From NCBI GenBank assembly GCA_014859965.1, contig JACZKQ010000127.1, positions 1 through 64,000 on the forward strand: a stretch of DNA of 64,000 nt. The letters are read 5' to 3'. The DNA comes from Phycisphaerae bacterium (GTDB lineage: Bacteria > Planctomycetota > Phycisphaerae > Sedimentisphaerales > Anaerohalosphaeraceae). This document shows positions 1-64,000 of this stretch, in pieces. The notes under the pieces were generated by a model. The model saw only the letters and a list, made by a program, of their open reading frames with translations, ran no database searches and was not told where the DNA came from. A program made the position numbers and the translations under genes. Positions within the stretch are counted from its first letter, which is position 1. Each line of letters opens with the position of its first letter.

Positions 1-306
1 GTCTGGGCGTGCGCGGTTGCGGGGATCATCCTGAAGGGCGTGTGTTTTGCGGGGTTCGAGAAGGCGTCGGTCGCCGTTTACGTGGGGATGGGCTGGCTGT
101 CACTGGTTGCCGCCAAGCAGATCGTGACGCATGTGCCCGCCATGGCGCTGTTGTTTTTGTTAGGCGGGGGGCTGGCATACACGCTGGGGGTGGTGTTCTA
201 CGCATGGCGGAGGCTGCCGTACAATCATGCGATCTGGCACGTATGGGTGCTGTGCGGCAGTGCGCTGCATTTCTTCTCGGTAATGAGTACGTTGGGGGCG
301 GGCTGA
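1..306 (+). CDS. Hemolysin III / TrhA family membrane protein, C-terminal part
   Basis: The frame is open from base 1, so the 5' end lies outside the window. About 101 residues remain. They hold three hydrophobic segments and the family's C-terminal signature HAIWHVWVLCGSALHFF, whose histidines belong to the metal site of the AdipoR/hemolysin-III (TrhA) fold. This is an integral inner-membrane protein. The family has been linked to membrane-energy homeostasis, but its biochemical role is not settled. The end is a normal stop at 304-306. About 115 bases follow before the convergent next gene, with nothing recognisable in them. Confidence 0.85.
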   Translation, partial: VWACAVAGIILKGVCFAGFEKASVAVYVGMGWLSLVAAKQIVTHVPAMALLFLLGGGLAYTLGVVFYAWRRLPYNHAIWHVWVLCGSALHFFSVMSTLGAG

Positions 307-421
307 ACGGAGGGTGCGCGTTTGCGGTTTTATAGGCAGCCGGCCCATGCCACAAGGACGCCCATTTAACAGGGCAGGCTGTCAAAGGCGCCAAGGGAAT
401 GCGCTCTTTCATCGCTCAGTT

Positions 422-1693
422 CTATGGTTTGGATTGAAGGGCTCCGGCGTCTATTGTCGTGCCGCTGGCTCTCGTATTCCCAAAAAAATCGGTTTCGAAA
501 AGGCCCTCGTTTGAGCCGGCGCCGATGGCCGCACAACCCGGCTTCAAACGGAAATCAAAATCTCGCCAGTTTGCGAAGAAGGCCTCGAGGTCGGTGATCA
601 CCACGTTGTGGTCGACCTGATTCAGTTCGCGGGGTGAGATCGGTTGCTGTGTGAGATTGTTGCGGACGATGTTGTCCGTGCTGGGCATGCCTTTCTTGTG
701 TTTGGTGATCATGATCCAGGGGACGGGACGGCCGGGGCGGTTGTCGATGACCGTGTTGTTGAGGATGCGGCAGTTTTTGGCGCCGTAGAGGCTGATGCCG
801 TGGAAATGGTCGACGACGATGATGTTGTTGACGATGAGCCAGTTTTCGAACATGCCGTCGAAGCAGCCGATGCCCTGAAGCGTGCCGCGGTGTTTCTGGT
901 CGGGGTCGGTGGTGTTGATGATGAGATTACCGTCGAGGATGACATTCTTCACGACGCCCGTGCCGACGCCGCCGGGACCGGTGCTCCAGGACTGGATGCC
1001 GTCGTCGTGGTTGTCGTCGACGTTATAGCAGTTCTTGATGATGTTGCGGCGAAAGACGCAATCGTCGCCGAGGGCCCGCATGCCGTCACCGGAGAAGTTC
1101 TCGACAGTGTTGCAGGTGACGGTGTTGTGCGTGCCCGAGACATTAATGCCGAAAGCGACGTTCAGCAGGTAGTTGCCGTCAATGCGGACACGGGTTCCAT
1201 TAACCATGATGCCGTTACAGGCTTTGGCGACCCAGTCTTCGGCGGACCAGTCGAAACTGTCTTCGACTGAATAAAGCGTGCAGCCTTCTACGGCGATGTC
1301 CGCGGCGTCTTTGCCGACATCGATGAGGTTCTGCCGCTTGTAAGGTTCGGCGAATGCGGCGCTGACCGTCAAGCCGCGGATACACCAGAACCGTGCATTG
1401 CGAAATCGTACGCTGGAGGCGCGGGCCTGTTGTCCTTCAACCGCCTGGAGGGTGACGAAGCCGTCATGTCGGCCGGTGATTGCGATGGAGCCGTAGTCAC
1501 CCGTCCGGAGGTAGACCGTGTCGCCGGCTGCGAGCCGGCCGGGCGCCAATGCCTCCTTAAGCGATAGCCAGGGCCGCTCCGCCGAACCCGGATTGGCGGC
1601 GTTGCCGTTTACGGGATCGACATAATAAGCGGCGCCCCAGGCGGGGCCGCACAGCAGCGCATACAGAAGAAACTGTATGCTCCAATGTCTCAT
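422..1693 (-). CDS. Secreted right-handed beta-helix (pectate-lyase-like) protein
   Basis: The product begins with a signal peptide (MRHWSIQFLLYALLCGPAWG-A). Next comes the AAYYVDPVNGNAANPGS start typical of parallel beta-helix proteins, then about 350 residues of short repeats rich in NxI, GNxL, NNxI and RxNxV rungs, e.g. DGNLIINTTD, VNNIIVVDHF and LNNTVIDN. Such proteins bind or cleave acidic polysaccharides; no catalytic residues can be assigned. The frame is open up to 1777. I chose the ATG at 1693 because the signal peptide starts there; ATG 1729 is an alternative. It lies just downstream of the UGA-containing gene on the same strand. Confidence 0.8.
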   Translation of the reverse strand: MRHWSIQFLLYALLCGPAWGAAYYVDPVNGNAANPGSAERPWLSLKEALAPGRLAAGDTVYLRTGDYGSIAITGRHDGFVTLQAVEGQQARASSVRFRNARFWCIRGLTVSAAFAEPYKRQNLIDVGKDAADIAVEGCTLYSVEDSFDWSAEDWVAKACNGIMVNGTRVRIDGNYLLNVAFGINVSGTHNTVTCNTVENFSGDGMRALGDDCVFRRNIIKNCYNVDDNHDDGIQSWSTGPGGVGTGVVKNVILDGNLIINTTDPDQKHRGTLQGIGCFDGMFENWLIVNNIIVVDHFHGISLYGAKNCRILNNTVIDNRPGRPVPWIMITKHKKGMPSTDNIVRNNLTQQPISPRELNQVDHNVVITDLEAFFANWRDFDFRLKPGCAAIGAGSNEGLFETDFFGNTRASGTTIDAGALQSKP

Positions 1694-1766
1694 GTCCCTG
1701 CCGGGAGTGTGATGCTTCTGGTTGTCCATGTTTTGTCCGGATCGCAAGGGATTATTTCGACTGCCG

Positions 1767-1913
1767 CTATTGAGCAACGAGGAATTCCTGTTCGCCGCTT
1801 ACTGCACCAAGCAGGCCTTTGGTATCAAAGGTCACCACGATCTTAAACGTCTCTTCAGGTCCGGCCAGGTGCAGGTCGTTCGGTACTCGCCACGAGTACC
1901 CGCATGTGCCGCC
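1767..1913 (-). other. In-frame continuation of the preceding coding region beyond UGA
   Basis: Forty-eight sense codons and a UAG follow the UGA in the same frame. They encode GGTCGYSWRVPNDLHLAG, then PEETFKIVVTFDTKGLL, then GAVSGEQEFLVAQ. The alternating hydrophobic pattern of a beta strand pair (FKIVVTFDT) and the absence of stops suggest real coding sequence rather than 3' UTR. It has no start codon of its own with a Shine-Dalgarno. Confidence 0.6.
1882..1900 (-). promoter_or_regulatory. Candidate bacterial SECIS hairpin
   Basis: Reading the minus strand, a perfect 8-bp stem with a triloop (GGTACTCG-TGG-CGAGTACC) starts 13 nt after the in-frame UGA. The apical loop lies at nt 22-24 and has G as its second base. 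Known bacterial SECIS elements have a stem within about 15-40 nt 3' of the UGA and a G among the first loop bases, so the geometry fits. No selenocysteine machinery is visible in this window. Confidence 0.45.
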
Positions 1914-3308
1914 TCAGCCAAACGGCATCTTGCCCTCAGCGACGGTTTGGCCGACGGCATTGACGATTTTCACCTCCGGGTCGATCGAGGCGTACATCTG
2001 CATCTTTGTTCCGTCTGGGAGGGTCATTTCGTCCTGAGGCTTGCTCTTGTCCTCAAAAGACGAAATCATCACCCCTAAAGACGGGGAGTACAGCATTGCC
2101 TCGGCTTTGAATTGATCGCCCGGGCGATAACGCAGTAAGCCGGGCGTCGGAGAATTGAATTTAACCACGCAGTCTTTGCCCGGCGCGAGAGTGAAAGGTT
2201 TTTCATGGCGGATTTTGACCGCGTAAATGAGCGGCAGCGACGTTTGCTGGCCTGGACCGGCAATGTCGGCTGAAAGCCCATAACGGATTTTGTCGCTGTC
2301 GATGCCGAGGCGGATAGGTGCATAATCGCCGAGGGGCACGAGCTGCCGACCGTCCTGCGTGGGACAATCGCTCACATTGATCATCCTCTCCTTGTCCATG
2401 AGCAGCCCGAGAAAAATCTTGTCGCCGCCGGGGAGTTTCAGTTCGCCATACTGACCCGTATAAGGCCGGACGGTCAGCTTGTCGCCTGAAGGCGTGGCGG
2501 AAAACTCATAAAGCGTGTCGCCGAATTTGCGGATGGCCCCGAGACACGGCACCATGTCTTCTTTCTGATCAAAAATGAGAGCCGTCAGCTTACTGTCGAA
2601 GCGGCCGCTCACAGCCATGCCTTGGGCGAGGATCGCCTCTACCTGCTCCGTGCCCACCGTTATCGTTCCGCGGCGGCCGGTCGGAACGACGAACTTTGCG
2701 TGCTGATAATCGGACGAATAGCGCTGCAGCACGGGCATTATGTTAAAAACGGCGGGGCCGCTCTTGGGGAAAGTCGCGTTGACTTTGAGAGTGTCGAAAA
2801 AGGTGCTGTCCTGCGGGTCAGCGCCCTTGGGAGGTTCAGCCAGCCGTTTGGCGGGGGCGTCGTTGGTCAGGTCCAAGTCGCCGTTAAGGTCGAAGTACAG
2901 CGTGTCGTAACCCTTGCCTTCGCCCTGCGACTCGTCGACTGTAAAGTAACGCGTTACGGTGTCACCCGGGTTGAACAGGAAGTCGCCGAATGTGATCTTG
3001 CCGTAGAGGGGCTTGGCGGATTTGAGCTTCGGGCAGGCCTTGAGCGCCGCAAACGGCTCGTTTTGCAGTTCGTCGGCCCTCTGGCCGCCGGTAAGCTGAT
3101 AACCCAGGCTCCCCTCGTATTCATCTTCGAAGACAGAAAACTCCTGAAGGGCGAACTCCCCGGGGCCCTGCAATGGGGTTTGAACCAGTGGGGTTGATGG
3201 CCCGGTGGGCGGCTGTGAATGTTCCGCGGCCAAAAGCAGCGGCTGCAGGGCAAGTGCGCACATGCACAAAACAGAAATAAACGCCCGCTTTCCGATACAG
3301 TTGTACAT
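1914..3308 (-). CDS. Secreted planctomycete protein of unknown function, ending at an in-frame UGA (possible selenoprotein)
   Basis: A signal peptide (residues 1 to about 28, MYNCIGKRAFISVLCMCALA) precedes a long exported region of about 436 residues. It holds one recognisable element, the acidic EF-like stretch DTLYFDLNGDLDLTND near residue 135, seen in many uncharacterised planctomycete proteins. I do not recognise a catalytic fold. The frame does not look finished at the UGA (1916-1914). After ...EGKMPFG the same frame continues for 48 well-formed residues (GGTCGYSWRVPND... TFKIVVTFDTKGLLG) to a UAG at 1769-1767. A perfect hairpin sits 13 nt after the UGA. The full product would be 513 residues. 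Either UGA is decoded (selenocysteine replacing a Cys paired with the Cys four residues on) or this is a recent nonsense mutation. Confidence 0.75.
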   Translation of the reverse strand: MYNCIGKRAFISVLCMCALALQPLLLAAEHSQPPTGPSTPLVQTPLQGPGEFALQEFSVFEDEYEGSLGYQLTGGQRADELQNEPFAALKACPKLKSAKPLYGKITFGDFLFNPGDTVTRYFTVDESQGEGKGYDTLYFDLNGDLDLTNDAPAKRLAEPPKGADPQDSTFFDTLKVNATFPKSGPAVFNIMPVLQRYSSDYQHAKFVVPTGRRGTITVGTEQVEAILAQGMAVSGRFDSKLTALIFDQKEDMVPCLGAIRKFGDTLYEFSATPSGDKLTVRPYTGQYGELKLPGGDKIFLGLLMDKERMINVSDCPTQDGRQLVPLGDYAPIRLGIDSDKIRYGLSADIAGPGQQTSLPLIYAVKIRHEKPFTLAPGKDCVVKFNSPTPGLLRYRPGDQFKAEAMLYSPSLGVMISSFEDKSKPQDEMTLPDGTKMQMYASIDPEVKIVNAVGQTVAEGKMPFG

Positions 3309-3482
3309 TGGCGTCCCTCCAGTAAGGCCAGTATCGCAGATGGCGTGCAGTACAGCGCTGCACCTGATCCGATTATAAGCTGTCAGCGTGGAGAGTCAAG
3401 CATCAATGGCGACAGAAAAACCTTGAAAACAGCTCCCAGGCTCCCGGCCGCCGTTTTTCTGCTTGCTGCATTCTCGATACTG

Positions 3483-4250
3483 TTACGTGTGGACGCCGCA
3501 GTAGCCGATGTCGTCGCAGATGTCTTTGATGCGTTTCCAAACGTCGGCATCCTTAATGACCTCCAGTGCGATCGGAAACAGGATGTTGTCTTCCTGGAAC
3601 AGGTGTTCGGCCATGGTTGGGCAGAGATACTTGGTGATAGAGTTGAGACGGATCCTGAATTCGGCAGTCTTTGAGGGTTGGAAGCAGGCGACGATCCGCG
3701 TGAGGTCGTCGATGGCTACTTTGATGTAAGAATGGTCGCTGTGTGCGGCCCGGCAAAGACTGGTCCAGCCGTGCTCCTGCAGATACGGGAAGATCACATC
3801 TTCCTCTCGCTCAATATGCTCCTCCATGGCGTTGAGGTGTTCGACGATGTGCGAAAGCTTCATGAACGCGCTGCTGGTGCTGTTGATTGTCTCTGCCGCC
3901 GAGAGCGCCTCGGCGACTTCCTGCAGGTCGGACAGGAAACACCGCAGGATTTCATGTTCGGCCAGCACCATACGCAGGACATGATTGGCGGGCAATTGGT
4001 TCTTGATGTTGAGCGTTTGGCCTTCGAGTACGCCCATCAGAACGAATGCCGCGGCTAATTGCGACGCAAGCCGGGCGGAGTACCCGTCCTTGACCAGCCG
4101 TTTCTCCGCTGAGGCGATATCTCCGGGCGTAACGCGACTGATCATCTGGTTGGCCTCCTTGCGCAGAAGTTTCGGGTCGATGCCCTGATTGATGCGCCGC
4201 AACAAACCGCTCAGCGCCTCTGCCTTGTTGTCCTGCGGTAACTCTTTCAT
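3483..4250 (-). CDS. DUF438 plus hemerythrin-domain protein
   Basis: This 255-residue soluble protein has two parts. Residues 1 to about 90 match the DUF438 pattern (LSGLLRRINQGIDPKLLRKEAN, then VTPGDIASAEKRLVKDG). Residues 100-240 form a hemerythrin four-helix bundle with metal-ligand motifs AEHEIL, HIVEHLNAMEEHIEREEDVIFPYL, SDHSYIK and MAEHLFQEDNILFP. Hemerythrins hold a di-iron site that senses or binds O2, NO or iron; in DUF438 relatives a PAS domain often follows, and it is missing here. The start has an AGGAG eight bases upstream. It stands alone, with a terminator about 155 bp upstream. Its role is probably oxygen or redox sensing in an anaerobe (inference). Confidence 0.85.
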   Translation of the reverse strand: MKELPQDNKAEALSGLLRRINQGIDPKLLRKEANQMISRVTPGDIASAEKRLVKDGYSARLASQLAAAFVLMGVLEGQTLNIKNQLPANHVLRMVLAEHEILRCFLSDLQEVAEALSAAETINSTSSAFMKLSHIVEHLNAMEEHIEREEDVIFPYLQEHGWTSLCRAAHSDHSYIKVAIDDLTRIVACFQPSKTAEFRIRLNSITKYLCPTMAEHLFQEDNILFPIALEVIKDADVWKRIKDICDDIGYCGVHT

Positions 4251-4404
4251 GGTAGTTCTCCTGTCCGGGTTTGGTTACCATCACATCGCAAGCCTATACG
4301 CATCTCGAAGTGATTGTGCGGGCGAAAAATGTCGCCTCGGCCGATAAACGCCGTGTCTATGCCATTTGCTGACCGGATGGACGTTGTGAATAGGATCGCA
4401 GCAT

Positions 4405-4430
4405 AAAAAAAGGGCAGAACCGCGTCTGCC
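4405..4430 (-). terminator. Rho-independent terminator
   Basis: On the minus strand GGCAGA-CGCGGT-TCTGCC is followed by C and seven T. It would end transcripts coming from rsmE-mntP, whose last stop is 236 bases upstream. The interval 4431-4666 also holds a perfect 7-bp hairpin (GCCCGGC-ATT-GCCGGGC, 4486-4502) and no convincing gene. Confidence 0.8.
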
Positions 4431-4666
4431 ATTCCTTTCGCTCAACCACCCGTTTTCCCCTTGCGGCGCCATGTTGCTGCCTCCTGCCCGGCAATGCCGG
4501 GCAATGCTCAGTCGCACCGTCAGATTATCCCCTGCCTAAGTTCAGCCATCCACTCTAATACTTAACACCCGGCTATTTGCGCCATTCTCTACATGCTTAT
4601 TATATGTTACATTCGGGCAGAGTCGGTTCGACTGGAAAATACGCAAAAGGCGTTATTTCCTTACGA

Positions 4667-5233
4667 TCAATTGGCGGCGATGAGATGTGAGATAAGGATT
4701 TTCAAGCCCATGGCAATGAGGATACAACCTCCGAGAATCTCAATTCTGTTCTCGAAGAGATGACCGATGCGTTTCCCAATAATGCAGCCGCAATACGACA
4801 GCACGAAAGTGACCAGTCCTATAATCACCACAGCCATTGCGATGGAATCTGTGATCAGTGACAGGGTGACGCCGACCGCCAGGGCGTCGATGCTGGTGGC
4901 GACTGAAAGGGTCAGCAGGATAGCCAGGTTCGCGGGGTTGGAGGGGTTTTCCGCCTGTTTGATTTTGAAAGCTTCATACAGCATCTTGACGCCGATAACG
5001 ACCAGAATGGCGAAGGCGACCCAGTGATCGTAGGCATCAATCGCCGCCCTGAAGCTCAGGCCCGCCAGCCAGCCCAGGATGGGCATGACCGCCTGAAATG
5101 CGCCGAAGAACGCGGCCATGCGGAGCACATGGTGGATGCGAAGCTTGCGGTAGCCGGCGCCGGCGGCGACGCTGACGGCGAAGGCGTCCATGGCCAGGCC
5201 GACTGCAATGACGATGATAGTGAGCAGTTCCAC
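4667..5233 (-). CDS. mntP: Manganese efflux pump MntP
   Basis: The 188-residue membrane protein has six predicted helices and the two inverted-repeat signatures of the MntP/YebN family: AVGLAMDAFAVSVAAG near the N-terminus and SVATSIDALAVGVTLS near residue 110. The aspartates in them are needed for Mn2+ export in studied members. The length fits (E. coli MntP is 188). It starts 13 bases after the rsmE stop, so the two genes are probably co-transcribed. For that reason no separate Mn riboswitch is expected directly upstream, and I saw none. Confidence 0.95.
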   Translation of the reverse strand: MELLTIIVIAVGLAMDAFAVSVAAGAGYRKLRIHHVLRMAAFFGAFQAVMPILGWLAGLSFRAAIDAYDHWVAFAILVVIGVKMLYEAFKIKQAENPSNPANLAILLTLSVATSIDALAVGVTLSLITDSIAMAVVIIGLVTFVLSYCGCIIGKRIGHLFENRIEILGGCILIAMGLKILISHLIAAN

Positions 5234-5246
5234 GGGTCATTTTTCC

Positions 5247-5960
5247 TTATCGATGAGCAGTGCAGATAGCGCAGAAGGCCATCGCCGCAGTTTCGACGCG
5301 CAGCGTGTTTTCGGCAATGCGTACGCCGACGGCGTTGCGCTGTTCGAGATGTCGTTCTTCGTCGGCGGTCATGCCTCCTTCGGGGCCGACGAAGGCGATC
5401 ACGTCTGCATTGCCGACCGCAAGATCGCCGAAGGCCGGTGCGGCCTGATCGCAGCGGCCGAACAGGATTTTCGCCTCGGCATACTCGGCGATTAGCCCTT
5501 CCAATGTGTCGGCGAGTGTTTTGGGACCGCTCAGAACGGGCAGGAACGGCCGGCCGCACTGCTTGGCGGCGGAGATCGCCATCTTCCCGCAGCGGTCCAT
5601 GAAGGTTCGCCCGCCGGGCTGTTTGACGGTCCGCTCGAAAAGGGTCAGCGCGATGTGGTCGGCTCCCAGTTCGGTGCATTGAGTAATGAGTGCGTCGAGG
5701 CGCGGGCCCTTCGGGATGCTGGCGGCGAGGACCAGACGGGCAGTCCGGCGGGCCGCAGCCTGCCGCACGCGCTGCACGTCGACTGCCGCCGATTTTCGCC
5801 CCGTCGCCGCGACAATGCCTTCGCCGACCGTGCCCCGGCCGTCCATAACCTCAACCGCATCGCCGATGCGGAGCCGGAGCACATGGATGAGGTGATGTGC
5901 CTCCGTCTCATCCAACGTAACCTGTCCGATTCGCACATTCCCGCAGAAAAATCTTGCCAA
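5247..5960 (-). CDS. rsmE: 16S rRNA (uracil1498-N3)-methyltransferase RsmE
   Basis: This is a SPOUT-fold methyltransferase that modifies U1498 of 16S rRNA using SAM. Visible signatures are ARFF at the N-terminus, AHHLIHVLRLRIGD, SIPKGPRLDALITQCTELGAD, FVGPEGGMTADEE and the knot segment ENTLRVETAAMAF near the C-terminus. The start is decided by the TTG at 5960-5958. It gives the canonical (M)ARFF N-terminus and has AAGGAG at 5975-5970, nine bases upstream. The longer frame to 6011 adds 17 residues not typical of the family. Length 237. It is the first gene of an apparent rsmE-mntP pair. Confidence 0.93.
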   Translation of the reverse strand: MARFFCGNVRIGQVTLDETEAHHLIHVLRLRIGDAVEVMDGRGTVGEGIVAATGRKSAAVDVQRVRQAAARRTARLVLAASIPKGPRLDALITQCTELGADHIALTLFERTVKQPGGRTFMDRCGKMAISAAKQCGRPFLPVLSGPKTLADTLEGLIAEYAEAKILFGRCDQAAPAFGDLAVGNADVIAFVGPEGGMTADEERHLEQRNAVGVRIAENTLRVETAAMAFCAICTAHR

Positions 5961-6208
5961 AGTCTGGTACTCCTTGAACTGAACGCCACGGCCGCCAACT
6001 ATAAGGCCCATTGGACATTATTTCAACAGGCATGTAGTGGATGTCGAGCTGTGACAAATAATCGTTGGCCTTCGGCGGGGGTTTGGTTTAGAATGCACGT
6101 GTTTTACTGTGCCGGCAATGGCTGCGAGTGGACGTATCGGCGCCTGGATTCCCGCCTGGAGGGAATGGCAGAGCGGAATCAAAGACTTAATGGATTTGAC
6201 GGTGACTT

Positions 6209-7189
6209 ATGACAGACTATTACCTTGGCGTGGATTTGGGCGGGACGAACATCAAGATCGGCTGCTTTGACGCGGAGATCAAGCTCCTCGGCAAGACATC
6301 GGTGCCCACCGGGGCGGAGATGGGCCCGGAAGCGGTGGTGGAGCGGATCCTGAGCGGGGCGAAGGAACTGCTGAATGAGGTCAACGTACCGCTGGCGGAC
6401 GTCGCGGGCGTGGGTATCGGCACGCCGGGCCCGGCCAACTACGCCGAAGGTATTGTGATCAAGAGCACCAACATGCCGAAATTCAAGAACACGCCGCTGC
6501 GGGATATGATCGGCAAAAACGGCCTGGGCAAGCCGGCGATCCTCGAGAACGACGCCAACACCGCCTGCTGGGGTGAGTTCGCCGTGGGGGCGGGCAAGGA
6601 CGTGGCGGACATGATCTTCTTTACGTTAGGGACGGGCATCGGCGGCGGCGTGGTCTGCAACGGCGACCTCGTGCGCGGGGCCGGGGGTAACGCGGCGGAA
6701 CTGGGTCATGTGATCGTGTATCCGAACGGGCGAAAGTGCAACTGCGGACAGCGCGGCTGCGTCGAGGCCTACGCCTCGGCCAATTCGACCGCGGCGCGGG
6801 CCGTCGACGCCATCAAGGCCGGCGGCAAGTCGACCCTGGAGGCTGTGCTCGACAAGAAAGGCGAGCTCACGTCGAAGGACGTGTACGAGCACTCCGACGC
6901 GGGCGACCCCCTTGCGCGTGAAATTACCGAAGGCACGGCCGAGGCGCTGGCGCTGATTTGTGTGAGCATGCTGCACACAACCGAACCGTCGACGATCGTG
7001 TTTTCCGGGGGGATGATCGCGGCAGGGGATTCACTGCTCAGCCGTGTTCAGCACCACTTCCAGCAGCAGGTCTGGACACTGAAGCCCGAACCCATCGAAA
7101 TCTGTTTCGCCACCCTTGGCGAGGACACGGGCATCATCGGCGCAGGGGCGCTGGCCAAACACGCCCGCGAACAGGGCAAGCTCGCGTAA
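6209..7189 (+). CDS. ROK-family glucokinase / sugar kinase
   Basis: The 326-residue protein carries the ATP-binding phosphate-1 motif LGVDLGGTNIKIG at its start, the catalytic LENDANTACWGE (Asp near residue 110), a GTGIGGGVV glycine loop, and the ROK zinc motif CNCGQRGCVEAYAS near residue 180. It phosphorylates glucose or a related sugar with ATP in the cytoplasm. ROK repressors carry an N-terminal HTH, which is absent, so this is an enzyme rather than a regulator. The start ATG at 6209 directly precedes the TDYYLGVDLGG strand. It stands alone, divergent from rsmE and convergent with larE. Confidence 0.9.
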   Translation: MTDYYLGVDLGGTNIKIGCFDAEIKLLGKTSVPTGAEMGPEAVVERILSGAKELLNEVNVPLADVAGVGIGTPGPANYAEGIVIKSTNMPKFKNTPLRDMIGKNGLGKPAILENDANTACWGEFAVGAGKDVADMIFFTLGTGIGGGVVCNGDLVRGAGGNAAELGHVIVYPNGRKCNCGQRGCVEAYASANSTAARAVDAIKAGGKSTLEAVLDKKGELTSKDVYEHSDAGDPLAREITEGTAEALALICVSMLHTTEPSTIVFSGGMIAAGDSLLSRVQHHFQQQVWTLKPEPIEICFATLGEDTGIIGAGALAKHAREQGKLA

Positions 7190-7344
7190 ACTATGACGGC
7201 CTCCGCGGGAAATGGGCGCAAAAAAGAGGCAACATAATGGTGCCCGTAAGAACACGAGTTCTTGCAGGACTGACAGTGTTGCCGCGGGTTTATGACGTGA
7301 CCGCAGTGCAGGATACGTCAATTTCGCTATCTGGCGACCACGGG

Positions 7345-8178
7345 CTAACTGTGCCTGCGTTTTTCGTCGGCAGAAAGAACCTCGTTGAGTGAGCCGCTTC
7401 GGAAACCCGCCAGGTCCACGGTGATGTACTTAAAGCCGAGCGCCTTTAACGCGTCTGCGATGCGGCCGCGCGCCGGTTCGGCGGTGACCAGCGGAATATC
7501 GGCGCCGGTCACCTCAATGCGTGCGATATCGCCATGATGACGCACGCGAAATTCCACAAAGCCCAGGGACCGCAGAAACGCCTCGGCCTCTTCAACCTGT
7601 TTGAGGCGTTCCTCAGTGATCTCCAATCCGTAACTGACGCGCGACGCCAGGCAGGGCGAGGCGGGCACGTCGGCTGTCTTAAGGCCCAGACGACGGCTCA
7701 ATTGGCGAATATCGGCTTTCGTCAGCCCGGCTTGCATCAGCGGCATGCCGACACCAAAGATCGCCGCCGCTCGGTTGCCCGGGCGGTAGTCATCTTTGTC
7801 GTCGAAGTTGCTGCCGCAGAGGACGGCGTCGAAACCGGCCGCTTTTGCTTCTTCGATCAGCAGCCCGTAGAGGTGTGATTTGCAGTGAAAGCAGCGGTCG
7901 GCTTTGTTGGCGCTGTAGCCGGTGTCGTTCAGTTCGTCCACGTCAATCTCGCGAACAGTGGCGCCGATCTCGCGGGCCATCGCCATGGCCTGCTCGTGCT
8001 GACTGGCGGCCAGAGAGCCGCTGATACCGATACACGCCAGAACATTGTCCGTGCCAAGCGTGTCAACCGCCGCCTTGAGCAGGAATGTACTGTCCACGCC
8101 CCCGGAATAGGCTACCACCACCTTGCCGGAACAACGGAGGATCTGCTGGAGTGTTGTGTACTTCGCGTCAATACTCAT
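7345..8178 (-). CDS. larE: ATP-dependent sacrificial sulfur transferase LarE
   Basis: LarE inserts sulfur into the nickel-pincer cofactor of lactate racemase-type enzymes by giving up its own cysteine. The PP-loop VAYSGGVDSTFL lies at residues 22-33 and the sulfur-donor motif PCLASRVSYG puts its Cys at residue 176, the number known from Lactobacillus LarE. There is no Cys after it, so this is the single-Cys sacrificial type rather than the 4Fe-4S type. LarB, LarC and LarA are not nearby. The start codon comes two bases after the 3' end of a tRNA gene on the same strand, leaving no room for a Shine-Dalgarno outside the tRNA body. Confidence 0.92.
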   Translation of the reverse strand: MSIDAKYTTLQQILRCSGKVVVAYSGGVDSTFLLKAAVDTLGTDNVLACIGISGSLAASQHEQAMAMAREIGATVREIDVDELNDTGYSANKADRCFHCKSHLYGLLIEEAKAAGFDAVLCGSNFDDKDDYRPGNRAAAIFGVGMPLMQAGLTKADIRQLSRRLGLKTADVPASPCLASRVSYGLEITEERLKQVEEAEAFLRSLGFVEFRVRHHGDIARIEVTGADIPLVTAEPARGRIADALKALGFKYITVDLAGFRSGSLNEVLSADEKRRHS

Positions 8179-8179
8179 A

Positions 8180-8251
8180 AGCCGATGGAGGGAATCGGAC
8201 CCTCAACCCCGGCTTTACGAAAGCCGTGCTCTACCGTTGAGCTACATCGGC
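8180..8251 (-). tRNA. tRNA-Thr (anticodon CGU)
   Basis: The minus strand folds as a full cloverleaf: acceptor GCCGATG/CATCGGC, D-arm GCTC-AACGGTA-GAGC, anticodon arm CGGCT-TTCGTAA-AGCCG (anticodon CGT, reading ACG), five-base variable loop, T-arm GAGGG-TCCGATT-CCCTC, discriminator T. CCA is not encoded. The T-loop has C where the near-universal T55 (pseudouridine) is expected. larE begins two bases downstream. Confidence 0.95.
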
Positions 8252-8451
8252 GGTCAGCGTACTCAGCCGCACCGCATCGTGCTGTACGCCTTTGTCTATA
8301 TATCGTTCGGATCGGATATTGTAAAGAATCAACTTGGTCAAAATGACGAAAAAAACGCGGGAAACGGCACGGTTCTGTTACGGCAAAAGATGCCGCGTAC
8401 CCAGGCCCGCATGCAATCCGCTGGATACCGGCCGTGCTCCTTCCCCTGGGC

Positions 8452-9012
8452 TTAGCCGGCTTCCTGGACCTTGAGGCCCTTGACCGGGCAGAGATAGGCA
8501 CACGCGCCGCAGCCGATGCACTTTTCGGAGATCTTGCTGAATGGCGTGTCGACGGTTCGCCGATGGCCTCGGCCGCTAAAGCTTTGGGCATGCCGCTCGC
8601 TGACCTCGGCACAGGCCCGGACACACAGGCCGCACAGCAGACAATTCTCCTTCTGCTTCAGGTGAATGCGGCTCCGCGATACGCCGTATTCGGCCGCAAG
8701 TTTGTTGAGCTTTTCAGAATCCGGGCAGCGTGCCATCAGCAATTCAAAAATGATTTTGCGCGACTTTTTAACGCGTTCGGTGTCGGTTTTGACTTCCAAA
8801 CCCTCGGTGGCTTTGAATACACATGACGCTTCCAGACCCGGCCGGCCGCCGCCGACGATCTCAACCAGACACAGCCTGCACGCGCCGTACGGCGTCAGGT
8901 CTTTGTGATAGCAGAGCGTCGGTATTTTGACGCCTTCGGCAAGGGCCGCCTCGAGAATCGTCGTGCCTTCTTCAACCTGCAAGGGCTTGTCGTTAAGCTT
9001 AAAGTTTATCAT
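8452..9012 (-). CDS. HoxU/NuoG-like ferredoxin subunit (2Fe-2S plus two 4Fe-4S)
   Basis: The 186-residue soluble electron carrier has a plant-type 2Fe-2S domain at the N-terminus (CYHKDLTPYGACRLCLVEI, closing Cys in LEASC), a middle segment, then two 4Fe-4S motifs, CLLCGLCVRAC and CIGCGACAYLCP. This is the layout of HoxU and of the N-terminal part of NuoG/HydA, but the His-Cys3 cluster normally between the two halves is missing and no H-cluster domain follows. I start it at the ATG 9012 (MINFKLND); the frame extends to 9087 without family resemblance. It is the last gene of the Rnf-linked operon and is the expected ferredoxin-like outlet of the soluble module. Confidence 0.85.
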   Translation of the reverse strand: MINFKLNDKPLQVEEGTTILEAALAEGVKIPTLCYHKDLTPYGACRLCLVEIVGGGRPGLEASCVFKATEGLEVKTDTERVKKSRKIIFELLMARCPDSEKLNKLAAEYGVSRSRIHLKQKENCLLCGLCVRACAEVSERHAQSFSGRGHRRTVDTPFSKISEKCIGCGACAYLCPVKGLKVQEAG

Positions 9013-9083
9013 AAAATGGGTTCCCAAATTCAGGCTCTTAACTGCGTTATTAACCCTATTATGCCACGTAAAGGGCGTCGTTG

Positions 9084-9530
9084 TCAAGGCGTTTTGGCTG
9101 AGTCAAAATGGTAATGCTCACCCTCTTTGGTGTAATCCAAGACGAACCGCACTGCCGGAAACGCGGCCACCAGCGCCTTCATGGTCGCCATAAGGTCGCC
9201 GAGGGGCCGCATATCGGGATGCTCCGGCCGGAAAACGGCTGCCACTTCGGTGCCGACGCCATACTGTGAATCGATTCTTACTCCGCCCCCGGTTTCCCGG
9301 GCGGACTGGGCCAGCATCGCCAAGCCAAGTCCGACGCGTTTGCCCTCTTTTGTCGTATAGAACGGATCGCTTGCCCTTTGGCTTGTCCGGGCATCCATTC
9401 CCTTGCCGTCATCCTTAACGGCCACGGTCAAGCGGGCGTCAGCGGCGGCGATTTCGATAAGCACGTTTCTTGCACCCGCCCGCGTGGCGTTTTCAGCGAT
9501 GTCCAGTACGTGCAGCGACAAGTCTTCCAT
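9084..9530 (-). CDS. GHKL-type ATP-binding protein of hydrogenase/Bfu-type operons
   Basis: This short HATPase_c protein starts MEDLSLHVLDIAENATRAGA, where the N-box is ENATRAGA. The G1 box is DDGKGMD and the G2 box is GLGLAML. It has no histidine phospho-acceptor domain. Stand-alone domains of this kind recur next to NuoEF/HydABC genes in anaerobes, where the function is unknown (possibly regulation or assembly). I chose ATG 9530 because the conserved N-terminus starts there; the frame is open to 9572. Between it and the next gene are about 70 bases with nothing recognised. Confidence 0.8.
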   Translation of the reverse strand: MEDLSLHVLDIAENATRAGARNVLIEIAAADARLTVAVKDDGKGMDARTSQRASDPFYTTKEGKRVGLGLAMLAQSARETGGGVRIDSQYGVGTEVAAVFRPEHPDMRPLGDLMATMKALVAAFPAVRFVLDYTKEGEHYHFDSAKTP

Positions 9531-9597
9531 TAAAGTCTCAAATAGCAAGGTGTCCGGCTTCCCTGCCATCAAGGCCTGAACGCCCGTAAGTTCAGTG

Positions 9598-9942
9598 TCA
9601 GTCGCCTGCTGAATTCAGCAGGGCGTACAATCTGCCGGCCAACTCAAAGGTACTGAGGCTGCTGACCAGGATCGGCAGCTTTTCTTGCCGGGCCCTCTGG
9701 ATCGTTTCTTCCTGAGGCACCCTGTTGTTAACCAGAGCGACGGCGGCGACGCCCTTAGTGCTCGCGACCGCTGCGACGTTCGGATGCACCTGCAGCGTGA
9801 TCCACAAATCGCCTTCCTCGCAGTTGGCCAGTACGTCGCTGAGCAGATCGCTGACGTAGCCCCGCTTGACCTCCCGGTCGAGCTGGTCTTCGGCCGTGCG
9901 CACCTGAAGTTGCAGTCGTTCAATAATAGCACTGAGTTTCAC
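9598..9942 (-). CDS. DRTGG-domain protein
   Basis: The 114-residue protein matches the small DRTGG-domain proteins found beside bifurcating hydrogenase-type operons: MKLSAIIERLQLQV, then VKRGYVSDLLSDVLA, GDLWITLQVHPNVAAVA, and AVALVNNRVPQEE. The domain is related to CBS/PTA regulatory modules and is thought to bind nucleotides; the ligand is unknown. It lies between the flavoprotein fusion (about 60 bases) and the GHKL protein in the same orientation, so it is very likely part of the same transcript. Confidence 0.85.
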   Translation of the reverse strand: MKLSAIIERLQLQVRTAEDQLDREVKRGYVSDLLSDVLANCEEGDLWITLQVHPNVAAVASTKGVAAVALVNNRVPQEETIQRARQEKLPILVSSLSTFELAGRLYALLNSAGD

Positions 9943-10001
9943 ATCTCACCCCAGCGGGCCTCAAGCAAGCGCGACCTCTTCAAGCGTAATTGCCCGTTTG
10001 C

Positions 10002-13000
10002 TTACGCATTGCTACGGGGTTCGCCCTCGGACAGTTCGAGATCGCAACGATAGCATCGTTTCGCTTCACGGACCGCGGTCTCTTCGGTGAACGCCTGTTC
10101 GACCTCGTCGAAATTGAGGGCCCTTTCCGTGACGCCGATAACCGGAATCTCGGCGGGCTTCATCGCGGCGGTTTCTTCTTCAGTAAGTGTGACCGCTTCG
10201 ACGCGGATGAGGGGCCGGGTTACTGCGTATGTGCGTTGGAGGGGCTCGCCCTTAACATACTTGTCGATCATCTGGGCGGCCGTCCTGCCGTTGGCCAGCG
10301 CCGTCGTAACGGTGTCTGGGCCGCTCACCACGTCGCCGCAGGCGAACACGCCGTCGACACCCGTGTAGAACGTCTCAGCGTCGGCTTCAACGGAGTTCCA
10401 TTTCGTCAATTTCAATTTGCTGCGGCCTATCATCGATGCGACATCGGGCTCCTGGCTGATCGCCGGAATAAGCGTGTCGACATCAACGACGGATTCGGAG
10501 CCTTCGACCGGAACCGGTCTGGGCCGGCCGCTTTTGTCAAACTCGCCAAGCTGCATCCGGATCAGTTCGACACCTTTCAGTTTGCCGTTGGCGGCGACTG
10601 CCTTAACGGGGGCCACGAGGTAGTCGATCGTGACGCCCTCCAGGATCGCTTCGTGTACCTCTTCCTCAATGGCGGGCATCTGCATTTTGGTTCGTCGATA
10701 ACAGATCGTCACGTCCTTGCCAAGACGTCTGGCCGTGCGTGCCGCGTCGATTGCCGCATTTCCGCCGCCGATGACCATGACTTTCTGTCCGAGTTCGACA
10801 GTTTCGCCCAGGGTGACTTTTCTTAGGAAGTCAACCGCATCTATGACACCCTCTATGTCCTCACCGGGGATGCCCAGTTTCAGGCCCGCGTGCGCGCCGG
10901 TTGCAATGAGCACGGCGTCGTAATTCTTTTGCAGGTCCTCGAAGGCCACATCGCGGCCAACCTTCGTGCCGGTGCGAATCTCGACGCCGGCCTTCCTGAT
11001 GATTTCGATTTCGTAATCGAGGATGTCTTTCGGCAGGCGATATCTGGGAATGCCCACAGCCAGCATGCCGCCGGCGACCGGCAGGGCCTCTAATATGACG
11101 ACCTCATATCCGTGGAGGGCGAGATAATACCCCGCCGACAGGCCGGCCGGGCCCGCTCCGATGACGGCGACCTTCTTGCCGTTCTTCGGTTTGGCCTCGA
11201 CATCCACCGAGAGGCCTTCCTTCATTTCGTAATCCGCCAGGAATCGCTTGAGGGCCTTGATATGGATCGGCTTGCCGCCGCCGACACCGGCTTTGCACTT
11301 GGATTCGCACGGATGCGTGCATACGCGGCCGCACACGGCGGGCAGAGGATTCTTCTGTCGTATAATCCGGATGGCGTCTTCGAATTTCCTTTGAGCGACC
11401 AGACCCACATAGCAGGGCACGTCCTGATCCAGCGGGCAGGCATGCTGACATGAGGATGACATGATCTGTTTACATATACCGGCGCGGCATCGCTTATATT
11501 TGATGTGCTCGATGTATTCGTCGCGGAAGTACTTCAGCGAACTCAATATGGGGTTGGGCAGTGTCTGACCGAGGCCGCACATCGACGCGTCCTTGACGGC
11601 CTCGGAAATCTCTTCGAGCAGATCGAGATCGCTCATTTCGCCGTCGCCGCGGCAGATCTTCGAGAGAATCTCATACAGCGCCTGCGCTCCCTCGCGGCAG
11701 GACGAACATTTGCCGCAGGATTCGTCGGCGGTGAACTCCAGGAAGTACTTGGCCAGATCGACCATGCACGTGTCTTCGTCCATGACGATCATACCACCCG
11801 AGCCCATGATGGCGCCTGCCTCCTTGAGCCGTTCGTAATCGACCGAAAGGTGAAGCAGGCTGGCGGGAATCACACCGCCGGAAGGCCCGCCGGTCTGTAT
11901 TCCCTTGAGTTTCTTGTTATAGGGAATGCCCCCGCCGATGTCATAGATCATTTCCCGCAGCGTAATGCCCATGGGCACTTCCACGAGGCCGGCGTTGTTG
12001 ATGTTGCCCGCCAGAGAAAACACCTTCGTGCCGGGGCTGGTCTCGGTGCCGATCTTTTTAAACCATTCGGCGCCGGAGTTGATGATCGCCGCCACGTTGG
12101 CCCACGTCTCGACATTGTTGATATTGGTCGGGCCGTTCCACAGACCGGATTCGGCGGGAAACGGCGGTTTCTGTGTGGGTTCAGGCGGAAGGCCTTCGAT
12201 GGAGTGAATCAGCGAGGTCTCTTCCCCGCAGACAAAGGCGCCGGCGCCATGGAAAACCGTCAGATCAAAATTGAACCCGCTGCCGAGAATGTCCTTGCCG
12301 AGCAGGCCGTGCTCGCGGGCCTGCTCGATCGCCTGGATCATCCTGCGGATGGCCAGGGGGTATTCGGCTCGCACGTAAATGTAACCGTGCGTGCCGCCCA
12401 TGGCGTAGGCCCCGATAGTCATGCCTTCGATTACCGAATGCGGATCGGCTTCGAGGATGCTGCGGTCCATAAACGCGCCTGGATCGCCCTCGTCGGCGTT
12501 GCAGATGACATAGCAGGGCATATCCGGCTGGACGGCGCGCTGCTTGAGCACGTAGCTGCGGCAGAAGCCCCATTTCCTGCCCGCGGGAAAACCGGCCCCG
12601 CCGCGCCCCCGCAGACCCGACTTCTGCATCTCGTCAATGACGGCTTCGGGTGTCATTGAGGTGATCACCTTTGCCAGCGCCTTGTAGCCGTCGTTTGCAA
12701 TGTACTCGTCAAGGTTGTCCGGGTCGATGAGCCCGCGGTTACGCAGTGCAATGAGTCGCTGATCTTTAAAGAAGGGGATGTCCTGAAGCCTGGGTATCGG
12801 GATATCTTCGCCCTGCGAGACAAACATGAGCGCCTCGACGGGGCGGCCCTTGAGGAAGTGTTCTTCGACCAGGTTCGGAACGTCTGTTTCCTTGAGGTAT
12901 TGGTAAAAGATGCCGTCCGGCTGCACCATCAGGATGGGGCCCTTCACGCACAACCCGCTGGCGCCTGTCTGGACCACGAGAATGTCGTCGGTGAGCTGGC

Positions 13001-13100
13001 GCTCGCCAAGTTCCTTCTCCAGCGCGTCCTTTATTTTCAATGCACCATTGGAAATGCAGTTGGTACATGTGCAAATCATGACATGCGAACGATGAGCCAT
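10002..13100 (-). CDS. NuoF/HydB-GltD/NfnB fusion flavoprotein (NAD(P)H oxidoreductase core)
   Basis: A 1032-residue fusion. Residues 1-95 form a thioredoxin-like 2Fe-2S domain with C10, C15 and C51, but the fourth expected ligand is Ala47. Residues 110-535 are NuoF/HydB: FMN/NADH loop GLRGRGGAGFPAGRKWGF (162-179), NADEGDPGAF (201-210), CGEETSL (291), and 4Fe-4S ligands C462, C465, C468, C508. Residues 545-620 are the GltD-type Fe-S helical domain (C551, C555, C590, C594, C598, C602). From 640 there is a GltD/NfnB double-Rossmann unit: FAD loop VIGAGPAGLSAGYYL, NAD(P) loop VIGGGNAAIDAART, FACGDVVSGPDTV, and a C-terminal CYRCD. It should join NAD(H) and a second pyridine nucleotide or ferredoxin. 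Separate HydB and NfnB-like subunits are known in bifurcating enzymes; here they share one chain. Confidence 0.9.
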   Translation of the reverse strand: MAHRSHVMICTCTNCISNGALKIKDALEKELGERQLTDDILVVQTGASGLCVKGPILMVQPDGIFYQYLKETDVPNLVEEHFLKGRPVEALMFVSQGEDIPIPRLQDIPFFKDQRLIALRNRGLIDPDNLDEYIANDGYKALAKVITSMTPEAVIDEMQKSGLRGRGGAGFPAGRKWGFCRSYVLKQRAVQPDMPCYVICNADEGDPGAFMDRSILEADPHSVIEGMTIGAYAMGGTHGYIYVRAEYPLAIRRMIQAIEQAREHGLLGKDILGSGFNFDLTVFHGAGAFVCGEETSLIHSIEGLPPEPTQKPPFPAESGLWNGPTNINNVETWANVAAIINSGAEWFKKIGTETSPGTKVFSLAGNINNAGLVEVPMGITLREMIYDIGGGIPYNKKLKGIQTGGPSGGVIPASLLHLSVDYERLKEAGAIMGSGGMIVMDEDTCMVDLAKYFLEFTADESCGKCSSCREGAQALYEILSKICRGDGEMSDLDLLEEISEAVKDASMCGLGQTLPNPILSSLKYFRDEYIEHIKYKRCRAGICKQIMSSSCQHACPLDQDVPCYVGLVAQRKFEDAIRIIRQKNPLPAVCGRVCTHPCESKCKAGVGGGKPIHIKALKRFLADYEMKEGLSVDVEAKPKNGKKVAVIGAGPAGLSAGYYLALHGYEVVILEALPVAGGMLAVGIPRYRLPKDILDYEIEIIRKAGVEIRTGTKVGRDVAFEDLQKNYDAVLIATGAHAGLKLGIPGEDIEGVIDAVDFLRKVTLGETVELGQKVMVIGGGNAAIDAARTARRLGKDVTICYRRTKMQMPAIEEEVHEAILEGVTIDYLVAPVKAVAANGKLKGVELIRMQLGEFDKSGRPRPVPVEGSESVVDVDTLIPAISQEPDVASMIGRSKLKLTKWNSVEADAETFYTGVDGVFACGDVVSGPDTVTTALANGRTAAQMIDKYVKGEPLQRTYAVTRPLIRVEAVTLTEEETAAMKPAEIPVIGVTERALNFDEVEQAFTEETAVREAKRCYRCDLELSEGEPRSNA

Positions 13101-13201
13101 ATTTACGTCGCTCCTATACCTTCAGAACAAACCCCTCGGACCGGCCGCGGCCTGCTGCGAACGCCGGTCCCGGGACCAGGGGCGTGACCTTCTATAAGAT
13201 T

Positions 13202-13594
13202 CTATTTATTATTGGCCGCCAAGGCGTACGCCTCAACGATCCGGCCGCCCAGCACGTGCTTTTCGAGCACCTCCAGCGCCTTGGCGGCTGTCATGTTGAC
13301 GTACCGGACCGGCGGCTGGTCCTGTATCGCCACCGTGATCATCGGTTCCTGACCGCACAACCCGGCGCAACTCGAGATTGTGACAAGCACGTCGCTGAGG
13401 TCCTGCTTCTCAATGGCCTCCACCAGCGCCGTCATAACGGCCCGGGCGCCCGCCGCAATACCGCACGTGCCCATGTGCACAATAATCTTTGCCTTGGCCT
13501 CGCCTTCGCGAAGATGGATCACCTTTTTCATTCTCCGGGCGATCTTCTCCAGGTCTTCTATCTTCAGCTTTGCGATGTTCGTGCTCCTCAACAA
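13202..13594 (-). CDS. 2Fe-2S thioredoxin-like ferredoxin-domain protein
   Basis: This is a stand-alone thioredoxin-fold 2Fe-2S domain of the type fused to HydB N-termini: KAKIIVHMGTCGIAAGARAV, then ISSCAGLCGQEPMITV and a C-terminal LEKHVLGGRIVEAY. It carries electrons between the NuoE-like and NuoF-like parts. The start is uncertain: the frame opens at a TTG (13594) overlapping the upstream stop by seven bases. AGGAG at about 13588-13584 would instead suit a non-ATG codon some seven bases further on, and the first ATG is residue 22. The stop lies 102 bases before the flavoprotein fusion. Confidence 0.85.
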   Translation of the reverse strand: MLRSTNIAKLKIEDLEKIARRMKKVIHLREGEAKAKIIVHMGTCGIAAGARAVMTALVEAIEKQDLSDVLVTISSCAGLCGQEPMITVAIQDQPPVRYVNMTAAKALEVLEKHVLGGRIVEAYALAANNK

Positions 13595-14547
13595 TACGTG
13601 TGCAATACGTCATCTATCATGTCGACCTTAAAGTAGCCGTAGATTTCGTCGTTAATCGAAATCACCGGAGACTGGCCGCAGCAGCCGATACAACTGACTG
13701 TCTCCAGCGCGAAGTTCAGGTCCTCGGTGTTTTCGCCCACGGCGATTCCCAGCTTGCGCTGCACGCCCTCAAGGATGCGGCCGCCGCCTTTAACGTAACA
13801 CGACGTCCCCATGCAGACGCGGATGACGTTGCGCCCCTTTGGTTTCAGACTGAACGCGTTATAGAACGTCGCCAGCCGGTAAATGCTGCTCATCGGCATG
13901 TTCAGCCGCTTGGCCGTGCGCCGCAGTACCGGCTCAGGCAGATAATTGAATGTGCTGTTGATACGCTGCAGGATGGGAACCGCCGCCCCGGGCATGTCCG
14001 CGTACTCGTCGAGAATTCTGTCCACGGCGGTCTCGTCTTCGGGGTCCAGTTTGATAATCCGCGGCTCGGGGATCAGACTGTCCTGGCCGTCCTTGATGAA
14101 CCGCCAGCGCAGCTTGGTATCGTAGGTCTTGTTCTTGACAATGCCCCGCACCGTCGTCAGGAAGTCGGGAATAAAGATGTCCAAATCGCTCTTGACCTTC
14201 ACCTGGCAGGCTAACCGCATGCCCGAGAGCTTCTCTTCTCGGCTCATGAAGACCTCTTCAGTGGGCAGGATCTGCCCGCCGCCCTCGAGAACGCGGCACT
14301 TGCAGTAGCCGCAGCTTGCCTTGCCCGCACAGGACGAGGTGATCTCGACGCCGTTGGTGGTCAGCGCCGACAGCAGGAAGTCGCCGCCCTCCACGGTGAA
14401 CTCCTTCTCCTGGTCCTCCTGGTGTACAACAATTCTGCACTTGCCGTAAGTGACCAGCAGACGGTCGGCGATCGACAACAGTATCGTGATGACCAGCAGA
14501 ATCAGACTGATTACAATGACAGGGGTTACAAGGGTCACAAAGCTCAT
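13588..14547 (-). CDS. Fusion of NqrF-type membrane 2Fe-2S domain with NuoE/HydC domain
   Basis: Residues 6-30 form one transmembrane helix. Residues 37-130 are a plant-type 2Fe-2S ferredoxin with C73, C79, C82 and C114 in the pattern of the NqrF N-terminus (SSCAGKASCGYCKCRV, RLACQV). NqrF would then carry its FAD/NADH domain. Instead, after a linker, residues 170-319 are a NuoE/HydC domain with 2Fe-2S ligands C245, C250, C286 and C290 (CMGTSC, CIGCC). So one protein sits in the membrane next to RnfA and docks a NuoF partner. It follows rnfA by 17 bases and overlaps the next gene. It appears to stand in for both RnfB and the NqrF diaphorase (inference). Confidence 0.9.
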   Translation of the reverse strand: MSFVTLVTPVIVISLILLVITILLSIADRLLVTYGKCRIVVHQEDQEKEFTVEGGDFLLSALTTNGVEITSSCAGKASCGYCKCRVLEGGGQILPTEEVFMSREEKLSGMRLACQVKVKSDLDIFIPDFLTTVRGIVKNKTYDTKLRWRFIKDGQDSLIPEPRIIKLDPEDETAVDRILDEYADMPGAAVPILQRINSTFNYLPEPVLRRTAKRLNMPMSSIYRLATFYNAFSLKPKGRNVIRVCMGTSCYVKGGGRILEGVQRKLGIAVGENTEDLNFALETVSCIGCCGQSPVISINDEIYGYFKVDMIDDVLHTYC

Positions 14548-14564
14548 GTCTCGCTCGCCTAAAC

Positions 14565-15152
14565 TTATTTAACGTCTACCATTCCGCCGAAACCTAAGAA
14601 CGCCAGGGCGATGATGCCGGCGATGATCATTATGATCGCCGTGCCGCGCAGGCCTTTCGGGACATTGCCCACAAGGGCGAGTCTTTCGTTAATCGCCGCC
14701 ACGATCATGATCGCGACCATCCAGCCGACGGCCGAACCGAATGCGAACATCACCGTCGCCGCAAAAGAGTACTCTCGAAGCACCATGAACACCGACACGG
14801 CCAGCACAGTGCAGTTGACCGTGATCAGCGGCAGAAAAATACCGAACGCCGACTGCAGCGGCGGGAAAAACCGTTCCATGATCATTTCAACGAGCTGCAC
14901 CGTAGCGGCGATGACGATAATGAACACAATGTAATAAATGAGTTCACTGTGCGTCGGCACAAGGATCAGATGGTAGATCGGCCAGTTGATCGCCGCGGTC
15001 AGCGTGACGACGAAGATCACCGCCACGCTCATGCCGAAGGCCGTCTTTCTCGTCCGCGACAGCGACACGAACGGGCACATACCCAGCAAATACGTCAGCG
15101 CGATGTTATGCGTAAGGATCGCCGCGATAAATAAGGTCAACAGATGCGCCAT
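14565..15152 (-). CDS. rnfA: Electron transport complex subunit RnfA (NqrE-like)
   Basis: The 195-residue integral membrane protein has six helices and the paired conserved cysteine-bearing half-repeats of RnfA/NqrE: LTHNIALTYLLGMCPFVSLS near the N-terminus and LPLITVNCTVLAVSVFMVLREY after the middle. Together with RnfE it forms the pseudo-symmetric core that holds a membrane-embedded Fe centre and couples electron flow to Na+/H+ movement. I start it at ATG 15152 (MAHLLTLF), two bases after the rnfE stop; the longer frame to 15263 lies inside rnfE. Confidence 0.93.
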   Translation of the reverse strand: MAHLLTLFIAAILTHNIALTYLLGMCPFVSLSRTRKTAFGMSVAVIFVVTLTAAINWPIYHLILVPTHSELIYYIVFIIVIAATVQLVEMIMERFFPPLQSAFGIFLPLITVNCTVLAVSVFMVLREYSFAATVMFAFGSAVGWMVAIMIVAAINERLALVGNVPKGLRGTAIIMIIAGIIALAFLGFGGMVDVK

Positions 15153-15154
15153 GC

Positions 15155-15790
15155 TTACTCTCCTTCTTCTTCGCCGCTTGACCGTTCGGTGATCGCCCGT
15201 GAAATCCAGATGGCCGTTCCCAACAGGAAAAACGCCCCCGGCGCCATCGACATCACCACCCACTTCTCCCAGCCGTCCGGCGTGACCTGGAACCCGAGCA
15301 GCGTCCCGAACCCGAGCACCTCGCGGATTGCCGCGATGGCGATCAGCGTATACGAATAGCCGATGCCGTTTCCGACGGCGTCGATGACCGAATGACGCAC
15401 GCTTCGGGTCACGTAGAATGCTTCGGCGCGACCCATGATAATGCAGTTGGTGATGATCAGCGCCACATACGGGCCCAGCGCCTCGCTGATCGCCGGTGTG
15501 AACGCGTCGAGAAATTTCTGTACGATGATCACAAACGAGGCGATTGCGATCATGTAGGTGATAATCCTCGCCCGCTGCGGAATCAGCGAGCGAAGACTCG
15601 AAATGATGACCGCCGTGGCGATCAAAACGAACGTCACACCGACGCCCATCGCGATCGCGTTTTCGACCTTGTTGCTGACGGCCAGCGCCGAACAGATGCC
15701 CAATCCCACCACAAAGATCGGATGCTCACGCGTGTATCCGGTCTTCAGGATTTTACGGTCTTCGCCGTCAAAAAGCTGTTTTGTGCTCAT
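15155..15790 (-). CDS. rnfE: Electron transport complex subunit RnfE (NqrD-like)
   Basis: This RnfE/NqrD family protein has 211 residues and six helices. Signatures are NPIFVVGLGICSALAVSNKVENAIAMG-like (here HPIFVVGLGICSALAVS), a middle LGPYVALIITNCIIMGRAEA with the conserved Cys, and IDAVGNGIGYSYTLIAIAAIREVLGFG. It pairs with RnfA in the ion-translocating core. Its ATG overlaps the rnfG stop (ATGA), indicating translational coupling. Confidence 0.95.
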   Translation of the reverse strand: MSTKQLFDGEDRKILKTGYTREHPIFVVGLGICSALAVSNKVENAIAMGVGVTFVLIATAVIISSLRSLIPQRARIITYMIAIASFVIIVQKFLDAFTPAISEALGPYVALIITNCIIMGRAEAFYVTRSVRHSVIDAVGNGIGYSYTLIAIAAIREVLGFGTLLGFQVTPDGWEKWVVMSMAPGAFFLLGTAIWISRAITERSSGEEEGE

Positions 15791-16407
15791 TTCTTCAGGC
15801 TTTCCTTGATGGCCGGTATGTATGTGTTTGTTTCCTTGTTCAATAGCGCCTCCAGCGCGTTGCAGCTCAGCGTGGCGCCCGTCAGGCCGTCTATTTCATT
15901 GATGCCGCTGGCCTTGCCCGGCGGCCGTATCCTGAATTGCGGAAAGAACTTCTTGCCTTTGAACTGCTCCAGAAACTCCGACTCGGCGATGCGCCCGCCC
16001 AGACCCGGCGTTTCCTTCTGCGAGACGATGGTGATGCCCTTGATCGTCTCGACGTCCGGCTCGAAGGCGATCACGCCGTATATCTCATCCTGCAAGCCTG
16101 AGCCGCGGTATTCGAAAATCACGTCGCCCGTCTGGGTCAGGTAGAACTTCTTCTTGTTTTCTTCGGCAACGCCTGCGGTCTGCATGGCGTCGGGATAAGC
16201 TTTTGCCGTGATCTTTTCGGAGTAGACCTGTTCCAGCGACGCTTCCGTGAACTCGATCTCGGCCGCTTTCAGGATACTCTGCTGGAGTCTCTTCGCCTGG
16301 TTGGCCTTGATGAATGGCGCCGTGAACGCGTCGACGCTTACCAGCGCCGTCGTCAACACCGCCCCGAGGACCAGAACGAACGCGATCATTTTGACTTTGT
16401 CCATCAT
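15787..16407 (-). CDS. rnfG: FMN-carrying subunit RnfG (NqrC-like)
   Basis: The 206-residue protein has one N-terminal membrane anchor (MIAFVLVLGAVLTTALVSV) and an FMN-binding domain outside the membrane. The flavinylation motif DGLTGATLS, near residue 177, supplies the Thr that is esterified to FMN by ApbE. The start is ATG 16407, which overlaps the rnfD stop (ATGA); the upstream open frame lies within rnfD. An ApbE gene is not in the window. Confidence 0.93.
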   Translation of the reverse strand: MMDKVKMIAFVLVLGAVLTTALVSVDAFTAPFIKANQAKRLQQSILKAAEIEFTEASLEQVYSEKITAKAYPDAMQTAGVAEENKKKFYLTQTGDVIFEYRGSGLQDEIYGVIAFEPDVETIKGITIVSQKETPGLGGRIAESEFLEQFKGKKFFPQFRIRPPGKASGINEIDGLTGATLSCNALEALLNKETNTYIPAIKESLKK

Positions 16408-17633
16408 GCTTTCACCGGTCGATATTTGAACATTAAAACCATCTGGTCGATCAGCGGCGTAAACGCGTTCATGATCACGATGCTGAACATGACGCCCTCG
16501 ACATAGCCCGAAAAGCTCCGTATCAGCACCGTCAGCACGCCGCAGGAGATGCCGAAAATGTATTTGCCCGCCTTGGTAAACGGCGACGTGATCGGATCGG
16601 TCGCCATGAACATCGCTCCGAACAGAAGCCCGCCCGCGAGCACCTGGAACATTGGCGGGGCGATCTTCGCCGGCAGGAAATGGCTGCCGACAGCGGCAAA
16701 AATGAAAACCGTGGTCATGTAAGACACAGGAATCCGCCAGTTGCTCACCCGCAGCCCGATCAGCAGGAGCCCGCCAGCGAGAATAGCCAGCCGGCATGTT
16801 TCGCCCATGCTGCCCGGCTCCTTGCCGATGAGCAGATCACCGTATGAAACCAGACGCGACGCTTTGCCTTCTTCGATCCTTCGGTGGTGGGCGGCCTTCT
16901 CGTAGGCGGCGTCGCCCATGCAGTAGACCTGGACGCCCGCGAACTCGGATTGCGGGTTCTGTGTGGCTTTTTTCACCGCACCGGCATTGGTGAACAGCAC
17001 TTGCTCGGTGCCCGCTTCCACAACGCTGGGGTTGATCGTACTGGTCTGGGCCGTGCTCTTGAAGGTGGTCAGCGGCGTCGCCGTCGTGATCGCCTCGGGT
17101 CCCGAGGCAAACGGCGTCTGCCAGTTCATCGTCATGATCGCCGGAAACGCAATCGTAATAAACAGCCGCCCCACGAGCGCCGGGTTGAAGATATTGCGCC
17201 CCGTGCCGCCGAACATCTCTTTGCCGAACATCGTGCCGAACACGACGCCCACCGCGACGACCCATAGCGGCGTCGTGGGCGGAAGCACCAGCGGAAAGAT
17301 GAGACCCGTAATCAGAAAGCCTTCATGGATGTCGTGTTTGCGGATAATCGCAAAGATAACCTCGACAGCGCCGCCGGCCATATAGGACACCATGATGATC
17401 GCGATGACGCGCCAACCGAAGAGAAAGAACGCCGCGGCGACCGCCGGCAGCAGCGCCACAATGACCAGTGACATGTAGCGCTTGATATCGATATTGTCCA
17501 CCACGTGAGGGGCCGCGTGCGTTGTCTCGTTGGTCCCGTACAGGATCGCGTCGGCCGCCCCGATGACGGGCTTAAAACGCGCCAGTTGCGGCACCGTGTA
17601 AAGTTTGTCCAATAATGATCTGACAGCTTTCAT
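16404..17633 (-). CDS. rnfD: Membrane flavoprotein subunit RnfD/NqrB
   Basis: This 409-residue polytopic protein sits between RnfD (about 350) and NqrB (about 410) in size and motifs. It has the NqrB-like N-terminal lead-in, GGTGRNIFNPALVGRLF near residue 150, a TTATPLTTF segment resembling the TxAT flavinylation site, GSMGETCRLAILAGGLLLI, and FMATDPITSPFTKAGKYIFG near the C-terminus. It binds covalent FMN and riboflavin in studied relatives and forms part of the ion path. An insert of about 60 residues (210-270, containing a Cys and His-His) is not typical of short RnfD. The start is ATG 17633, 75 bases after rnfC. Confidence 0.9.
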   Translation of the reverse strand: MKAVRSLLDKLYTVPQLARFKPVIGAADAILYGTNETTHAAPHVVDNIDIKRYMSLVIVALLPAVAAAFFLFGWRVIAIIMVSYMAGGAVEVIFAIIRKHDIHEGFLITGLIFPLVLPPTTPLWVVAVGVVFGTMFGKEMFGGTGRNIFNPALVGRLFITIAFPAIMTMNWQTPFASGPEAITTATPLTTFKSTAQTSTINPSVVEAGTEQVLFTNAGAVKKATQNPQSEFAGVQVYCMGDAAYEKAAHHRRIEEGKASRLVSYGDLLIGKEPGSMGETCRLAILAGGLLLIGLRVSNWRIPVSYMTTVFIFAAVGSHFLPAKIAPPMFQVLAGGLLFGAMFMATDPITSPFTKAGKYIFGISCGVLTVLIRSFSGYVEGVMFSIVIMNAFTPLIDQMVLMFKYRPVKA

Positions 17634-17708
17634 CTATTCAGCACCTCTGTATTCAATCGGTCATACCGTACCCGGGAGAAGTTCAACCCGCAATGCCGCC
17701 GCCTGGCG

Positions 17709-19190
17709 TCAGTCCTTTTGTGTCCCGGTTCCCTTTAACGCAAAGGGAGGCCGCGGACAGGTCAGGCCTTCATTGATAAGTTTGTCCTTGCCTGATTTGA
17801 TATGGCGCCCCAGGGTGATCTTCGAAGGGCACACATACGCGCACAGGTTGCAGTCAATGCAGTCGTAGATCTTGAACCGCAGCAGTGTTTCGTCGATGAT
17901 ATTTCGTTCCACATAATGGAAAAGGTGATGCGGGATCAGTCCCGCCGGGCACACCTCTTCGCAGAAGCCGCAGGAGATGCACGGTCTCTCTTCGCCGTGC
18001 AGATTGGTTTCGCCGCGCTTCGTGAGTTTTCCGCCCAGGATCGCCGACAGAAACGTCGGCGTGTAGGAATCTTTCCGCGGGCCCGGCTGCACAAACGCAA
18101 ACATCTCGCGGCCGTCGTTTTCATGGACGGCAATGACGGCGTCGCAGTTGCGGTCGATTGTCTGGGTCATCTCCAAAAACCGTTCGCCGGTCAGCGCGCT
18201 GTTCCGCAGAAAACGCCAGGCCTTGTCCGCCCGGAGGTTGCCGCCGATCACATGCTCCAGCGGTGTTCCGATCCGCACCCGCACGTGAGGATTCTCAGTA
18301 AACCCAGGCCCACAAAGCGCCACGGTCCTTTCAATGACCGGTTTGCCCTCCACAACGGCTTCATAGACGGACAATACATCCCGAATGTCTAATACAATGA
18401 CGCCGATGTGAGCGGCAAGATGCCCCGCGGGAACCGACCGGCCCAGGACCGTCGAGACGAGTACCTCGTCGTAGTCGGCCGGATACCGCGATTGCAGACC
18501 GCAAACCTCCACCCAGTCATTGCCCGACAAAGCGTCCGAGACGCCGGCGATCAGTGACTCGCGCTCGGCGTTCATCGCCACGTGAAAACCAGCCTTCGGC
18601 AGCATCTTCCGAAGGATCTTCACGCCGTCTGCGAATTTTGAAAGGCAATCGCCAGTGAGCAGTGCCCCGGAAAGCGGGCCATACATCTCCGATTCGACGC
18701 CGTGAATGATCACCTCCTCGACGTCATCACACGAGATGATCGAACTCTTGAATCGCGTGGGAATTCCTGACCTGCCGGCGCCAGATGCCCCGGACAAATA
18801 GATCAGCGTTTCTATCTGCTCCGCCGTCAGGCTGTCCCAACGGGCCGAATACCCTTGCAATGCCTGCCAGCCATCGGTTCCATCAGAGGAGATCGTCACC
18901 GCCGCCACTTCGCTGCCCAGGTACTCCAGTTTTTCTATTTTGACTACTTTGCCGTTCACCGACGCGTGAACGGGGCTTGACACACGCTCGTCATCCCGGC
19001 CGATGATCTGACCGGCCTTAACCTGCACCCCAGGCTGAACGAGGCAGGCGACCTCGTCGCTGAAGCCCTGCATCAGTGAAATGGTGACTTTCGAAGGAAC
19101 GCCGGCCGCAGCCAGCTTGTCCAGCGGCGACGCTTCAAAATTTCTGAAGCGATAACCCCCGTGAAAACCTCTGTTTTTTATTGGTGTCAT
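17709..19190 (-). CDS. rnfC: Peripheral Fe-S subunit RnfC
   Basis: The 493-residue RnfC/NqrA family protein starts with FHGGYRFRNFEASPLDKLAAAG (compare the GGVHP start of RnfC), followed by a biotinyl-lipoyl-like segment VQPGVQVKAGQIIG, a NuoF-like Rossmann core and an SLBB-like stretch. It closes with two 4Fe-4S motifs, CISCGFCEEVCP and CIDCNLCAYVCP. The clusters mark it as RnfC rather than NqrA. A glycine-rich NADH loop as in classical RnfC is not clear to me, which would fit a complex that takes NADH electrons through the NuoF fusion instead. It is the first gene of the 11-gene operon. Confidence 0.9.
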   Translation of the reverse strand: MTPIKNRGFHGGYRFRNFEASPLDKLAAAGVPSKVTISLMQGFSDEVACLVQPGVQVKAGQIIGRDDERVSSPVHASVNGKVVKIEKLEYLGSEVAAVTISSDGTDGWQALQGYSARWDSLTAEQIETLIYLSGASGAGRSGIPTRFKSSIISCDDVEEVIIHGVESEMYGPLSGALLTGDCLSKFADGVKILRKMLPKAGFHVAMNAERESLIAGVSDALSGNDWVEVCGLQSRYPADYDEVLVSTVLGRSVPAGHLAAHIGVIVLDIRDVLSVYEAVVEGKPVIERTVALCGPGFTENPHVRVRIGTPLEHVIGGNLRADKAWRFLRNSALTGERFLEMTQTIDRNCDAVIAVHENDGREMFAFVQPGPRKDSYTPTFLSAILGGKLTKRGETNLHGEERPCISCGFCEEVCPAGLIPHHLFHYVERNIIDETLLRFKIYDCIDCNLCAYVCPSKITLGRHIKSGKDKLINEGLTCPRPPFALKGTGTQKD

Positions 19191-19250
19191 TTGCCGTAAG
19201 CTCTAAAAACCCAAAATTTCGGCTTAACGCATGATTAACCATGCCCACAA

Positions 19251-19311
19251 ACAAAAAGAGAGCCCAACAGCTCCTCACAGCACAGGGGTACGGCAGGCAT
19301 CCCTGTCCTGT
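19251..19311 (-). promoter_or_regulatory. Attenuator-like leader of the rnf operon
   Basis: In transcription order, a hairpin with 10 base pairs and one G-G mismatch (ACAG-g-ACAGGG / CCCTGT-g-CTGT, 19311-19277) is followed at once by a second hairpin (GAGgAGC-TGTTGG-GCTCTC, 19276-19258) and then TTTTTGT. The second has terminator form. The leader is about 200 nt from the likely start site to rnfC. No known riboswitch class was recognised. Confidence 0.45.
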
Positions 19312-19405
19312 TCAACTGCTGCTTGCTCTCATATCTGACTGGATACAAGCAACTTATCCGCGGTTCCAGCGCAAACGACGAGCCGAACCGGGAAATAGCT
19401 CTGTA

Positions 19406-19435
19406 ATGATAAATAAACGCGCGGGGTCTTGTCAA
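19406..19435 (-). promoter_or_regulatory. Sigma-70-type promoter for the rnf operon
   Basis: Minus strand: TTGACA (19435-19430), 18-bp spacer, TATCAT (19411-19406). It is the only good promoter match seen upstream of rnfC and gives a 5' leader of about 208 nt. Confidence 0.6.
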
Positions 19436-19615
19436 GGGCAAAAAAATGATAGGACAAGCCTTTATTCCTGCCGCTTTGGGCCGTTTGGCACATGTAACCG
19501 TATACGTCCTGTCGGCCGCAATCGCCTTGAAAAGGTTGCATTTTTCCGTCTCGGCTCATAGGATGCGGCTGACATATGGATTCAGACTGAAGAAAAGTCT
19601 CGGTGGTAACAAGTA

Positions 19616-20866
19616 ATGCTGACAGAAACCCTGCTTACTGCACAGGCGGCCCGCCTGACACGACGCTATCTGGCTTTCCAGCAAGCCGGTGCCGCCTCTC
19701 TGCCGTCGCCCGATCCAAATGCAGAATATCTTCTCTATATTCACATTCCATTCTGCGAGGAGTTGTGTCCGTTTTGTTCCTTTGTGAGGGTCAAGTTTGA
19801 GCCTTTGCTGGCCCAAAACTTTTTCAAGGCAGTTAAGAGGGAGATTCAAGCCTGCCATGATCGGGGTTATCGGTTTGGTTCCATCTACATCGGCGGCGGC
19901 ACCCCTACCATCATGCCCGCCGAACTTGCCGAGGTCGTGACTCTCGTCCGCCGGCTCTGGCCCATCCGCCAGCTTTCGGTCGAGACCAATCCCAGCCATC
20001 TGGTGGACGACACTCTGTCGGTGCTCAGAGACATCGGGACCAATCGCCTGTCCGTTGGCGTGCAGTCCTTCGATAATGCGATACTTGAGGACGTGAAGCG
20101 TCGGCATAAGTACGGCTGCGCCGAGACCATTCGCCAGAGGATCGGCGCCATTATTGGTTCGTTCGATACCGTCAACATCGACATGATCTTTAACTTTAAA
20201 GGCCAGACCGAGCAGACGCTCGCTGCGGACATACGTGCCGTCAACGAACTCGCCGCCGACCAGATAACGTGGTATCCGCTCATGCTTTCCGAGACCAAAA
20301 AGCGGCAGCTAAGCGATGGCGGGGGCATGTTCGATTTCGCCCGCGAAAAGCGCCTTTACGAAATGATCGTCGACGGACTCGCCGATGCCTACAGGCGGGA
20401 ATCCGTCTGGTGCTTCTCGAAAAAGGCCGGTCTCATCGACGAATACCCTGTGACACATGACGAATACCTCGGTGTCGGTCCGGGCGCACTCAGCTACCTT
20501 GGCGGTGCGCTGTGCATTAACACCTTTTCCATTCCGGACTATATCCGCCAGGTGAATGAACACGGCATTTCGCTTGCCTCTATGCGGCAGTTTTCGCCCG
20601 CCGAGCAGGTACGATTCGATCTGTTGTTGAAACTTCTCAGCGGCGACCTGGACATCCGCGCCATGCAGGAAAAACACGGCCGCTTCTGGCGTACACTATG
20701 GCCGGAGGTGCTTTTCCTCCTCGCGACGCGTGCCGCCGTGCTCCGCAAGGGTCATATCGTTCTCACCGGCAAGGGCCGCTACTACTGGCTGACCGTCATG
20801 CGAACGCTGCTGTCCATGTTAGGCCAATACCGCGATACGCAGCCGATAGCAATGCGCCTCCCGTAG
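19616..20866 (+). CDS. HemW-like radical SAM protein (coproporphyrinogen III oxidase-like)
   Basis: The 416-residue protein has the radical-SAM cluster motif at C47, C51, C54 (IPFCEELCPFCSF), the IYIGGGTPT SAM-binding strand near residue 103, LSVETNPSHL, and RLSVGVQSFDNAIL. These are features of the HemN/HemW/HutW group. HemW inserts or traffics haem, ChuW/HutW opens haem anaerobically, and HemN oxidises coproporphyrinogen; the extended N-terminus (about 38 residues before the first strand) is more like HutW-type proteins than HemW. Its substrate cannot be fixed from sequence. It is divergent from the rnf operon and followed by tkt. Confidence 0.8.
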   Translation: MLTETLLTAQAARLTRRYLAFQQAGAASLPSPDPNAEYLLYIHIPFCEELCPFCSFVRVKFEPLLAQNFFKAVKREIQACHDRGYRFGSIYIGGGTPTIMPAELAEVVTLVRRLWPIRQLSVETNPSHLVDDTLSVLRDIGTNRLSVGVQSFDNAILEDVKRRHKYGCAETIRQRIGAIIGSFDTVNIDMIFNFKGQTEQTLAADIRAVNELAADQITWYPLMLSETKKRQLSDGGGMFDFAREKRLYEMIVDGLADAYRRESVWCFSKKAGLIDEYPVTHDEYLGVGPGALSYLGGALCINTFSIPDYIRQVNEHGISLASMRQFSPAEQVRFDLLLKLLSGDLDIRAMQEKHGRFWRTLWPEVLFLLATRAAVLRKGHIVLTGKGRYYWLTVMRTLLSMLGQYRDTQPIAMRLP

Positions 20867-21059
20867 ACCCCACACGCCTTACGCGTGTCTTGCGGCAACT
20901 CGTAAGAATGCACCTTCGCGCCTCTTCGCCAAAAAAGCTTGCATACGGGCCGCACAGGCATTATTGTATCGCCGTATCACAGACGATACAGGCGGCCGGC
21001 GGTCCGTATCTGCCGGCGCGCACGTTAGCTGACCCCCATTTTGAGACAGGAATTCGAGG

Positions 21060-23081
21060 ATGACAGTATCTGCAAGGACCAAAGGCTTATCGGACATCGA
21101 CGAACTATGCGTGCAAACGATTCGTTTTCTTTCGATGGACGGGGTCCAGAAGGCCAATGCCGGCCATCCCGGGATGCCCATGGGCATGGCTGCGGCCGCA
21201 TACACTCTCTGGATGAGACACCTGCGATTTAACCCCCAGGACCCCCGCTGGATCAACCGCGACCGCTTCGTCCTTTCCGCCGGCCACGGCAGTATGCTGC
21301 TTTATTCGCTCCTGCACCTCAGCGGCTATGATTTGCCCTTTGAAGAACTGAAGAACTTCCGCCAGTGGGGTTCCATGACGCCGGGCCACCCCGAATACGG
21401 CGAAACACCGGGCGTCGAGGTCACTACGGGGCCGTTGGGCCAGGGCATCGCCAATGCCGTCGGTATGGCCATCGCCGAAAAGTACCTTGCGGCGCGGTAT
21501 AACAAGCCCGGATATGACCTGTTTGATTACCATACGTATGTCATCGCCGGCGATGGCTGTCTTCAGGAGGGCGTCTCGTCCGAGGCCTCCAGTCTTGCCG
21601 GCCACCTCGGCCTGGATAACCTCATCGTCATCTACGACGACAACTACATCACCATTGACGGCAAGACGTCGCTGTCATTCACGGAGGACCGTGCCAAACG
21701 CTACGAGGCCTATGGCTGGTATGTCCAGATTGTCGGGGGGGATGGAACCGATATGGACGCACTGGAAAAGGCTCTTCAGAACGCCAAGGCCGAAAAAAAC
21801 CGGCCCAGCATCATCCAGTTCCGCTCGCATATCGGCTTCGGCAGCCCTAATTTTCAGGATTCGCATGCCGCCCACGGTTCGCCCCTCGGCGAAGACGAGA
21901 TCAAGCTTATGAAGAATAACTTCGGCTGGGACCCGGAAAAGGCGTTCCATGTGCCGGACGGCGTTATGGGGCACATGGCGGGAGCAGGCGCACGCGGGGC
22001 AAAGATCCAGCAGGGCTGGTCGGACATGTTCGCAAAGTATGCTTCCGAATATCCCGAACTCGCGGCGGAACTCAAGAACGCCCAGGCCCAAAAGCCGCCG
22101 GTTGACATCCAATCGCTTCTGCCCGCATTCGACGCAAGCAAGCCGCTGGCCACACGGCAGGCCTCCGGCAAGGTTCTGGATGCATTGATGCCGCATATGC
22201 CGCTGGTCCTGGGCGGATCGGCGGACCTGACGCCTTCCAATAACACACGTTTCAAGGGCGTTGAGGACTTCCAGAAGGACAATCGCACCGGTCGATACTT
22301 CCGCTATGGCGTGCGCGAACACGCGATGGGGTCGATCATGAACGGCATCGCCGTCAGCGGACTGCTCATTCCCTACGGCGGCACATTCATGGCTTTTGCA
22401 GATTACATGCGGCCGGCGATTCGCGTGGCGGCCTTATCCAAATACCCGACGGTTTTTGTCTTCACGCATGACTCGATCGGCCTCGGTGAGGATGGCCCAA
22501 CCCATCAGCCTGTCGAGCATCTGGCCGCGCTGCGGGCCATTCCCGATCTTCTTGTGATCCGGCCGGCCGACGCCAACGAAACCGCGCAGGCATGGAAATA
22601 CGCACTCGAACACCGCGACCGGCCGATTGCCCTCGCGTTGACACGGCAGGGCCTGCCCGTTCTCGATCAGGCCAAATACCCCAGCGCGAGTCTTCTGGCT
22701 AAGGGCGCCTATGTTCTCATCAAGGCTGATAAGCCCGACGTTTTGCTGATCGCCACCGGCTCGGAGGTCCAACTGGCTGTCGCCGCCGCCGAAAAACTTG
22801 CCGCCCAAGGCAAAAAGGCGCAGGTCGTCAGTATGCCCTCGTGGGAGCTTTTCGAAGAACAGGATCAGGCCTATCGGGACAGTGTCATGCCGCCGAACGT
22901 CACGGCCCGTGTTGCTATCGAGGCGGGGATCGATCAGGGCTGGCATAAGTATCTCGGCGATCGAGGCCGATTCGTCGGTATGAGCACCTTTGGCAAGTCA
23001 GCTCCCGGTAAAGTTTGCTTCGAGAACTTCGGCATTACCGTCAAGGCAGTGATCGACGCCGCACTCAACGCCAGCAGTTAG
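21060..23081 (+). CDS. tkt: Transketolase
   Basis: The full-length (673 residues) thiamine-diphosphate enzyme of the pentose-phosphate pathway. The N-terminal domain contains [13 protein letters not shown], the ThDP/Mg motif [24 protein letters not shown] and DDNYITIDG. The pyrimidine domain has [25 protein letters not shown] and the activating [16 protein letters not shown]. The C-terminal domain has [10 protein letters not shown] and [14 protein letters not shown] lies eight bases before the ATG. It is monocistronic as far as visible, followed by a strong hairpin at 23097-23147. Confidence 0.97.
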
Positions 23082-23096
23082 GTAATTTTTGGGGCT

Positions 23097-23147
23097 CAGG
23101 GCCGCTACCCGGTTTCGGCAGCGTGGATTCTATCGGGTGCGGCCCTG
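23097..23147 (+). terminator. Strong hairpin downstream of tkt
   Basis: CAGGGCCGC (23097-23105) pairs with GCGGCCCTG (23139-23147), and ACCCG pairs with CGGGT inside, separated by one bulged T: 14 pairs with a 22-nt loop, starting 15 bases after the tkt stop. There is no T-run after it, so it may be a transcript 3'-end stabiliser or a rho-type end rather than a classical intrinsic terminator. The next 150 bases (to the promoter at 23297) show nothing else. Confidence 0.5.
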
Positions 23148-23296
23148 GAACCTTTATCGGGGAACGCCCCATCATCCCTTCTAATTAGTGGCGCAGTAAG
23201 CCTCAGAATCCTTGAAATCAGCTCAATTTCGAGGATTTCCGTGCGGCAAGGCAGGTCTGATAAAACAGCGGTTTTTGTTTCTTTTCATGAATTCTC

Positions 23297-23325
23297 TTGC
23301 ATCCTGATGCGCGTTATGGTAATAT
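23297..23325 (+). promoter_or_regulatory. Sigma-70-type promoter
   Basis: TTGCAT (23297-23302), 17-bp spacer, TAATAT (23320-23325). It would start a transcript near 23332 with a 5' UTR of about 165 nt before the PEP-CTERM gene. Confidence 0.6.
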
Positions 23326-23331
23326 CGGAAC

Positions 23332-23487
23332 ACGCGTTAGGAGAGCGGCTGTTTCGACAGCCCGAAGTTGGGCTCGGAAAGTGAACCTTTGGAACATCAC
23401 AGTGTGATGGGGGTGATTTTTCTGCTATGGGCCGTGTAATTTTGGTTCCGACATGTCGAATGTAACGCGGTCGAAGTGTCGGGGGGA
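23332..23487 (+). promoter_or_regulatory. Structured 5' leader with competing hairpins
   Basis: GGCTG-TTTCGA-CAGCC and the overlapping AGCCC-GAAGTT-GGGCT cannot form together. They are followed by CATCAC-AGT-GTGATG and by CCGACA (23448-23453) pairing with TGTCGG (23477-23482), whose 3' arm runs into the GGGGGAG Shine-Dalgarno. That last hairpin could control translation. No known riboswitch family was recognised. Confidence 0.4.
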
Positions 23488-23495
23488 GTTATGCA

Positions 23496-24155
23496 ATGAA
23501 TAAGTTACGTGCAGTATCAGTGGCGGCAGCAGTATTAGTTGCGCTGTGTGCGCCGGCATTTGGGGTTCCGACGTTCAACTTGAAGGCAATCTCAAGCAAT
23601 GATCCGTCTGGGATCGCCGGTGCGGTAGGGGTCCAGTCGATAGTGGTGGAAGTTACCGATGCGGGGTCCGGGCAGGCGCTGTTCACTTTCCGCGTGCTCG
23701 ACGGCGACTACGCCTATAACGACTTCTTCATCAGGGGCGTGTACTTCTACGATGGCGCACTTCTGAGCATCGCGCAAGTGCAGAACAGCGATGGAGTGAT
23801 CTTCAAAGAAGGGGCATCCCCGGGCCACCTGCCGGGAATGAACCTCGAAACACACAAGTTGGTGACAGGCTATGAACTCGCCGTAATCGGCTCGGCCGGC
23901 AATGATAAGAGCGCTCATAATGGTGTTAACGTGGGCGAATCCTTGGGTGTGCTGTTCAACTTGCAGGCCACCTACAACGATGTGCTGGCAGGTATTGCAG
24001 ACGGCAGGATTGTTATCGGCGTCCATGCCGGAGGCTTCGGTGAATACAGCGAACAGTTTGTCGTCGCCGTACCCGCTCCGGGCGCGGTGCTGCTTGCCAG
24101 TATCGGCCTTGGCTGCCTTTCGCTGCTCCGCCGCCGCAAAACCGCTGTGGCATAA
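23496..24155 (+). CDS. PEP-CTERM-type surface protein
   Basis: The 219-residue exported protein has a signal peptide (residues 1-23, KLRAVSVAAAVLVALCAPAFG) and an all-beta body of about 165 residues. A sorting tail follows with the three expected parts: VPAPGAVLL (variant of the PEP motif), a hydrophobic span ASIGLGCLSLL, and RRRK. PEP-CTERM proteins are cleaved and anchored or released by an exosortase, not present in this window. The body resembles cohesin-like or choice-of-anchor beta domains but I cannot name it. GGGGGAG lies about eight bases before the ATG. A 12-bp terminator follows. Confidence 0.8.
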   Translation: MNKLRAVSVAAAVLVALCAPAFGVPTFNLKAISSNDPSGIAGAVGVQSIVVEVTDAGSGQALFTFRVLDGDYAYNDFFIRGVYFYDGALLSIAQVQNSDGVIFKEGASPGHLPGMNLETHKLVTGYELAVIGSAGNDKSAHNGVNVGESLGVLFNLQATYNDVLAGIADGRIVIGVHAGGFGEYSEQFVVAVPAPGAVLLASIGLGCLSLLRRRKTAVA

Positions 24156-24200
24156 ATGACACGGGCAACTTGCCCACTATCTCAAGTGATTTACAATCTG

Positions 24201-24255
24201 CCCGCACGAGGGAGGCCAGCAAGTTCTGGTCCCCTCGTGCGGGTTTGATCTTTTT
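24201..24255 (+). terminator. Rho-independent terminator
   Basis: CCCGCACGAGGG (24201-24212) pairs perfectly with CCCTCGTGCGGG (24232-24243), followed by TTTGATCTTTTT. It ends the PEP-CTERM transcript. The stretch from here to 24576 holds no gene I can support, only repeated CGCACGTGCG-like palindromes. Confidence 0.85.
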
Positions 24256-24576
24256 GGCAGTCCCCCATATCTCATCGCCGCACGTGCGCAATATCAAAAC
24301 CGGAGATGGGGGCGAGCGTCTTGCACTTCCTGCAATCTCACCCTGAATATCGAGCGCAATACTGTCCTGATTCGTTGCCGTTATGCGGGTCTCGGTGGGC
24401 TCCAGAAAATCCATCGGTCGTAGGCCTGGCGCGCATCTTGTTCGCGTGTGTGCAAACCTGTGCGGTCTGTCCGGATGTCATGTCCATGATCACCTGGTGT
24501 CCCTTGCGGGCCATGATTACATGGATGGCAGTCTGCACGTATGAATGACCGCACGTGCGGCCAGGGTGTCGCTCGG

Positions 24577-25860
24577 CTATCTCTGCCAGCGCCAGTGCCG
24601 CATGAAGATGGCTGCGTCATTGAAGTCGACGCGGCCCACGCCGTCGAGGTTGTAGATGCCCGCGGATTCGGTCAGCCAGTGGTCGGCCAATTCCGCCATG
24701 TCTCGCCAGTCCACCGCACCGTCGATGTTGAAGTCAGCAGGATTGCCGTTCATAGACGCCTGAGCGGTCGCCCCGAAGGCGCCCATGTTCACGCGTCCGC
24801 CATGCGGCCACGGCTCATCGCCGCAATCGCTCGCCGGATTGCCCGCATCAATACACGGACTCGTGGCGGCATCATTGACCCACAGGCCGGTCGCGATATC
24901 GTACCGGCCCCATTCGCTCATGAGGTGATAGTCATAATATCCCGCCTGCGAGCCTGTCATGCCCACGAAGAGCGGATCGCTGTCGATGTTACCCTCGCCC
25001 GCATATCCGCCGTGGACATTCGACCAACTGACAGCGATTTGTGAGTCCGGATGCAAGCCAATTTGGCTCTTCTGGGGCGCCGTGTTGTTCCACAGGATAC
25101 AATTTTCCACGGCCGCGGTGCTCTGCCAGAGGTATATTCCGCCGCCGCTCAATGCCTGGTTTTCAGCGATGGTGCATTGAACGATCGTGACATCCGCTGA
25201 GTTGAACGTGTCAACGCCGCCGCCCTGACCGCCGGCGGTATTGCTGGAAATCAGGCAGTTGACCAGTGTGATGTTTCCATACCAGCATTCGATGCCGCCG
25301 CCGTCGGTGTTTGCTGTATTGCCGGTTATGACAGACTGACGGATCACGGTGTTGCTGTTGCGCAGATAAATGGCCCCGCCCTGGAGAGTGGCGGTATTTG
25401 CGATGAATACGCAACGAATAATTGTCGGGCTGCTGTTGTCGCACCGCACGGCGCCGCCTCTGCCTTCCGACCCTCCGGTTATGGTCAGGCCTTCCAGTAT
25501 ACACGCGGCGGACTCGCCGTCGACAAAGGTGAAGCCGCGGCCGGCGGCGGCGGGGTTGATGATCGTGGAGGCGACTACGGCCGCATCATTAGGATCGATG
25601 CTGCGGATGTGCACATCCTTGCCTCGCGGCGACAGGTTATAATTGCCCGGGCCCGTGTAGGTTCCCGGATGGATTATGACCGTGTCGCCGACGCCAGCCG
25701 CGTCGAGGGCATACTGGATCGTCGCCAGCGGGTCGTTGACCGCGCCACCTTCTGGCGCGTCGATCCCCGTGGGATCCACATGAATAATCACCCCGAGCCC
25801 TTCGGCGCACAAGCCGCAAAGGCCGCACAGGATTGCAAGCAGAAAAATCACTCTCTTCAT
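24577..25860 (-). CDS. Secreted beta-helix protein with dockerin-like C-terminus
   Basis: Signal peptide (MKRVIFLLAILCGLCGLC) followed by IIHVDPTGIDAPEGGAVNDPLATIQYALDAAGVGDTV, the usual start of DUF1565-type right-handed beta-helices. About 250 residues of rungs follow (GGAIYLRNSNTVIRQSVITGN, GGGIECWYGN, GGGVDTFNSA, GGGIYLWQST). After a spacer the C-terminal 55 residues carry calcium-loop repeats ADFNIDGAVDWRDMAELADHW and NLDGVGRVDFNDAAIFMRHW, ending WRWQR. The repeats look like half-dockerins common in planctomycetes. The target is probably a polysaccharide (inference). The C-terminus matches that of the RCC1 protein at 34956. Confidence 0.82.
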   Translation of the reverse strand: MKRVIFLLAILCGLCGLCAEGLGVIIHVDPTGIDAPEGGAVNDPLATIQYALDAAGVGDTVIIHPGTYTGPGNYNLSPRGKDVHIRSIDPNDAAVVASTIINPAAAGRGFTFVDGESAACILEGLTITGGSEGRGGAVRCDNSSPTIIRCVFIANTATLQGGAIYLRNSNTVIRQSVITGNTANTDGGGIECWYGNITLVNCLISSNTAGGQGGGVDTFNSADVTIVQCTIAENQALSGGGIYLWQSTAAVENCILWNNTAPQKSQIGLHPDSQIAVSWSNVHGGYAGEGNIDSDPLFVGMTGSQAGYYDYHLMSEWGRYDIATGLWVNDAATSPCIDAGNPASDCGDEPWPHGGRVNMGAFGATAQASMNGNPADFNIDGAVDWRDMAELADHWLTESAGIYNLDGVGRVDFNDAAIFMRHWRWQR

Positions 25861-25988
25861 CGACCGACCCCTTGTCCTTCAAACGCGATTATTATAGCAC
25901 CTTTGGGGGTTTACATGCAAGTTCTTTCTGTCTTCGGCCTGACGATCGCCGCACATTAGATAATTCCGGGCCCACTGATGCTTTTGAA

Positions 25989-26357
25989 TCACCGGGCATG
26001 ATTCCATAAGAAAGCGACCAACGCCGCAATCTGCACGATCAGAATGAGCAAGAAGATAGCCTGGAATGACCTCTTCCTCGTTTTGTGACGAAATATCCGC
26101 TGGCCTGCCAGTGCGCCAACCGAACCGCCCGCCGATGCCGTCAGGTGCAGCACGATCTCAGGCACCCTGCCGCCATGCGCGGCCGCCTGTCGCTTGTCGT
26201 AGCCATACTGAAGGAAGGCCGCAATGTTCACGCTGATTCCGTATGCCCACAGCATGTCCGCGTTGGCCCACCACAGAAGTCCCGTTAATACGCCTGCGGT
26301 CGCAGCCGTGGCGATGAGAAATCCTGTGGCGGCATGTCGTCCGGCCATACGCCTCAC
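25989..26357 (-). CDS. DUF1294 membrane protein
   Basis: The 122-residue protein has three to four transmembrane helices and the DUF1294 signature AFLQYGYDKRQAAAHGGRVPEIVLHLTASAGGSVGA... HKTRKRSF near residues 47-100. Members are small inner-membrane proteins of unknown function, sometimes fused to cold-shock domains; a cold-shock gene lies 1.6 kb away. Its ATG overlaps the end of the upstream TrmO-like gene, so they are likely co-translated. Confidence 0.85.
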   Translation of the reverse strand: MRRMAGRHAATGFLIATAATAGVLTGLLWWANADMLWAYGISVNIAAFLQYGYDKRQAAAHGGRVPEIVLHLTASAGGSVGALAGQRIFRHKTRKRSFQAIFLLILIVQIAALVAFLWNHAR

Positions 26358-26842
26358 CGTTCCTGTGCCGGCCGGTAATAGTCGAAGAAGTCGCCTTTGA
26401 GGTCGATGACAGGCGTGTTGTCGAAGGCGTCGATTTCGGCCACTTCAATGACGTTCTCCCGTACGGCGATGATCTCGCAGCGGCTGATGGCGATCAGGTT
26501 CGGCCGAAAGGGCGAGTGCGTCGCAAAGACCCCCGTCAGCGGATTGTTCCGGTCGCCGCGCGGATGCACCTGGAGCACCGCCCGCTTTTCCGGCGTGTCG
26601 TTGCGGTCAAACCAGTACAGAACGTGAACATGCTTTTGCTTTTCCAGCCCCAGCAGCCCGTTCTGGTACTTATCGTCAAGCACGATCAGCGTTTTGCCGC
26701 CTTCACGAACCACCCGGCCGATGGGGTGAATCCTGAATTCCTCGTGCGCGATATTCTCGTCCTGCGTCCTCATCATCTTTTTCTCACAGCCTGTCGAACA
26801 GACCACCATAATCGCTCCGATTATCGTCATCACGCGCTTCAT
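26354..26842 (-). CDS. TrmO/TsaA-domain protein with a lipoprotein signal
   Basis: Residues 35-160 match the TsaA/TrmO (VirR-type) beta-barrel that methylates t6A in tRNA: HPIGRVV, VHVLYWFDRND, HPRGDRNNPLTGVFATHSPFRPNLIAIS. Residues 1-19 read as a lipoprotein signal (MKRVMTIIGAIMVVCSTGC-EKK) with a lipobox Cys. AAAGGAG sits five bases before this ATG, so the start is well supported even though it overlaps the upstream gene by 59 bases. MMRTQ at about 26776 is the alternative cytoplasmic start. The usual R-S-P-x-R-P-N-P-I-G core is altered to H-S-P-F-R-P-N-L-I-A, so catalysis is doubtful. Confidence 0.75.
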   Translation of the reverse strand: MKRVMTIIGAIMVVCSTGCEKKMMRTQDENIAHEEFRIHPIGRVVREGGKTLIVLDDKYQNGLLGLEKQKHVHVLYWFDRNDTPEKRAVLQVHPRGDRNNPLTGVFATHSPFRPNLIAISRCEIIAVRENVIEVAEIDAFDNTPVIDLKGDFFDYYRPAQER

Positions 26843-27467
26843 TGCTGCTCCTTTCGCACTCGGATGCGGCCGTAAGGCCCAAGACGTGCTTCTTCAGTTC
26901 CTTATCCAACCCCCGCGCGTCGCCGACAAGCCCATCGAGCTGTACCCAGAAGGTCCTGCTGTGGTTCTTTACGCGCGTGTGCAGCAGCTCGTGCAGAATC
27001 ACGTAATCCATCAGCTCCGGCCGCAGCCGCACCAGGTTAATATTGAGATTGATGTTGTTCACGTGCGAGCAGCTGCCCCATCGCGTTTTCTGGTTGCGGA
27101 TGGCGACGCGGTTGTAGCTGAACCCATACCGCTGCGCAAGTTCGCACAAGCGATTCTTCAGCATCACCCTGGCTCTATTTGGCCGAATCGCAGGCAGACC
27201 CGCAAGCGTGCTTTCATGCGCCTTCCGGATCTTAGCAACACGCTCCAGATTCTTCCGAGCCCAGCCTAAGTGTGACGCCAGAAACGCCTCGGCATCCGCA
27301 AACGACACGCGGTACGGCACCGCCACGCGGATGCCCTTATACGGCGTTATCGTCATCGACAAACGCCGTGCCCGTCGGCTCTTCGCCAGCACCACCCCGC
27401 CCAACTCCGGCACCTCTACAATTCGCCGCGCCGATGAGGTTATCTTCTGTGTCGTTTTTTCTTTCAC
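26784..27467 (-). CDS. YgjP-like (DUF45) metallopeptidase
   Basis: The 227-residue protein belongs to the YgjP/M48-like WSS family: KSRRARRLSMTITPYKGIRVAVP at the start, QKTRWGSCSHVNNINLN before the active site, HELLH at residues 159-163 with the downstream KNHSRTFW supplying the third ligand. It is a predicted zinc protease; members are often linked to DNA-repair or restriction contexts, but none is seen here. The last 29 residues (acidic, low similarity) overlap the next gene's start and probably are not functional. Confidence 0.88.
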   Translation of the reverse strand: MKEKTTQKITSSARRIVEVPELGGVVLAKSRRARRLSMTITPYKGIRVAVPYRVSFADAEAFLASHLGWARKNLERVAKIRKAHESTLAGLPAIRPNRARVMLKNRLCELAQRYGFSYNRVAIRNQKTRWGSCSHVNNINLNINLVRLRPELMDYVILHELLHTRVKNHSRTFWVQLDGLVGDARGLDKELKKHVLGLTAASECERSSNEARDDDNRSDYGGLFDRL

Positions 27468-27802
27468 GGCCTCCGTTCCAAAACAATGGGTTCAACAGGG
27501 CCATCATACCGCCCGGTAAGGCCCCCCGCAACCATCCGCAAGAAAAGCGATTTGCCTCACGCCAGGCCATTTGATTTGAATACAAAACCGGTCCCAGTCC
27601 CCGCAATTAAACCGTGCGGCTCATGCTTCCTGTAAGCGTCAGGTCCGATAGTAAGACCGTTTCAACGCTAATTTGCCACTGCTTGCCATTACAAATCTGC
27701 CGGATTACGCTTTTATGCCGCGTTTTCAGTCTCAAAAACGGCGATTCGCAACAAAATTTTATTTTACCCTGTTTTTGTTGGTGAAAGCGGACGATGATTG
27801 AG

Positions 27803-27884
27803 TATAGTATCACGCTTAACGGGGGTAGATACTTTGGTCTCTCAAGTATGTACCCCTGATCAAACAAGACTGAGAGACATGTTT
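27803..27884 (+). promoter_or_regulatory. Promoter -10 and attenuator-like leader of the cold-shock gene
   Basis: A -10 TATAGT (27803-27808) is followed by two mutually exclusive structures. Hairpin 1: GGGGTA-g-ATACTT (27822-27834) with AAGTAT-g-TACCCC (27844-27856), 12 pairs around one G-G mismatch. Hairpin 2: GTCTCTCA (27837-27844) with TGAGAGAC (27871-27878), followed by ATGTTTTTTT. The 5' arm of hairpin 2 is the loop of hairpin 1, so the leader could switch between states or form a pseudoknot. The rest of 27468-27802 holds nothing recognised. Confidence 0.55.
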
Positions 27885-27921
27885 TTTTGAACGGCCCCAA
27901 TCGGGCCTGGGAGATGTAGTA

Positions 27922-28125
27922 GTGAGTACAGGAAAAGTGAAGTGGTTCAACGCAAGTAAGGGTTTTGGTTTTATTCGGCCTGACGATGGCGGCGATGATC
28001 TGTTCGTCCACCATTCCGAGATCAAGACCACCGGCTACGCAACCCTCGAAGAAGACCAGAAGGTCAGCTTCCAGGTCGGCCAGGGCAAAAAAGGCCCGTG
28101 CGCCACGGACGTCGTGCCCTTATAA
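27922..28125 (+). CDS. CspA-family cold-shock protein
   Basis: The 67-residue single OB-fold protein carries the RNP1 and RNP2 motifs KGFGFIRP and DLFVHHSEI and the usual GKVKWFN start. It is an RNA chaperone binding single-stranded RNA or DNA. The start is GTG, preceded by GGGAG nine bases upstream. It has a long structured leader and its own terminator 30 bases downstream. The [13 protein letters not shown] tail is the usual family ending. Confidence 0.97.
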
Positions 28126-28156
28126 GCGATTCAAGACGCTTACAACGACTCGGAAG

Positions 28157-28183
28157 GCCCCGCCCACAAGCGGGGCTTTTTTT
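28157..28183 (+). terminator. Rho-independent terminator
   Basis: GCCCCGC-CCACAA-GCGGGGC followed by seven T. It ends the cold-shock transcript and touches the stop codon of the convergent radical SAM gene. Confidence 0.92.
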
Positions 28184-29732
28184 ACGCGCTCGTCTGTGGT
28201 ACGCTGACCGCAAGGGCGATGCGGTCCTGGAGCATGGATTCGATCCGCTCGTCCAGTGCCTTAATAATCTTGCGGCAGTGATACCCGTAAATCGAAAATG
28301 TCACCGCCATGGGGAAATACCGCGGCCGCAGCACCGACCAGCCCATCAGCCGCCAATAGTGCCTCCGCCCTGTGCCGATGATTCCGATATGCCACACACT
28401 CTTGAGCAGTGCCCCCAACTCCGAAGCCCGCACGCGAATCCGGGTCGCCTCCGGCAACTGGTAGTTCTTGAAGAAAGTCAGCACCCGTTCGCAGTACGGC
28501 CGCGGCGCATAAAGTGTTTCCACCACCCTCCGGTATCCGGATAGCAGCTTCTCCAAACCCATCGTCGGAAGAAAGTTAATCGCACAGTCCATGTTGTTGC
28601 CGCTCGCATCGCCGGTCAGCCGGTTTTCCCCGGCCAACCGCTGATGAAGCCGCGTGCCGCGAGGCGCGTTCAAGAGGCCCACCATGGCCATCACAATGCC
28701 GCTGTCCTGGATGAACTGAATCAGGCTGTCGAAAACCGTCGGACTGTCGCTGTCGAAACCCAGGATAAACCCGCCCTGCACCTGAAGTCCGGATTGCTGT
28801 ATCCGGGCCACAGACGCCTTCAGGTCGCGATTGGTGTTCTGCATTTTTCGGCACTCCCGCAGGCTCTGCTCGTTGGGGGTTTCAATGCCAACGAAAACGC
28901 AGTCAAAACCGGCTGCAGCCATCGACGCCATCAAAGGCGCGTCATCGGCGAGATTAATCGAGGCCTGCGTGTAGAACGAAAACGGATAGTCTCGCTCCTT
29001 CATCCATGCTTCGATCGCCGGCAGCAGTGTGCGCTTGAGCGTCGCTTTGTTCCCGATGAAATTGTCGTCCACAAAGAACACATTGCCCCGCCACCCGCAT
29101 GCATAAATGCGATCCATTTCCGCGAGCACCTGTTCGGGTGTTTTCATACGAAAATGGTGCCCGAACAGCGTTGTCACGTCGCAGAAGTCGCAGTCGAACG
29201 GACACCCTCGGGAGGACTGGATGCACATCGATGCATAATCCTTCATGCGGATCAGATCCCAAAGCGGAACGGGCGTCTCGTCCATCGCCGCTTTTTCATC
29301 GGTACGGTAGACTCTCTGCGGGGCGCCCGCCTCGAGGTCCGCCACAAATCGCGGCAGTGTCAGTTCCGCCTCGTTAAGGATCAGGTGATCCACGTGCGCA
29401 AAATCATCCGCTGCGGCAGTGAACAGCGGTCCGCCCGCAACCACCGGCGTCCCCAGATCCTTGCAGCGGGCGATAATCTGATCCACGCTGGCCCGATGGA
29501 TGACCATCCCGGTGATGAAGACATAATCCGCCCAGGCGATATCCGTGTCCCGCAACCTTTCCGTATTGGTGTCCACGAGCTTTTTCTCCCATGCGTCGGG
29601 CAGCATGGCCGCTACTGTCAGTAATCCCAGCGGAGGCAAAAAGGCCTTTCGGGCGATGAATTTGACGGCGTTCTTGAGGCCCCAAAATGTATCCGGCGTT
29701 GTCGGATTGACAAGCAAAATCTTCATTACCAT
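28182..29732 (-). CDS. B12-binding radical SAM protein with DUF4070 C-terminus
   Basis: The product has 516 residues. Residues 1-140 form a cobalamin-binding Rossmann domain (MKILLVNPTTPDTFWG, VAGGPLFT). The radical SAM core has its cluster at C177, C181, C184 (RGCPFDCDFCDV), FVDDNFIGN and FVGIETPNE. The C-terminal 150 residues look like DUF4070. This group includes methylases acting at unreactive carbons, such as hopanoid C-methylases, but the substrate here is unknown. I chose ATG 29732, preceded by GGGGGG; the frame extends to 29846 through sequence with no similarity. It stands alone between convergent and divergent neighbours. Confidence 0.85.
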   Translation of the reverse strand: MVMKILLVNPTTPDTFWGLKNAVKFIARKAFLPPLGLLTVAAMLPDAWEKKLVDTNTERLRDTDIAWADYVFITGMVIHRASVDQIIARCKDLGTPVVAGGPLFTAAADDFAHVDHLILNEAELTLPRFVADLEAGAPQRVYRTDEKAAMDETPVPLWDLIRMKDYASMCIQSSRGCPFDCDFCDVTTLFGHHFRMKTPEQVLAEMDRIYACGWRGNVFFVDDNFIGNKATLKRTLLPAIEAWMKERDYPFSFYTQASINLADDAPLMASMAAAGFDCVFVGIETPNEQSLRECRKMQNTNRDLKASVARIQQSGLQVQGGFILGFDSDSPTVFDSLIQFIQDSGIVMAMVGLLNAPRGTRLHQRLAGENRLTGDASGNNMDCAINFLPTMGLEKLLSGYRRVVETLYAPRPYCERVLTFFKNYQLPEATRIRVRASELGALLKSVWHIGIIGTGRRHYWRLMGWSVLRPRYFPMAVTFSIYGYHCRKIIKALDERIESMLQDRIALAVSVPQTSA

Positions 29733-30026
29733 ATGTCCCCCCAAAAAAGGGTTGCTTTGTTCCGCAAAAAGGTCCAGGTCAGACCCGAATGTCGCGAAAT
29801 CACAATACGCACAATCTACCATACATCGTCGACCGAAGACACACAATTACTCTGCAAAATTATGCAAAAATGCGTGCACGCCGTCGGGTCAACACCTGCC
29901 GCATTCCCAACGTCCCAGATCATTCCTGGCGTGCAAAGGATATGTCGCAATGTTTTGGTGCTTGATTATCACAGGGCTTCCAATTATCCTGTATTTCCCT
30001 ATTATGGCTCAGTCGGGAAAACGAAT

Positions 30027-30887
30027 ATGAATAAATTTGTTTGTGGGTGGATATGCATGGTCGCCGCATGTCTGACAGGTTGTGATCGGCCGGTCGAAAT
30101 AATCGCCCATCGGGGCGCTTCGCACGATGCCCCTGAAAATACGCTCGCAGCGGTCATGCTCGGCTGGCAAAGAAATGCCGATGTCGAGGTAGACATTCAC
30201 CTGACGGCGGACAATCGCCTTGTCGTTATACACGACAAAGACACGCATCGCACCGCCGGCCAAAAGCTTATTGTCGCTCAAACCCGATCCGAAGAGCTGC
30301 GAAAGCTGGATGTCGGCCGGTTTAAGTCTGAAGACTTCGCCGGCGAAAAAATCCCGTTCCTGGAGGAAGTGCTTGAGACCATCCCGCCGCGCAAAAAGCT
30401 TTATGTTGAAATCAAGAGCGGCCCGGAGACCGTCCCTTTCCTTGAACAAGCGATCCATGCCAGCGGCAAGCAGGCACAGATCGTCATAATTGGCTTTGAC
30501 CTCGACACGGTCGCACTCGCCAAAGAACGCATGCCCCGAATCCCGGTGTACTGGCTTAAGAGCACTGAGAAAGAAAAGATGTCACGGAAATACATCCCTC
30601 ATGACGCATCGCTGATCCAGACCGCCAAGGACAAGGGCCTCGACGGCCTTAATGTTCACTTCGCCGGCGTCACCGAGGAATTCGCTCGCGCCGTAAGGGC
30701 GTCGGGGCTCGGACTGTACGTCTGGACGGTCGACGATCCCGCTGAAGCCCGGCGGCTTGCAGGTCTAAAAGTCGACGGCATCACTACGAATCGTCCCGCG
30801 TGGCTCAGAGAACAGCTTGCCGCCCCCCAGACCTCGAAACCCGGTCCCGACACATCGCCGGAACCACAACCCTCCACGAAGGATTGA
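30027..30887 (+). CDS. Glycerophosphodiester phosphodiesterase, lipoprotein
   Basis: The 286-residue GDPD-family TIM barrel hydrolyses glycerophosphodiesters to sn-glycerol phosphate and an alcohol. Motifs are IAHRGASHDAPENTLAAV (catalytic His with the Glu ligand), EVDIHLTADNRLVVIHD and KLYVEIKSG. The N-terminus is a lipoprotein signal (KFVCGWICMVAACLTGC), placing it in the envelope. The frame is open upstream to 29733 but the lipobox start at 30027 is the sensible one. The C-terminus ends in a Pro/Ser-rich tail. It is followed after eight bases by a small membrane protein and a symporter, suggesting uptake of a product. Confidence 0.92.
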   Translation: MNKFVCGWICMVAACLTGCDRPVEIIAHRGASHDAPENTLAAVMLGWQRNADVEVDIHLTADNRLVVIHDKDTHRTAGQKLIVAQTRSEELRKLDVGRFKSEDFAGEKIPFLEEVLETIPPRKKLYVEIKSGPETVPFLEQAIHASGKQAQIVIIGFDLDTVALAKERMPRIPVYWLKSTEKEKMSRKYIPHDASLIQTAKDKGLDGLNVHFAGVTEEFARAVRASGLGLYVWTVDDPAEARRLAGLKVDGITTNRPAWLREQLAAPQTSKPGPDTSPEPQPSTKD

Positions 30888-30895
30888 CGACGACC

Positions 30896-31114
30896 ATGTC
30901 ACGCATATGGCCCATCATTTGTCAGTTTGGTATCGGCGGCGTCCTGTGCGCCATCGGCATCATCTGCGGACTGCGCGGGCGATACTTTGACATGAAACTC
31001 CCGCGGGATCGGCGATTCCTGGCTGTCGTGATCCTGGGATTCATCGTGCTTCTGGCGCTCGCCGCCATCTTTACCTTCCTCGCCCCATACTGGCCTCAAG
31101 GAGCGACGCCATGA
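30896..31114 (+). CDS. Small two-helix membrane protein
   Basis: A 72-residue protein with two hydrophobic segments (IICQFGIGGVLCAIGIICGL and FLAVVILGFIVLLALAAIFTF) separated by a charged loop. I do not recognise the family. It lies between the GDPD lipoprotein and the SSS symporter, and its end overlaps the symporter start by four bases (ATGA). It may be an accessory subunit of the symporter, as small partners are known for some SSS transporters; this is inference. Confidence 0.7.
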   Translation: MSRIWPIICQFGIGGVLCAIGIICGLRGRYFDMKLPRDRRFLAVVILGFIVLLALAAIFTFLAPYWPQGATP

Positions 31115-32943
31115 TTGCACAGGCCATCGGTGGAAAACTCGACTACGCGGTCATGATCACCTACTTCGTCGCAGTGCTGGGCTTTGGCCTCTGCTTCGGC
31201 CGCTACACAAAAAGCACAAAAGATTTCTTCTTCGGCGGCCAGCGTTTTGCCTGGTGGCTCATCGCCTTTTCCTGCATCGCTACCGTCGTCGGGAGCTACA
31301 GTTTTATCAAATACAGCGCCGCCGGATTCACCTACGGCGTCAGCAGCACCCAAACCTACTTTAACGACTGGTTCTGGGTCCCGCTGCTCGTGCTGGTTTG
31401 GATACCCATCATCTATTACCGCCGCATCCAGTCCATTCCCGAGTATATGGAGGCACGCTTTGACAAGCCGACCCGCGTTGCAGCCACCGTTATCATCCTC
31501 ATTTACATCGTCGGCTACATTGGCATCAATCTCATCACGCTGGGCAAAACTCTCCACACCCTCCTCGGCTGGAACATCATGACCGGCGCCGCGGTCACTG
31601 CCGTCGCCGTTGCGCTCTACGTCTACATCGGCGGCCAGACCGCCATCATCATGACCGATCTCGCCCAGGGCATCATCCTTCTGATCGCCGGCATGGGCCT
31701 CTTTGCGGCCGGCATATACCATTTCGGCGGGTTTGGCGATTTCTGGGCGCTGCTGCCACAAAGCCATAAGTACGCCTTCAGCGACTTTGCCGGCCCGCCG
31801 GAGTTCAGCTTCGTTGGCATCTACGTGCAGGACGCACTGGCCAACACCGGCGCGCTGATGCTCATGCACCAGGGCTTCATCATGCGGTTCCTTTCCCTCA
31901 AGAGCGTCCACGATTCCCGCCGCATGGTCGTCGCCTGGATCCTCATTCTCACGCCGCTGGCCGCCGTCGCCACGAGCTGCGGCGGATGGATTGCAAAAGC
32001 CCTGGTGAATAGCGGCGAGCTTGAAACCTCCCCCGGCGATTCCTTCGTCAAGGCCGCCAACTTCCTCTTTGCCCCGGGCATCTTCGGCTTCATCCTCGCC
32101 GCACTGACCGCCGCCCTCATGAGCACGGCCGACTCGCTCATTAACGCCGTCAGCGCGGTGTTCGTAAACGATATATGGAAGCCTTATTTCAAGCGCGATG
32201 CCGACGATAAACACTATCTCCTCGTCGCGCGAATCACCAGCCTCGCGGCCGCCGCCTTGGGTCTGGCCTTGGTGCCCATCTTCATGAAGGACACCATCTA
32301 TGGAGCGCACGGCATGTTCACGGCCGCAGTCACGCCCCCCGTGCTCGTGGCCATCTTCCTCGGCATTACCTGGCGCCGCTACACACCTGTCGCCGCGTTT
32401 GTCACCATCGTCGGCGGCGCCGTGCTTGTCGCCGCGTCGTTCATCTGGCCCGACGCCCTCATCGGTCCGCTCGACTTCGGCATGGGCCCGGGCAGCCACA
32501 AATTCATGCGGGCCCTCTTCGGCCTCCTCGCCTCCGGCGCCCTCGGTGTTTTCGTCTCGTTTGTCACCAAACCGAAGCCCGCCGAGCAGATCAAAGGCCT
32601 GGTCGCTGGCACCCAACTGGACGCCATGCGCCAATTCAAAGGCGCAGAACCCAACCGCCGCCCCGGCTCGAAGGCGAAAGTGATCGTCCATATCGACCCC
32701 GCCCTCACCGAAGGCGTTGCCATCGTCTGCCGCGGCACACTCGACGCAATGGCCGCCGAACCGGGCGACCTCCTGTACGCCGCGCATGCCAGTTGGTATT
32801 ACGGCGGCCTCCGCTCCGTCCACGTGAAAGCCGGCCCGCTCGCCGCCGACCCCGAAGACAGCATCATTCGCATGCACCCGGCCGACGCCGAAACCGCCCG
32901 CTTCAGCCAGAACCAGCGAGTCGTCCTCGAAAAAATCATGTAG
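31111..32943 (+). CDS. Sodium:solute symporter (SSS family) with C-terminal extension
   Basis: The 610-residue transporter has about 13 transmembrane helices. SSS features include FFFGGQRFAWWLIAFSCIAT near residue 40, a helix-1 region GSYSFIKYSAAGF, the AALMSTADSLINAVSAVFVNDIW stretch near residue 335, and AALTAALMSTADS as a sodium-site helix. The substrate is not evident; inositol or sugars are common in this branch. After the last helix (about residue 495) some 110 hydrophilic residues form an extra domain (KVIVHIDPALTEGVAIVCRGTLDAMAAEPGDLLYAAH...) that I do not recognise. Confidence 0.88.
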   Translation: MIAQAIGGKLDYAVMITYFVAVLGFGLCFGRYTKSTKDFFFGGQRFAWWLIAFSCIATVVGSYSFIKYSAAGFTYGVSSTQTYFNDWFWVPLLVLVWIPIIYYRRIQSIPEYMEARFDKPTRVAATVIILIYIVGYIGINLITLGKTLHTLLGWNIMTGAAVTAVAVALYVYIGGQTAIIMTDLAQGIILLIAGMGLFAAGIYHFGGFGDFWALLPQSHKYAFSDFAGPPEFSFVGIYVQDALANTGALMLMHQGFIMRFLSLKSVHDSRRMVVAWILILTPLAAVATSCGGWIAKALVNSGELETSPGDSFVKAANFLFAPGIFGFILAALTAALMSTADSLINAVSAVFVNDIWKPYFKRDADDKHYLLVARITSLAAAALGLALVPIFMKDTIYGAHGMFTAAVTPPVLVAIFLGITWRRYTPVAAFVTIVGGAVLVAASFIWPDALIGPLDFGMGPGSHKFMRALFGLLASGALGVFVSFVTKPKPAEQIKGLVAGTQLDAMRQFKGAEPNRRPGSKAKVIVHIDPALTEGVAIVCRGTLDAMAAEPGDLLYAAHASWYYGGLRSVHVKAGPLAADPEDSIIRMHPADAETARFSQNQRVVLEKIM

Positions 32944-33044
32944 CGGAAGGCTTGCTTGCCGGCGGCAACGATCGGGCGTGCGGCACAGTGGCCCGGCGCG
33001 GGCCCGCTGGCGCCAACAAGAAGAAAAGGCAAGGCAGATAGAAC

Positions 33045-34361
33045 ATGAACTGCGAACAGCTCCTCAACACAACCTTCCAATGCCAATGCGGCAAGACCCA
33101 CAACGTGCCCATCCGCAAGATTGTCTATGCCGAAGATGCCGTCGAGGCCATGCCGAGCATCCTGACTGCTTTCACCTCCGGTCGCCGCATTGCGATACTT
33201 GCTGATTCGCGCACGTGGTCCATCGCAGGCGAAAAGGCCGGCAGTCTGTTACGGCAGGGGGGCTGGACGGTCACCCCGGTTCTCGTCCCTGACTCGGCCC
33301 GCGGCGGGCCAATCTGCGACGACCGCACGTTCCGAAATCTCCACCGCAACCTGCCTCCCGCGGACATCCTGCTGGCCGTCGGCGCCGGCGTCATCAACGA
33401 CCTCGCCAAATGGCTCGCCTTTGAACGCGACCTCCCCTACGCCGTCTGCGCCACCGCCGCCACCATGAACGGCTACGCCGCCGCCAACGTCGCCCCCACT
33501 GTCAAAGGCGTCAAAACCCTCCATGTCGCCCGCGCGCCGCAGGCCGTCTTCGCCGTCCCCTCCGTGATCCGCGACGCCCCCTTCGAACTCACCGCCGCCG
33601 GCCTCGGCGACGTCCTCGCCAAACCCGTCAGCACCGCCGACTGGCTCATGAACCACCTCCTCCTCGACGAGTACTTCTGCCCCTTCTGCGCCCGCCTCAT
33701 CAACGACCTCGAACCGGCCTACTTCGACCACCCGACCGCCATCCGCGACCGCCAACCCGCCGCCCTCGAAGCCCTCTTCACCGCCCTCGTCTACTCCGGC
33801 GTCGCCATGACCGTCGTCGGCACCTCCGCCCCCGCCTCAGGCGGCGAACACATGCTCAGCCACACCCTCGACATGATGTCCTCCGTCGACAACGTCCCCC
33901 ACGACCTCCACGGCCGCCAGGTGGGCCTCGGCACCATCTTCGCCGCCGCCCTCTACGAACAAATCCTCAAAATCGACACGCCCAAACCCGTCCTCCCACC
34001 CGCCGACATCGACCACAACTTCTGGCAGCACCTCGCCCCCAACGTAGCCGAGCAATACCAAAACAAACAGCCGCTGCTGAACACCATAGCCCAAAAGATC
34101 ACCAACCCCCAAACCTGGAACACCTTCCGCGAAGCCGTCCGCCCCCACGTCCGCACCCCCCAGCAAATCAAAAACTGCCTCAAACAAGCCAGCGCCGCCC
34201 ACACCGGCACCGACATCAACTGCCCGCGCCCCAGACTGAAAAACGCCATCCTCCACATGCACGAAATCCGAAAACGCCCCACAGTAATAGACCTCGCCCG
34301 CCTCCTCAACATCCTCCCAACCCAAACCGACCCCCTGATTGACCAATACCTCACCCATTGA
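33045..34361 (+). CDS. sn-glycerol-1-phosphate dehydrogenase (EgsA/AraM-like)
   Basis: This 438-residue member of the iron-containing alcohol dehydrogenase fold resembles bacterial AraM/EgsA, which reduce dihydroxyacetone phosphate to sn-glycerol-1-phosphate with NAD(P)H. NAD-site features are LLAVGAGVINDLAKWLAFE and CATAATMNGYAAANVA. Metal ligands are the Asp in AAGLGDVLAK and the His residues in SGGEHMLSHTLDM and PHDLHGRQVGLGTI. It completes a GDPD-SSS-dehydrogenase group. The last kilobase is unusually C-rich on the coding strand (long runs of NCC/CTC codons). The reverse activity, consuming G1P, is possible. Confidence 0.87.
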   Translation: MNCEQLLNTTFQCQCGKTHNVPIRKIVYAEDAVEAMPSILTAFTSGRRIAILADSRTWSIAGEKAGSLLRQGGWTVTPVLVPDSARGGPICDDRTFRNLHRNLPPADILLAVGAGVINDLAKWLAFERDLPYAVCATAATMNGYAAANVAPTVKGVKTLHVARAPQAVFAVPSVIRDAPFELTAAGLGDVLAKPVSTADWLMNHLLLDEYFCPFCARLINDLEPAYFDHPTAIRDRQPAALEALFTALVYSGVAMTVVGTSAPASGGEHMLSHTLDMMSSVDNVPHDLHGRQVGLGTIFAAALYEQILKIDTPKPVLPPADIDHNFWQHLAPNVAEQYQNKQPLLNTIAQKITNPQTWNTFREAVRPHVRTPQQIKNCLKQASAAHTGTDINCPRPRLKNAILHMHEIRKRPTVIDLARLLNILPTQTDPLIDQYLTH

Positions 34362-34809
34362 CCGGTAGCGGCATCAGCGAAAAGGAGAAGTATACAATGG
34401 CCACCGCATGCCCAATCCAGATGAAATCGACCCCCAGCGTGAGACCCAGAAGTATGTTGCGTGCCGATCGCATGTCTTTTTCCGTGGGTGCTTCCGGCCA
34501 CTTGGAGGGCCTAAGCCTGTGCGCCATCCCAAGGAAGTAACGCGGCGAACCACTCAACATAGTACCCAGAATCGACCAGTTCACGCACAGGCACAAGGCC
34601 GCCAACGCCAAAGCCCCCAGACCCCAAATGTCAGTCCGGCACACCATCACAACCGCCAGGACCCAGGTCAACACGGCCACACAACCAAGCACCGGCGTCA
34701 GCACACGCTTGCCCCGCCGAAGACGACCATCCTCTTTATGCCGCGCGCATAGCCACTCGTACGCCAGCCAAAACCCGGTATTCATGGCTCCGATCCATAA
34801 TGCACCCAC
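34351..34809 (-). CDS. Four-helix membrane protein, unknown
   Basis: A 152-residue protein with four hydrophobic helices (TPVLGCVAVLTWVLAVVMVC, LGALALAALCLCVNWSILG, LLGLTLGVDFIWIGHAVAIV). I do not recognise a family. The start is GTG 34809, with GAGG six bases upstream. It converges on the dehydrogenase gene and the two overlap by 11 bases at their ends. No operon partner is visible. Confidence 0.6.
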   Translation of the reverse strand: MGALWIGAMNTGFWLAYEWLCARHKEDGRLRRGKRVLTPVLGCVAVLTWVLAVVMVCRTDIWGLGALALAALCLCVNWSILGTMLSGSPRYFLGMAHRLRPSKWPEAPTEKDMRSARNILLGLTLGVDFIWIGHAVAIVYFSFSLMPLPVNG

Positions 34810-34888
34810 AAGTCACCTCGTCATCAGCATACGCTTCATTATACCTGCCGCGAGGCCTTCGCCAACCAATTCAAAGTCTCGTCCCGCG

Positions 34889-34928
34889 AAAGAAAAACAG
34901 GCCGCGAATCGCTCGGACCCGCGGCCTG
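34889..34928 (-). terminator. Rho-independent terminator
   Basis: On the minus strand CAGGCCGCG (34928-34920) pairs with CGCGGCCTG (34906-34898), 9 bp, followed by TTTTTCTTT. It lies 28 bases after the stop of the RCC1-repeat gene. Confidence 0.9.
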
Positions 34929-34955
34929 TAGATTGATGTTGTCTTTTGTGTTCGG

Positions 34956-36413
34956 CTACCTCCGCCAGCGCCAACTCCCGGCGAACATGGCGAAGTCATT
35001 CAAATCGACTGTGCCCGCGCCGTCCAGGTTGTAAATGCCTGCGTCTTCCTGCAGCCAATGCGAGGCGAACGCCTCGAAGTCATTCCAATCCACCTTGCCG
35101 TTCATGTTGAAGTCCGCCGGGTTGGTCTCAGGCTCCTCCTCCGACCCCGACATCAGCCACTCCGACGCCAACACCGCCAGGTCCTCAATATCCACCCGGC
35201 AGTCGCCCGTAAGGTCGGCCTTCAGCGGGCACCCAAGAATCTCGAACGCCGCTTCGCTCTCATCCGTCACGCGCGACGAAGCCGCCGACGTAATCCGCAC
35301 CAGGCACTCCTGCGCATCAACCGTTGGCACCAGCCACTCGTACATGCCCTCGTTGCCTTCGTTGGCCGGCGAAACGGGCGACCAACTGGCCCCGTTATTG
35401 GTCGAGTATTCGATCACCACATCAGAAACGGGCCCCTCAGTGAGCCAACTGATCGTCTGCTTCGTGCGTGACTGCCACCGCTCACCGCCGTTCGGCGTCA
35501 GCAGTATCAATCGCCCCGGCTCCGAAATCGCAAGCCCATGCGCCTGACCGGCCGCGATCGCCACGTAGCTGTCGCCCGCCGGTACGGTCGTCTGCCCATT
35601 GGTTCCCTGTCCCCACGCAGCCAGCGTCCCGTCATCCTTCAGCGCTACATTGAAATAATTCCCCGCTGCAATCGCCTTGAACCCTTCGCCTGCGGGCGTG
35701 TGCCTCACCTGTCCGTAATCGCTGGCCGTGCTGTCCTGCAAGCCCCAGGCCGCCAGCGTCCCATCGCTCCGCAGGGCCAGGCTGTGTGAATAACCAGCCG
35801 CCACGTCTATGAAATCAATGCCGTCCGGTATTGCCGTCAGCCCCCACGAGTCGGTCCCCCACGTCGAAACCGAACCTTGCCCAGTTCCGCGCACCGCCAC
35901 GCTGTGGAAAGCGCCGCCGTTGACCTTCAAGTAGTTCGTCCCCGCGGGCACAACCGTCTGATACGTCACGTTCCAGCCCCATGCCGCCGCCGAGCCGTCC
36001 GCCCGGATCGCCATGCCATGGTAACCGCCCGCGGCAATCGCCACAAAATTGCTGCCGGCCGGCTTGCCGGACACCTGATTATAATTGTTGCGTCCCCACG
36101 TCACGATCTCCCCCGTCTCCCGCAGCGCCATGCTGAATTCATAGCCCGCCGCAATCGCCACAGCGTCTTCGAGTCCTGCCGGGACCGTGCATTGCTGGTA
36201 CGTGTTCGACCCCCACGCCACGACCGTGCTGTCGGCCTTCAGCGCCAGGCTGTGATTGGTGCCGGCCGCCACGGCGGTAAAATCATCCCCCGCCGGCACG
36301 TTGTCCTGCAGGCCGTCAAGGTTAGTGCCCCAGCTCACGATTGTCCCCGCCGGCGCCGACGAAAACACGAAAATCAGCGAAAGAACCGCCCCGATCAACA
36401 TCACCCTCTTCAT
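34956..36413 (-). CDS. Secreted RCC1-repeat protein with dockerin-like modules
   Basis: Signal peptide (KRVMLIGAVLSLIFVFSSAPAG), then about seven RCC1/beta-propeller repeats with the core AAGxxHSLALKxDGTxxAWG (VAAGTNHSLALKADSTVVAWG, IAAGGYHGMAIRADGSAAAWG, and so on). An Ig-like domain follows (residues 300-390, LTPNGGERWQSRTKQTISW). The C-terminal 100 residues carry three calcium-loop repeats: ADLTGDCRVDIEDLAVLASEW, ADFNMNGKVDWNDFEAFASHW and NLDGAGTVDLNDFAMFAGSW, ending WRWRR. I use ATG 36413 (MKRVML), eight bases after AAAGG; a GTG lies three codons upstream. It has its own promoter and terminator. Its function is unknown, probably cell-surface adhesion or binding. Confidence 0.87.
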   Translation of the reverse strand: MKRVMLIGAVLSLIFVFSSAPAGTIVSWGTNLDGLQDNVPAGDDFTAVAAGTNHSLALKADSTVVAWGSNTYQQCTVPAGLEDAVAIAAGYEFSMALRETGEIVTWGRNNYNQVSGKPAGSNFVAIAAGGYHGMAIRADGSAAAWGWNVTYQTVVPAGTNYLKVNGGAFHSVAVRGTGQGSVSTWGTDSWGLTAIPDGIDFIDVAAGYSHSLALRSDGTLAAWGLQDSTASDYGQVRHTPAGEGFKAIAAGNYFNVALKDDGTLAAWGQGTNGQTTVPAGDSYVAIAAGQAHGLAISEPGRLILLTPNGGERWQSRTKQTISWLTEGPVSDVVIEYSTNNGASWSPVSPANEGNEGMYEWLVPTVDAQECLVRITSAASSRVTDESEAAFEILGCPLKADLTGDCRVDIEDLAVLASEWLMSGSEEEPETNPADFNMNGKVDWNDFEAFASHWLQEDAGIYNLDGAGTVDLNDFAMFAGSWRWRR

Positions 36414-36586
36414 CACGCTCACCTTTCAAAAAACGACTGCGCAATCCAAGATTTAAGTCCTGCCCGGCCCGCCGGAAGGTCGTAATGCCCAGAAAACCGG
36501 CATAAAGCCATCAAAACGCACGAAAGGCGAATAAGACGTGCCCCCCAGGAAAAACGCCCTTTCACCCGTCCTCAAATGTCTACATT

Positions 36587-36615
36587 ACTATAGTTTATAC
36601 CACTAAAATTGTCAA
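36587..36615 (-). promoter_or_regulatory. Consensus sigma-70-type promoter
   Basis: Minus strand: TTGACA (36615-36610), 17-bp spacer, TATAGT (36592-36587). It drives the RCC1-repeat gene with a 5' UTR of about 165 nt. The rest of 36423-36738 shows no gene apart from the decayed end of nifU. Confidence 0.75.
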
Positions 36616-36738
36616 GACCTAAATCAGCCCCCTGGAAACCCTCGTAGGAGAAAGTCATGCCGCGCGCACCGTGTGCCTGCACCGGGCGACCGATTGCCTG
36701 CCCCCGATTGCGGCGTCCATCCGGTTCCCAGCCGCGGT

Positions 36739-37119
36739 CTAACCGGCCGGTGGCGGCTTTAGCGAGTAATTCCGGATCGCCTCGTGAAGTGCCGAAGCAG
36801 CAAGATTGGAGCAGTGCTATTTATGGGCCGGGAGGCCGCCAAGCGCCTCGGCCACCTTAGCATCGGTCAGCTCGCACGCTTCGTCAAGACGTCGGCCGAT
36901 AGCCAGTTCAGTCATCATGCTGCAGCAGGCAATCGCCGCCGGGCACCCGAAAACCTTATACCTGACATCGGCCAGACGCCATTTGTCCACTTTAATCCAT
37001 ACCCGAATCATATCCCCGCATTCTTTGGAGCCAATCGAGCCCACGCCATCGGCATCGGCGATCTCACCGACATTCCGCGGATTGGCGAAGTGTGCAAGCA
37101 CCTTTTCCGTATACTCCAT
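36739..37119 (-). pseudogene. NifU/IscU-type Fe-S scaffold, interrupted
   Basis: Residues 1-100 (MEYTEKVLAHFANPRNVGEIADADG... ECGDMIRVWIKV... VFGCPAAIACCSMMTELAIG) are a clear NifU N-terminal/IscU scaffold with the first two cluster cysteines. The frame then stops at TAG (36819-36817) exactly where the family reads K-x-HCS. In the same frame HCSNLAASALHE follows, holding the third cysteine. One base further on, removing a G from GAGGGCG restores ...ALHEAIRNYSLKPP and a stop at 36739, the expected ending. So the gene carries a nonsense codon and a +1 frameshift. The intact part alone is 36817-37119 (100 aa) and lacks the third ligand. It is last in the ORP-like operon. Confidence 0.75.
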
Positions 37120-37130
37120 CCGCCGCGCCC

Positions 37131-37469
37131 TTAATGGTCACAAAGATTCGTTCCGGTCTGAAGCGTTTTGTTCAGGTAGGCGGCGACCAGATTTTCCGGA
37201 CTTTCCGCCCCGGCGCCGACAATCACGTCGATCTGGTTCTGAGCGAACAGTTGCTGGGCGCGCTGCCCCATGCCGCCGGCGATGATCACGTTGACACCCA
37301 TCCCGCTAAGCCACTGCGGCAATACGCCGGGTTCATGCGGCGGAGGCGTCAGGTCTTCGCGATTTGCGATACCGCTGGACTCGTGGTCGGTATCGATGAT
37401 CGCAAATGTTTCACAATGGCCGAAATGCTGGCTTAACTTGCCTTCGAAGAGAGGAATAGCGATTCTCAT
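37131..37469 (-). CDS. NifX/NafY-like (ORP-type) cofactor-binding protein
   Basis: The 112-residue protein has the dinitrogenase iron-molybdenum cofactor biosynthesis fold: MRIAIPLFEGKLSQHFGHCETFAIID at the start, VLPQWLSGMGVNVIIAGGMGQRAQQLF in the middle. Relatives bind metal-sulfur clusters, such as the Mo-Cu cluster of Desulfovibrio orange protein. I start it at ATG 37469 with AAGGAG nine bases upstream; the open frame to 37532 runs into the upstream gene. It lies 52 bases after that MinD-type ATPase and 11 bases before nifU. Confidence 0.88.
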   Translation of the reverse strand: MRIAIPLFEGKLSQHFGHCETFAIIDTDHESSGIANREDLTPPPHEPGVLPQWLSGMGVNVIIAGGMGQRAQQLFAQNQIDVIVGAGAESPENLVAAYLNKTLQTGTNLCDH

Positions 37470-37521
37470 GCTGGGATGCTCCTTACTATGGGTTTCAATG
37501 TGTTTGTCGGACAGTTCCGCG

Positions 37522-38397
37522 TTAAAAGCCATGTGTCACGTTTCTCCATAAGTTTCTTGTATCTTCCGCTGCCTCTGCGCCGTCGGCATACTCAACGATC
37601 GAGCATTGCATTATCTGGGCCTTTGTGAAGGCGTCCGTGTAGCGAACCCGGCCCGCAACGCCGATCCCTCGCTTGTGGGCATTGTTTTCGATGTCTTGGG
37701 CGATTCGCGGATTGAGGTCCGCCTTGTTGATGCACACCCGTGTGGGTATGCTGAAATTCGCCGCCAATTGGGCCACCCGCCCCAGATCGTGCATGCCGGA
37801 CAGTGTGGGCTCCGTAACGATCAGAACCATATCCGCCCCGGTGATGGAAGCGATTACAGGACAGCCGATGCCGGGTGAACCGTCGACAATGAGCAGGTCT
37901 TTCTTTTCCTCCTCGGCAATCCGCCTGGCCTCCCTGCGGATGAGGCTTACAAGTTTGCCGCTGTTTTCTTCTGCGATGCCCAGGGCCGCGTGGACCATCG
38001 GGCCAAAACGCGTCTCGGAAACAAACCACTGGCCGTTGGTGCAATCCTCGAACGCGATCGCCTGCTGCGGACAGAACGCCGCACACACGCCGCAGCCTTC
38101 GCATGAGATTGCGTCGATGCAATAATCGCCGTCAACGTGCGGCCGCTTGACCGCATCGAAACGGCAGACGTCAACACACAGACCGCACCGGGTGCATCTG
38201 TGCGGATCGATTTCTGCTCGCTTGCCGCCCACAAAATCCTGCGTCTGCATGACGTGCGGCGCCAGCACGAGGTGCAGATCCGCTGCATCCACGTCGCAGT
38301 CGGCCACCACGGCGTTATCCGCCAAGGCTGCAAAGGCCGCCGTAATGCTGGTCTTGCCCGTCCCGCCCTTGCCGCTGATAATCACCAGTTCCTTCAT
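37522..38397 (-). CDS. Fe-S MinD/Mrp-type ATPase (second copy)
   Basis: The 291-residue deviant-Walker P-loop ATPase starts MKELVIISGKGGTGKTSIT. Inserted after the first Rossmann strands is a two-cluster ferredoxin domain (CTRCGLCVDVC near residue 68, CEGCGVCAAFCP near 98). VDGSPGIGCPVIASITGAD is the switch-II region. Paired proteins of this type (as in the Desulfovibrio orp locus) are thought to build or load metal-sulfur clusters. Its ATG overlaps the stop of the upstream paralogue (ATGA), so the two are probably made in equal amounts and may heterodimerise. Confidence 0.9.
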   Translation of the reverse strand: MKELVIISGKGGTGKTSITAAFAALADNAVVADCDVDAADLHLVLAPHVMQTQDFVGGKRAEIDPHRCTRCGLCVDVCRFDAVKRPHVDGDYCIDAISCEGCGVCAAFCPQQAIAFEDCTNGQWFVSETRFGPMVHAALGIAEENSGKLVSLIRREARRIAEEEKKDLLIVDGSPGIGCPVIASITGADMVLIVTEPTLSGMHDLGRVAQLAANFSIPTRVCINKADLNPRIAQDIENNAHKRGIGVAGRVRYTDAFTKAQIMQCSIVEYADGAEAAEDTRNLWRNVTHGF

Positions 38398-39236
38398 TTG
38401 CGAACCTCGAGTGCATGTGCTAATTGTTCGAAACAGTGCTTGTAGTCCGGCACCGCCTCTGCAATCATCCGGCCTGATGAGTACGCTTCCGCGATCTTGC
38501 GGTCGTCGGGCAGCTCCATGACAATATCTATGCCTTCTTCACGGCAGTATCGATGCACCCTGTCGTCGCCGATGTTGCTTCGGTTGATCACTGCGGCAAA
38601 CGCCCGCTTCAGCTTTTTCACCATCTCAACAGCCAGCTTCAGGTCGTGCAGCCCAAACGGCGTGGGCTCGGTAACGAGTAATACGAAGTCCTCATCCCTT
38701 ACCGCCTCGATGACGGGACATGTTGTGCCCGGCGGAGCATCCATGATTGCAACGGCCTGGCTGTCGATTTTGCGTTTGACCTGCCTGATCAAAGCGGGCG
38801 TCCGCACGTCCCCTATCTCCAGCCTGCCCTGAACAAACATCACGCCGCCGGAAACGCCCTCGTCCACGTAACCGATCGTCTTTCGCTTTTCACGGATAGC
38901 CTTCTGGGGGCACACCAGCACACAGCCGCCGCACGAATGACACAACTGTTCGAAGGTCAGCACCTTTCCGTTCAGAGGCACAATCGCGCTGTACTGGCAT
39001 ATTCGCCCGCACTTGCCGCAATCCGAACACCTGCTCAAATCGACCTCGGGCACTGCAACGGTTGCCGGTTCCGTAAGTCTGATGTCCGGCCGCAGAAAAA
39101 TATGACCGTTCGGCTCTTCGACGTCGCAGTCGAGATACTGAACCGGCTCGCCGCGCTCGGCGATGACAAAAGCGAGGTTCGTTGCAATGGTCGTTTTGCC
39201 CGTGCCGCCTTTACCGCTGGCGATTGCTATTTTCAT
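38394..39236 (-). CDS. Fe-S MinD/Mrp-type ATPase (first copy)
   Basis: The 280-residue paralogue of the next gene starts MKIAIASGKGGTGKTTIATNLAFVIA. Its ferredoxin insert has CSDCGKCGRIC and CHSCGGCVLVCP, and the switch-II region is MDAPPGTTCPVIEAVRDED. The ATG at 39236 gives the normal N-terminus directly at the P-loop; the longer frame to 39353 has no similarity. It follows the first NifX-like gene by about 107 bases. It is conserved mainly in strict anaerobes. Confidence 0.9.
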   Translation of the reverse strand: MKIAIASGKGGTGKTTIATNLAFVIAERGEPVQYLDCDVEEPNGHIFLRPDIRLTEPATVAVPEVDLSRCSDCGKCGRICQYSAIVPLNGKVLTFEQLCHSCGGCVLVCPQKAIREKRKTIGYVDEGVSGGVMFVQGRLEIGDVRTPALIRQVKRKIDSQAVAIMDAPPGTTCPVIEAVRDEDFVLLVTEPTPFGLHDLKLAVEMVKKLKRAFAAVINRSNIGDDRVHRYCREEGIDIVMELPDDRKIAEAYSSGRMIAEAVPDYKHCFEQLAHALEVRK

Positions 39237-39343
39237 GACAGTTCTTTTCCGCAAGCTTTGAATGGAGCAGGGGCGCGCTTGGTGGCCGCACTTTGACGTC
39301 CAGCGCCTGGCGAAGATCCAAACAGGTTTGCACGCTGCAATCC

Positions 39344-39706
39344 TTAAACCCAATGACCTTCAACGTTGGCTTGGCGAGTTTCGCTCAGTTCGCCCGCCTT
39401 AAACGCATCCACTGCTTCCTGCACGGTCGATGCCTTCGACAGAAACACCGCTACATTGGCTGCATCGAGCGTCTTAACAGCATTAGGACCGATGTTGCCC
39501 GTGATGACGGCTTGCGCCCCAAGACGCGCGACATTCTGGGCCGTCTGAATGCCTGCTCCCGAAGACGCATTCAAATTCACAGTATTGTCATGCACTTCGA
39601 ACCCGCCGGTTTCGGTATCCACTGCAACGAGCCACTTGGCCCGCCCGAATCGTGGATCAAGCGGACTTGACACGTCCTGCCCTTGCGCGGTTATCACGAT
39701 TTTCAT
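39344..39706 (-). CDS. NifX/NifB-C-type cofactor-binding protein
   Basis: The 120-residue dinitrogenase-cofactor-fold protein: MKIVITAQGQDVSSPLDPRFGRAKWLVAVD, then NLNASSGAGIQTAQNVARLGAQAVITGNIGPNA, the typical family core. It differs from the 37131 protein, so the operon has two divergent copies. AAGGAA lies six bases before ATG 39706. It sits 16 bases after the DUF134 regulator. No nitrogenase genes are present, so a role in ORP-type cluster handling is more likely than nitrogen fixation (inference). Confidence 0.9.
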   Translation of the reverse strand: MKIVITAQGQDVSSPLDPRFGRAKWLVAVDTETGGFEVHDNTVNLNASSGAGIQTAQNVARLGAQAVITGNIGPNAVKTLDAANVAVFLSKASTVQEAVDAFKAGELSETRQANVEGHWV

Positions 39707-39722
39707 TGCCGTTCCTTTCGGC

Positions 39723-40100
39723 TTATTGGCAATTTCGACCCCTGCCGCCGCGCCATCTTCGCCCGCCGCGACAGCCCTGCGGCCCATCTTGTGCGATTTC
39801 CGGCAGACTTATCTCTTTTACAGGTCCGCCCTCAATTGAGATGGCCTTGCCCTCCGTCAGGGCCTCGGCGATCTTCCTGCGTGCACTCGCATAAATACGG
39901 GTTACCGTCGGTCGCGATATGCCCATGAGCGCTGCGACCTTTTCCTGATCGAGCCCCTCATAGTCGAGCAGGCGTATCGTCTCGAATTCGTCCAGGCCCA
40001 GACTCAGCCACTCCAGCATCCTGGCAGGGATGCCGGCCGGCTTATAAACGACGGCGCCCGGCGAACCAGAAACAGCACGATTTTTGCAAGGTCTTGGCAT
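39723..40100 (-). CDS. DUF134 helix-turn-helix regulator
   Basis: The 125-residue DUF134 protein has MPRPCKNRAV at its start, YKPAGIPARMLEWLSLGLDEFETIRLLDYEGLDQEKVAALMGISRPTVTRIY (a sigma-70 region-4-like HTH), and ARRKIAEALTEGKAISIEGG. The C-terminus ends in a Gly/Arg-rich tail (GGRRWRGGRGRN). DUF134 proteins nearly always stand beside NifX-like and MinD-like genes, as here, and probably regulate them. It is the first gene of the operon, with a perfect inverted repeat 19 bases upstream. Confidence 0.9.
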   Translation of the reverse strand: MPRPCKNRAVSGSPGAVVYKPAGIPARMLEWLSLGLDEFETIRLLDYEGLDQEKVAALMGISRPTVTRIYASARRKIAEALTEGKAISIEGGPVKEISLPEIAQDGPQGCRGGRRWRGGRGRNCQ

Positions 40101-40118
40101 AGCTCAAACTACCCTGGT

Positions 40119-40138
40119 TATGAACTTATGTTCATAAC
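40119..40138. promoter_or_regulatory. Probable operator of the DUF134 operon
   Basis: TTATGAAC-TTAT-GTTCATAA is a perfect 8-4-8 inverted repeat, 19 bases upstream of the DUF134 ATG. Position and symmetry suit a dimeric HTH repressor acting on its own operon. Confidence 0.6.
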
Positions 40139-40567
40139 TATTTTCGTCAAACGCCGATCTCAGTCAACAGGAAAATGAAAAATTGTTCGCAGGAAGTGCG
40201 GTTAAGTGGGCGGCATCCGTCGCCTTTTGCCCTCTCTGTGGGTATTCACGACATTTCCCACCTGTGGAAATGCGCTCAAAACGTGTGATTTTTTGGGAAG
40301 TTTTCGCCGGCTTTTGCGCGTTTTTGCTGCGTTTCGTGTCAAAATCGTGTCGCAATCGTGTAATTTTGGCCCCATTTCCGTCTTCCCGCGGCGCTTTTTG
40401 TATCCTACCAGGGAATTATGATATGTCCGCAATTAGCCCCAAGGCTGCTTGCATCGGAGTCATCACTACAAAAGAGGACTGGCTGTCGCCGCTATGTTTC
40501 ACACCGGCCGCGATGGGGGGAAATAACTTGACGTTTTTGGGGACATCTGGTTAGATGGCCAAACCGT
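40139..40567. other. Intergenic region with phased CGTGT repeats and an inverted repeat
   Basis: This gap of about 430 bp lies between two divergent operons. It contains CATTTCC...GGAAATG (40252-40258/40266-40272) and CGTGT at 40282, 40335, 40346 and 40357, the last three spaced exactly 11 bp apart within TCGTGT. It is T-rich on the plus strand. The strand base-composition bias also changes sign here. No RNA gene or ORF is supported. Confidence 0.45.
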
Positions 40568-40618
40568 TTGCGGGGACGGTTCTGCGCCCCGTTACTCGGG
40601 TCTAAACAGGGTGGGTCT

Positions 40619-41233
40619 TTGCAGGAACAGCTTACAAATATCAGTCTCGACGATACAGTCCTGGTGGAGCGGTGCTGCGCCGGCGACAGTGCCGCCGCCG
40701 AACGTCTGATAATAAAGTACCAGGACCGCATTTTCAACGTGATTCTGAAAATGTGTCAAAATAGGGATGATGCGGCGGAACTGACGCAGGACACGTTTGT
40801 CAGATTTATTGAGAACGTTGCGAGTTTTCGCGGCGGGAGTTCTTTTTATACGTGGCTGTTCAGAATCGCCGTCAATCTAACGCTGAACTATTGCAAACGG
40901 CGGTCGAAATTCGGGATGCGGTCACTGGATGCGTGCGGGGGGGGCGATATTGAAGACGCACGGATGCAACTGAAGGACTATCTGGTGGACGCCGATCCCG
41001 GCGCGCCGGGAGATCCGGCGATATTGGCGCAGAAGCGTGAAATTGGCGAGATCGTAATGCAGAGCCTTTCGAAGCTGGACGCCGACCACCGGGCGGTGTT
41101 AGTGCTTCGGGATATCGAGGGCATGGCGTACGCGGAGATCGCCGAGACGCTGGGATTGGAATTGGGCACGGTAAAAAGCCGATTGAGCCGGGCGCGGGGG
41201 AGTTTGAAGGATATTCTTGGATTGGTGCTGTAA
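40619..41233 (+). CDS. ECF sigma factor (SigE-like)
   Basis: About 204 residues with region 2 (LVERCCAGDSAAAERLIIKYQDRIFNVILKM... AAELTQDTFVRFIENVASFRGGSSFYTWLFRIAVNL) and region 4 (LSKLDADHRAVLVLRDIEGMAYAEIAETLGLELGTVKSRLSRARGSLKDIL). The start is uncertain: the first in-frame candidates are TTG 40568 and TTG 40619, and no ATG precedes the conserved part. I prefer 40619, which gives a normal N-terminus. Its stop overlaps the anti-sigma ATG (taATG), so the pair is translationally coupled. No pairing of its target promoter was attempted. Confidence 0.88.
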   Translation: MQEQLTNISLDDTVLVERCCAGDSAAAERLIIKYQDRIFNVILKMCQNRDDAAELTQDTFVRFIENVASFRGGSSFYTWLFRIAVNLTLNYCKRRSKFGMRSLDACGGGDIEDARMQLKDYLVDADPGAPGDPAILAQKREIGEIVMQSLSKLDADHRAVLVLRDIEGMAYAEIAETLGLELGTVKSRLSRARGSLKDILGLVL

Positions 41234-42342
41234 TGCGCGAGAATGAAAAAAACGAGATGGAAGAACTTCTGAGTGCTTACGTAGACGACGCGCTTTCGGA
41301 CCGTCAGCGGACCGAAGTGAGACGCCTGGTCGCCAACAATGCCGCCGTGGCGGCACAGTTACGGTTTCTGGAAAAGCAGAAGCAGCTTTTAAATGCGCTG
41401 CCGACGGTGCCCGCACCGGCCGGGCTGCCGCAGCGGGTTCGCGCGGCGGTGGCTCAGAAGGCGGTTCAACCCGAAGAGCCGGTTGTCCCGGCAGTGGCAA
41501 TGGTGCCGGTCTCGAAGGCAGCGGTGTCGACACCAGTGCCTGCGGCGACACTGTCGAAGGCCGCGGTTTCGAAGGCACCGGTGTCGGCGGCAGTGCCTGC
41601 GGCGGCGCTGTCGAAGGTTGCAGTGTCTGCGACAGCGGTGCGGAACGTGCGGAACGAAGGCGAACGCCAGTTGTTTGTGAGGCGGATACTGACGGCGGCG
41701 GCGATGGTGTTTATCCCGGTGGCGGTCCTGGCTTTTGTGGTGTGGTCTATTGTGGAACCGCTGAGCGGCCCGGGTAAGGCAACGGTCAGCAGCAGCGTGC
41801 AGGAACCCGCTGAAGCGATCGCGCCGGCAACCGCAGTCTCATTTCCTTTAAGTGCGTCCCTGTACCTGACGACGTCGCAGCCGACGGCGATGGACAGTTT
41901 CATTTACAAGGCGATCTATAAGCACGACCTGACGAATCATGCCACGACGATCGGCCTGGCTGCCAGGGAGCGGACGTATCAGATACGGGCGAACCGAAGC
42001 AGCATTGTGGGGCTGCTGGGTGAATTGGCGACCGTCTGGGACAGGTGCGAGTCCACGGCGATGACGGTCCACGGGCGTTCGATGGCCGTCAATGCGCGGA
42101 TAGAGAACGTGCGAGCCGACCAGGCGATGGCGCTGTACGAGGGGGACGTTTTCAGCAATCCAGTGCAGCTTGCGCGGCAGATGGCGGAGATGAACCGGTT
42201 GATGCGGCATGTTCCGGACTACGACGTCAGGGTGCCGGTTATGCCGGAATTGACATCGGGTTATCGCAAGCCGGCGGCGCCGGCCCAGCCGGATGCGCCG
42301 CAAGCCTATGTGACCCTGTTTATCAACATACGGAGCCGGTGA
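41233..42342 (+). CDS. Membrane anti-sigma factor
   Basis: The 369-residue partner of the ECF factor. Residues 1-60 form a helical anti-sigma domain (MEELLSAYVDDALSDRQRTEVRRLVANNAAVAAQLRFLE) without the HxxxCxxC zinc motif. Residues 85-135 are a low-complexity Val/Ser/Ala/Pro/Lys stretch with an imperfect repeat of VSKAAVSxPVPAA. One transmembrane helix follows (MVFIPVAVLAFVVWSIV, about 155-172). Residues 200-369 lie outside the membrane and are unrecognised. It probably holds the sigma factor at the membrane until a signal outside is sensed (family knowledge). Confidence 0.82.
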   Translation: MRENEKNEMEELLSAYVDDALSDRQRTEVRRLVANNAAVAAQLRFLEKQKQLLNALPTVPAPAGLPQRVRAAVAQKAVQPEEPVVPAVAMVPVSKAAVSTPVPAATLSKAAVSKAPVSAAVPAAALSKVAVSATAVRNVRNEGERQLFVRRILTAAAMVFIPVAVLAFVVWSIVEPLSGPGKATVSSSVQEPAEAIAPATAVSFPLSASLYLTTSQPTAMDSFIYKAIYKHDLTNHATTIGLAARERTYQIRANRSSIVGLLGELATVWDRCESTAMTVHGRSMAVNARIENVRADQAMALYEGDVFSNPVQLARQMAEMNRLMRHVPDYDVRVPVMPELTSGYRKPAAPAQPDAPQAYVTLFINIRSR

Positions 42343-42447
42343 GGCGGGCCCTGTGATCAGGGACGAACCTTGCTACCTCTTGATTGCAGGTTCTTGATTT
42401 CCCCCTGCGGCCACACGCCATACAATACAGGGTGACACCTCACGCCA

Positions 42448-43365
42448 TCAGAATCGCATTTGAAAGCCGCCGTAGAGCATCAAACTGTCGACATGTACTT
42501 TTTCATCGTCACTGAGGAAGGTATCGGAGACGTGAAGCCACCGGGCGCCGAAGAGCAGCCGCTGATACTGTGCGGTATTCCATTCTATGCCGGCGCCTAA
42601 GATGCCGCGCGCGGTGAAATGCGGGGCCTCGTCGGGCCAACTCCTGGGGCCTGCCTGCTGCACGCCGCCGCCACCCTCAAAATTGAACTTCATGGCTCCG
42701 CTCGTGAACAGCGGATATTTCAACAGATGATCAAATCCGAAGACCCCGGTCGTATCGCCGTCTCCCTGTCCAATGCCGCCGAAGGGCTGAAGAACAAGGC
42801 TCCATTTGTCCCAGATGAGTGTTTCCAGGGACAAAGCTGCGGTGTACAACTCCCCCTGACTGTCGCCGAAAGCGGCGGTGCCGAGGAGGTCGGCGGTCCA
42901 CTCTCTTCCAAAGAGGGCAACCGTCGGTTCCGCGACAAACCGGCTCTCCGGGGCGTATCGGGCGGTTGGCTGTGCAGGGTATGTAGCCATGGGAACGGCC
43001 TGCGGATCGGGTGGCGTATTCGGATCGGCCGGTGCATTCGGATCAGATAAGGCGTTTGGATCGGGTGGAACTGTCGAGTCCGGTTTGCGATTGCCCGGTT
43101 CGAGCATATCCATAAGGTCATCCGTGAGTTCTTCAAGGATGAGCGTGTCGATAATGGGTTCGTCGCCTGGCGGAGTCGCCTCACTCTCTGCAAGGGCGGC
43201 CCCTCCGGACAACTCGGCAAAGGGCCTGGCTGCCGAGATTAGATCGTGGTGCGGACTTAAGTCTGCCGTCCAGCCGGATTGTTCCGGGCCGCCGTCGGCG
43301 GCCATGGCGATGCCGGCAAACAGCAGAAACACCCATGCGATTGCCTGTCGGTAGAACCTGCTCAT
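42448..43365 (-). CDS. Outer-membrane beta-barrel protein, PagL-like C-terminus
   Basis: Signal peptide (FYRQAIAWVFLLFAGIAMA) followed by about 110 residues of low-complexity linker including DPNALSDPNAPADPNTPPDPQ. The C-terminal 160 residues alternate in beta-barrel fashion and end in F (YGGFQMRF). The stretch LLFGARWLHVSDTFLSDDEKVHVDSLMLYGGFQ resembles the H-x-S region of lipid A 3-O-deacylase (PagL), but the similarity is modest. It could equally be another eight-strand barrel. It is flanked by convergent anti-sigma and co-oriented LRR genes. Confidence 0.55.
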   Translation of the reverse strand: MSRFYRQAIAWVFLLFAGIAMAADGGPEQSGWTADLSPHHDLISAARPFAELSGGAALAESEATPPGDEPIIDTLILEELTDDLMDMLEPGNRKPDSTVPPDPNALSDPNAPADPNTPPDPQAVPMATYPAQPTARYAPESRFVAEPTVALFGREWTADLLGTAAFGDSQGELYTAALSLETLIWDKWSLVLQPFGGIGQGDGDTTGVFGFDHLLKYPLFTSGAMKFNFEGGGGVQQAGPRSWPDEAPHFTARGILGAGIEWNTAQYQRLLFGARWLHVSDTFLSDDEKVHVDSLMLYGGFQMRF

Positions 43366-43579
43366 TGTACCATTCCCCCTTTTGTCTGGTTTTTGTCACT
43401 GTGCGCATCGTCTGCTGATGCGAAGAACTTTAGCATCTCCGGCGCCGGTTGGAGGCAATTGGACTGGCGTCACATCCTCAGCTTGCGAAATTAACGATTT
43501 TAAGGGCTTTGAGGACTGAAGGGGCAGGCCCCAATTCGGCGGACCTTGGCTTAGCCGGCCATTTTGCCCTGCGCGGCGT

Positions 43580-45424
43580 TTATCGCGTCTCAGAATTGAT
43601 CCGGACGATCGTCATGCAGGGCAGCTTTTGACGGAGCTGCTGAATAGCTATTTGGGAGATCGGATGGGGGGAGCGGATTTCCAGCCACGACAGGGCGGGC
43701 ATGGATTCGAGATGGCGGAGGCCGGCGTCGGTGATGTGGCCGTCGATGATCAGGCGGTCGAGTTTCGGCAGGTGCGCAATCGCTGTCAACCCTTCGTCGG
43801 TAATGCCGTCACCGCCCAGGTTGATGAACTCCGCGTTTTTTAGCCCAGTCAAATGCGCAAGCCCCCGGTCCGTAATGCCCTCATGCGGCACCTGCAGGCG
43901 TCGCAGTTTCTTCAGATTCGCCATGTCCTTAATGTCGTCGTCCGTGAAGGGTTCGCGGACCACCTTGCCGCCCTCACGATGGCCGAGTGTGGAAATGATC
44001 AGGTCTTCCATGGCGGGCATGCCCGAAAGATCCATGCCTTTGTCATTCTGCCGGATATCGGTGATATGCAAGTGGCGGAGTTTGGGCAAGTGTAAAGGGC
44101 TCAGTCCATGCAGTGTACAGCTTCTGACATTGAACAGGGTCAGCATCTCGAGATTCCGCAGGCCGGACAGATGGGCGATGCCGCGGTCGGTCACCTTATT
44201 CTCCATGTGCGGCGCGATCATGAGCCCCAGGTCGGTGAGCCGGTGCATGGTGCCCACGATCTTCACGCCTTCATCGGTGAATTCTCCGCTGATGGTTAGC
44301 GATTCGAGCGGCAGGTCCCGAAGCATCACGAGCGTTTGGTCCGTGAGCTTGCTGTTCGTCCCTGCGCCCATCCACACGGACCTGAGCTTCTTCAACGCGG
44401 AAAGCGGCGCTATCTGGGCGTCCGTGTAGGGCTTGCCGCCAAGGTTCAATTCTTCAAGCGTCGTCATGCGCGCCAGCGTCGGGATGGATCGCGGGGTGAT
44501 CTCCGCACTGGCGATATCGAGCTTTTTGAGGTTCTTCATTTGAGCGAGATGGTCTACGCCGCGGTCGGTGATTTCCTTCATCCAGTGCGCGCCGATGGCC
44601 TCCAGCACGGGTGCTCGGCTTAGCGCCTGCAGGGCCGCGTCGCCGAAATGTTCGGTATTGACGTTGATGGTGCGCAAAGCCGGCATCGCCTGCACGTGAA
44701 CGAAACCTTCATCGGAAAACGGGCCCCCGATTATGAGGTATCGGACGGATCGAAGATGACGGAGGCTCTTGAGGCCTTCGTTGGTCAGCAGTTTGCCGGC
44801 GAGTTCCAGTTCCTCAAGTCGGTCCATGCCTTCGAACTGTGTAAGGCCGAGGTCTTTGATGTTAGTCTCGCCAAAGTACAGGCCCTTGAGGTTCGGAAAA
44901 ACATGAAGCAGCTTTACGGTCGAGTTGGTCGCCCCGGCGGGCAGGTAGATGCGTTCCAGATTCGTCATGCCTCGCAGCGACATCATCCCCTGTGTGGTGA
45001 CGGCCGAACCCCGCAGATTGATCACACGAAGGCCCGTCAAGTGGGCCAGGTGCTTCATGCACGAATCCATCGGTTTCGACTGGCCCGCGCTCCAGTCGCC
45101 GCTGAGAGTGAGCGAGTGGAAATCGTCCGGCCCGAAAGCCGACATAAACGAGGTGTCCTTCCAGCCGTCTTCGGAGACAATAAGCTGTACTCTCTTCGCT
45201 TCGGGAATTTTCACCTCGCCGATAGCCGGGCCCGCGTACTCCCAGTCGGCGCCGTCGATCCAGTAATGGAAACCTTTGACTTCTCTTTGCAGGCCGGCGT
45301 CCTGGATCATGACCTTGCCGACGCAGCGGTCGGCGGGAAAGCGGAAAACGCGTGCTTCGGGTCCCGCGGTTGCTGCGGCGACCGCCAGTGCGATAACCGC
45401 CGGAGTGATATATTTGCAAGCCAT
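43580..45424 (-). CDS. Secreted leucine-rich-repeat protein
   Basis: The 614-residue protein has a signal peptide (CKYITPAVIALAVAAATAG) and about 16 cysteine-containing-type leucine-rich repeats with the pattern ITDxGLxHLxxLxxLxxLxLxG (DRGVDHLAQMKNLKKLDIAS, TDEGLTAIAHLPKLDRLIIDG). Residues 25-120 before the repeats form an unassigned domain with EARVFRFPADRCVGKVMIQDAG. Such LRRs are very common in planctomycetes and serve in protein binding. Its start lies 39 bases after the second ECF sigma gene, so the two are probably one transcript. Confidence 0.85.
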   Translation of the reverse strand: MACKYITPAVIALAVAAATAGPEARVFRFPADRCVGKVMIQDAGLQREVKGFHYWIDGADWEYAGPAIGEVKIPEAKRVQLIVSEDGWKDTSFMSAFGPDDFHSLTLSGDWSAGQSKPMDSCMKHLAHLTGLRVINLRGSAVTTQGMMSLRGMTNLERIYLPAGATNSTVKLLHVFPNLKGLYFGETNIKDLGLTQFEGMDRLEELELAGKLLTNEGLKSLRHLRSVRYLIIGGPFSDEGFVHVQAMPALRTINVNTEHFGDAALQALSRAPVLEAIGAHWMKEITDRGVDHLAQMKNLKKLDIASAEITPRSIPTLARMTTLEELNLGGKPYTDAQIAPLSALKKLRSVWMGAGTNSKLTDQTLVMLRDLPLESLTISGEFTDEGVKIVGTMHRLTDLGLMIAPHMENKVTDRGIAHLSGLRNLEMLTLFNVRSCTLHGLSPLHLPKLRHLHITDIRQNDKGMDLSGMPAMEDLIISTLGHREGGKVVREPFTDDDIKDMANLKKLRRLQVPHEGITDRGLAHLTGLKNAEFINLGGDGITDEGLTAIAHLPKLDRLIIDGHITDAGLRHLESMPALSWLEIRSPHPISQIAIQQLRQKLPCMTIVRINSETR

Positions 45425-45463
45425 GTGTTCCTCCCGTTGTGGTTTTACGGTCGAGGGTCGTCG

Positions 45464-46921
45464 TCACATGCCGACCATCTTCCATTGGCCGTCGATTTCG
45501 ACAAGGGTGGCGTCGAGTTCGAACTTGTCGCCCGGTTTGAAAACCATATCGCCGAGCGTAAACTCCGTGTGTATGGTTGACAGCCATGACACGCCGAGTC
45601 CGTTTTGTTCGTTGGCGGTTCTTACGATTTCGACGGGCGGGCCGATCGATTTGAGAAGCATCCGCATCTGCACGTCTTCGATGTCCTGAGGGTCTTCCAT
45701 GATTCTGCGAATGTCTTCGATGTCGTCGGCGCCCTCGACAAAGCATTGGCTTATCCGTGCCATGTCACCGCTTGAGATGGCGTGAACAAAACTCGTAACG
45801 GTGCGATCGGGCGCGGTGAAGTCGGGTATGAACACGGCGCCCATCCCCATGCCGCCGAATCCCGGGCCGACGGCGGGGGCGACATTCGGAGCGACCGCCT
45901 GCATGCCGCCACCCATTGCGGCCGGGCCGGAAGGCTCTGCGAGGGGCGGCTGCGGCTCCATGGCGGGCTCTTCTTCCGTGCCTTGGCCGAAGAGCCATTT
46001 CTCGAACTCCTCATCGGTCATTGCGGTGGTGTCAACATCGGCTGTGCCGCCGGTATTCCGCACGGTCGGTTGGGCCTGTTGGGAAGGCGCATCTCTGACC
46101 ACTGCCACCGGCGGCTCGGCGCCGTTTTTGTGACTCATGTGGTTGTAGCCGATGATTCCACCAGTTCCGGCGATAACAACCGCCGCCGCAGCGATCAGTT
46201 TGGCGCTTGTGCCGGTCAGGGCCGAGGCCGCAACCGCCTTCACGCTACCGGCGCTGGCCACACCGGCGGCGGCCGCGCTCGAAGCCCCGCCTACCATCGC
46301 CATTTTGCCCAATTCCGTGAGCACGGCGGCGGGGGCGGCCTGCACGGCGTTCTCCGTGAGCAGGCCCGACAAGGCGGCTGCGGCTACGAGGATGCCGCGG
46401 GCGCGGAGTTTGTCGCGGAGCCGTTCGAGTCCGGCTTCGACACGGCGCGACACGGTCGGCTGAGAGAGGTTGCCGGCGGCGGCGATGTCGGACAGGGTCT
46501 TAGCGTGGAAGAAATGCTCGATGAGGATATGGCGGGTTTCGTCGTCGACCTCGTCGAGAGCCTCATCGACCCAGGGAGAGATGTCCTGCCATTTGCGGGT
46601 CTCCGTCCCGGGGCGCCGGGACCCGGCGGCGTACTGGGCCTCGCGGCTGCGGCGGGCACAATCGCGGCGGATGCGGTCGATGGCCTTGCGCGTGGCGACG
46701 CGATGCAGCCAGCCGCCGACTGAGCCGGTGATGTCGGAGGCGTGCTGAAGAAGGTCGAAAAACGTCTCTTGAGTCGCATCGGCGGCGCGGTCGGCGTCAG
46801 CGAGAACGCGGAGGGCGGCGCTGTAGACCATGCCCGCGTAGCGGGTGACGATCTCGGAGAAGGCCTCGGCGTCGCCGGTGCGGGCGAGACGCTGGAGCAG
46901 GACGGTTTCGCTTTCGGACAT
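45464..46921 (-). CDS. ECF sigma factor with transmembrane and C-terminal extension
   Basis: The 485-residue protein. Residues 1-175 are an ECF sigma factor: region 2 ETVLLQRLARTGDAEAFSEIVTRYAGMVYSAALRVL... ATQETFFDLL, region 4 LSDIAAAGNLSQPTVSRRVEAGLERLRDKLRARG. Instead of stopping, it continues through an Ala-rich segment with one hydrophobic helix (KLIAAAAVVIAGTGGIIGY near residue 240). Then follow a Pro/Gly/Met-rich linker and a C-terminal domain from about 370 (VTSFVHAISSGDMARISQCFVEG... DKFELDATLVEIDGQWKMVGM) that reads like an SnoaL/NTF2-type fold. It may be a membrane-tethered, self-regulated sigma factor (inference). Confidence 0.8.
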   Translation of the reverse strand: MSESETVLLQRLARTGDAEAFSEIVTRYAGMVYSAALRVLADADRAADATQETFFDLLQHASDITGSVGGWLHRVATRKAIDRIRRDCARRSREAQYAAGSRRPGTETRKWQDISPWVDEALDEVDDETRHILIEHFFHAKTLSDIAAAGNLSQPTVSRRVEAGLERLRDKLRARGILVAAAALSGLLTENAVQAAPAAVLTELGKMAMVGGASSAAAAGVASAGSVKAVAASALTGTSAKLIAAAAVVIAGTGGIIGYNHMSHKNGAEPPVAVVRDAPSQQAQPTVRNTGGTADVDTTAMTDEEFEKWLFGQGTEEEPAMEPQPPLAEPSGPAAMGGGMQAVAPNVAPAVGPGFGGMGMGAVFIPDFTAPDRTVTSFVHAISSGDMARISQCFVEGADDIEDIRRIMEDPQDIEDVQMRMLLKSIGPPVEIVRTANEQNGLGVSWLSTIHTEFTLGDMVFKPGDKFELDATLVEIDGQWKMVGM

Positions 46922-47046
46922 GGAAATCTCCTTTGCTTGACAGAATACCGGCGATTGCCGTTTTGTAAAGTGGTCGCTTCGGGCACGCGGTTTTATTCAG
47001 GAAAACCTGTGGGCGGGCCGGGTCGGATGGATTATAATCGGCGATT

Positions 47047-47586
47047 ATGCTGAATCCTGAAAAATGCTGTTTGGCGGTTGTGGACGTGCAGGGGAAACTT
47101 GCGGAGGTGATGGACCGCAAGGAAGCCTTGTTTGCAAATATCGAGGTGCTGATCCGGATGGCGCAGGGCCTGCAAATGCCGATTCTGTGGTGCCAGCAGA
47201 ATCCGCGGCGCCTGGGGCCCACGGTAGAGCGGATTGCGGGGCTTCTGGAGGGCGTTGAACCGGTTGACAAGATGACCTTCAGTTGCGCAGGCGACGGGCG
47301 TTTCGTGGAGCGATTGGAGGCGACGGGGGCAACGGATGTGATTCTCTGCGGAATCGAGGCCCACGTGTGCGTGTACCAGACGGCGATGGACCTGCTGGCC
47401 GAGGGGGTCGGGGTGCATGTGGTCGCCGATGCGGTGTCGTCGCGGGCGGCGGCCAACCGGGAACTGGCGATTGGCCGTATGGCGGCGGAGGGGGCGGTGC
47501 CGACGTGTACGGAGATGGTGCTGTTTGAACTGCTTAGGACGGCCGAGCATCCGAAGTTTCGTGAGCTCTCGCGGTTAATCAGGTAG
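47047..47586 (+). CDS. Isochorismatase-like cysteine hydrolase
   Basis: A 179-residue single-domain member of the isochorismatase/nicotinamidase superfamily (YcaC-like group). The catalytic triad is D13 (LAVVDVQGKL), K75 (PVDKMTFSC) and C108 (GIEAHVCVYQTA). The natural substrate cannot be read from sequence. It is divergent from the ECF gene at 46921 and monocistronic. A gap of about 110 bases leads to the next promoter. Confidence 0.9.
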   Translation: MLNPEKCCLAVVDVQGKLAEVMDRKEALFANIEVLIRMAQGLQMPILWCQQNPRRLGPTVERIAGLLEGVEPVDKMTFSCAGDGRFVERLEATGATDVILCGIEAHVCVYQTAMDLLAEGVGVHVVADAVSSRAAANRELAIGRMAAEGAVPTCTEMVLFELLRTAEHPKFRELSRLIR

Positions 47587-47685
47587 GCTTATTCTCCAAT
47601 TCGTTGCCCTTGTAACCTTCGCGCTCCATTGTTATTGCCTGTATTGGGATGGGCGTATTTATCGGTACGGGACGGAAAAACATGT

Positions 47686-47714
47686 TGACAGGGGAGCGGC
47701 GTGTTGATACAATG
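47686..47714 (+). promoter_or_regulatory. Consensus sigma-70-type promoter
   Basis: TTGACA (47686-47691), 17-bp spacer, TACAAT (47709-47714). It would drive the Calx-beta/dockerin gene with a leader of about 225 nt. The leader 47725-47940 shows no recognised motif or gene. Confidence 0.75.
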
Positions 47715-47947
47715 ATGGGTTGAAGATGACGATTTAACAGGTGTCGGCCGGGAAGGGTCGACTTTTCGAGGAGGCAAGCAGGACGACGCAGGTCACGCGT
47801 TAGGTAATCATTCAAAGATAATCCCCGTCTGTTTATCCGTGCATGGGTGTTTGCGATGGGGGTATCTTGGGCTTACGGGTTTCGGAGGCAGTCGCCCGTG
47901 GGTTGCTGAGGAGAAAAACAAATCAACTTTGTTGGAGGAATGAAAAC

Positions 47948-49402
47948 ATGAGAACACGCACGTACGCACTTCTTGCCCTAATGGCAATATTGGCAGCCGG
48001 GGCCCAAGCGGCGTTCCTGGTTGAGGCGCATGATTCGGGCGTTGCGTCGGATAACTTCGACGGGACCACTACACGTCAGAGCATCCCCAGCAAGGCGCCG
48101 GGCCTGAGCATATGGGGAACGGCCACGTCCAGTGTATTCGGCGCCAGCGACACGGACAATGACTGGACCTACTTTTACACCCCGCTCATTGACGCAGACA
48201 ACTTTCTCTCCGCTGCCGGTTTCGACCTCACGAATGGCCACGTCTCTTCAGGCCTTGTCGGGGGCTTGCCGGGACTATACAACGTCTATATCACATGGCC
48301 GCCCTCGGACAATCCTCCTGTGGAAGGCTGCAACATCACTGTAACCAGCGATGGTGACGACAACCTGATTGAAGCGGTCAACCAGAGGACAGGCGGAACA
48401 GGTACTCCCGGAGGAAACAGCGGCTGGTACAAAATTGGCGACCGCGTCCACCTTACCACAGGAAGAACCTATACGGTTAATCAGGTGGCCAATGTTCCAG
48501 GTAATTTCCCGAGCATGCGTTCGCATGGCGTCCTTTGGGAATTGGTTGAGCCGGATGTGCCGGTGGCGGAGATTGTTGAGAGTGACGGAGTTACGAGTGT
48601 TGAAGAGGGCGGGGAGACCGATCAGTATACGATAGTACTGAAGGAGCAGCCGCCGACTACGATCATCATTACGACGGATGTTTCTGAGCCGAATCAGATT
48701 AAGCTCAACGGTGCAGAGTCTTTGGAACTGACGTTTACGCCGCAGAACTGGAACATACCTCAGGTGGTGCATGTTTCGGCCGAGCAGGATGCAACGGCGG
48801 AGCCCGAGAAGTCGGTATGGGTGCTGCACATTACGCAGGTGGCCGATGCCAATCTGGTCGAATGGCACGACGCGTATGCCGGGATGGTTACGGTTTATGT
48901 GCGGGACTATGCAGTGCCTGGCGTGAAGATAAGAGAGACCGACGGTTTGACGGAGGTGAGCGAGCAGGGCGGGGCGGATTCGTACACGCTGGAACTGCTG
49001 TTTCCGCCGACGGACAAGGTGACGGTTACAATTACGACGGACGGGCAGACGCTAGTGGATACGGGTGCGGGCGCGGCCGGGACGTCGCAGTTGGTATTTA
49101 CGTCGGCCAACTGGAATGAGGCGCAGACAGTAATCGTTTCTGCGGTGGATGACGCCGTGCTGGAGGGCGATCATACGTCAGTAATCACGCATGCGGTGGC
49201 GAGCCTCGACGGCGGCTATGACGGGCTGACGGTCAGAAAAATAACGGTTCATGTGGAAGACAACGAATGCGGCGCGTGGGGCTATCTGCCGCTGGACCTC
49301 AATCAAGACTGCGTGATCAATATCGCCGATCTGGCGGAGTTTGCGGCGTCGTGGCTGGAATGCACGCAGCCCTACGGCGACAGTTGTCAGGATGTACGAT
49401 AG
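47948..49402 (+). CDS. Secreted Calx-beta-like protein with dockerin-like C-terminus
   Basis: The 484-residue exported protein. A signal peptide (RTRTYALLALMAILAAGAQA) precedes about 180 residues of unassigned beta-rich domain. Two tandem modules of about 115 residues follow, each starting (V/K)xIxETDGxTxVxEQGxxDxYTxxL and containing LxFTxxNWNxxQxVxVSAxxDA, close to Calx-beta repeats. The C-terminus has one dockerin-like loop, LDLNQDCVINIADLAEFAASWLECT. GGAGG is nine to ten bases before ATG 47948. It is followed after 98 bases by a PEP-CTERM gene in the same direction. Confidence 0.85.
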   Translation: MRTRTYALLALMAILAAGAQAAFLVEAHDSGVASDNFDGTTTRQSIPSKAPGLSIWGTATSSVFGASDTDNDWTYFYTPLIDADNFLSAAGFDLTNGHVSSGLVGGLPGLYNVYITWPPSDNPPVEGCNITVTSDGDDNLIEAVNQRTGGTGTPGGNSGWYKIGDRVHLTTGRTYTVNQVANVPGNFPSMRSHGVLWELVEPDVPVAEIVESDGVTSVEEGGETDQYTIVLKEQPPTTIIITTDVSEPNQIKLNGAESLELTFTPQNWNIPQVVHVSAEQDATAEPEKSVWVLHITQVADANLVEWHDAYAGMVTVYVRDYAVPGVKIRETDGLTEVSEQGGADSYTLELLFPPTDKVTVTITTDGQTLVDTGAGAAGTSQLVFTSANWNEAQTVIVSAVDDAVLEGDHTSVITHAVASLDGGYDGLTVRKITVHVEDNECGAWGYLPLDLNQDCVINIADLAEFAASWLECTQPYGDSCQDVR

Positions 49403-49500
49403 AGTGATGAGTGAAATCCTGTGCAGGGCCCCGGCGAACCGGGGTTCCTGTGCGGGTTTACAGGTGTGAATGAAAACTTTTAATTCTTTGGAGGATTGTG

Positions 49501-50238
49501 ATGAAAAAGAGAGTACTTCAGATTGCAGCAGTATTCGCCGTGATTGCGCTGGTCGCGGCAAACGTCCAGGCGAGCGTGGTGGGAATCTCCATCGGCATAC
49601 GTGAGACAGGCACAACCGAGCCCATCGGCGGTAACGGCGGCAGTGCCGGCGGCATCGAGTGGATCGACATCGACAATCAGACGCTCACCCTCAACGGCAC
49701 ATGGCAGAGGTTTACGTTTGATTTTGGCACAGCCAGTGTAACGCCTTTCGCGGGAGCCACCGCAAACGGCGCGATTGATGGCACCCGGGGCGTGCTCGAG
49801 AGCATCCGAATTCGCAACCTGGATGGGACGACGGGGCCGATTTCACTGTGGATTGATGATGTAGTTAACACTGTTGCTGCGGGCAGTGTTGTCCTCACCG
49901 GCTTCGAGGGCTACACGGATGACCAGCAAGTCATGTTCCGGCAGCCCAGCTTTTCGGGGTCCACGAGCGGCAATCTCATAACGCCGCCAAACTTCGCCGG
50001 TGTGGATAACAGCGGCGGGTATACAGGCGATGCGTCATACCGCCTCGAATTTGAGTTTAAGGATGACGACGCGGTGCGCTGGCTGCGGCTCACCACATTT
50101 GGGACCGGCGCGTTACCCAATCCGGCAATCGACTTCGCACCCGGCAGTTCGTTCAGCTTTATGATGAAAGCCACGCCCGAGCCCACTACATTGATGCTGC
50201 TGGGTCTTGGCGGGTTGCTGCTTCGGCGGCGGCGCTAA
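49501..50238 (+). CDS. PEP-CTERM surface protein
   Basis: The 245-residue exported protein has a signal peptide (KKRVLQIAAVFAVIALVAANVQA), a beta-sandwich-like body rich in Gly, Thr and Asn, and a classical PEP-CTERM tail: TPEPTTLMLLGLGGLLLRRRR. The body has LTLNGTWQRFTFDFGTASVTPF and SLWIDDVV, typical of carbohydrate-binding jelly rolls. Substrate binding is unproven. The Shine-Dalgarno GGAGG directly precedes the TTGTG-ATG start region. A structured element lies 45 bases downstream. Confidence 0.88.
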   Translation: MKKRVLQIAAVFAVIALVAANVQASVVGISIGIRETGTTEPIGGNGGSAGGIEWIDIDNQTLTLNGTWQRFTFDFGTASVTPFAGATANGAIDGTRGVLESIRIRNLDGTTGPISLWIDDVVNTVAAGSVVLTGFEGYTDDQQVMFRQPSFSGSTSGNLITPPNFAGVDNSGGYTGDASYRLEFEFKDDDAVRWLRLTTFGTGALPNPAIDFAPGSSFSFMMKATPEPTTLMLLGLGGLLLRRRR

Positions 50239-50283
50239 GCGCGTAAGGCGACAGGCGTTTTCTGCTTTGAATTGATGTTGAGG

Positions 50284-50376
50284 ATGGCAGCCTTTTCGGC
50301 GCGGCCGTAAGGGACGGAGAATCCCGACGATGTGGGTGCGGGGCCAGAGTCCCCGGCCGCGGGGAAAGGCTGCCAT
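50284..50376. ncRNA. Compact multi-hairpin element (possible structured RNA)
   Basis: A closing stem of 12 perfect pairs, ATGGCAGCCTTT (50284-50295) with AAAGGCTGCCAT (50365-50376), encloses a second stem CGCGGCC (50300-50306) with GGCCGCG (50355-50361). Inside are two small hairpins, GGGA-CGGAGAA-TCCC (50311-50325) and GGGG-CCAGAGT-CCCC (50340-50354). It could act as a processing or termination element between the PEP-CTERM and GHL10 genes. No Rfam class was recognised. Either strand could form it. Confidence 0.4.
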
Positions 50377-50503
50377 TGTTTATCTATTGGCGACCGGCGT
50401 GGGCGGGCGGCGCGGCAAGCCGTGCCGTAAAGGGGGCGTCTGGACATCCGCAGGTGGATCGCATGCGCACGAGTACGCTGCAATGATTAAATACGGGGTG
50501 GTG

Positions 50504-52762
50504 ATGAAGGTTGTGCGGCATTTGGTGATTTTGTGGTTGTGTTTTGGAACGATGGGGTGTCGTGCGCGCGCGGACGTGATTTGCCCGCGGGGCGACATGA
50601 ACGCCGATTGCCGGGTGGACGTGGAGGACCTTGTGATCCTCGGGTCGCGGTGGCTGGAGGGGAGTATGTATCCGCAGGCAGGATTGCGGGCGTACTGGCG
50701 TCTGGACGAAGCCGCCGGTACGGATGCAGCAGATGAGACGGGTAACGGGCACACAGGGCAGTTGCTCAACGGCTGTGCGTGGCTGCCGAGCGGGGGCGTA
50801 TTCGGCGGGGCGATACAGTTGGACGGGGTGGACGATTTTGTGCGAACGCCGTTTGTGCTTGACCCGGCCGACGGCCCGCTGAGCGCAATGGCATGGGTCA
50901 AAGGCGGCCAGCCCTGGGAGGTGATCCTTGCCCAAACCAGCGGCGCGGGGATCGGCCGCGAATGGCTTCAAACCAACGCTTCCGGCAAACTGCTGACCCG
51001 CCTGAGCGATGGCCTCACGCTGCTGAGCAGTGACACGGCAATCTGTGACGGCGACTGGCATCACGTCGGCGTCATATGGGACGGCGCCCGCAGGTACCTG
51101 TACGTCGACGGGGCGCAGGTAGCTTCCGACACCGAGCCGCTCGTCGGCCTGCAATCCGCCGACGGTAAAATGCACATCGGAGCCGGCCAGACCCTTCTTG
51201 CCGCCCACTTCTGGACCGGCCAAATTGACGACGTGCGAATCTACGACCGCGCGCTGAGTGAGGCGGAGATGGCGGCAATGGTGCGCCCGCCGGCGGGCGG
51301 CGAGGCGGACCTGGACGGACGCGGCGGCGTAGGTCTGGCGGATTTTGCGAAGTTTGCGCACAACTGGATGCTCGATTTTTCCGGTGAGTATCGGTGCATC
51401 TGGATCGACTCCTGGAACACCGGTTTTCTGAGCGCTTCGCAAGCGGACAACCTGATAGCCACGTGCCGCGAGAACAACATCAACACGGTTATCGTGGAGA
51501 TTCGCAAGGTCGGGGACGCGTATTACAACTCAGCGCTGGAGCCGCGGGCGACCAATATCGTGGGCTCTTCATTCGATCCGCTGGCCTACCTCCTGCAGAT
51601 AGCTCACGACACGTCGGGCGGCAAAAAGTACGTCGAGGTTCATGCGTGGTTCGTCGCCCAGCGGATCAGCACGGCGTGGCCGCTGCCTTCGGCCCATACC
51701 CAAGGCGCAGTCAAGCACGTGCTTCACAATCATCCCGAATACGTCATGCTGAATTCCGACGGGCAGCCGAGTGCTTCGGGTTCGAATACGCGGTTCCTGG
51801 ATCCGGGTCATCCCGGGGCCGTCGATCACAATGTCGCGGTGGTTGTGGATTGCCTGAGCAAGTACGCCATCGACGGGATCAATCTGGATTACATACGATA
51901 TCCGGAGTACGCGGGCAACTGGGGCTACAATCCCGTCAGCATAGCCCGATTTAACGCCTTCCATGGCAAATCAGGGCAGCCTTCGGCTTCTGACCCCGAC
52001 TGGTCGAACTGGCGCCGCGAATGCGTTACAAATCAGGTCAAGAAGATATACGTTAAGTCGCTCATGATTGCCCCCCACGTGGTTCTGACGGTGGACACGG
52101 TGCCCTGGGGGTGGACGTGGAATAACTTTGAAAGCTCGCGTGCGTACGCGGAGATATTCCAGGATTGGGTTGGCTGGCTGAGGGCAGGCATCGTCGATTA
52201 CAACACACTGATGAGCTACGTGCGGAATGACCCGGCGCGGTACGAAGGCTGGTGCAAACTTTCGTTGGCCAATGACGACACGCGCGGCAGCATACTGGCC
52301 ACCGGCGCCTACATGCAGGACACGGTTCAGGACGCCGTCGATCAGTTGCTGGCGGCGCGGAGCTGGGGCGCGGCGGGTTTGAATATTTATGACTGGGGCA
52401 GCGAGGTCAACGGCAATAAGTACGGAGAGACGCGGACCGATTTTTACCGTGAGATAAAAGCCCAGGTGTTTCCGACATGGGTCGATCCGCCGATGCACGC
52501 GTGGAAGGTTCGGCCGGAGACCGGAATTATCGAAGGTACGGTGACGGCGGGCGGTGTGCCGGTGGACCATGCGGTGGTGATGCTCAACGGGCGGCCGGCG
52601 ACGACAACGTACACCGACGGCAGCGGGTGGTATGCGATCATGGGCATTGAGCCGGGGGATTATGCGGTGCGCTTTTCGGCGCCGGGCCGGGCGGACGTGG
52701 TTATCGGCGCCTCCGTAGGTCAGGGACATATCGTGACGGTCGATTCGGTTCTTGTGCATTGA
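50504..52762 (+). CDS. GHL10/DUF187-type glycoside-hydrolase-like protein with LamG and dockerin-like modules
   Basis: The 752-residue exported protein. An N-terminal lipoprotein-like signal (VILWLCFGTMGC) is followed by a dockerin-like loop (GDMNADCRVDVEDLVILGSRWL). Residues 60-270 form a LamG/concanavalin-like domain (LRAYWRLDEAAGTDAADETGNGHTG, DVRIYDRALSEAE). After a second half-dockerin, residues 300-650 form a GHL10 TIM barrel (GIDSWNTGF-like start, INTVIVEIRKVGDAYY, YAIDGINLDYIRYPEY with acidic residues, VVLTVDTVPWG). The C-terminus is a carboxypeptidase-regulatory-like domain (GIIEGTVTAGGVPVDHAVV). ATG 50504 is chosen for the signal; the frame opens upstream to 50330. Predicted polysaccharide degradation. 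Confidence 0.85.
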   Translation: MKVVRHLVILWLCFGTMGCRARADVICPRGDMNADCRVDVEDLVILGSRWLEGSMYPQAGLRAYWRLDEAAGTDAADETGNGHTGQLLNGCAWLPSGGVFGGAIQLDGVDDFVRTPFVLDPADGPLSAMAWVKGGQPWEVILAQTSGAGIGREWLQTNASGKLLTRLSDGLTLLSSDTAICDGDWHHVGVIWDGARRYLYVDGAQVASDTEPLVGLQSADGKMHIGAGQTLLAAHFWTGQIDDVRIYDRALSEAEMAAMVRPPAGGEADLDGRGGVGLADFAKFAHNWMLDFSGEYRCIWIDSWNTGFLSASQADNLIATCRENNINTVIVEIRKVGDAYYNSALEPRATNIVGSSFDPLAYLLQIAHDTSGGKKYVEVHAWFVAQRISTAWPLPSAHTQGAVKHVLHNHPEYVMLNSDGQPSASGSNTRFLDPGHPGAVDHNVAVVVDCLSKYAIDGINLDYIRYPEYAGNWGYNPVSIARFNAFHGKSGQPSASDPDWSNWRRECVTNQVKKIYVKSLMIAPHVVLTVDTVPWGWTWNNFESSRAYAEIFQDWVGWLRAGIVDYNTLMSYVRNDPARYEGWCKLSLANDDTRGSILATGAYMQDTVQDAVDQLLAARSWGAAGLNIYDWGSEVNGNKYGETRTDFYREIKAQVFPTWVDPPMHAWKVRPETGIIEGTVTAGGVPVDHAVVMLNGRPATTTYTDGSGWYAIMGIEPGDYAVRFSAPGRADVVIGASVGQGHIVTVDSVLVH

Positions 52763-52950
52763 CGAGGACTGCAAGGCCGGACTGCAAAAGGGGGGCCCGA
52801 TGGCAGGCTCTATCGGGCTGTCAATTTTGTTTTTCTTAGGGGCATCCCTGCGCCGCGCACAGACGTAGAAAAAACAAGAAAAACGTCATCAAACGCGACC
52901 ATCATGGCGATGCTAAGGACATCTGAAGCTGAGATCTGAAAGGGTGGGTT

Positions 52951-53319
52951 ATGACGCTTGTAAGTCCGAGAAAAGCATACAAGTTTTTCAAAGCGAAGAT
53001 GGAGTTTACAACCGGTCCGGCGGAACTGAACCGCATGATCAGACAGCGGGAGAATATCAATGTTGTGGATGTACGCAGCCCCGAGGACTACAGGCAGGAG
53101 CACATCCCGGGGGCGATAAACTTGCCCAAGGGCGAGTGGGAGAGCTGTGCGGGCCTAAGCCATGAGGCGACAAACGTGGTGTACTGCTACAGCGAAGACT
53201 GCCATCTGGCGGCGGCGGCGGCGCTGGAGTTCAGCTCCCAGGGTTTTCCGGTGATGGAGCTGGAGGGCGGCTTCAACGGGTGGAAGGAGTACAACTTTCC
53301 TATCGAGGTGACAAGCTGA
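52951..53319 (+). CDS. Rhodanese-domain protein
   Basis: A 122-residue single rhodanese domain: NVVDVRSPEDYRQEHIPGAINLPKGEW and EGGFNGWKEYNFPIE are the usual elements. The active loop reads CYSEDCHLA, with C and a second Cys in the loop rather than the canonical C-R-x-G-x-R, so sulfurtransferase specificity may be altered. It is cytoplasmic. AAAGGG lies about nine bases before the ATG. It shares a bidirectional terminator with the convergent LamG-type gene. Confidence 0.9.
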   Translation: MTLVSPRKAYKFFKAKMEFTTGPAELNRMIRQRENINVVDVRSPEDYRQEHIPGAINLPKGEWESCAGLSHEATNVVYCYSEDCHLAAAAALEFSSQGFPVMELEGGFNGWKEYNFPIEVTS

Positions 53320-53394
53320 GGCGCCGCAAGGCTGCCGAGGTTTGCCACGAACGCAGGAATCCGGTTGCGGTATTAACGGTTCCGACAACTGGTT

Positions 53395-53434
53395 AAAAAA
53401 AGACCTGGCGCTGTATTTCGGCGTCAGGTCTTTT
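53395..53434. terminator. Bidirectional rho-independent terminator
   Basis: AAGACCTGGCGC (53400-53411) pairs with GCGTCAGGTCTT (53421-53432), 12 pairs including one wobble. TTTT follows on the plus strand and seven T on the minus strand. It serves the rhodanese gene (+) and the LamG/dockerin gene (-). Confidence 0.88.
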
Positions 53435-53446
53435 CATTGGTAGTGT

Positions 53447-55024
53447 TTACTCGCACGCGGTCAACGTGTCCGAGCAGCTAAGCCAGACGGCTGCGAATTG
53501 CGCCAGGTCGGCCATGCCGACGACACAGTCCTGATCGGCATCGAAGACGGAGTAAGCCGGAGCGTCCGGCAGCATATGAGACGCCTGGCAGGAATTCGTG
53601 CCGACGTATACGCCGACAACGTTGCTGTTTTCAAACTCACCGTCGCTGGCCCAAAGCCGGAAAGTATAGATACCCGTCTCCGTAACCGTTGCGGAAGCTG
53701 ATTGTGATTCGCTGTTTTCAATCGCGACTGTCGGGCCTGACAATTGGGTCCACGCAACCGTCACACCGCCCGGAGGAGTCGGCAGGCCGTCATCGGTCAC
53801 TGTTCCTTTTAATGTGACCGTGGCTTCACCCGGGTTGCCGTTCATGCCCAGCCACACGCCCTGGTCGCTGCCGGCGTCCACGCTCGGCGCGCGGTTGTCG
53901 TTCACGGTGAATTTCCACAAGAGACCGGGAAGATTCGGTTCAGCGGGAGGCGCGGTGCCCCTGTAGCTGTCAACCACCCAGTAACACACGTCGCTTGCGG
54001 CCAAAGCTTGCGGCAGGACGACGGTGGACTGCTTTTCAGGATTTTCAAGGGTTGCAATCAGCGTCAGCATGCTTCTGTAGGAAAGCGCATTCGGCTCTCC
54101 GGTGTTCCTGCCGAAGTACACTTGACAGACGTCGACGTCGTCCCGGTTCGTCCACGACAACGTGTTCTGCGAACTGGAAACGTTAGGTGCATTCTGCGGA
54201 GGATCGGGCTGATGTGCATAGCGACTGTGAATGAACTGGCTCGGCTCCAGGGCAACGTTGCTGAAACGGATGTCGTCCAGATTGCCGACAATGTGATCGG
54301 CTTGCCCACCGTTGTACCAGCCGCGGCCGAACGTCCACGTACCTGTAGGCAGAAGCGCGTGATTGAGACCGGCCGTCAGCGAGTGCGTCCCGGCGTTTTG
54401 GAATCCCTCGCCATCCAGTCGGTCGGCGTACATGTTGACCTGGTCGCCCTCAACAACGATGGCGAAATGGTACCACTGGCCCGCCGCCGGAATGAGCGTC
54501 GAATCCAGATGGTATCGCTCGCCGCTGACCGTAGCAAAATCCAGGCGTATGGCCCCGTTTACTCCGTTCTTCTGGATGTAGAGGGCGGCCCCGGCATCGA
54601 TGTTGGCCCCGTTGTATACAGCCCAGTCATCCTTGCCGATAAGCGTGCGCCAAGCGGAGAGATCGTCGAGTTTAAAAGACAGTTCGATCGTCCATACGCC
54701 AGGGCTCCATGAACGCAGTCCATCGGCGAAGCAATAGCCGTCCCTGTGCCCGTCGTGTTCGGAACTGAGGCCGATACCGGTCGGCGTTTCGCCCAATGAA
54801 GAGAACAGGGGGCCGTGGTAGTCGCTCCAGGCGTACATGTGGTAACCGTTGCCGGAGAGATCCAGCGATCCGATCTGGCCGGTCACCGTGCTGCTTGGGT
54901 TCATGGGCGTATCCGGCGTGCCGTCCTCGAAGTTATAGTGCAGGATGGTGGCTGCCGAAAGCGGCGCAGTGAGGGCGAGCACCAGACAAACCGACGTTAC
55001 ACAGTTTAGACGTTCCATAATCAA
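53447..55024 (-). CDS. Secreted LamG-like protein with Ig-like domains and dockerin-like end
   Basis: The 525-residue exported protein. A signal peptide is followed by a domain of about 255 residues starting ATILHYNFEDGTPDTPMNPSS, a concanavalin-like jelly roll (WTIELSFKLDDLSAWRTLIGKDDW, GQWYHFAIVVEGDQVNMYADRL, FGRGWYNGGQADHIVGNLDDIRFS). Two fibronectin/PKD-like segments follow (residues 275-375 and 385-475). The C-terminus has one dockerin-like loop (VFDADQDCVVGMADLAQFAAVWLSC). The first 255 residues are nearly duplicated in the next gene upstream at 55064-55918. Confidence 0.85.
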   Translation of the reverse strand: MIMERLNCVTSVCLVLALTAPLSAATILHYNFEDGTPDTPMNPSSTVTGQIGSLDLSGNGYHMYAWSDYHGPLFSSLGETPTGIGLSSEHDGHRDGYCFADGLRSWSPGVWTIELSFKLDDLSAWRTLIGKDDWAVYNGANIDAGAALYIQKNGVNGAIRLDFATVSGERYHLDSTLIPAAGQWYHFAIVVEGDQVNMYADRLDGEGFQNAGTHSLTAGLNHALLPTGTWTFGRGWYNGGQADHIVGNLDDIRFSNVALEPSQFIHSRYAHQPDPPQNAPNVSSSQNTLSWTNRDDVDVCQVYFGRNTGEPNALSYRSMLTLIATLENPEKQSTVVLPQALAASDVCYWVVDSYRGTAPPAEPNLPGLLWKFTVNDNRAPSVDAGSDQGVWLGMNGNPGEATVTLKGTVTDDGLPTPPGGVTVAWTQLSGPTVAIENSESQSASATVTETGIYTFRLWASDGEFENSNVVGVYVGTNSCQASHMLPDAPAYSVFDADQDCVVGMADLAQFAAVWLSCSDTLTACE

Positions 55025-55063
55025 TCCTCCTGCTGCGTTTGATTGTTCAGCCCATGCGGCTGT

Positions 55064-55918
55064 TTATTTGCGTCTTCTAAGCATCAGGGCGCCCAGTCCC
55101 AGCAAAGCCAATGTCGCCGGCTCCGGAATGAACTGATCGGTAGTCAAAGCTTCATCGCTGAAACGGATATCGTCCAGGTTGCCGGCGATATGATCGACAA
55201 AGCCGCCGTTCCACCAGCCGCGGCCGAACGTCCAGTTTCCCGTCGCCAGGAGTGAATGGTCCACCCCCGCATCCAGCGTAAACGAGCCGACGTTCTGAAA
55301 GCCGTTTCCGTCCAGTTGATTTGCATACATATCGACCTGGTCGCCGTCGGCAACGATGGCGAAACGGTACCATTGACCCGCTTGCGGAACCAGCGATGCA
55401 TCAAGTGAAATACGCTCGCCGCTGACAGTCGCGTAGTTGAGGCGTATGGCGTTGTTCTCTCCGTTCTTCTGGATGTAAAAGGCCGCGCCCACGTCGATAT
55501 TCGTTCCGTTGTGCTGCGCCCAATCATCCCTGCCGATCATGGTTCGCCAGCCGGTGACGTCGTCGAGCTTGAACGACAATTCAATTGTCCACGTGCTCGG
55601 ACTCCATGCGCGGATGCCGTCGGCAAGGGTATAGCCGTCCCTGTGGCCGTCATGCATGGAACTCAGGCCGGCGCCCGTAGGCGTCTGACCCGACGCTGAA
55701 AACATGGGACCCCAATAATCATCCCAGGCATGCATGGCATAACCGTTTCCGGACAGATCGGCCGTGCCCGGCATACCGTTCTGCTGCGTTACGGGGTAGT
55801 TGTTCATGGGTGTTTCCGGCGTGCCATCCTCAAAATCGTAATGAAGAATGGTCGCCCCGTAGGTCGTCACACAACCGGTCAGAAGCCCAATTACGCACCA
55901 CGTCAGTACTCTTTTCAC
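55064..55918 (-). CDS. LamG-like protein with PEP-CTERM anchor (paralogue)
   Basis: The 284-residue exported protein. Its jelly-roll domain (ATILHYDFEDGTPETPMNNYP, WTIELSFKLDDVTGWRTMIGRDDW, FGRGWWNGGFVDHIAGNLDDIRFS) parallels the first part of the 53447 protein almost residue for residue. Here the domain is followed directly by a PEP-CTERM tail, IPEPATLALLGLGALMLRRRK. The start is GTG 55918 (VKRVLTWCVIG...), with AGGAGG seven bases upstream; the frame opens to 55984. The two genes form a tandem duplication with different sorting ends. Confidence 0.87.
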   Translation of the reverse strand: MKRVLTWCVIGLLTGCVTTYGATILHYDFEDGTPETPMNNYPVTQQNGMPGTADLSGNGYAMHAWDDYWGPMFSASGQTPTGAGLSSMHDGHRDGYTLADGIRAWSPSTWTIELSFKLDDVTGWRTMIGRDDWAQHNGTNIDVGAAFYIQKNGENNAIRLNYATVSGERISLDASLVPQAGQWYRFAIVADGDQVDMYANQLDGNGFQNVGSFTLDAGVDHSLLATGNWTFGRGWWNGGFVDHIAGNLDDIRFSDEALTTDQFIPEPATLALLGLGALMLRRRK

Positions 55919-56137
55919 CTTTTCACCTCCTGAAAATACGCCGCAACATCGACAAATGCCCTTTGCAGACACTTGCCTCCACAATGGTATTTCTCAATTT
56001 CCTCTGCATCCACCATACGCCATCCCCTGCAGAAAGTCAAGCGTTGCGAGGTTAAATTGCCGAATTTACCGGACTTGGGGCGTTTTAAAGATGCGGATTG
56101 TGCGGCAGGGTGGCGGTTTCAGGTAGAGCGAGGTGGG

Positions 56138-56455
56138 TTAATTGTTGTCGCTTTTAGGCGTGTCCTTCGATTTGCTTTTGGGCTCAGTTTTGGCGGGAGT
56201 AGTCTCTTTCTTGGTTGTATCCTTGGTTTCGGCCGCGGGTTTGGCGCTATTTGCCCCGGTTTTGTAGTTTTCGCTTCGATAATCGGTCTGGTAAAAGCCG
56301 CTGCCTTTGAAGATAATGCCTCCGCCGGCCCCAATGAGGCGATTAAGCTCCATCCGGCTGCACGCAGGACATTTGCGCAGCGGGTTGGCCTTTATGGACT
56401 GGAACTGTTCGAACTCGTGTCCGCAACTGTTGCAGAGATACTGATAAGTGGGCAT
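56138..56455 (-). CDS. FmdB-family zinc-ribbon protein
   Basis: The 105-residue protein begins with the FmdB/CxxC zinc ribbon MPTYQYLCNSCGHEFEQFQSI... KCPACSR, followed by GGGIIFKGSGFYQTDY, the usual family box. A Lys/Thr/Ser-rich tail of about 40 residues (TTKKETTPAKTEPKSKSKDTPKSDNN) follows. Function unknown; often genetically near chaperones or rRNA genes. It is the last gene of the chaperone operon, 32 bases after grpE. Confidence 0.92.
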   Translation of the reverse strand: MPTYQYLCNSCGHEFEQFQSIKANPLRKCPACSRMELNRLIGAGGGIIFKGSGFYQTDYRSENYKTGANSAKPAAETKDTTKKETTPAKTEPKSKSKDTPKSDNN

Positions 56456-56487
56456 AACTCTTTCCTTCTCTGGCTCTGGAAGTTTTC

Positions 56488-57102
56488 TTAACCGGCGTGG
56501 CCTTCGGCATCGTCGGCAGGCGTTTGCTCGTCGGGTTGGTCTTCGGCCGGCGATTCGGGCAGCTTGTTGACGACCACCTTGGCAGGCCGGATGACCTGGC
56601 CGTTAAGGGTGTATCCGTTCTGGAATTCCTCGAGAACAACATTGTCCGGCTGGTCCTCTTCTGTCCGCTGCATGATGGCTTCGTGCAGGCTGGGGTCGAA
56701 ATCATTGCCGCGGGCGACAATGCGTTCGACGCCGAGACTTTTCAAGGCGTCGAGCATGTGATCGATAACGAGTTGGATGCCCTTGACGACGCTGTCGTCC
56801 GCCCCGGAACCCCGCGACTCGGCGGCGCTGGCGACGGCGTGGGCGAGATTGTCGAGCGTGGGGATGATCGAGCGGACAATCGCCTTCTTTTCATACGCCA
56901 CGCTTTCGGCGATCTGCCTTGGAGCGCGGTTCTGATAATTGATATAGTCGGCGCTGATGCGCTGGAGTTTTTCGAAGAGGTCCTGCTTCTCGGCGGTGAG
57001 TGTCCCAACCTGCTCCTCGAGCTCGGCTATGCGTTTATCCGCTGCGTCGGAGGATCGTCGTTCGGGCTCGGCTTCGTGGTCTTTTCTGTGTTTTGCTGTC
57101 AT
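56488..57102 (-). CDS. grpE: Nucleotide exchange factor GrpE
   Basis: The 204-residue GrpE. An acidic/basic N-terminus is followed by a long coiled coil (IAELEEQVGTLTAEKQDLFEKLQRISADYINYQNRAPRQIAE), and the C-terminal beta domain has NDFDPSLHEAIMQ and the ending LNGQVIRPAKVVVNK. It promotes ADP release from DnaK; dnaK is not in the window. I use ATG 57102; an in-frame TTG at 57108 overlaps the dnaJ stop. The tail after VVVNK (EQTPADDAEGHAG) is an extra acidic extension. Confidence 0.95.
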   Translation of the reverse strand: MTAKHRKDHEAEPERRSSDAADKRIAELEEQVGTLTAEKQDLFEKLQRISADYINYQNRAPRQIAESVAYEKKAIVRSIIPTLDNLAHAVASAAESRGSGADDSVVKGIQLVIDHMLDALKSLGVERIVARGNDFDPSLHEAIMQRTEEDQPDNVVLEEFQNGYTLNGQVIRPAKVVVNKLPESPAEDQPDEQTPADDAEGHAG

Positions 57103-57104
57103 GA

Positions 57105-58244
57105 TCAAGCACCAAAATGTTTCTTAAGTTTATCGAAAAAACCTTTGCTTTCCGGCATCACGCCGATGTCTTCGGTATCGGCGAAGGCCCGCAGGAGCTT
57201 TTCCTGACTGGGGCTGAGCCGCCTGGGTATTTCGATGGCGACCCTCACCAGTTCGTCCCCCTTGCTGCCCGATCTCAGGTCGGGCAGGCCTTCGTCACGA
57301 ATTCGGAAAACGCTTCCGTGCTGTGTTCCCGGCGGCACTTTCAGCTGCCGCTTGCCGTCAAGCGCGGGCACGTCGACCATGGCGCCGAGGGCGGCCTGTG
57401 TAAAACTGATCGGCACGTGACAGACGAGATCGTTGCCGTCGCGCATCAGGAAAGGGTGTGCCTTCACGCGTACATAGCAATAAAGATCGCCCCTTGGGCC
57501 GCCGCGGCGTCCGGGCTCGCCTTCGCCGCTGACGCGGATACCCTGGCCTTCGTGTACGCCTGGGGGGATTTTAATGTTCACGGTGCGCTTCTTCGGAATC
57601 TGTCCGGCGCCTCGGCATTTCTTGCACGGACTGGTGATGATGCGTCCTTCCCCGCGGCATTGCGGACAGGTTGAGACCATCTGAAAGAACCCCCCGAGGC
57701 CGGCTCGCTGGACCTGTCCGGCGCCGTGACAGGCGGGGCAGGTCGTGGGGCTCTTGCCTTTTTCGCTGCCGGTGCCGGAACAGGCGGGGCAGGTGTCCTG
57801 ACGGGTAAATTCGATGGTTTTCTCGGCGCCTTTGGCGATTTCTTCGAGGCTTAATTCGACGGCCGTTTCGAGGTCGTAGCCGCGAGAGGCCGTCTGACCG
57901 TGGCCGCCGCGGCGGCGTCGCTGCCCGAAAATATCCCCGAAGATGTCGCCGAACATGTCGCCGAAGATATCGCCGATATCCTGCACGTTCATGTGTGCAT
58001 AGTCGTGCATGCCGACGCCGCGTAGCCCTTCGTGGCCGTACTGATCGTAACGCTTTCGTTTTTCAGGATCGCTCAGGACCTCGTAGGCCTCGGCGCATTC
58101 CTTGAACTTGGCCTCGGCTTCTTTGTCGCCGGGGTTCTTGTCCGGATGGTACTTCATCGCCATGCGCCGGTAGGAGCGTTTGATCTCTTCGGGTGACGCT
58201 TCTTTGGCGGCGCCGAGCACTTCATAGTAGTCGCGTTTGGCCAT
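57105..58244 (-). CDS. dnaJ: Chaperone DnaJ
   Basis: The 379-residue full-length type-I DnaJ. The J-domain is residues 1-70 with HPDKN; the G/F region is short and has [23 protein letters not shown] repeated. The zinc domain has four CxxCxGxG modules ([32 protein letters not shown]). Client-binding domains I and II follow, with [29 protein letters not shown] 58244 gives the normal [11 protein letters not shown] start. It lies between groEL1 and grpE with overlapping ends. Confidence 0.97.
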
Positions 58245-58340
58245 TGGCGATTCCTGTTTCACAAAAAAAACGATGCCGAGTCCCGTCGCATCGGCCTGTC
58301 ATGGCGGATCGTTCGAGACTCGACATCGCCATAGGGTCCG

Positions 58341-59957
58341 CTATATGATGGCGCCGACGGTTACATTTTCCTCGTCGTCATCCTTGAGGTCGGTGATCAC
58401 CACATTGGTTGTCAGCATGAGGCCGGCAACGGACGCGGCGTTCTGCAGTGCCGTGCGTGCGACCTTGGCGGGGTCGATGATCCCTGCCTTGAACATGTCG
58501 ACAAACTCACCGGTGCTTGCGTCAAAGCCCGTGTTGCTCGTCTTTTCGAGCAGTTGCTCAACGACCACGTCGCCTTCGCCGCCGCCGTTATCGACGATCT
58601 GCCTGGTGGGGGCTTTGAGGGCGTTGATGATGATGTCAAAGCCGACCTTCTCGTCGCCTTTCGCCTTGGCGCGGGCCTTTTCGACTTCCGGGATCGCCCG
58701 CAGAAAGACAACGCCTCCGCCGATCACAACGCCTTCCTGGGCCGCGGCCTTGGTGGCGTGAAGGGCGTCGTCAAGGAGGTCCTTGCGCTCTTTCATTTCG
58801 ACCTCGGTGGCGGCGCCGGCATGGATAACGGCGACACCGCCGGTAATCTTGGCAAGCCGTTCCTGGAGTTTTTCACGGTCGTAATCGCTGGTGGTCTTTT
58901 CGATCTGATTGCGGATCTGATCGCAGCGTACCTTGATGTCCTTCTTTTTGCCCTCTCCCTCGACAATGGTCGTGGTGTCCTTTCCCACGGTGATCTTGCG
59001 GGCACGTCCCAACTGGCTCAGTTCGATGCTCTCGAGCTTGATGCCGAGATCTTCGGTGATGACCTGGCCGCCGGTGAGGATGGCGATATCCTGCAGCATG
59101 GCCTTTCGGCGGTCGCCGAAGCCGGGCGCCTTGACGGCACAAACCTTGAGCACGCCCTGAAGGCGATTGATGACAAGGGCGGTAAGCGCCTCGCCTTCGA
59201 CGTCTTCGGCGACGATCAGCAGGGTCGCGCCGGTCTGGGCGATCTTCTCAAGAAGGGGCACCATCTCACGCAGATTGGAGATTTTCTTTTCGTGGAGGAG
59301 GATGTAAACATCTTCGAGTTCGGCCTGCAGGGTTTCAGGATTGGTCATGAAGTACGGAGACAGATACCCCTTGTCGAACTGCATGCCTTCGACGATCTTC
59401 AATTCGGTTTCGAGGCCCTTGCCTTCTTCAACCTCGATGACGCCTTCGGCGCCGACCTTTTCCATCGCGTCGGCAAGGATCTCACCGACGGCGGCGTTGT
59501 TGTTGGCGCTGATGGTGGCGACTTTGGCGATGTCATCGCGTCCCTTGACGGGTTTGCTGACCGAGGCGATGAAATCCGTGGCCACGGCGGCGGCGGCGGT
59601 GACGCCCCGCTGCACGGCGACGGGATTGATGCCCGAAGACACGTATTTGAGGCCTTCGTTATAAATCGCCTCGGCGAGCACGGTTGCCGTCGTGGTTCCG
59701 TCGCCCACGAGGTCGCTGGTCTTGCTGGCGACCTGATTGACCATCTTGGCGCCCATGTTCTTGAAGGGTTCCGGCAGGTCGATTTCCTTGCTGACGGACA
59801 CGCCGTCTTTCGTGACCTTGGGGGCGCCGTAGCTCTTCTGCAGGAGCACGTTCTTGCCGGTCGGGCCCATGGTCACTTTCACGGCGGCGGCTAACTGGCC
59901 AAGCCCGTCCTTGAGCTGCGCCCTCGCCGTTTGATCAAACATCATTTGTTTTGCCAT
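58341..59957 (-). CDS. groEL: Chaperonin GroEL (copy without Gly-Gly-Met tail)
   Basis: A 538-residue Gro[44 protein letters not shown], the ATP-site [13 protein letters not shown], and the [26 protein letters not shown] signature. The C-terminus ends [13 protein letters not shown] without the flexible GGM repeat. It is downstream of groES and upstream of dnaJ. The paralogue at 60364 has the tail, so the two may form specialised rings. groEL1 shares the mid-region with GroEL2 but differs in the first residues (QMMFDQT versus VKNLSFES). Confidence 0.96.
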
Positions 59958-60013
59958 GTGTGTATTAACCTCCCTCAAAGCCGGATCGACGCGAGGCCGG
60001 TCCGGGGGTTGAA

Positions 60014-60304
60014 TTACTTTTCGAGAATACCGAGGATTTCGCTCTCGCGAAGGATCTTGTATTCGACCTTATCGATCTCGACGTCGCTGCCGGCGTACTT
60101 GCCGTACAGAACGAGCTGTCCCTTCTTGACGCCGATCTGGGCGCGGCTGCCGTTGTCCAGAAGTTTGCCTTCGCCGACGGCGATGACTTTGCCCATCATG
60201 GGTTTCTCTTTTGCGGTATCCGGCAGAACGATTCCGCCGGCTGTCTTTTCTTCGGCCTCTTCGGGCTTTACGACAACGCGATCATCCAAAGGTTTAAGTT
60301 TCAT
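60014..60304 (-). CDS. groES: Co-chaperonin GroES
   Basis: The 96-residue Gro[46 protein letters not shown] with the mobile loop [10 protein letters not shown], ending in [14 protein letters not shown]. It lies between the two groEL genes, 59 bases after the groEL2 stop and 56 bases before groEL1, all in one direction. No CIRCE element was found around it. Confidence 0.98.
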
Positions 60305-60363
60305 AAATCACTCCATGTTTTATTGTATGGTTTCGTTTTTCAGTTTTTCTACTGTTGCGCGGC

Positions 60364-62043
60364 CTACATGCCATAGTCGCCCATGCCACCCATGCCGCCC
60401 ATTCCGCCCATTCCACCCATGCCGCCCGGAGGCATTCCGCCGGGTCCGCCGGCCTCTTCTTCCTTGGGCTTTTCAGTGACGACGCAATCGGTCGTCAGCA
60501 ACAGGCCGGCGACACTGGCTGCGTTCTGCAGGGCGATCCGAGTGACCTTCAGCGGGTCGACGACGCCGGCGGCGAGCAGGTCTTCATACTTGTCCTTGTC
60601 GGCGTTGTAACCGAACCCGCCCTTGCCTTCGGCGACCTTGTTGACAATGAGATTGCCCACCGCGCCGGCATTGACGGCGATGTGGTAGCAGGGCATGCGA
60701 AGCGCCTGGGCGATAATGTCGGCCCCGGTCTTCTCGTCGCCGGAAAGCTTCAGCGACTTGACAGCGGCGATGCAGCGAATCAACGCGACGCCGCCTCCGG
60801 GCACGATGCCTTCTTCGATAGCGGCGCGGGTCGCGTGAAGGGCGTCCTCGATACGGGCCTTCTTCTCTTTCATCTCCGCCTCGCTGGCTGCGCCCACGTT
60901 GATCTGAGCGACGCCGCCGGTGAGTTTGGCGAGCCGTTCCTGCAGTTTCTCACGGTCGTAATCGCTGGTCGTGGTGTCCAGTTCATCTTTGATCTGCTTG
61001 ATGCGTCCGGCGATTGCGGTGCCGTCGCCGGCGCCCTGGACGATAATCGTATTGTCGTTGTCGATGGTCGCCTTTTTGGCCCGACCCAGTTGCGACAGCG
61101 TAATGTTCTCCAGTTCGATGCCGAGATCCTTGAAGATGGGCTCTGCGCCGGTGAGGATCGCGATGTCCTGAAGCATGGCTTTTCTGCGGTCGCCATACCC
61201 GGGCGCCTTTACGGCGGCGATCTTGACGATACCGCGAAGCTTGTTGACGACCAGGGTCGCCAGGGCCTCGCCCTCGACATCTTCTGCGATGATCAGCAGG
61301 GCCTGCTTGCTCTTGGCGATGGCTTCGAGCAGGGGCACGAGCTTTTGCACGGAAGCGATCTTCTCTTCGTATACGAGAATGTAAGGCTTTTCAAGTTCGC
61401 AGACCATGTTGTCCGGGTCGGTGACGAAGTGCGGCGAAAGATAACCGCGGTCAAACTGCATGCCCTCAACGTAGTCGACCACCGTCTCGAGGCTCTTGCC
61501 TTCTTCGACGGTGATGACGCCGTCTTTGCCCACTCGCATGAAGGCCTCGGCCATTTTCTTGCCGATTTCCAGGTCGTTGTTGGCGGAAATCGCCGCGATA
61601 TTGACGATGTCGTCCTTTTTGGCGATATCGATGGGTCGGCCGATCTTCTTGAGTTCGGCGACCGCGGCTTTCACCGCCTGCTGGATGCCGCGGTTGAGCG
61701 ACATGGCGTCGGCGCCGGCGGCCAGGTTGCGAAATGCCTCGCGGAAGATGGCTTCAGCGAGCACTGTGGCGGTGGTGGTGCCGTCGCCTGCGATCTTGGA
61801 CGTCTTGCTGGCGGCTTCGCGGACGAGTTTGGCGCCCATGTTTTCCGCCTTGTCGAGCAGTTCGATCTCTTCGGCGACCGTGACGCCGTCTTTGGTGACG
61901 GTCGGTCCGCCCCAGCTCTTGTCAATAATTGCATTTCGACCTCGCGGTCCGAGCGTCGACTTCACGGCGGCGGCGAGTTTTTCGACACCAGCCAGCAACG
62001 ATGCTCGTGCATCCGATTCAAATGAAAGGTTTTTGACTGCCAT
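60364..62043 (-). CDS. groEL2: Chaperonin GroEL (copy with Gly-Gly-Met tail)
   Basis: A 559-residue Gro[45 protein letters not shown], then [38 protein letters not shown], and a C-terminal GGM repeat ([20 protein letters not shown]). I start at ATG 62043, with AGGAG upstream; 62079 is the frame limit. It is first in the chaperone block. A short perfect palindrome, TTTCTG-TC-CAGAAA, lies at 62057-62070 just upstream. Confidence 0.96.
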
Positions 62044-62056
62044 AATCCATCTTTCT

Positions 62057-62070
62057 CCTATATTTCTGTC
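62057..62070. promoter_or_regulatory. Palindrome upstream of groEL2
   Basis: TTTCTG-TC-CAGAAA, a perfect 6-2-6 repeat 14 bases before the groEL2 ATG. It overlaps the leader next to the ribosome-binding site. Its role is unknown; CIRCE (TTAGCACTC-N9-GAGTGCTAA) is absent. The rest of 62071-62362 shows no supported gene. Confidence 0.3.
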
Positions 62071-62362
62071 CAGAAACATACACTACATGCTGATAGGCGT
62101 TGTGTATTGCAAAGTTGGTACCAGAGCCGCGTCAGCCGTGGGTATTTTCGGACGAAACGTACCTAAGCCCATTAAAAAAAAGCAGTTGCGAACGCAAAAA
62201 ATACAAGCGGGGCGGGTCACTCGTGGCCCAACCGCAGGCGGCGGCCTGCCACTTTTGGCGGCTTATAATGGGGGACATACGCCAACTTGACAGGCGGGCG
62301 GCAGCGGCGGGCATGGGATGAGTCCCTTCGGGGCGGGGCATCGCCGGCCGCCGGCGGGCGCC

Positions 62363-63091
62363 TTATCGCGATTTTGGGATGGCCCCGGCGGTGCGGATGT
62401 ATGCAGGGGAAAGGGTTACAGGGTCCGAGAAGTCCCCCATTTTGGCCTTCTCGACGGCGAGTTTGTAGACATTGGCTGCATCAGGAAACCAGTAAGCCTC
62501 GTCCAGAAAGGACACATTCGGGGCTTCGAAGGCATCTCTATAATAGAACAGGCCCTCGCCGGTGAGCCAAAGTGTCTCCGGGCCGCCGGCGAACCTCTTG
62601 AGGAACTCTTCCGGAGTAATTAGGCAATCCGGGACGGTTTTGGTCCACCGACCACCGGAATATTGGAACAGAGCCACAAAAAATTGGCCTCGCTTGGCAT
62701 CCAATATAGTTGCAAGGTGTTGTATTTGCCGTCCGGTGGTGTTAATGTAGGCAGTCGCATTGGCCGAAAGTACGTCCATGGTGCTGATGGAAATGATCTT
62801 TGTGTCGTTGGCAAGGCTGAGAATTTTTGCCATGGTCACAGCAATCCTAATGCCGGTGAAACTTCCGGGACCTGTGCTGATGTAGATGTGTTCAATGTCG
62901 CAGGGTCTGCGGCCGGCGCGGTCCAGCAGGCCGCGGCAACAGGTGAACAGCTCTGCCCCGTGGCGGAGATGGCCCGATAAAACACCGTGCTCCAGTATCT
63001 CGTCGCCCATTCCGAGTGCCGCCGAGCCGCTTCGGCCGGATGTCTCGACAGCCAGGGCCAGAGGATTGCCTTGTTGTGCCAGATTGCCCAA
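62363..63091 (-). CDS. tsaB: tRNA threonylcarbamoyladenosine biosynthesis protein TsaB
   Basis: A 242-residue ASKHA-fold protein. The N-terminal ALAVETSGRSGSAAL and the middle IYISTGPGSFTGIRIAVTMAKILSLA are the TsaB signatures. It supports TsaD in making t6A at position 37 of ANN-reading tRNAs. The start is TTG at 63091, giving MGNLAQQG, with AAAGG six bases upstream; no ATG occurs before the first strand. It is divergent from the next gene. Confidence 0.93.
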   Translation of the reverse strand: MGNLAQQGNPLALAVETSGRSGSAALGMGDEILEHGVLSGHLRHGAELFTCCRGLLDRAGRRPCDIEHIYISTGPGSFTGIRIAVTMAKILSLANDTKIISISTMDVLSANATAYINTTGRQIQHLATILDAKRGQFFVALFQYSGGRWTKTVPDCLITPEEFLKRFAGGPETLWLTGEGLFYYRDAFEAPNVSFLDEAYWFPDAANVYKLAVEKAKMGDFSDPVTLSPAYIRTAGAIPKSR

Positions 63092-63201
63092 ATTAAACCT
63101 TTCGGATCATGTTTTAAGGATAAGAGGGCTGTATTTCGTTAAGATGCACAGCCTCGTTTAACAATCCAACAATTGGTGTTCGTCTGATAGTATTTTTTCG
63201 C

Positions 63202-63229
63202 TTGCAAAATCGCAAGTTTCTAGTACAAT
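63202..63229 (+). promoter_or_regulatory. Sigma-70-type promoter
   Basis: TTGCAA (63202-63207), 16-bp spacer, TACAAT (63224-63229). It drives the gene starting at 63307 with a leader of about 70 nt. Confidence 0.7.
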
Positions 63230-63306
63230 ATAGTCACCACCGGGATTTACAGTATTGCTAACTGTATTTCAAATTAAATTTAGGCAATTTGTTTCGATGG
63301 AGGCAC

Positions 63307-64000
63307 ATGGTGAGAAGATTTTTAGTTTCACCAAGGCTTAAGGACCTGCAAGTCGTTGCCGTTCTGACAGTTCTCGCTGTTTTCAGTACTGTCAGCACGC
63401 ATGCGTTGGGACAGCCGACGACGCGTGAGGAAGCGATGACGACCCGTGCACAGAAGACGCTTCAGATTGCGCAGGAATACGTGGGGCGCAAAGTGTACAA
63501 GCAGGCTGAAATACTTCTGAGCAGCCTTCATGGGGACGGGGAACTGGCGGAATTTGTCAGCGATACCGACAAAGAAATCGTTGCCAGCCTTGGCAATGTT
63601 GTGCAGCAGGCACTGGCGGAGCGAACACGTATCGCCAATGTCCTGATGGAGAGCGACCAACTCGGCGAGCAGGGGCAGTATGCCCAGGCCGTGGAACGGC
63701 TGGCGTCGGTCCGCAACAGCGAGTACCTCCGCGAATTAGAGCGTGAACAGATTGACTCCAGTCTTGCGTTGCTGCAGGAGAAGGCGAAAACGCAGCCGAA
63801 GGCGGCAGCCCCTGCAGTGGCAAAACCGGTGGTCGAGCAGGTTGCCCCCGAGGCAAAGCCGGCCGCAGTGCAGGCTCCAGTGGTTGTTCCCGAAACAAGG
63901 GCGTACGTGGTGCCCGCGCCCGAGGCGGTCGTGCCCGTTGTTAGAGAGGTAGCAGTAAGTCCCGAAGCACCGCAAGTGACTGTGGTCGAGGCGCCGCCGG
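63307..64000 (+). CDS. Signal-peptide protein, N-terminal part (runs off the window)
   Basis: ATG 63307 opens a frame with no stop up to the window end (231 residues). Residues 1-36 look like a signal peptide (MVRRFLVSPRLKDLQVVAVL... THALG). Residues 40-150 are helical with TPR-like spacing (AQKTLQIAQEYVGRKVYKQAEILLSSL, GQYAQAVERLASVRNSEYL). From about 160 the sequence becomes Pro/Ala/Val-rich, with repeats such as VAKPVVEQVAPEAKPAAVQAP. Similar starts occur in planctomycete secretin-type (type II/IV pilus, GspD/PilQ) proteins, but the diagnostic domain lies beyond the window, so I leave the function open. Confidence 0.75.
   Translation, partial: MVRRFLVSPRLKDLQVVAVLTVLAVFSTVSTHALGQPTTREEAMTTRAQKTLQIAQEYVGRKVYKQAEILLSSLHGDGELAEFVSDTDKEIVASLGNVVQQALAERTRIANVLMESDQLGEQGQYAQAVERLASVRNSEYLRELEREQIDSSLALLQEKAKTQPKAAAPAVAKPVVEQVAPEAKPAAVQAPVVVPETRAYVVPAPEAVVPVVREVAVSPEAPQVTVVEAPP

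Follow-up and report, generated by a model that had tools for sequence, protein, structure and literature searches.

The gene at positions 1767..3308 on the minus strand of the window (the whole 64,000-nucleotide stretch of planctomycete DNA that was analysed) very probably encodes an exported selenoprotein, in which an in-frame UGA is read as selenocysteine (Sec) at position 465 and an immunoglobulin (Ig)-like domain is thereby completed. This reading is favoured because the UGA and a UxxxC motif are conserved, a SECIS hairpin covaries, the Sec machinery is complete, the Sec-bearing module co-occurs with and is linked to selA and selB, and the domain is conserved past the UGA. The actual incorporation of selenium at position 465 is what we infer from these sequence comparisons. 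An earlier note on this DNA had proposed that a secreted planctomycete protein is a candidate new selenoprotein with a SECIS-like hairpin, and that proposal is supported by the conserved UGA, the Sec machinery and the covarying hairpin.

The selenoprotein CDS, translated with TGA as U, spans 513 residues. A 464-residue open reading frame (ORF; 3308..1917, minus strand) leads to the UGA at 1916..1914, and 48 sense codons then continue in an unbroken frame to a TAG stop at 1769..1767. Both the 48-residue extension and the sequence FG-UGA-GGTCGYSWRVP, with a Cys four residues on in a UxxxC pattern, had been pointed out in the earlier note and were borne out by translation. Sec465 (1914..1916, minus strand) lies in the context ...VAEGKMPFG-U-GGTCGYSWRVP..., where homologous modules show an aligned TGA and no Cys codon; its partner residue in the UxxxC motif, Cys469 (1902..1904, minus strand), is invariant in alignments A1, A2, and A3. 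At the N terminus, a putative signal sequence (about residues 1-28; 3225..3308, minus strand) was recognised by its basic start, hydrophobic core and AA-E cleavage-like site, and it forms a single helix (residues 8-25) in the AlphaFold2 model. The gene is flanked by a gene for a hemerythrin-domain protein before it and one for a right-handed beta-helix protein after it; these neighbours do not add to a functional guess about redox or metal chemistry.

If the UGA simply ended the gene, either as an ordinary stop or through a recent nonsense mutation, the 464-residue protein would be complete and its extension would be due to chance. TGA does serve as the stop of 15 of the 41 long ORFs in the window, open extensions of 20-77 codons past a TGA are common among the window's ORFs, and the energy of the hairpin that follows the UGA is not exceptional (41-nt fold z = -1.3, matched by 26 of 200 shuffles). 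In one sequence alone, the 48-codon extension together with the hairpin is not beyond chance. Because these single-sequence statistics are unremarkable, the UGA, the extension and the hairpin gain significance only through homologues. Another in-frame TGA of the window (45464..43580) was also considered and was rejected as ordinary, as it separates two adjacent genes. At 43580-46921 (minus strand), a sigma-70-like gene and then a leucine-rich-repeat gene lie in the same frame, with 627 open in-frame codons following the TGA.

A whole-protein search found relatives in 55 of 198 related genomes; the alignments had 30-42% identity, crossed exactly one TGA, and reached residues 508-512 in many full-length relatives. 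When module profile A1 was applied to 392 Planctomycetota genomes, 56 matches were obtained in 29 genomes, and 54 of these matches contained a single TGA; loci of other phyla led to 13 genomes in which all 33 matches carried one TGA each. TGA was also present in nearly all of the approximately 150 module matches listed. After removal of duplicates, at least 145 distinct modules had the UGA, the Cys four residues on and the flanking motif (F/Y)G-U-GGTC-x-Y-S-W-R-V-P, in which the core G-U-x-x-x-C was invariant and the Trp, Arg and Pro were nearly so. These modules came from Planctomycetota, Verrucomicrobiota, Lentisphaerota, Sumerlaeota (BRC1), Hydrogenedentota, and Riflebacteria, and occurred in long secreted, short anchored and lipoprotein-like architectures and with a C-terminal transmembrane half. 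The source genome alone contained 7 modules by profile A1 (at least 7 paralogues), and a search for phage homologues of the window protein found none. Moreover, when GTDB contigs were scanned with a DNA pattern allowing TGN at the Sec codon, every genuine coding match among those listed had TGA; the listed TGG, TGC and TGT matches all lay in non-coding or unrelated frames. Downstream of the hairpin the median dN/dS was 0.17, a value biased low because pairs were picked at 60% or greater protein identity, and purifying selection is indicated on the predicted sequence past the UGA. An ordinary stop is refuted by this conservation, since the identical UGA and downstream motif recur in several phyla, the sequence past the UGA is under purifying selection, and truncation would drop the final strands of the Ig domain; we regard it as extremely improbable. 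The recent nonsense change of a Cys, Trp or Ser codon, which the earlier note had offered as its competing idea, is excluded because the UGA is so widely conserved.

In three genomes (loci L057, L061, and L062 of G112, G114, and G150, respectively), several long Sec-module genes were found in tandem, and the arrays at L057 and L062 lay directly beside selB. These arrays suggest local gene amplification.

The earlier note had looked to homologues for Cys or Sec at the UGA column. The UGA itself, and conservation beyond it, were found there; a Cys was not, in any module from the 198 related genomes, the 392 Planctomycetota genomes, the 13 genomes of other phyla or the listed GTDB matches. Trp was likewise absent from this column in the homologues found. 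A new selenoprotein is usually supported by a pair of Cys and Sec homologues; such a pair is not a defining requirement. The non-Sec relics carried Gly (GGA) in L028 and Arg in L228, lacked both the U and the C in L043, or were rearranged (L222), and the hairpin was altered in at least L028. We interpret these four copies as decayed paralogues, in which Sec was never swapped for Cys. The absence of a Cys form is strong in the genomes sampled, a sampling that is not exhaustive. According to a 2025 study, Cys homologues now seem to exist for every known selenoprotein, and the method of that study may itself miss selenoproteins without them (PMC12013277). So large a family could have been overlooked because families without a Cys form may escape that method (PMC12013277), and it is also absent from a 2026 inventory. 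On balance we favour the view that this is a Sec-only superfamily, namely an Ig-fold module without a Cys counterpart that is portable, with its own selA/selB/selD cluster, across several phyla.

The bacterial SECIS hairpin (1882..1900, minus strand) was identified from the bSECIS constraints, compensatory changes and codon bias. It reads GGUACUCG-UGG-CGAGUACC from 1900 to 1882, and the perfect 8-bp stem with a TGG loop starting 13 nt past the UGA, as described in the earlier note, was recovered exactly. Its 3-nt loop lies 21 nt from the UGA and has a G at position 2, and its MFE is -13.8 kcal/mol. The bSECIS model calls for a loop of 3-9 nt, a stem of 4-16 bp, a G among the first two loop positions, a UGA-to-loop distance of 16-37 nt, and an MFE of -7.5 or lower (PMC13188914). 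The window hairpin lies within every one of these limits, in agreement with the loop position and G that the earlier note had judged to fit bacterial SECIS rules, and it covaries as well. Among 138 modules, stem pairs 1-6 were formed in at least 96%, and the first base of the Ser/Thr codon covaried without exception with the third base of the Arg codon (118 T-purine and 13 A-pyrimidine; 118/0 vs 0/13, p 3e-18). Across 44 distinct sequences, compensatory changes were observed at 6 base pairs (23 cells), which none of 500 shuffles reached, and the covariation signal was lost when partner columns were slid as a control.

Because the stem overlaps conserved codons, the hairpin might merely result from conservation of the peptide YSWRVP and not be an RNA element. 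The synonymous choices are too extreme for this: the hairpin Arg was CGA in 82% of cases, compared with 14% elsewhere in the same genes, and GTA (70% vs 11%) and TCG (85% vs 26%) were similarly biased. Moreover, pairing was kept despite amino-acid changes, as where S-L-S-W-R-E-P is encoded as GCUCUCG-UGG-CGAGAGC, and where the Arg was lost (L121 and L199) the stem re-formed in a different register. Together with the failure of the sliding controls, these observations leave a peptide by-product hardly any probability. The codon bias, covariation and register shifts argue that the hairpin is under selection as RNA.

The earlier note had suggested searching the genome for selA, selB, selC, and selD, and all were found on a single contig (C167) of the source genome: a tRNA-Sec with anticodon TCA (77 bits), SelB (360 bits), SelD (353 bits), and SelA (PF03841, E 1e-139). 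selA, selB, selD and the tRNA-Sec gene lie within about 14 kb, on the same contig as three module genes. The module and SelB occurred together in 50 of the 198 related genomes, the module only in 13, SelB only in 5, and neither in 130 (Fisher p 9e-29). tRNA-Sec or SelA was present in 7 of the 13 module-only metagenome-assembled genomes (MAGs), and the remaining module-only genomes may for this reason reflect MAG gaps. In 6 module genomes, SelA, SelB and a tRNA-Sec above about 47 bits were not found; these MAGs were an estimated 54-90% complete, and 2 consisted of single contigs. By our tally, no fewer than 31 of the 50 genomes with both had a module and selB on one contig and about 20 kb or less apart, often within a few kb. 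At L096 (2154-3434), a SelD whose N terminus is extended by a Cys-rich stretch (KLGHCVCDTKRPCPCDTFKEHNVCTCAGER) was found beside selA, selB and a module gene.

These distributions also bear on whether the UGA instead specifies a different amino acid (e.g., Trp or Cys by a near-cognate tRNA) or is reassigned genome-wide. Trp and Cys do occur in the flanks of the motif, and Sec-free read-through is possible in principle. However, many ordinary genes end in UGA, and the code is not reassigned in the source genome because UGA is a normal stop there; the distribution of the module follows that of SelB and tRNA-Sec, and module genes lie within selA/selB/selD clusters; and the column contains neither Trp nor Cys in any homologue. 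We consider decoding as another residue most unlikely, and Sec remains our preferred reading of position 465.

The Sec-bearing Ig-like domain (residues 377-513; 1770..2180, minus strand) was predicted to have a macroglobulin MG2-like fold by AlphaFold2 and structure comparison. The window protein was modelled with a pLDDT of 87 and a pTM of 0.80, and a short paralogue with a pLDDT of 94. In the model, Sec465 lies in a loop between two strands, and the final strands of the domain (471-474, 485-495, and 502-512) are all downstream of the UGA. Because these last three strands lie past it, a stop at the UGA would leave the sandwich incomplete; the predicted Ig domain is complete only with read-through. 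VIA comparison gave Z of about 9-10 over approximately 100 residues with the MG2 positions of bacterial alpha2M, C3, and C5, a range in which unrelated Ig-like folds also fall (8.6-10.3), and human alpha2M MG2 (2p9r) was aligned over 97 of 97 residues. Foldseek returned the same structure (E 4.6e-4, TMt 0.72). The one distant cellular match of the module profile, in G525, is a bacterial alpha2-macroglobulin-like MG2 domain and was rejected as a module homologue. The predicted fold of the Sec domain resembles that of PF01835, the MG2 domain of alpha-2-macroglobulins and complement; the module differs in carrying the Sec-GGTC loop, in being the terminal domain of proteins of 200-550 residues, and in falling below the Pfam cut-off: the window protein had no PF01835 match, and the best relative reached 15.2 bits against a gathering threshold of 32.8.

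Besides selA, selB and selD, the recurrent neighbours of the module were a class I methyltransferase (ArsM/DVU_1556-like), a double-cubane-cluster anaerobic reductase (NF040772, above cut-off) with a second HGD-D-type subunit, and an ABC import pair; a NapH-like membrane ferredoxin recurred beside the transmembrane form. On C167 (L052-L054), a selenium island at 20-45 kb contained selC, selD, selA, selB and three Sec-module genes, a methyltransferase, two HGD-D (double-cubane type) genes, a NapH-like ferredoxin, and a small protein that resembles a lipoprotein and carries the motif CPIMG...FCCAGCP. From the gene neighbourhood and the motif, we tentatively propose, at somewhat less than even chances, that Sec465 and Cys469 carry out redox or metal-site chemistry outside the cytoplasm. 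Alternatively, the loop could serve in detoxification or assimilation by binding a soft metal or metalloid (Hg, As, Se), instead of being a redox-active selenenylsulfide. The methyltransferase and double-cubane reductase would suit such a role, as would the neighbouring ABC binding protein, which weakly resembles SaoX of the Sec-rich SAO system, and most predicted Sec-ligand contacts involve metals (PMC13188914). No metal-binding family was matched, however, and the SaoX similarity is far under its cut-off (31 vs 300 bits); we consider this metal site rather unlikely.

Under the selenoprotein reading, SelB with Sec-tRNA(UCA) would bind the hairpin just past the UGA, and the ribosome would insert selenocysteine at position 465, completing a C-terminal macroglobulin-MG2-like Ig domain with a Sec-Gly-Gly-Thr-Cys loop. 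The window protein would be one of at least 7 paralogous modules in the source genome and part of a multi-phylum superfamily. Outside the cytoplasm, Sec465 and Cys469 may be joined reversibly as a selenenylsulfide or may make up a soft-metal(loid) site, either being served by the products of the NapH-like membrane ferredoxin, double-cubane reductase and methyltransferase genes, with electrons perhaps fed across the membrane to the exported Sec/Cys loop. The family is apparently undescribed; it is large and exported, has at least 7 copies in one genome, and spans at least 6 phylum-level groups. Annotation that treats the UGA as a stop would record its proteins as truncated hypotheticals. If confirmed, the family would make directly testable why Sec is irreplaceable somewhere, add an Ig/MG2-like scaffold to the selenoprotein folds, and point to a gene cluster centred on Sec, for which a substrate can be sought.

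Searches of the module against Pfam and NCBIfam gave no family match, a PDB sequence search gave no match, and no such motif is listed in the 119-family selenoprotein inventory of 2026, consistent with the view of the earlier note that the family is uncharacterised. The NCBIfam models credited to Haft & Tolstoy 2025 and Haft & Gwadz 2023 (PMC13188914 Table 1) belong to the library searched. Relative to these libraries and that inventory, the module likely represents a new family. One short paralogue matched OS_HP2 (NF041425) weakly across the Sec site (13.3 bits; cut-off, 100), and no module member matched NF041425; the link was rejected as chance, a better match lying elsewhere in the genome. 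A sub-threshold OS_HP2-like match without a UGA (53 bits) was seen in the source genome at contig C114, 24905-25195 (L072). TsoA (LULAXC motif, NF045695), from a multi-selenoprotein operon (PMC13188914 Table 1), has the same UxxxC spacing as the module and is likewise clustered with other selenoproteins, but its motif residues differ, and an NCBIfam scan that included NF045695 gave no match. With the UxxC/CxxU thioredoxin-like selenoproteins (Trx, Prx-like, and DsbA-like; PMC13188914 Table 1), the module shares Sec that depends on SelB and a SECIS, a Cys close by and, likely, redox chemistry outside the cytoplasm; it differs from them in having no Cys counterpart found and no Pfam or NCBIfam match, and in placing Sec and Cys in UxxxC spacing on a predicted Ig/MG2-like fold.
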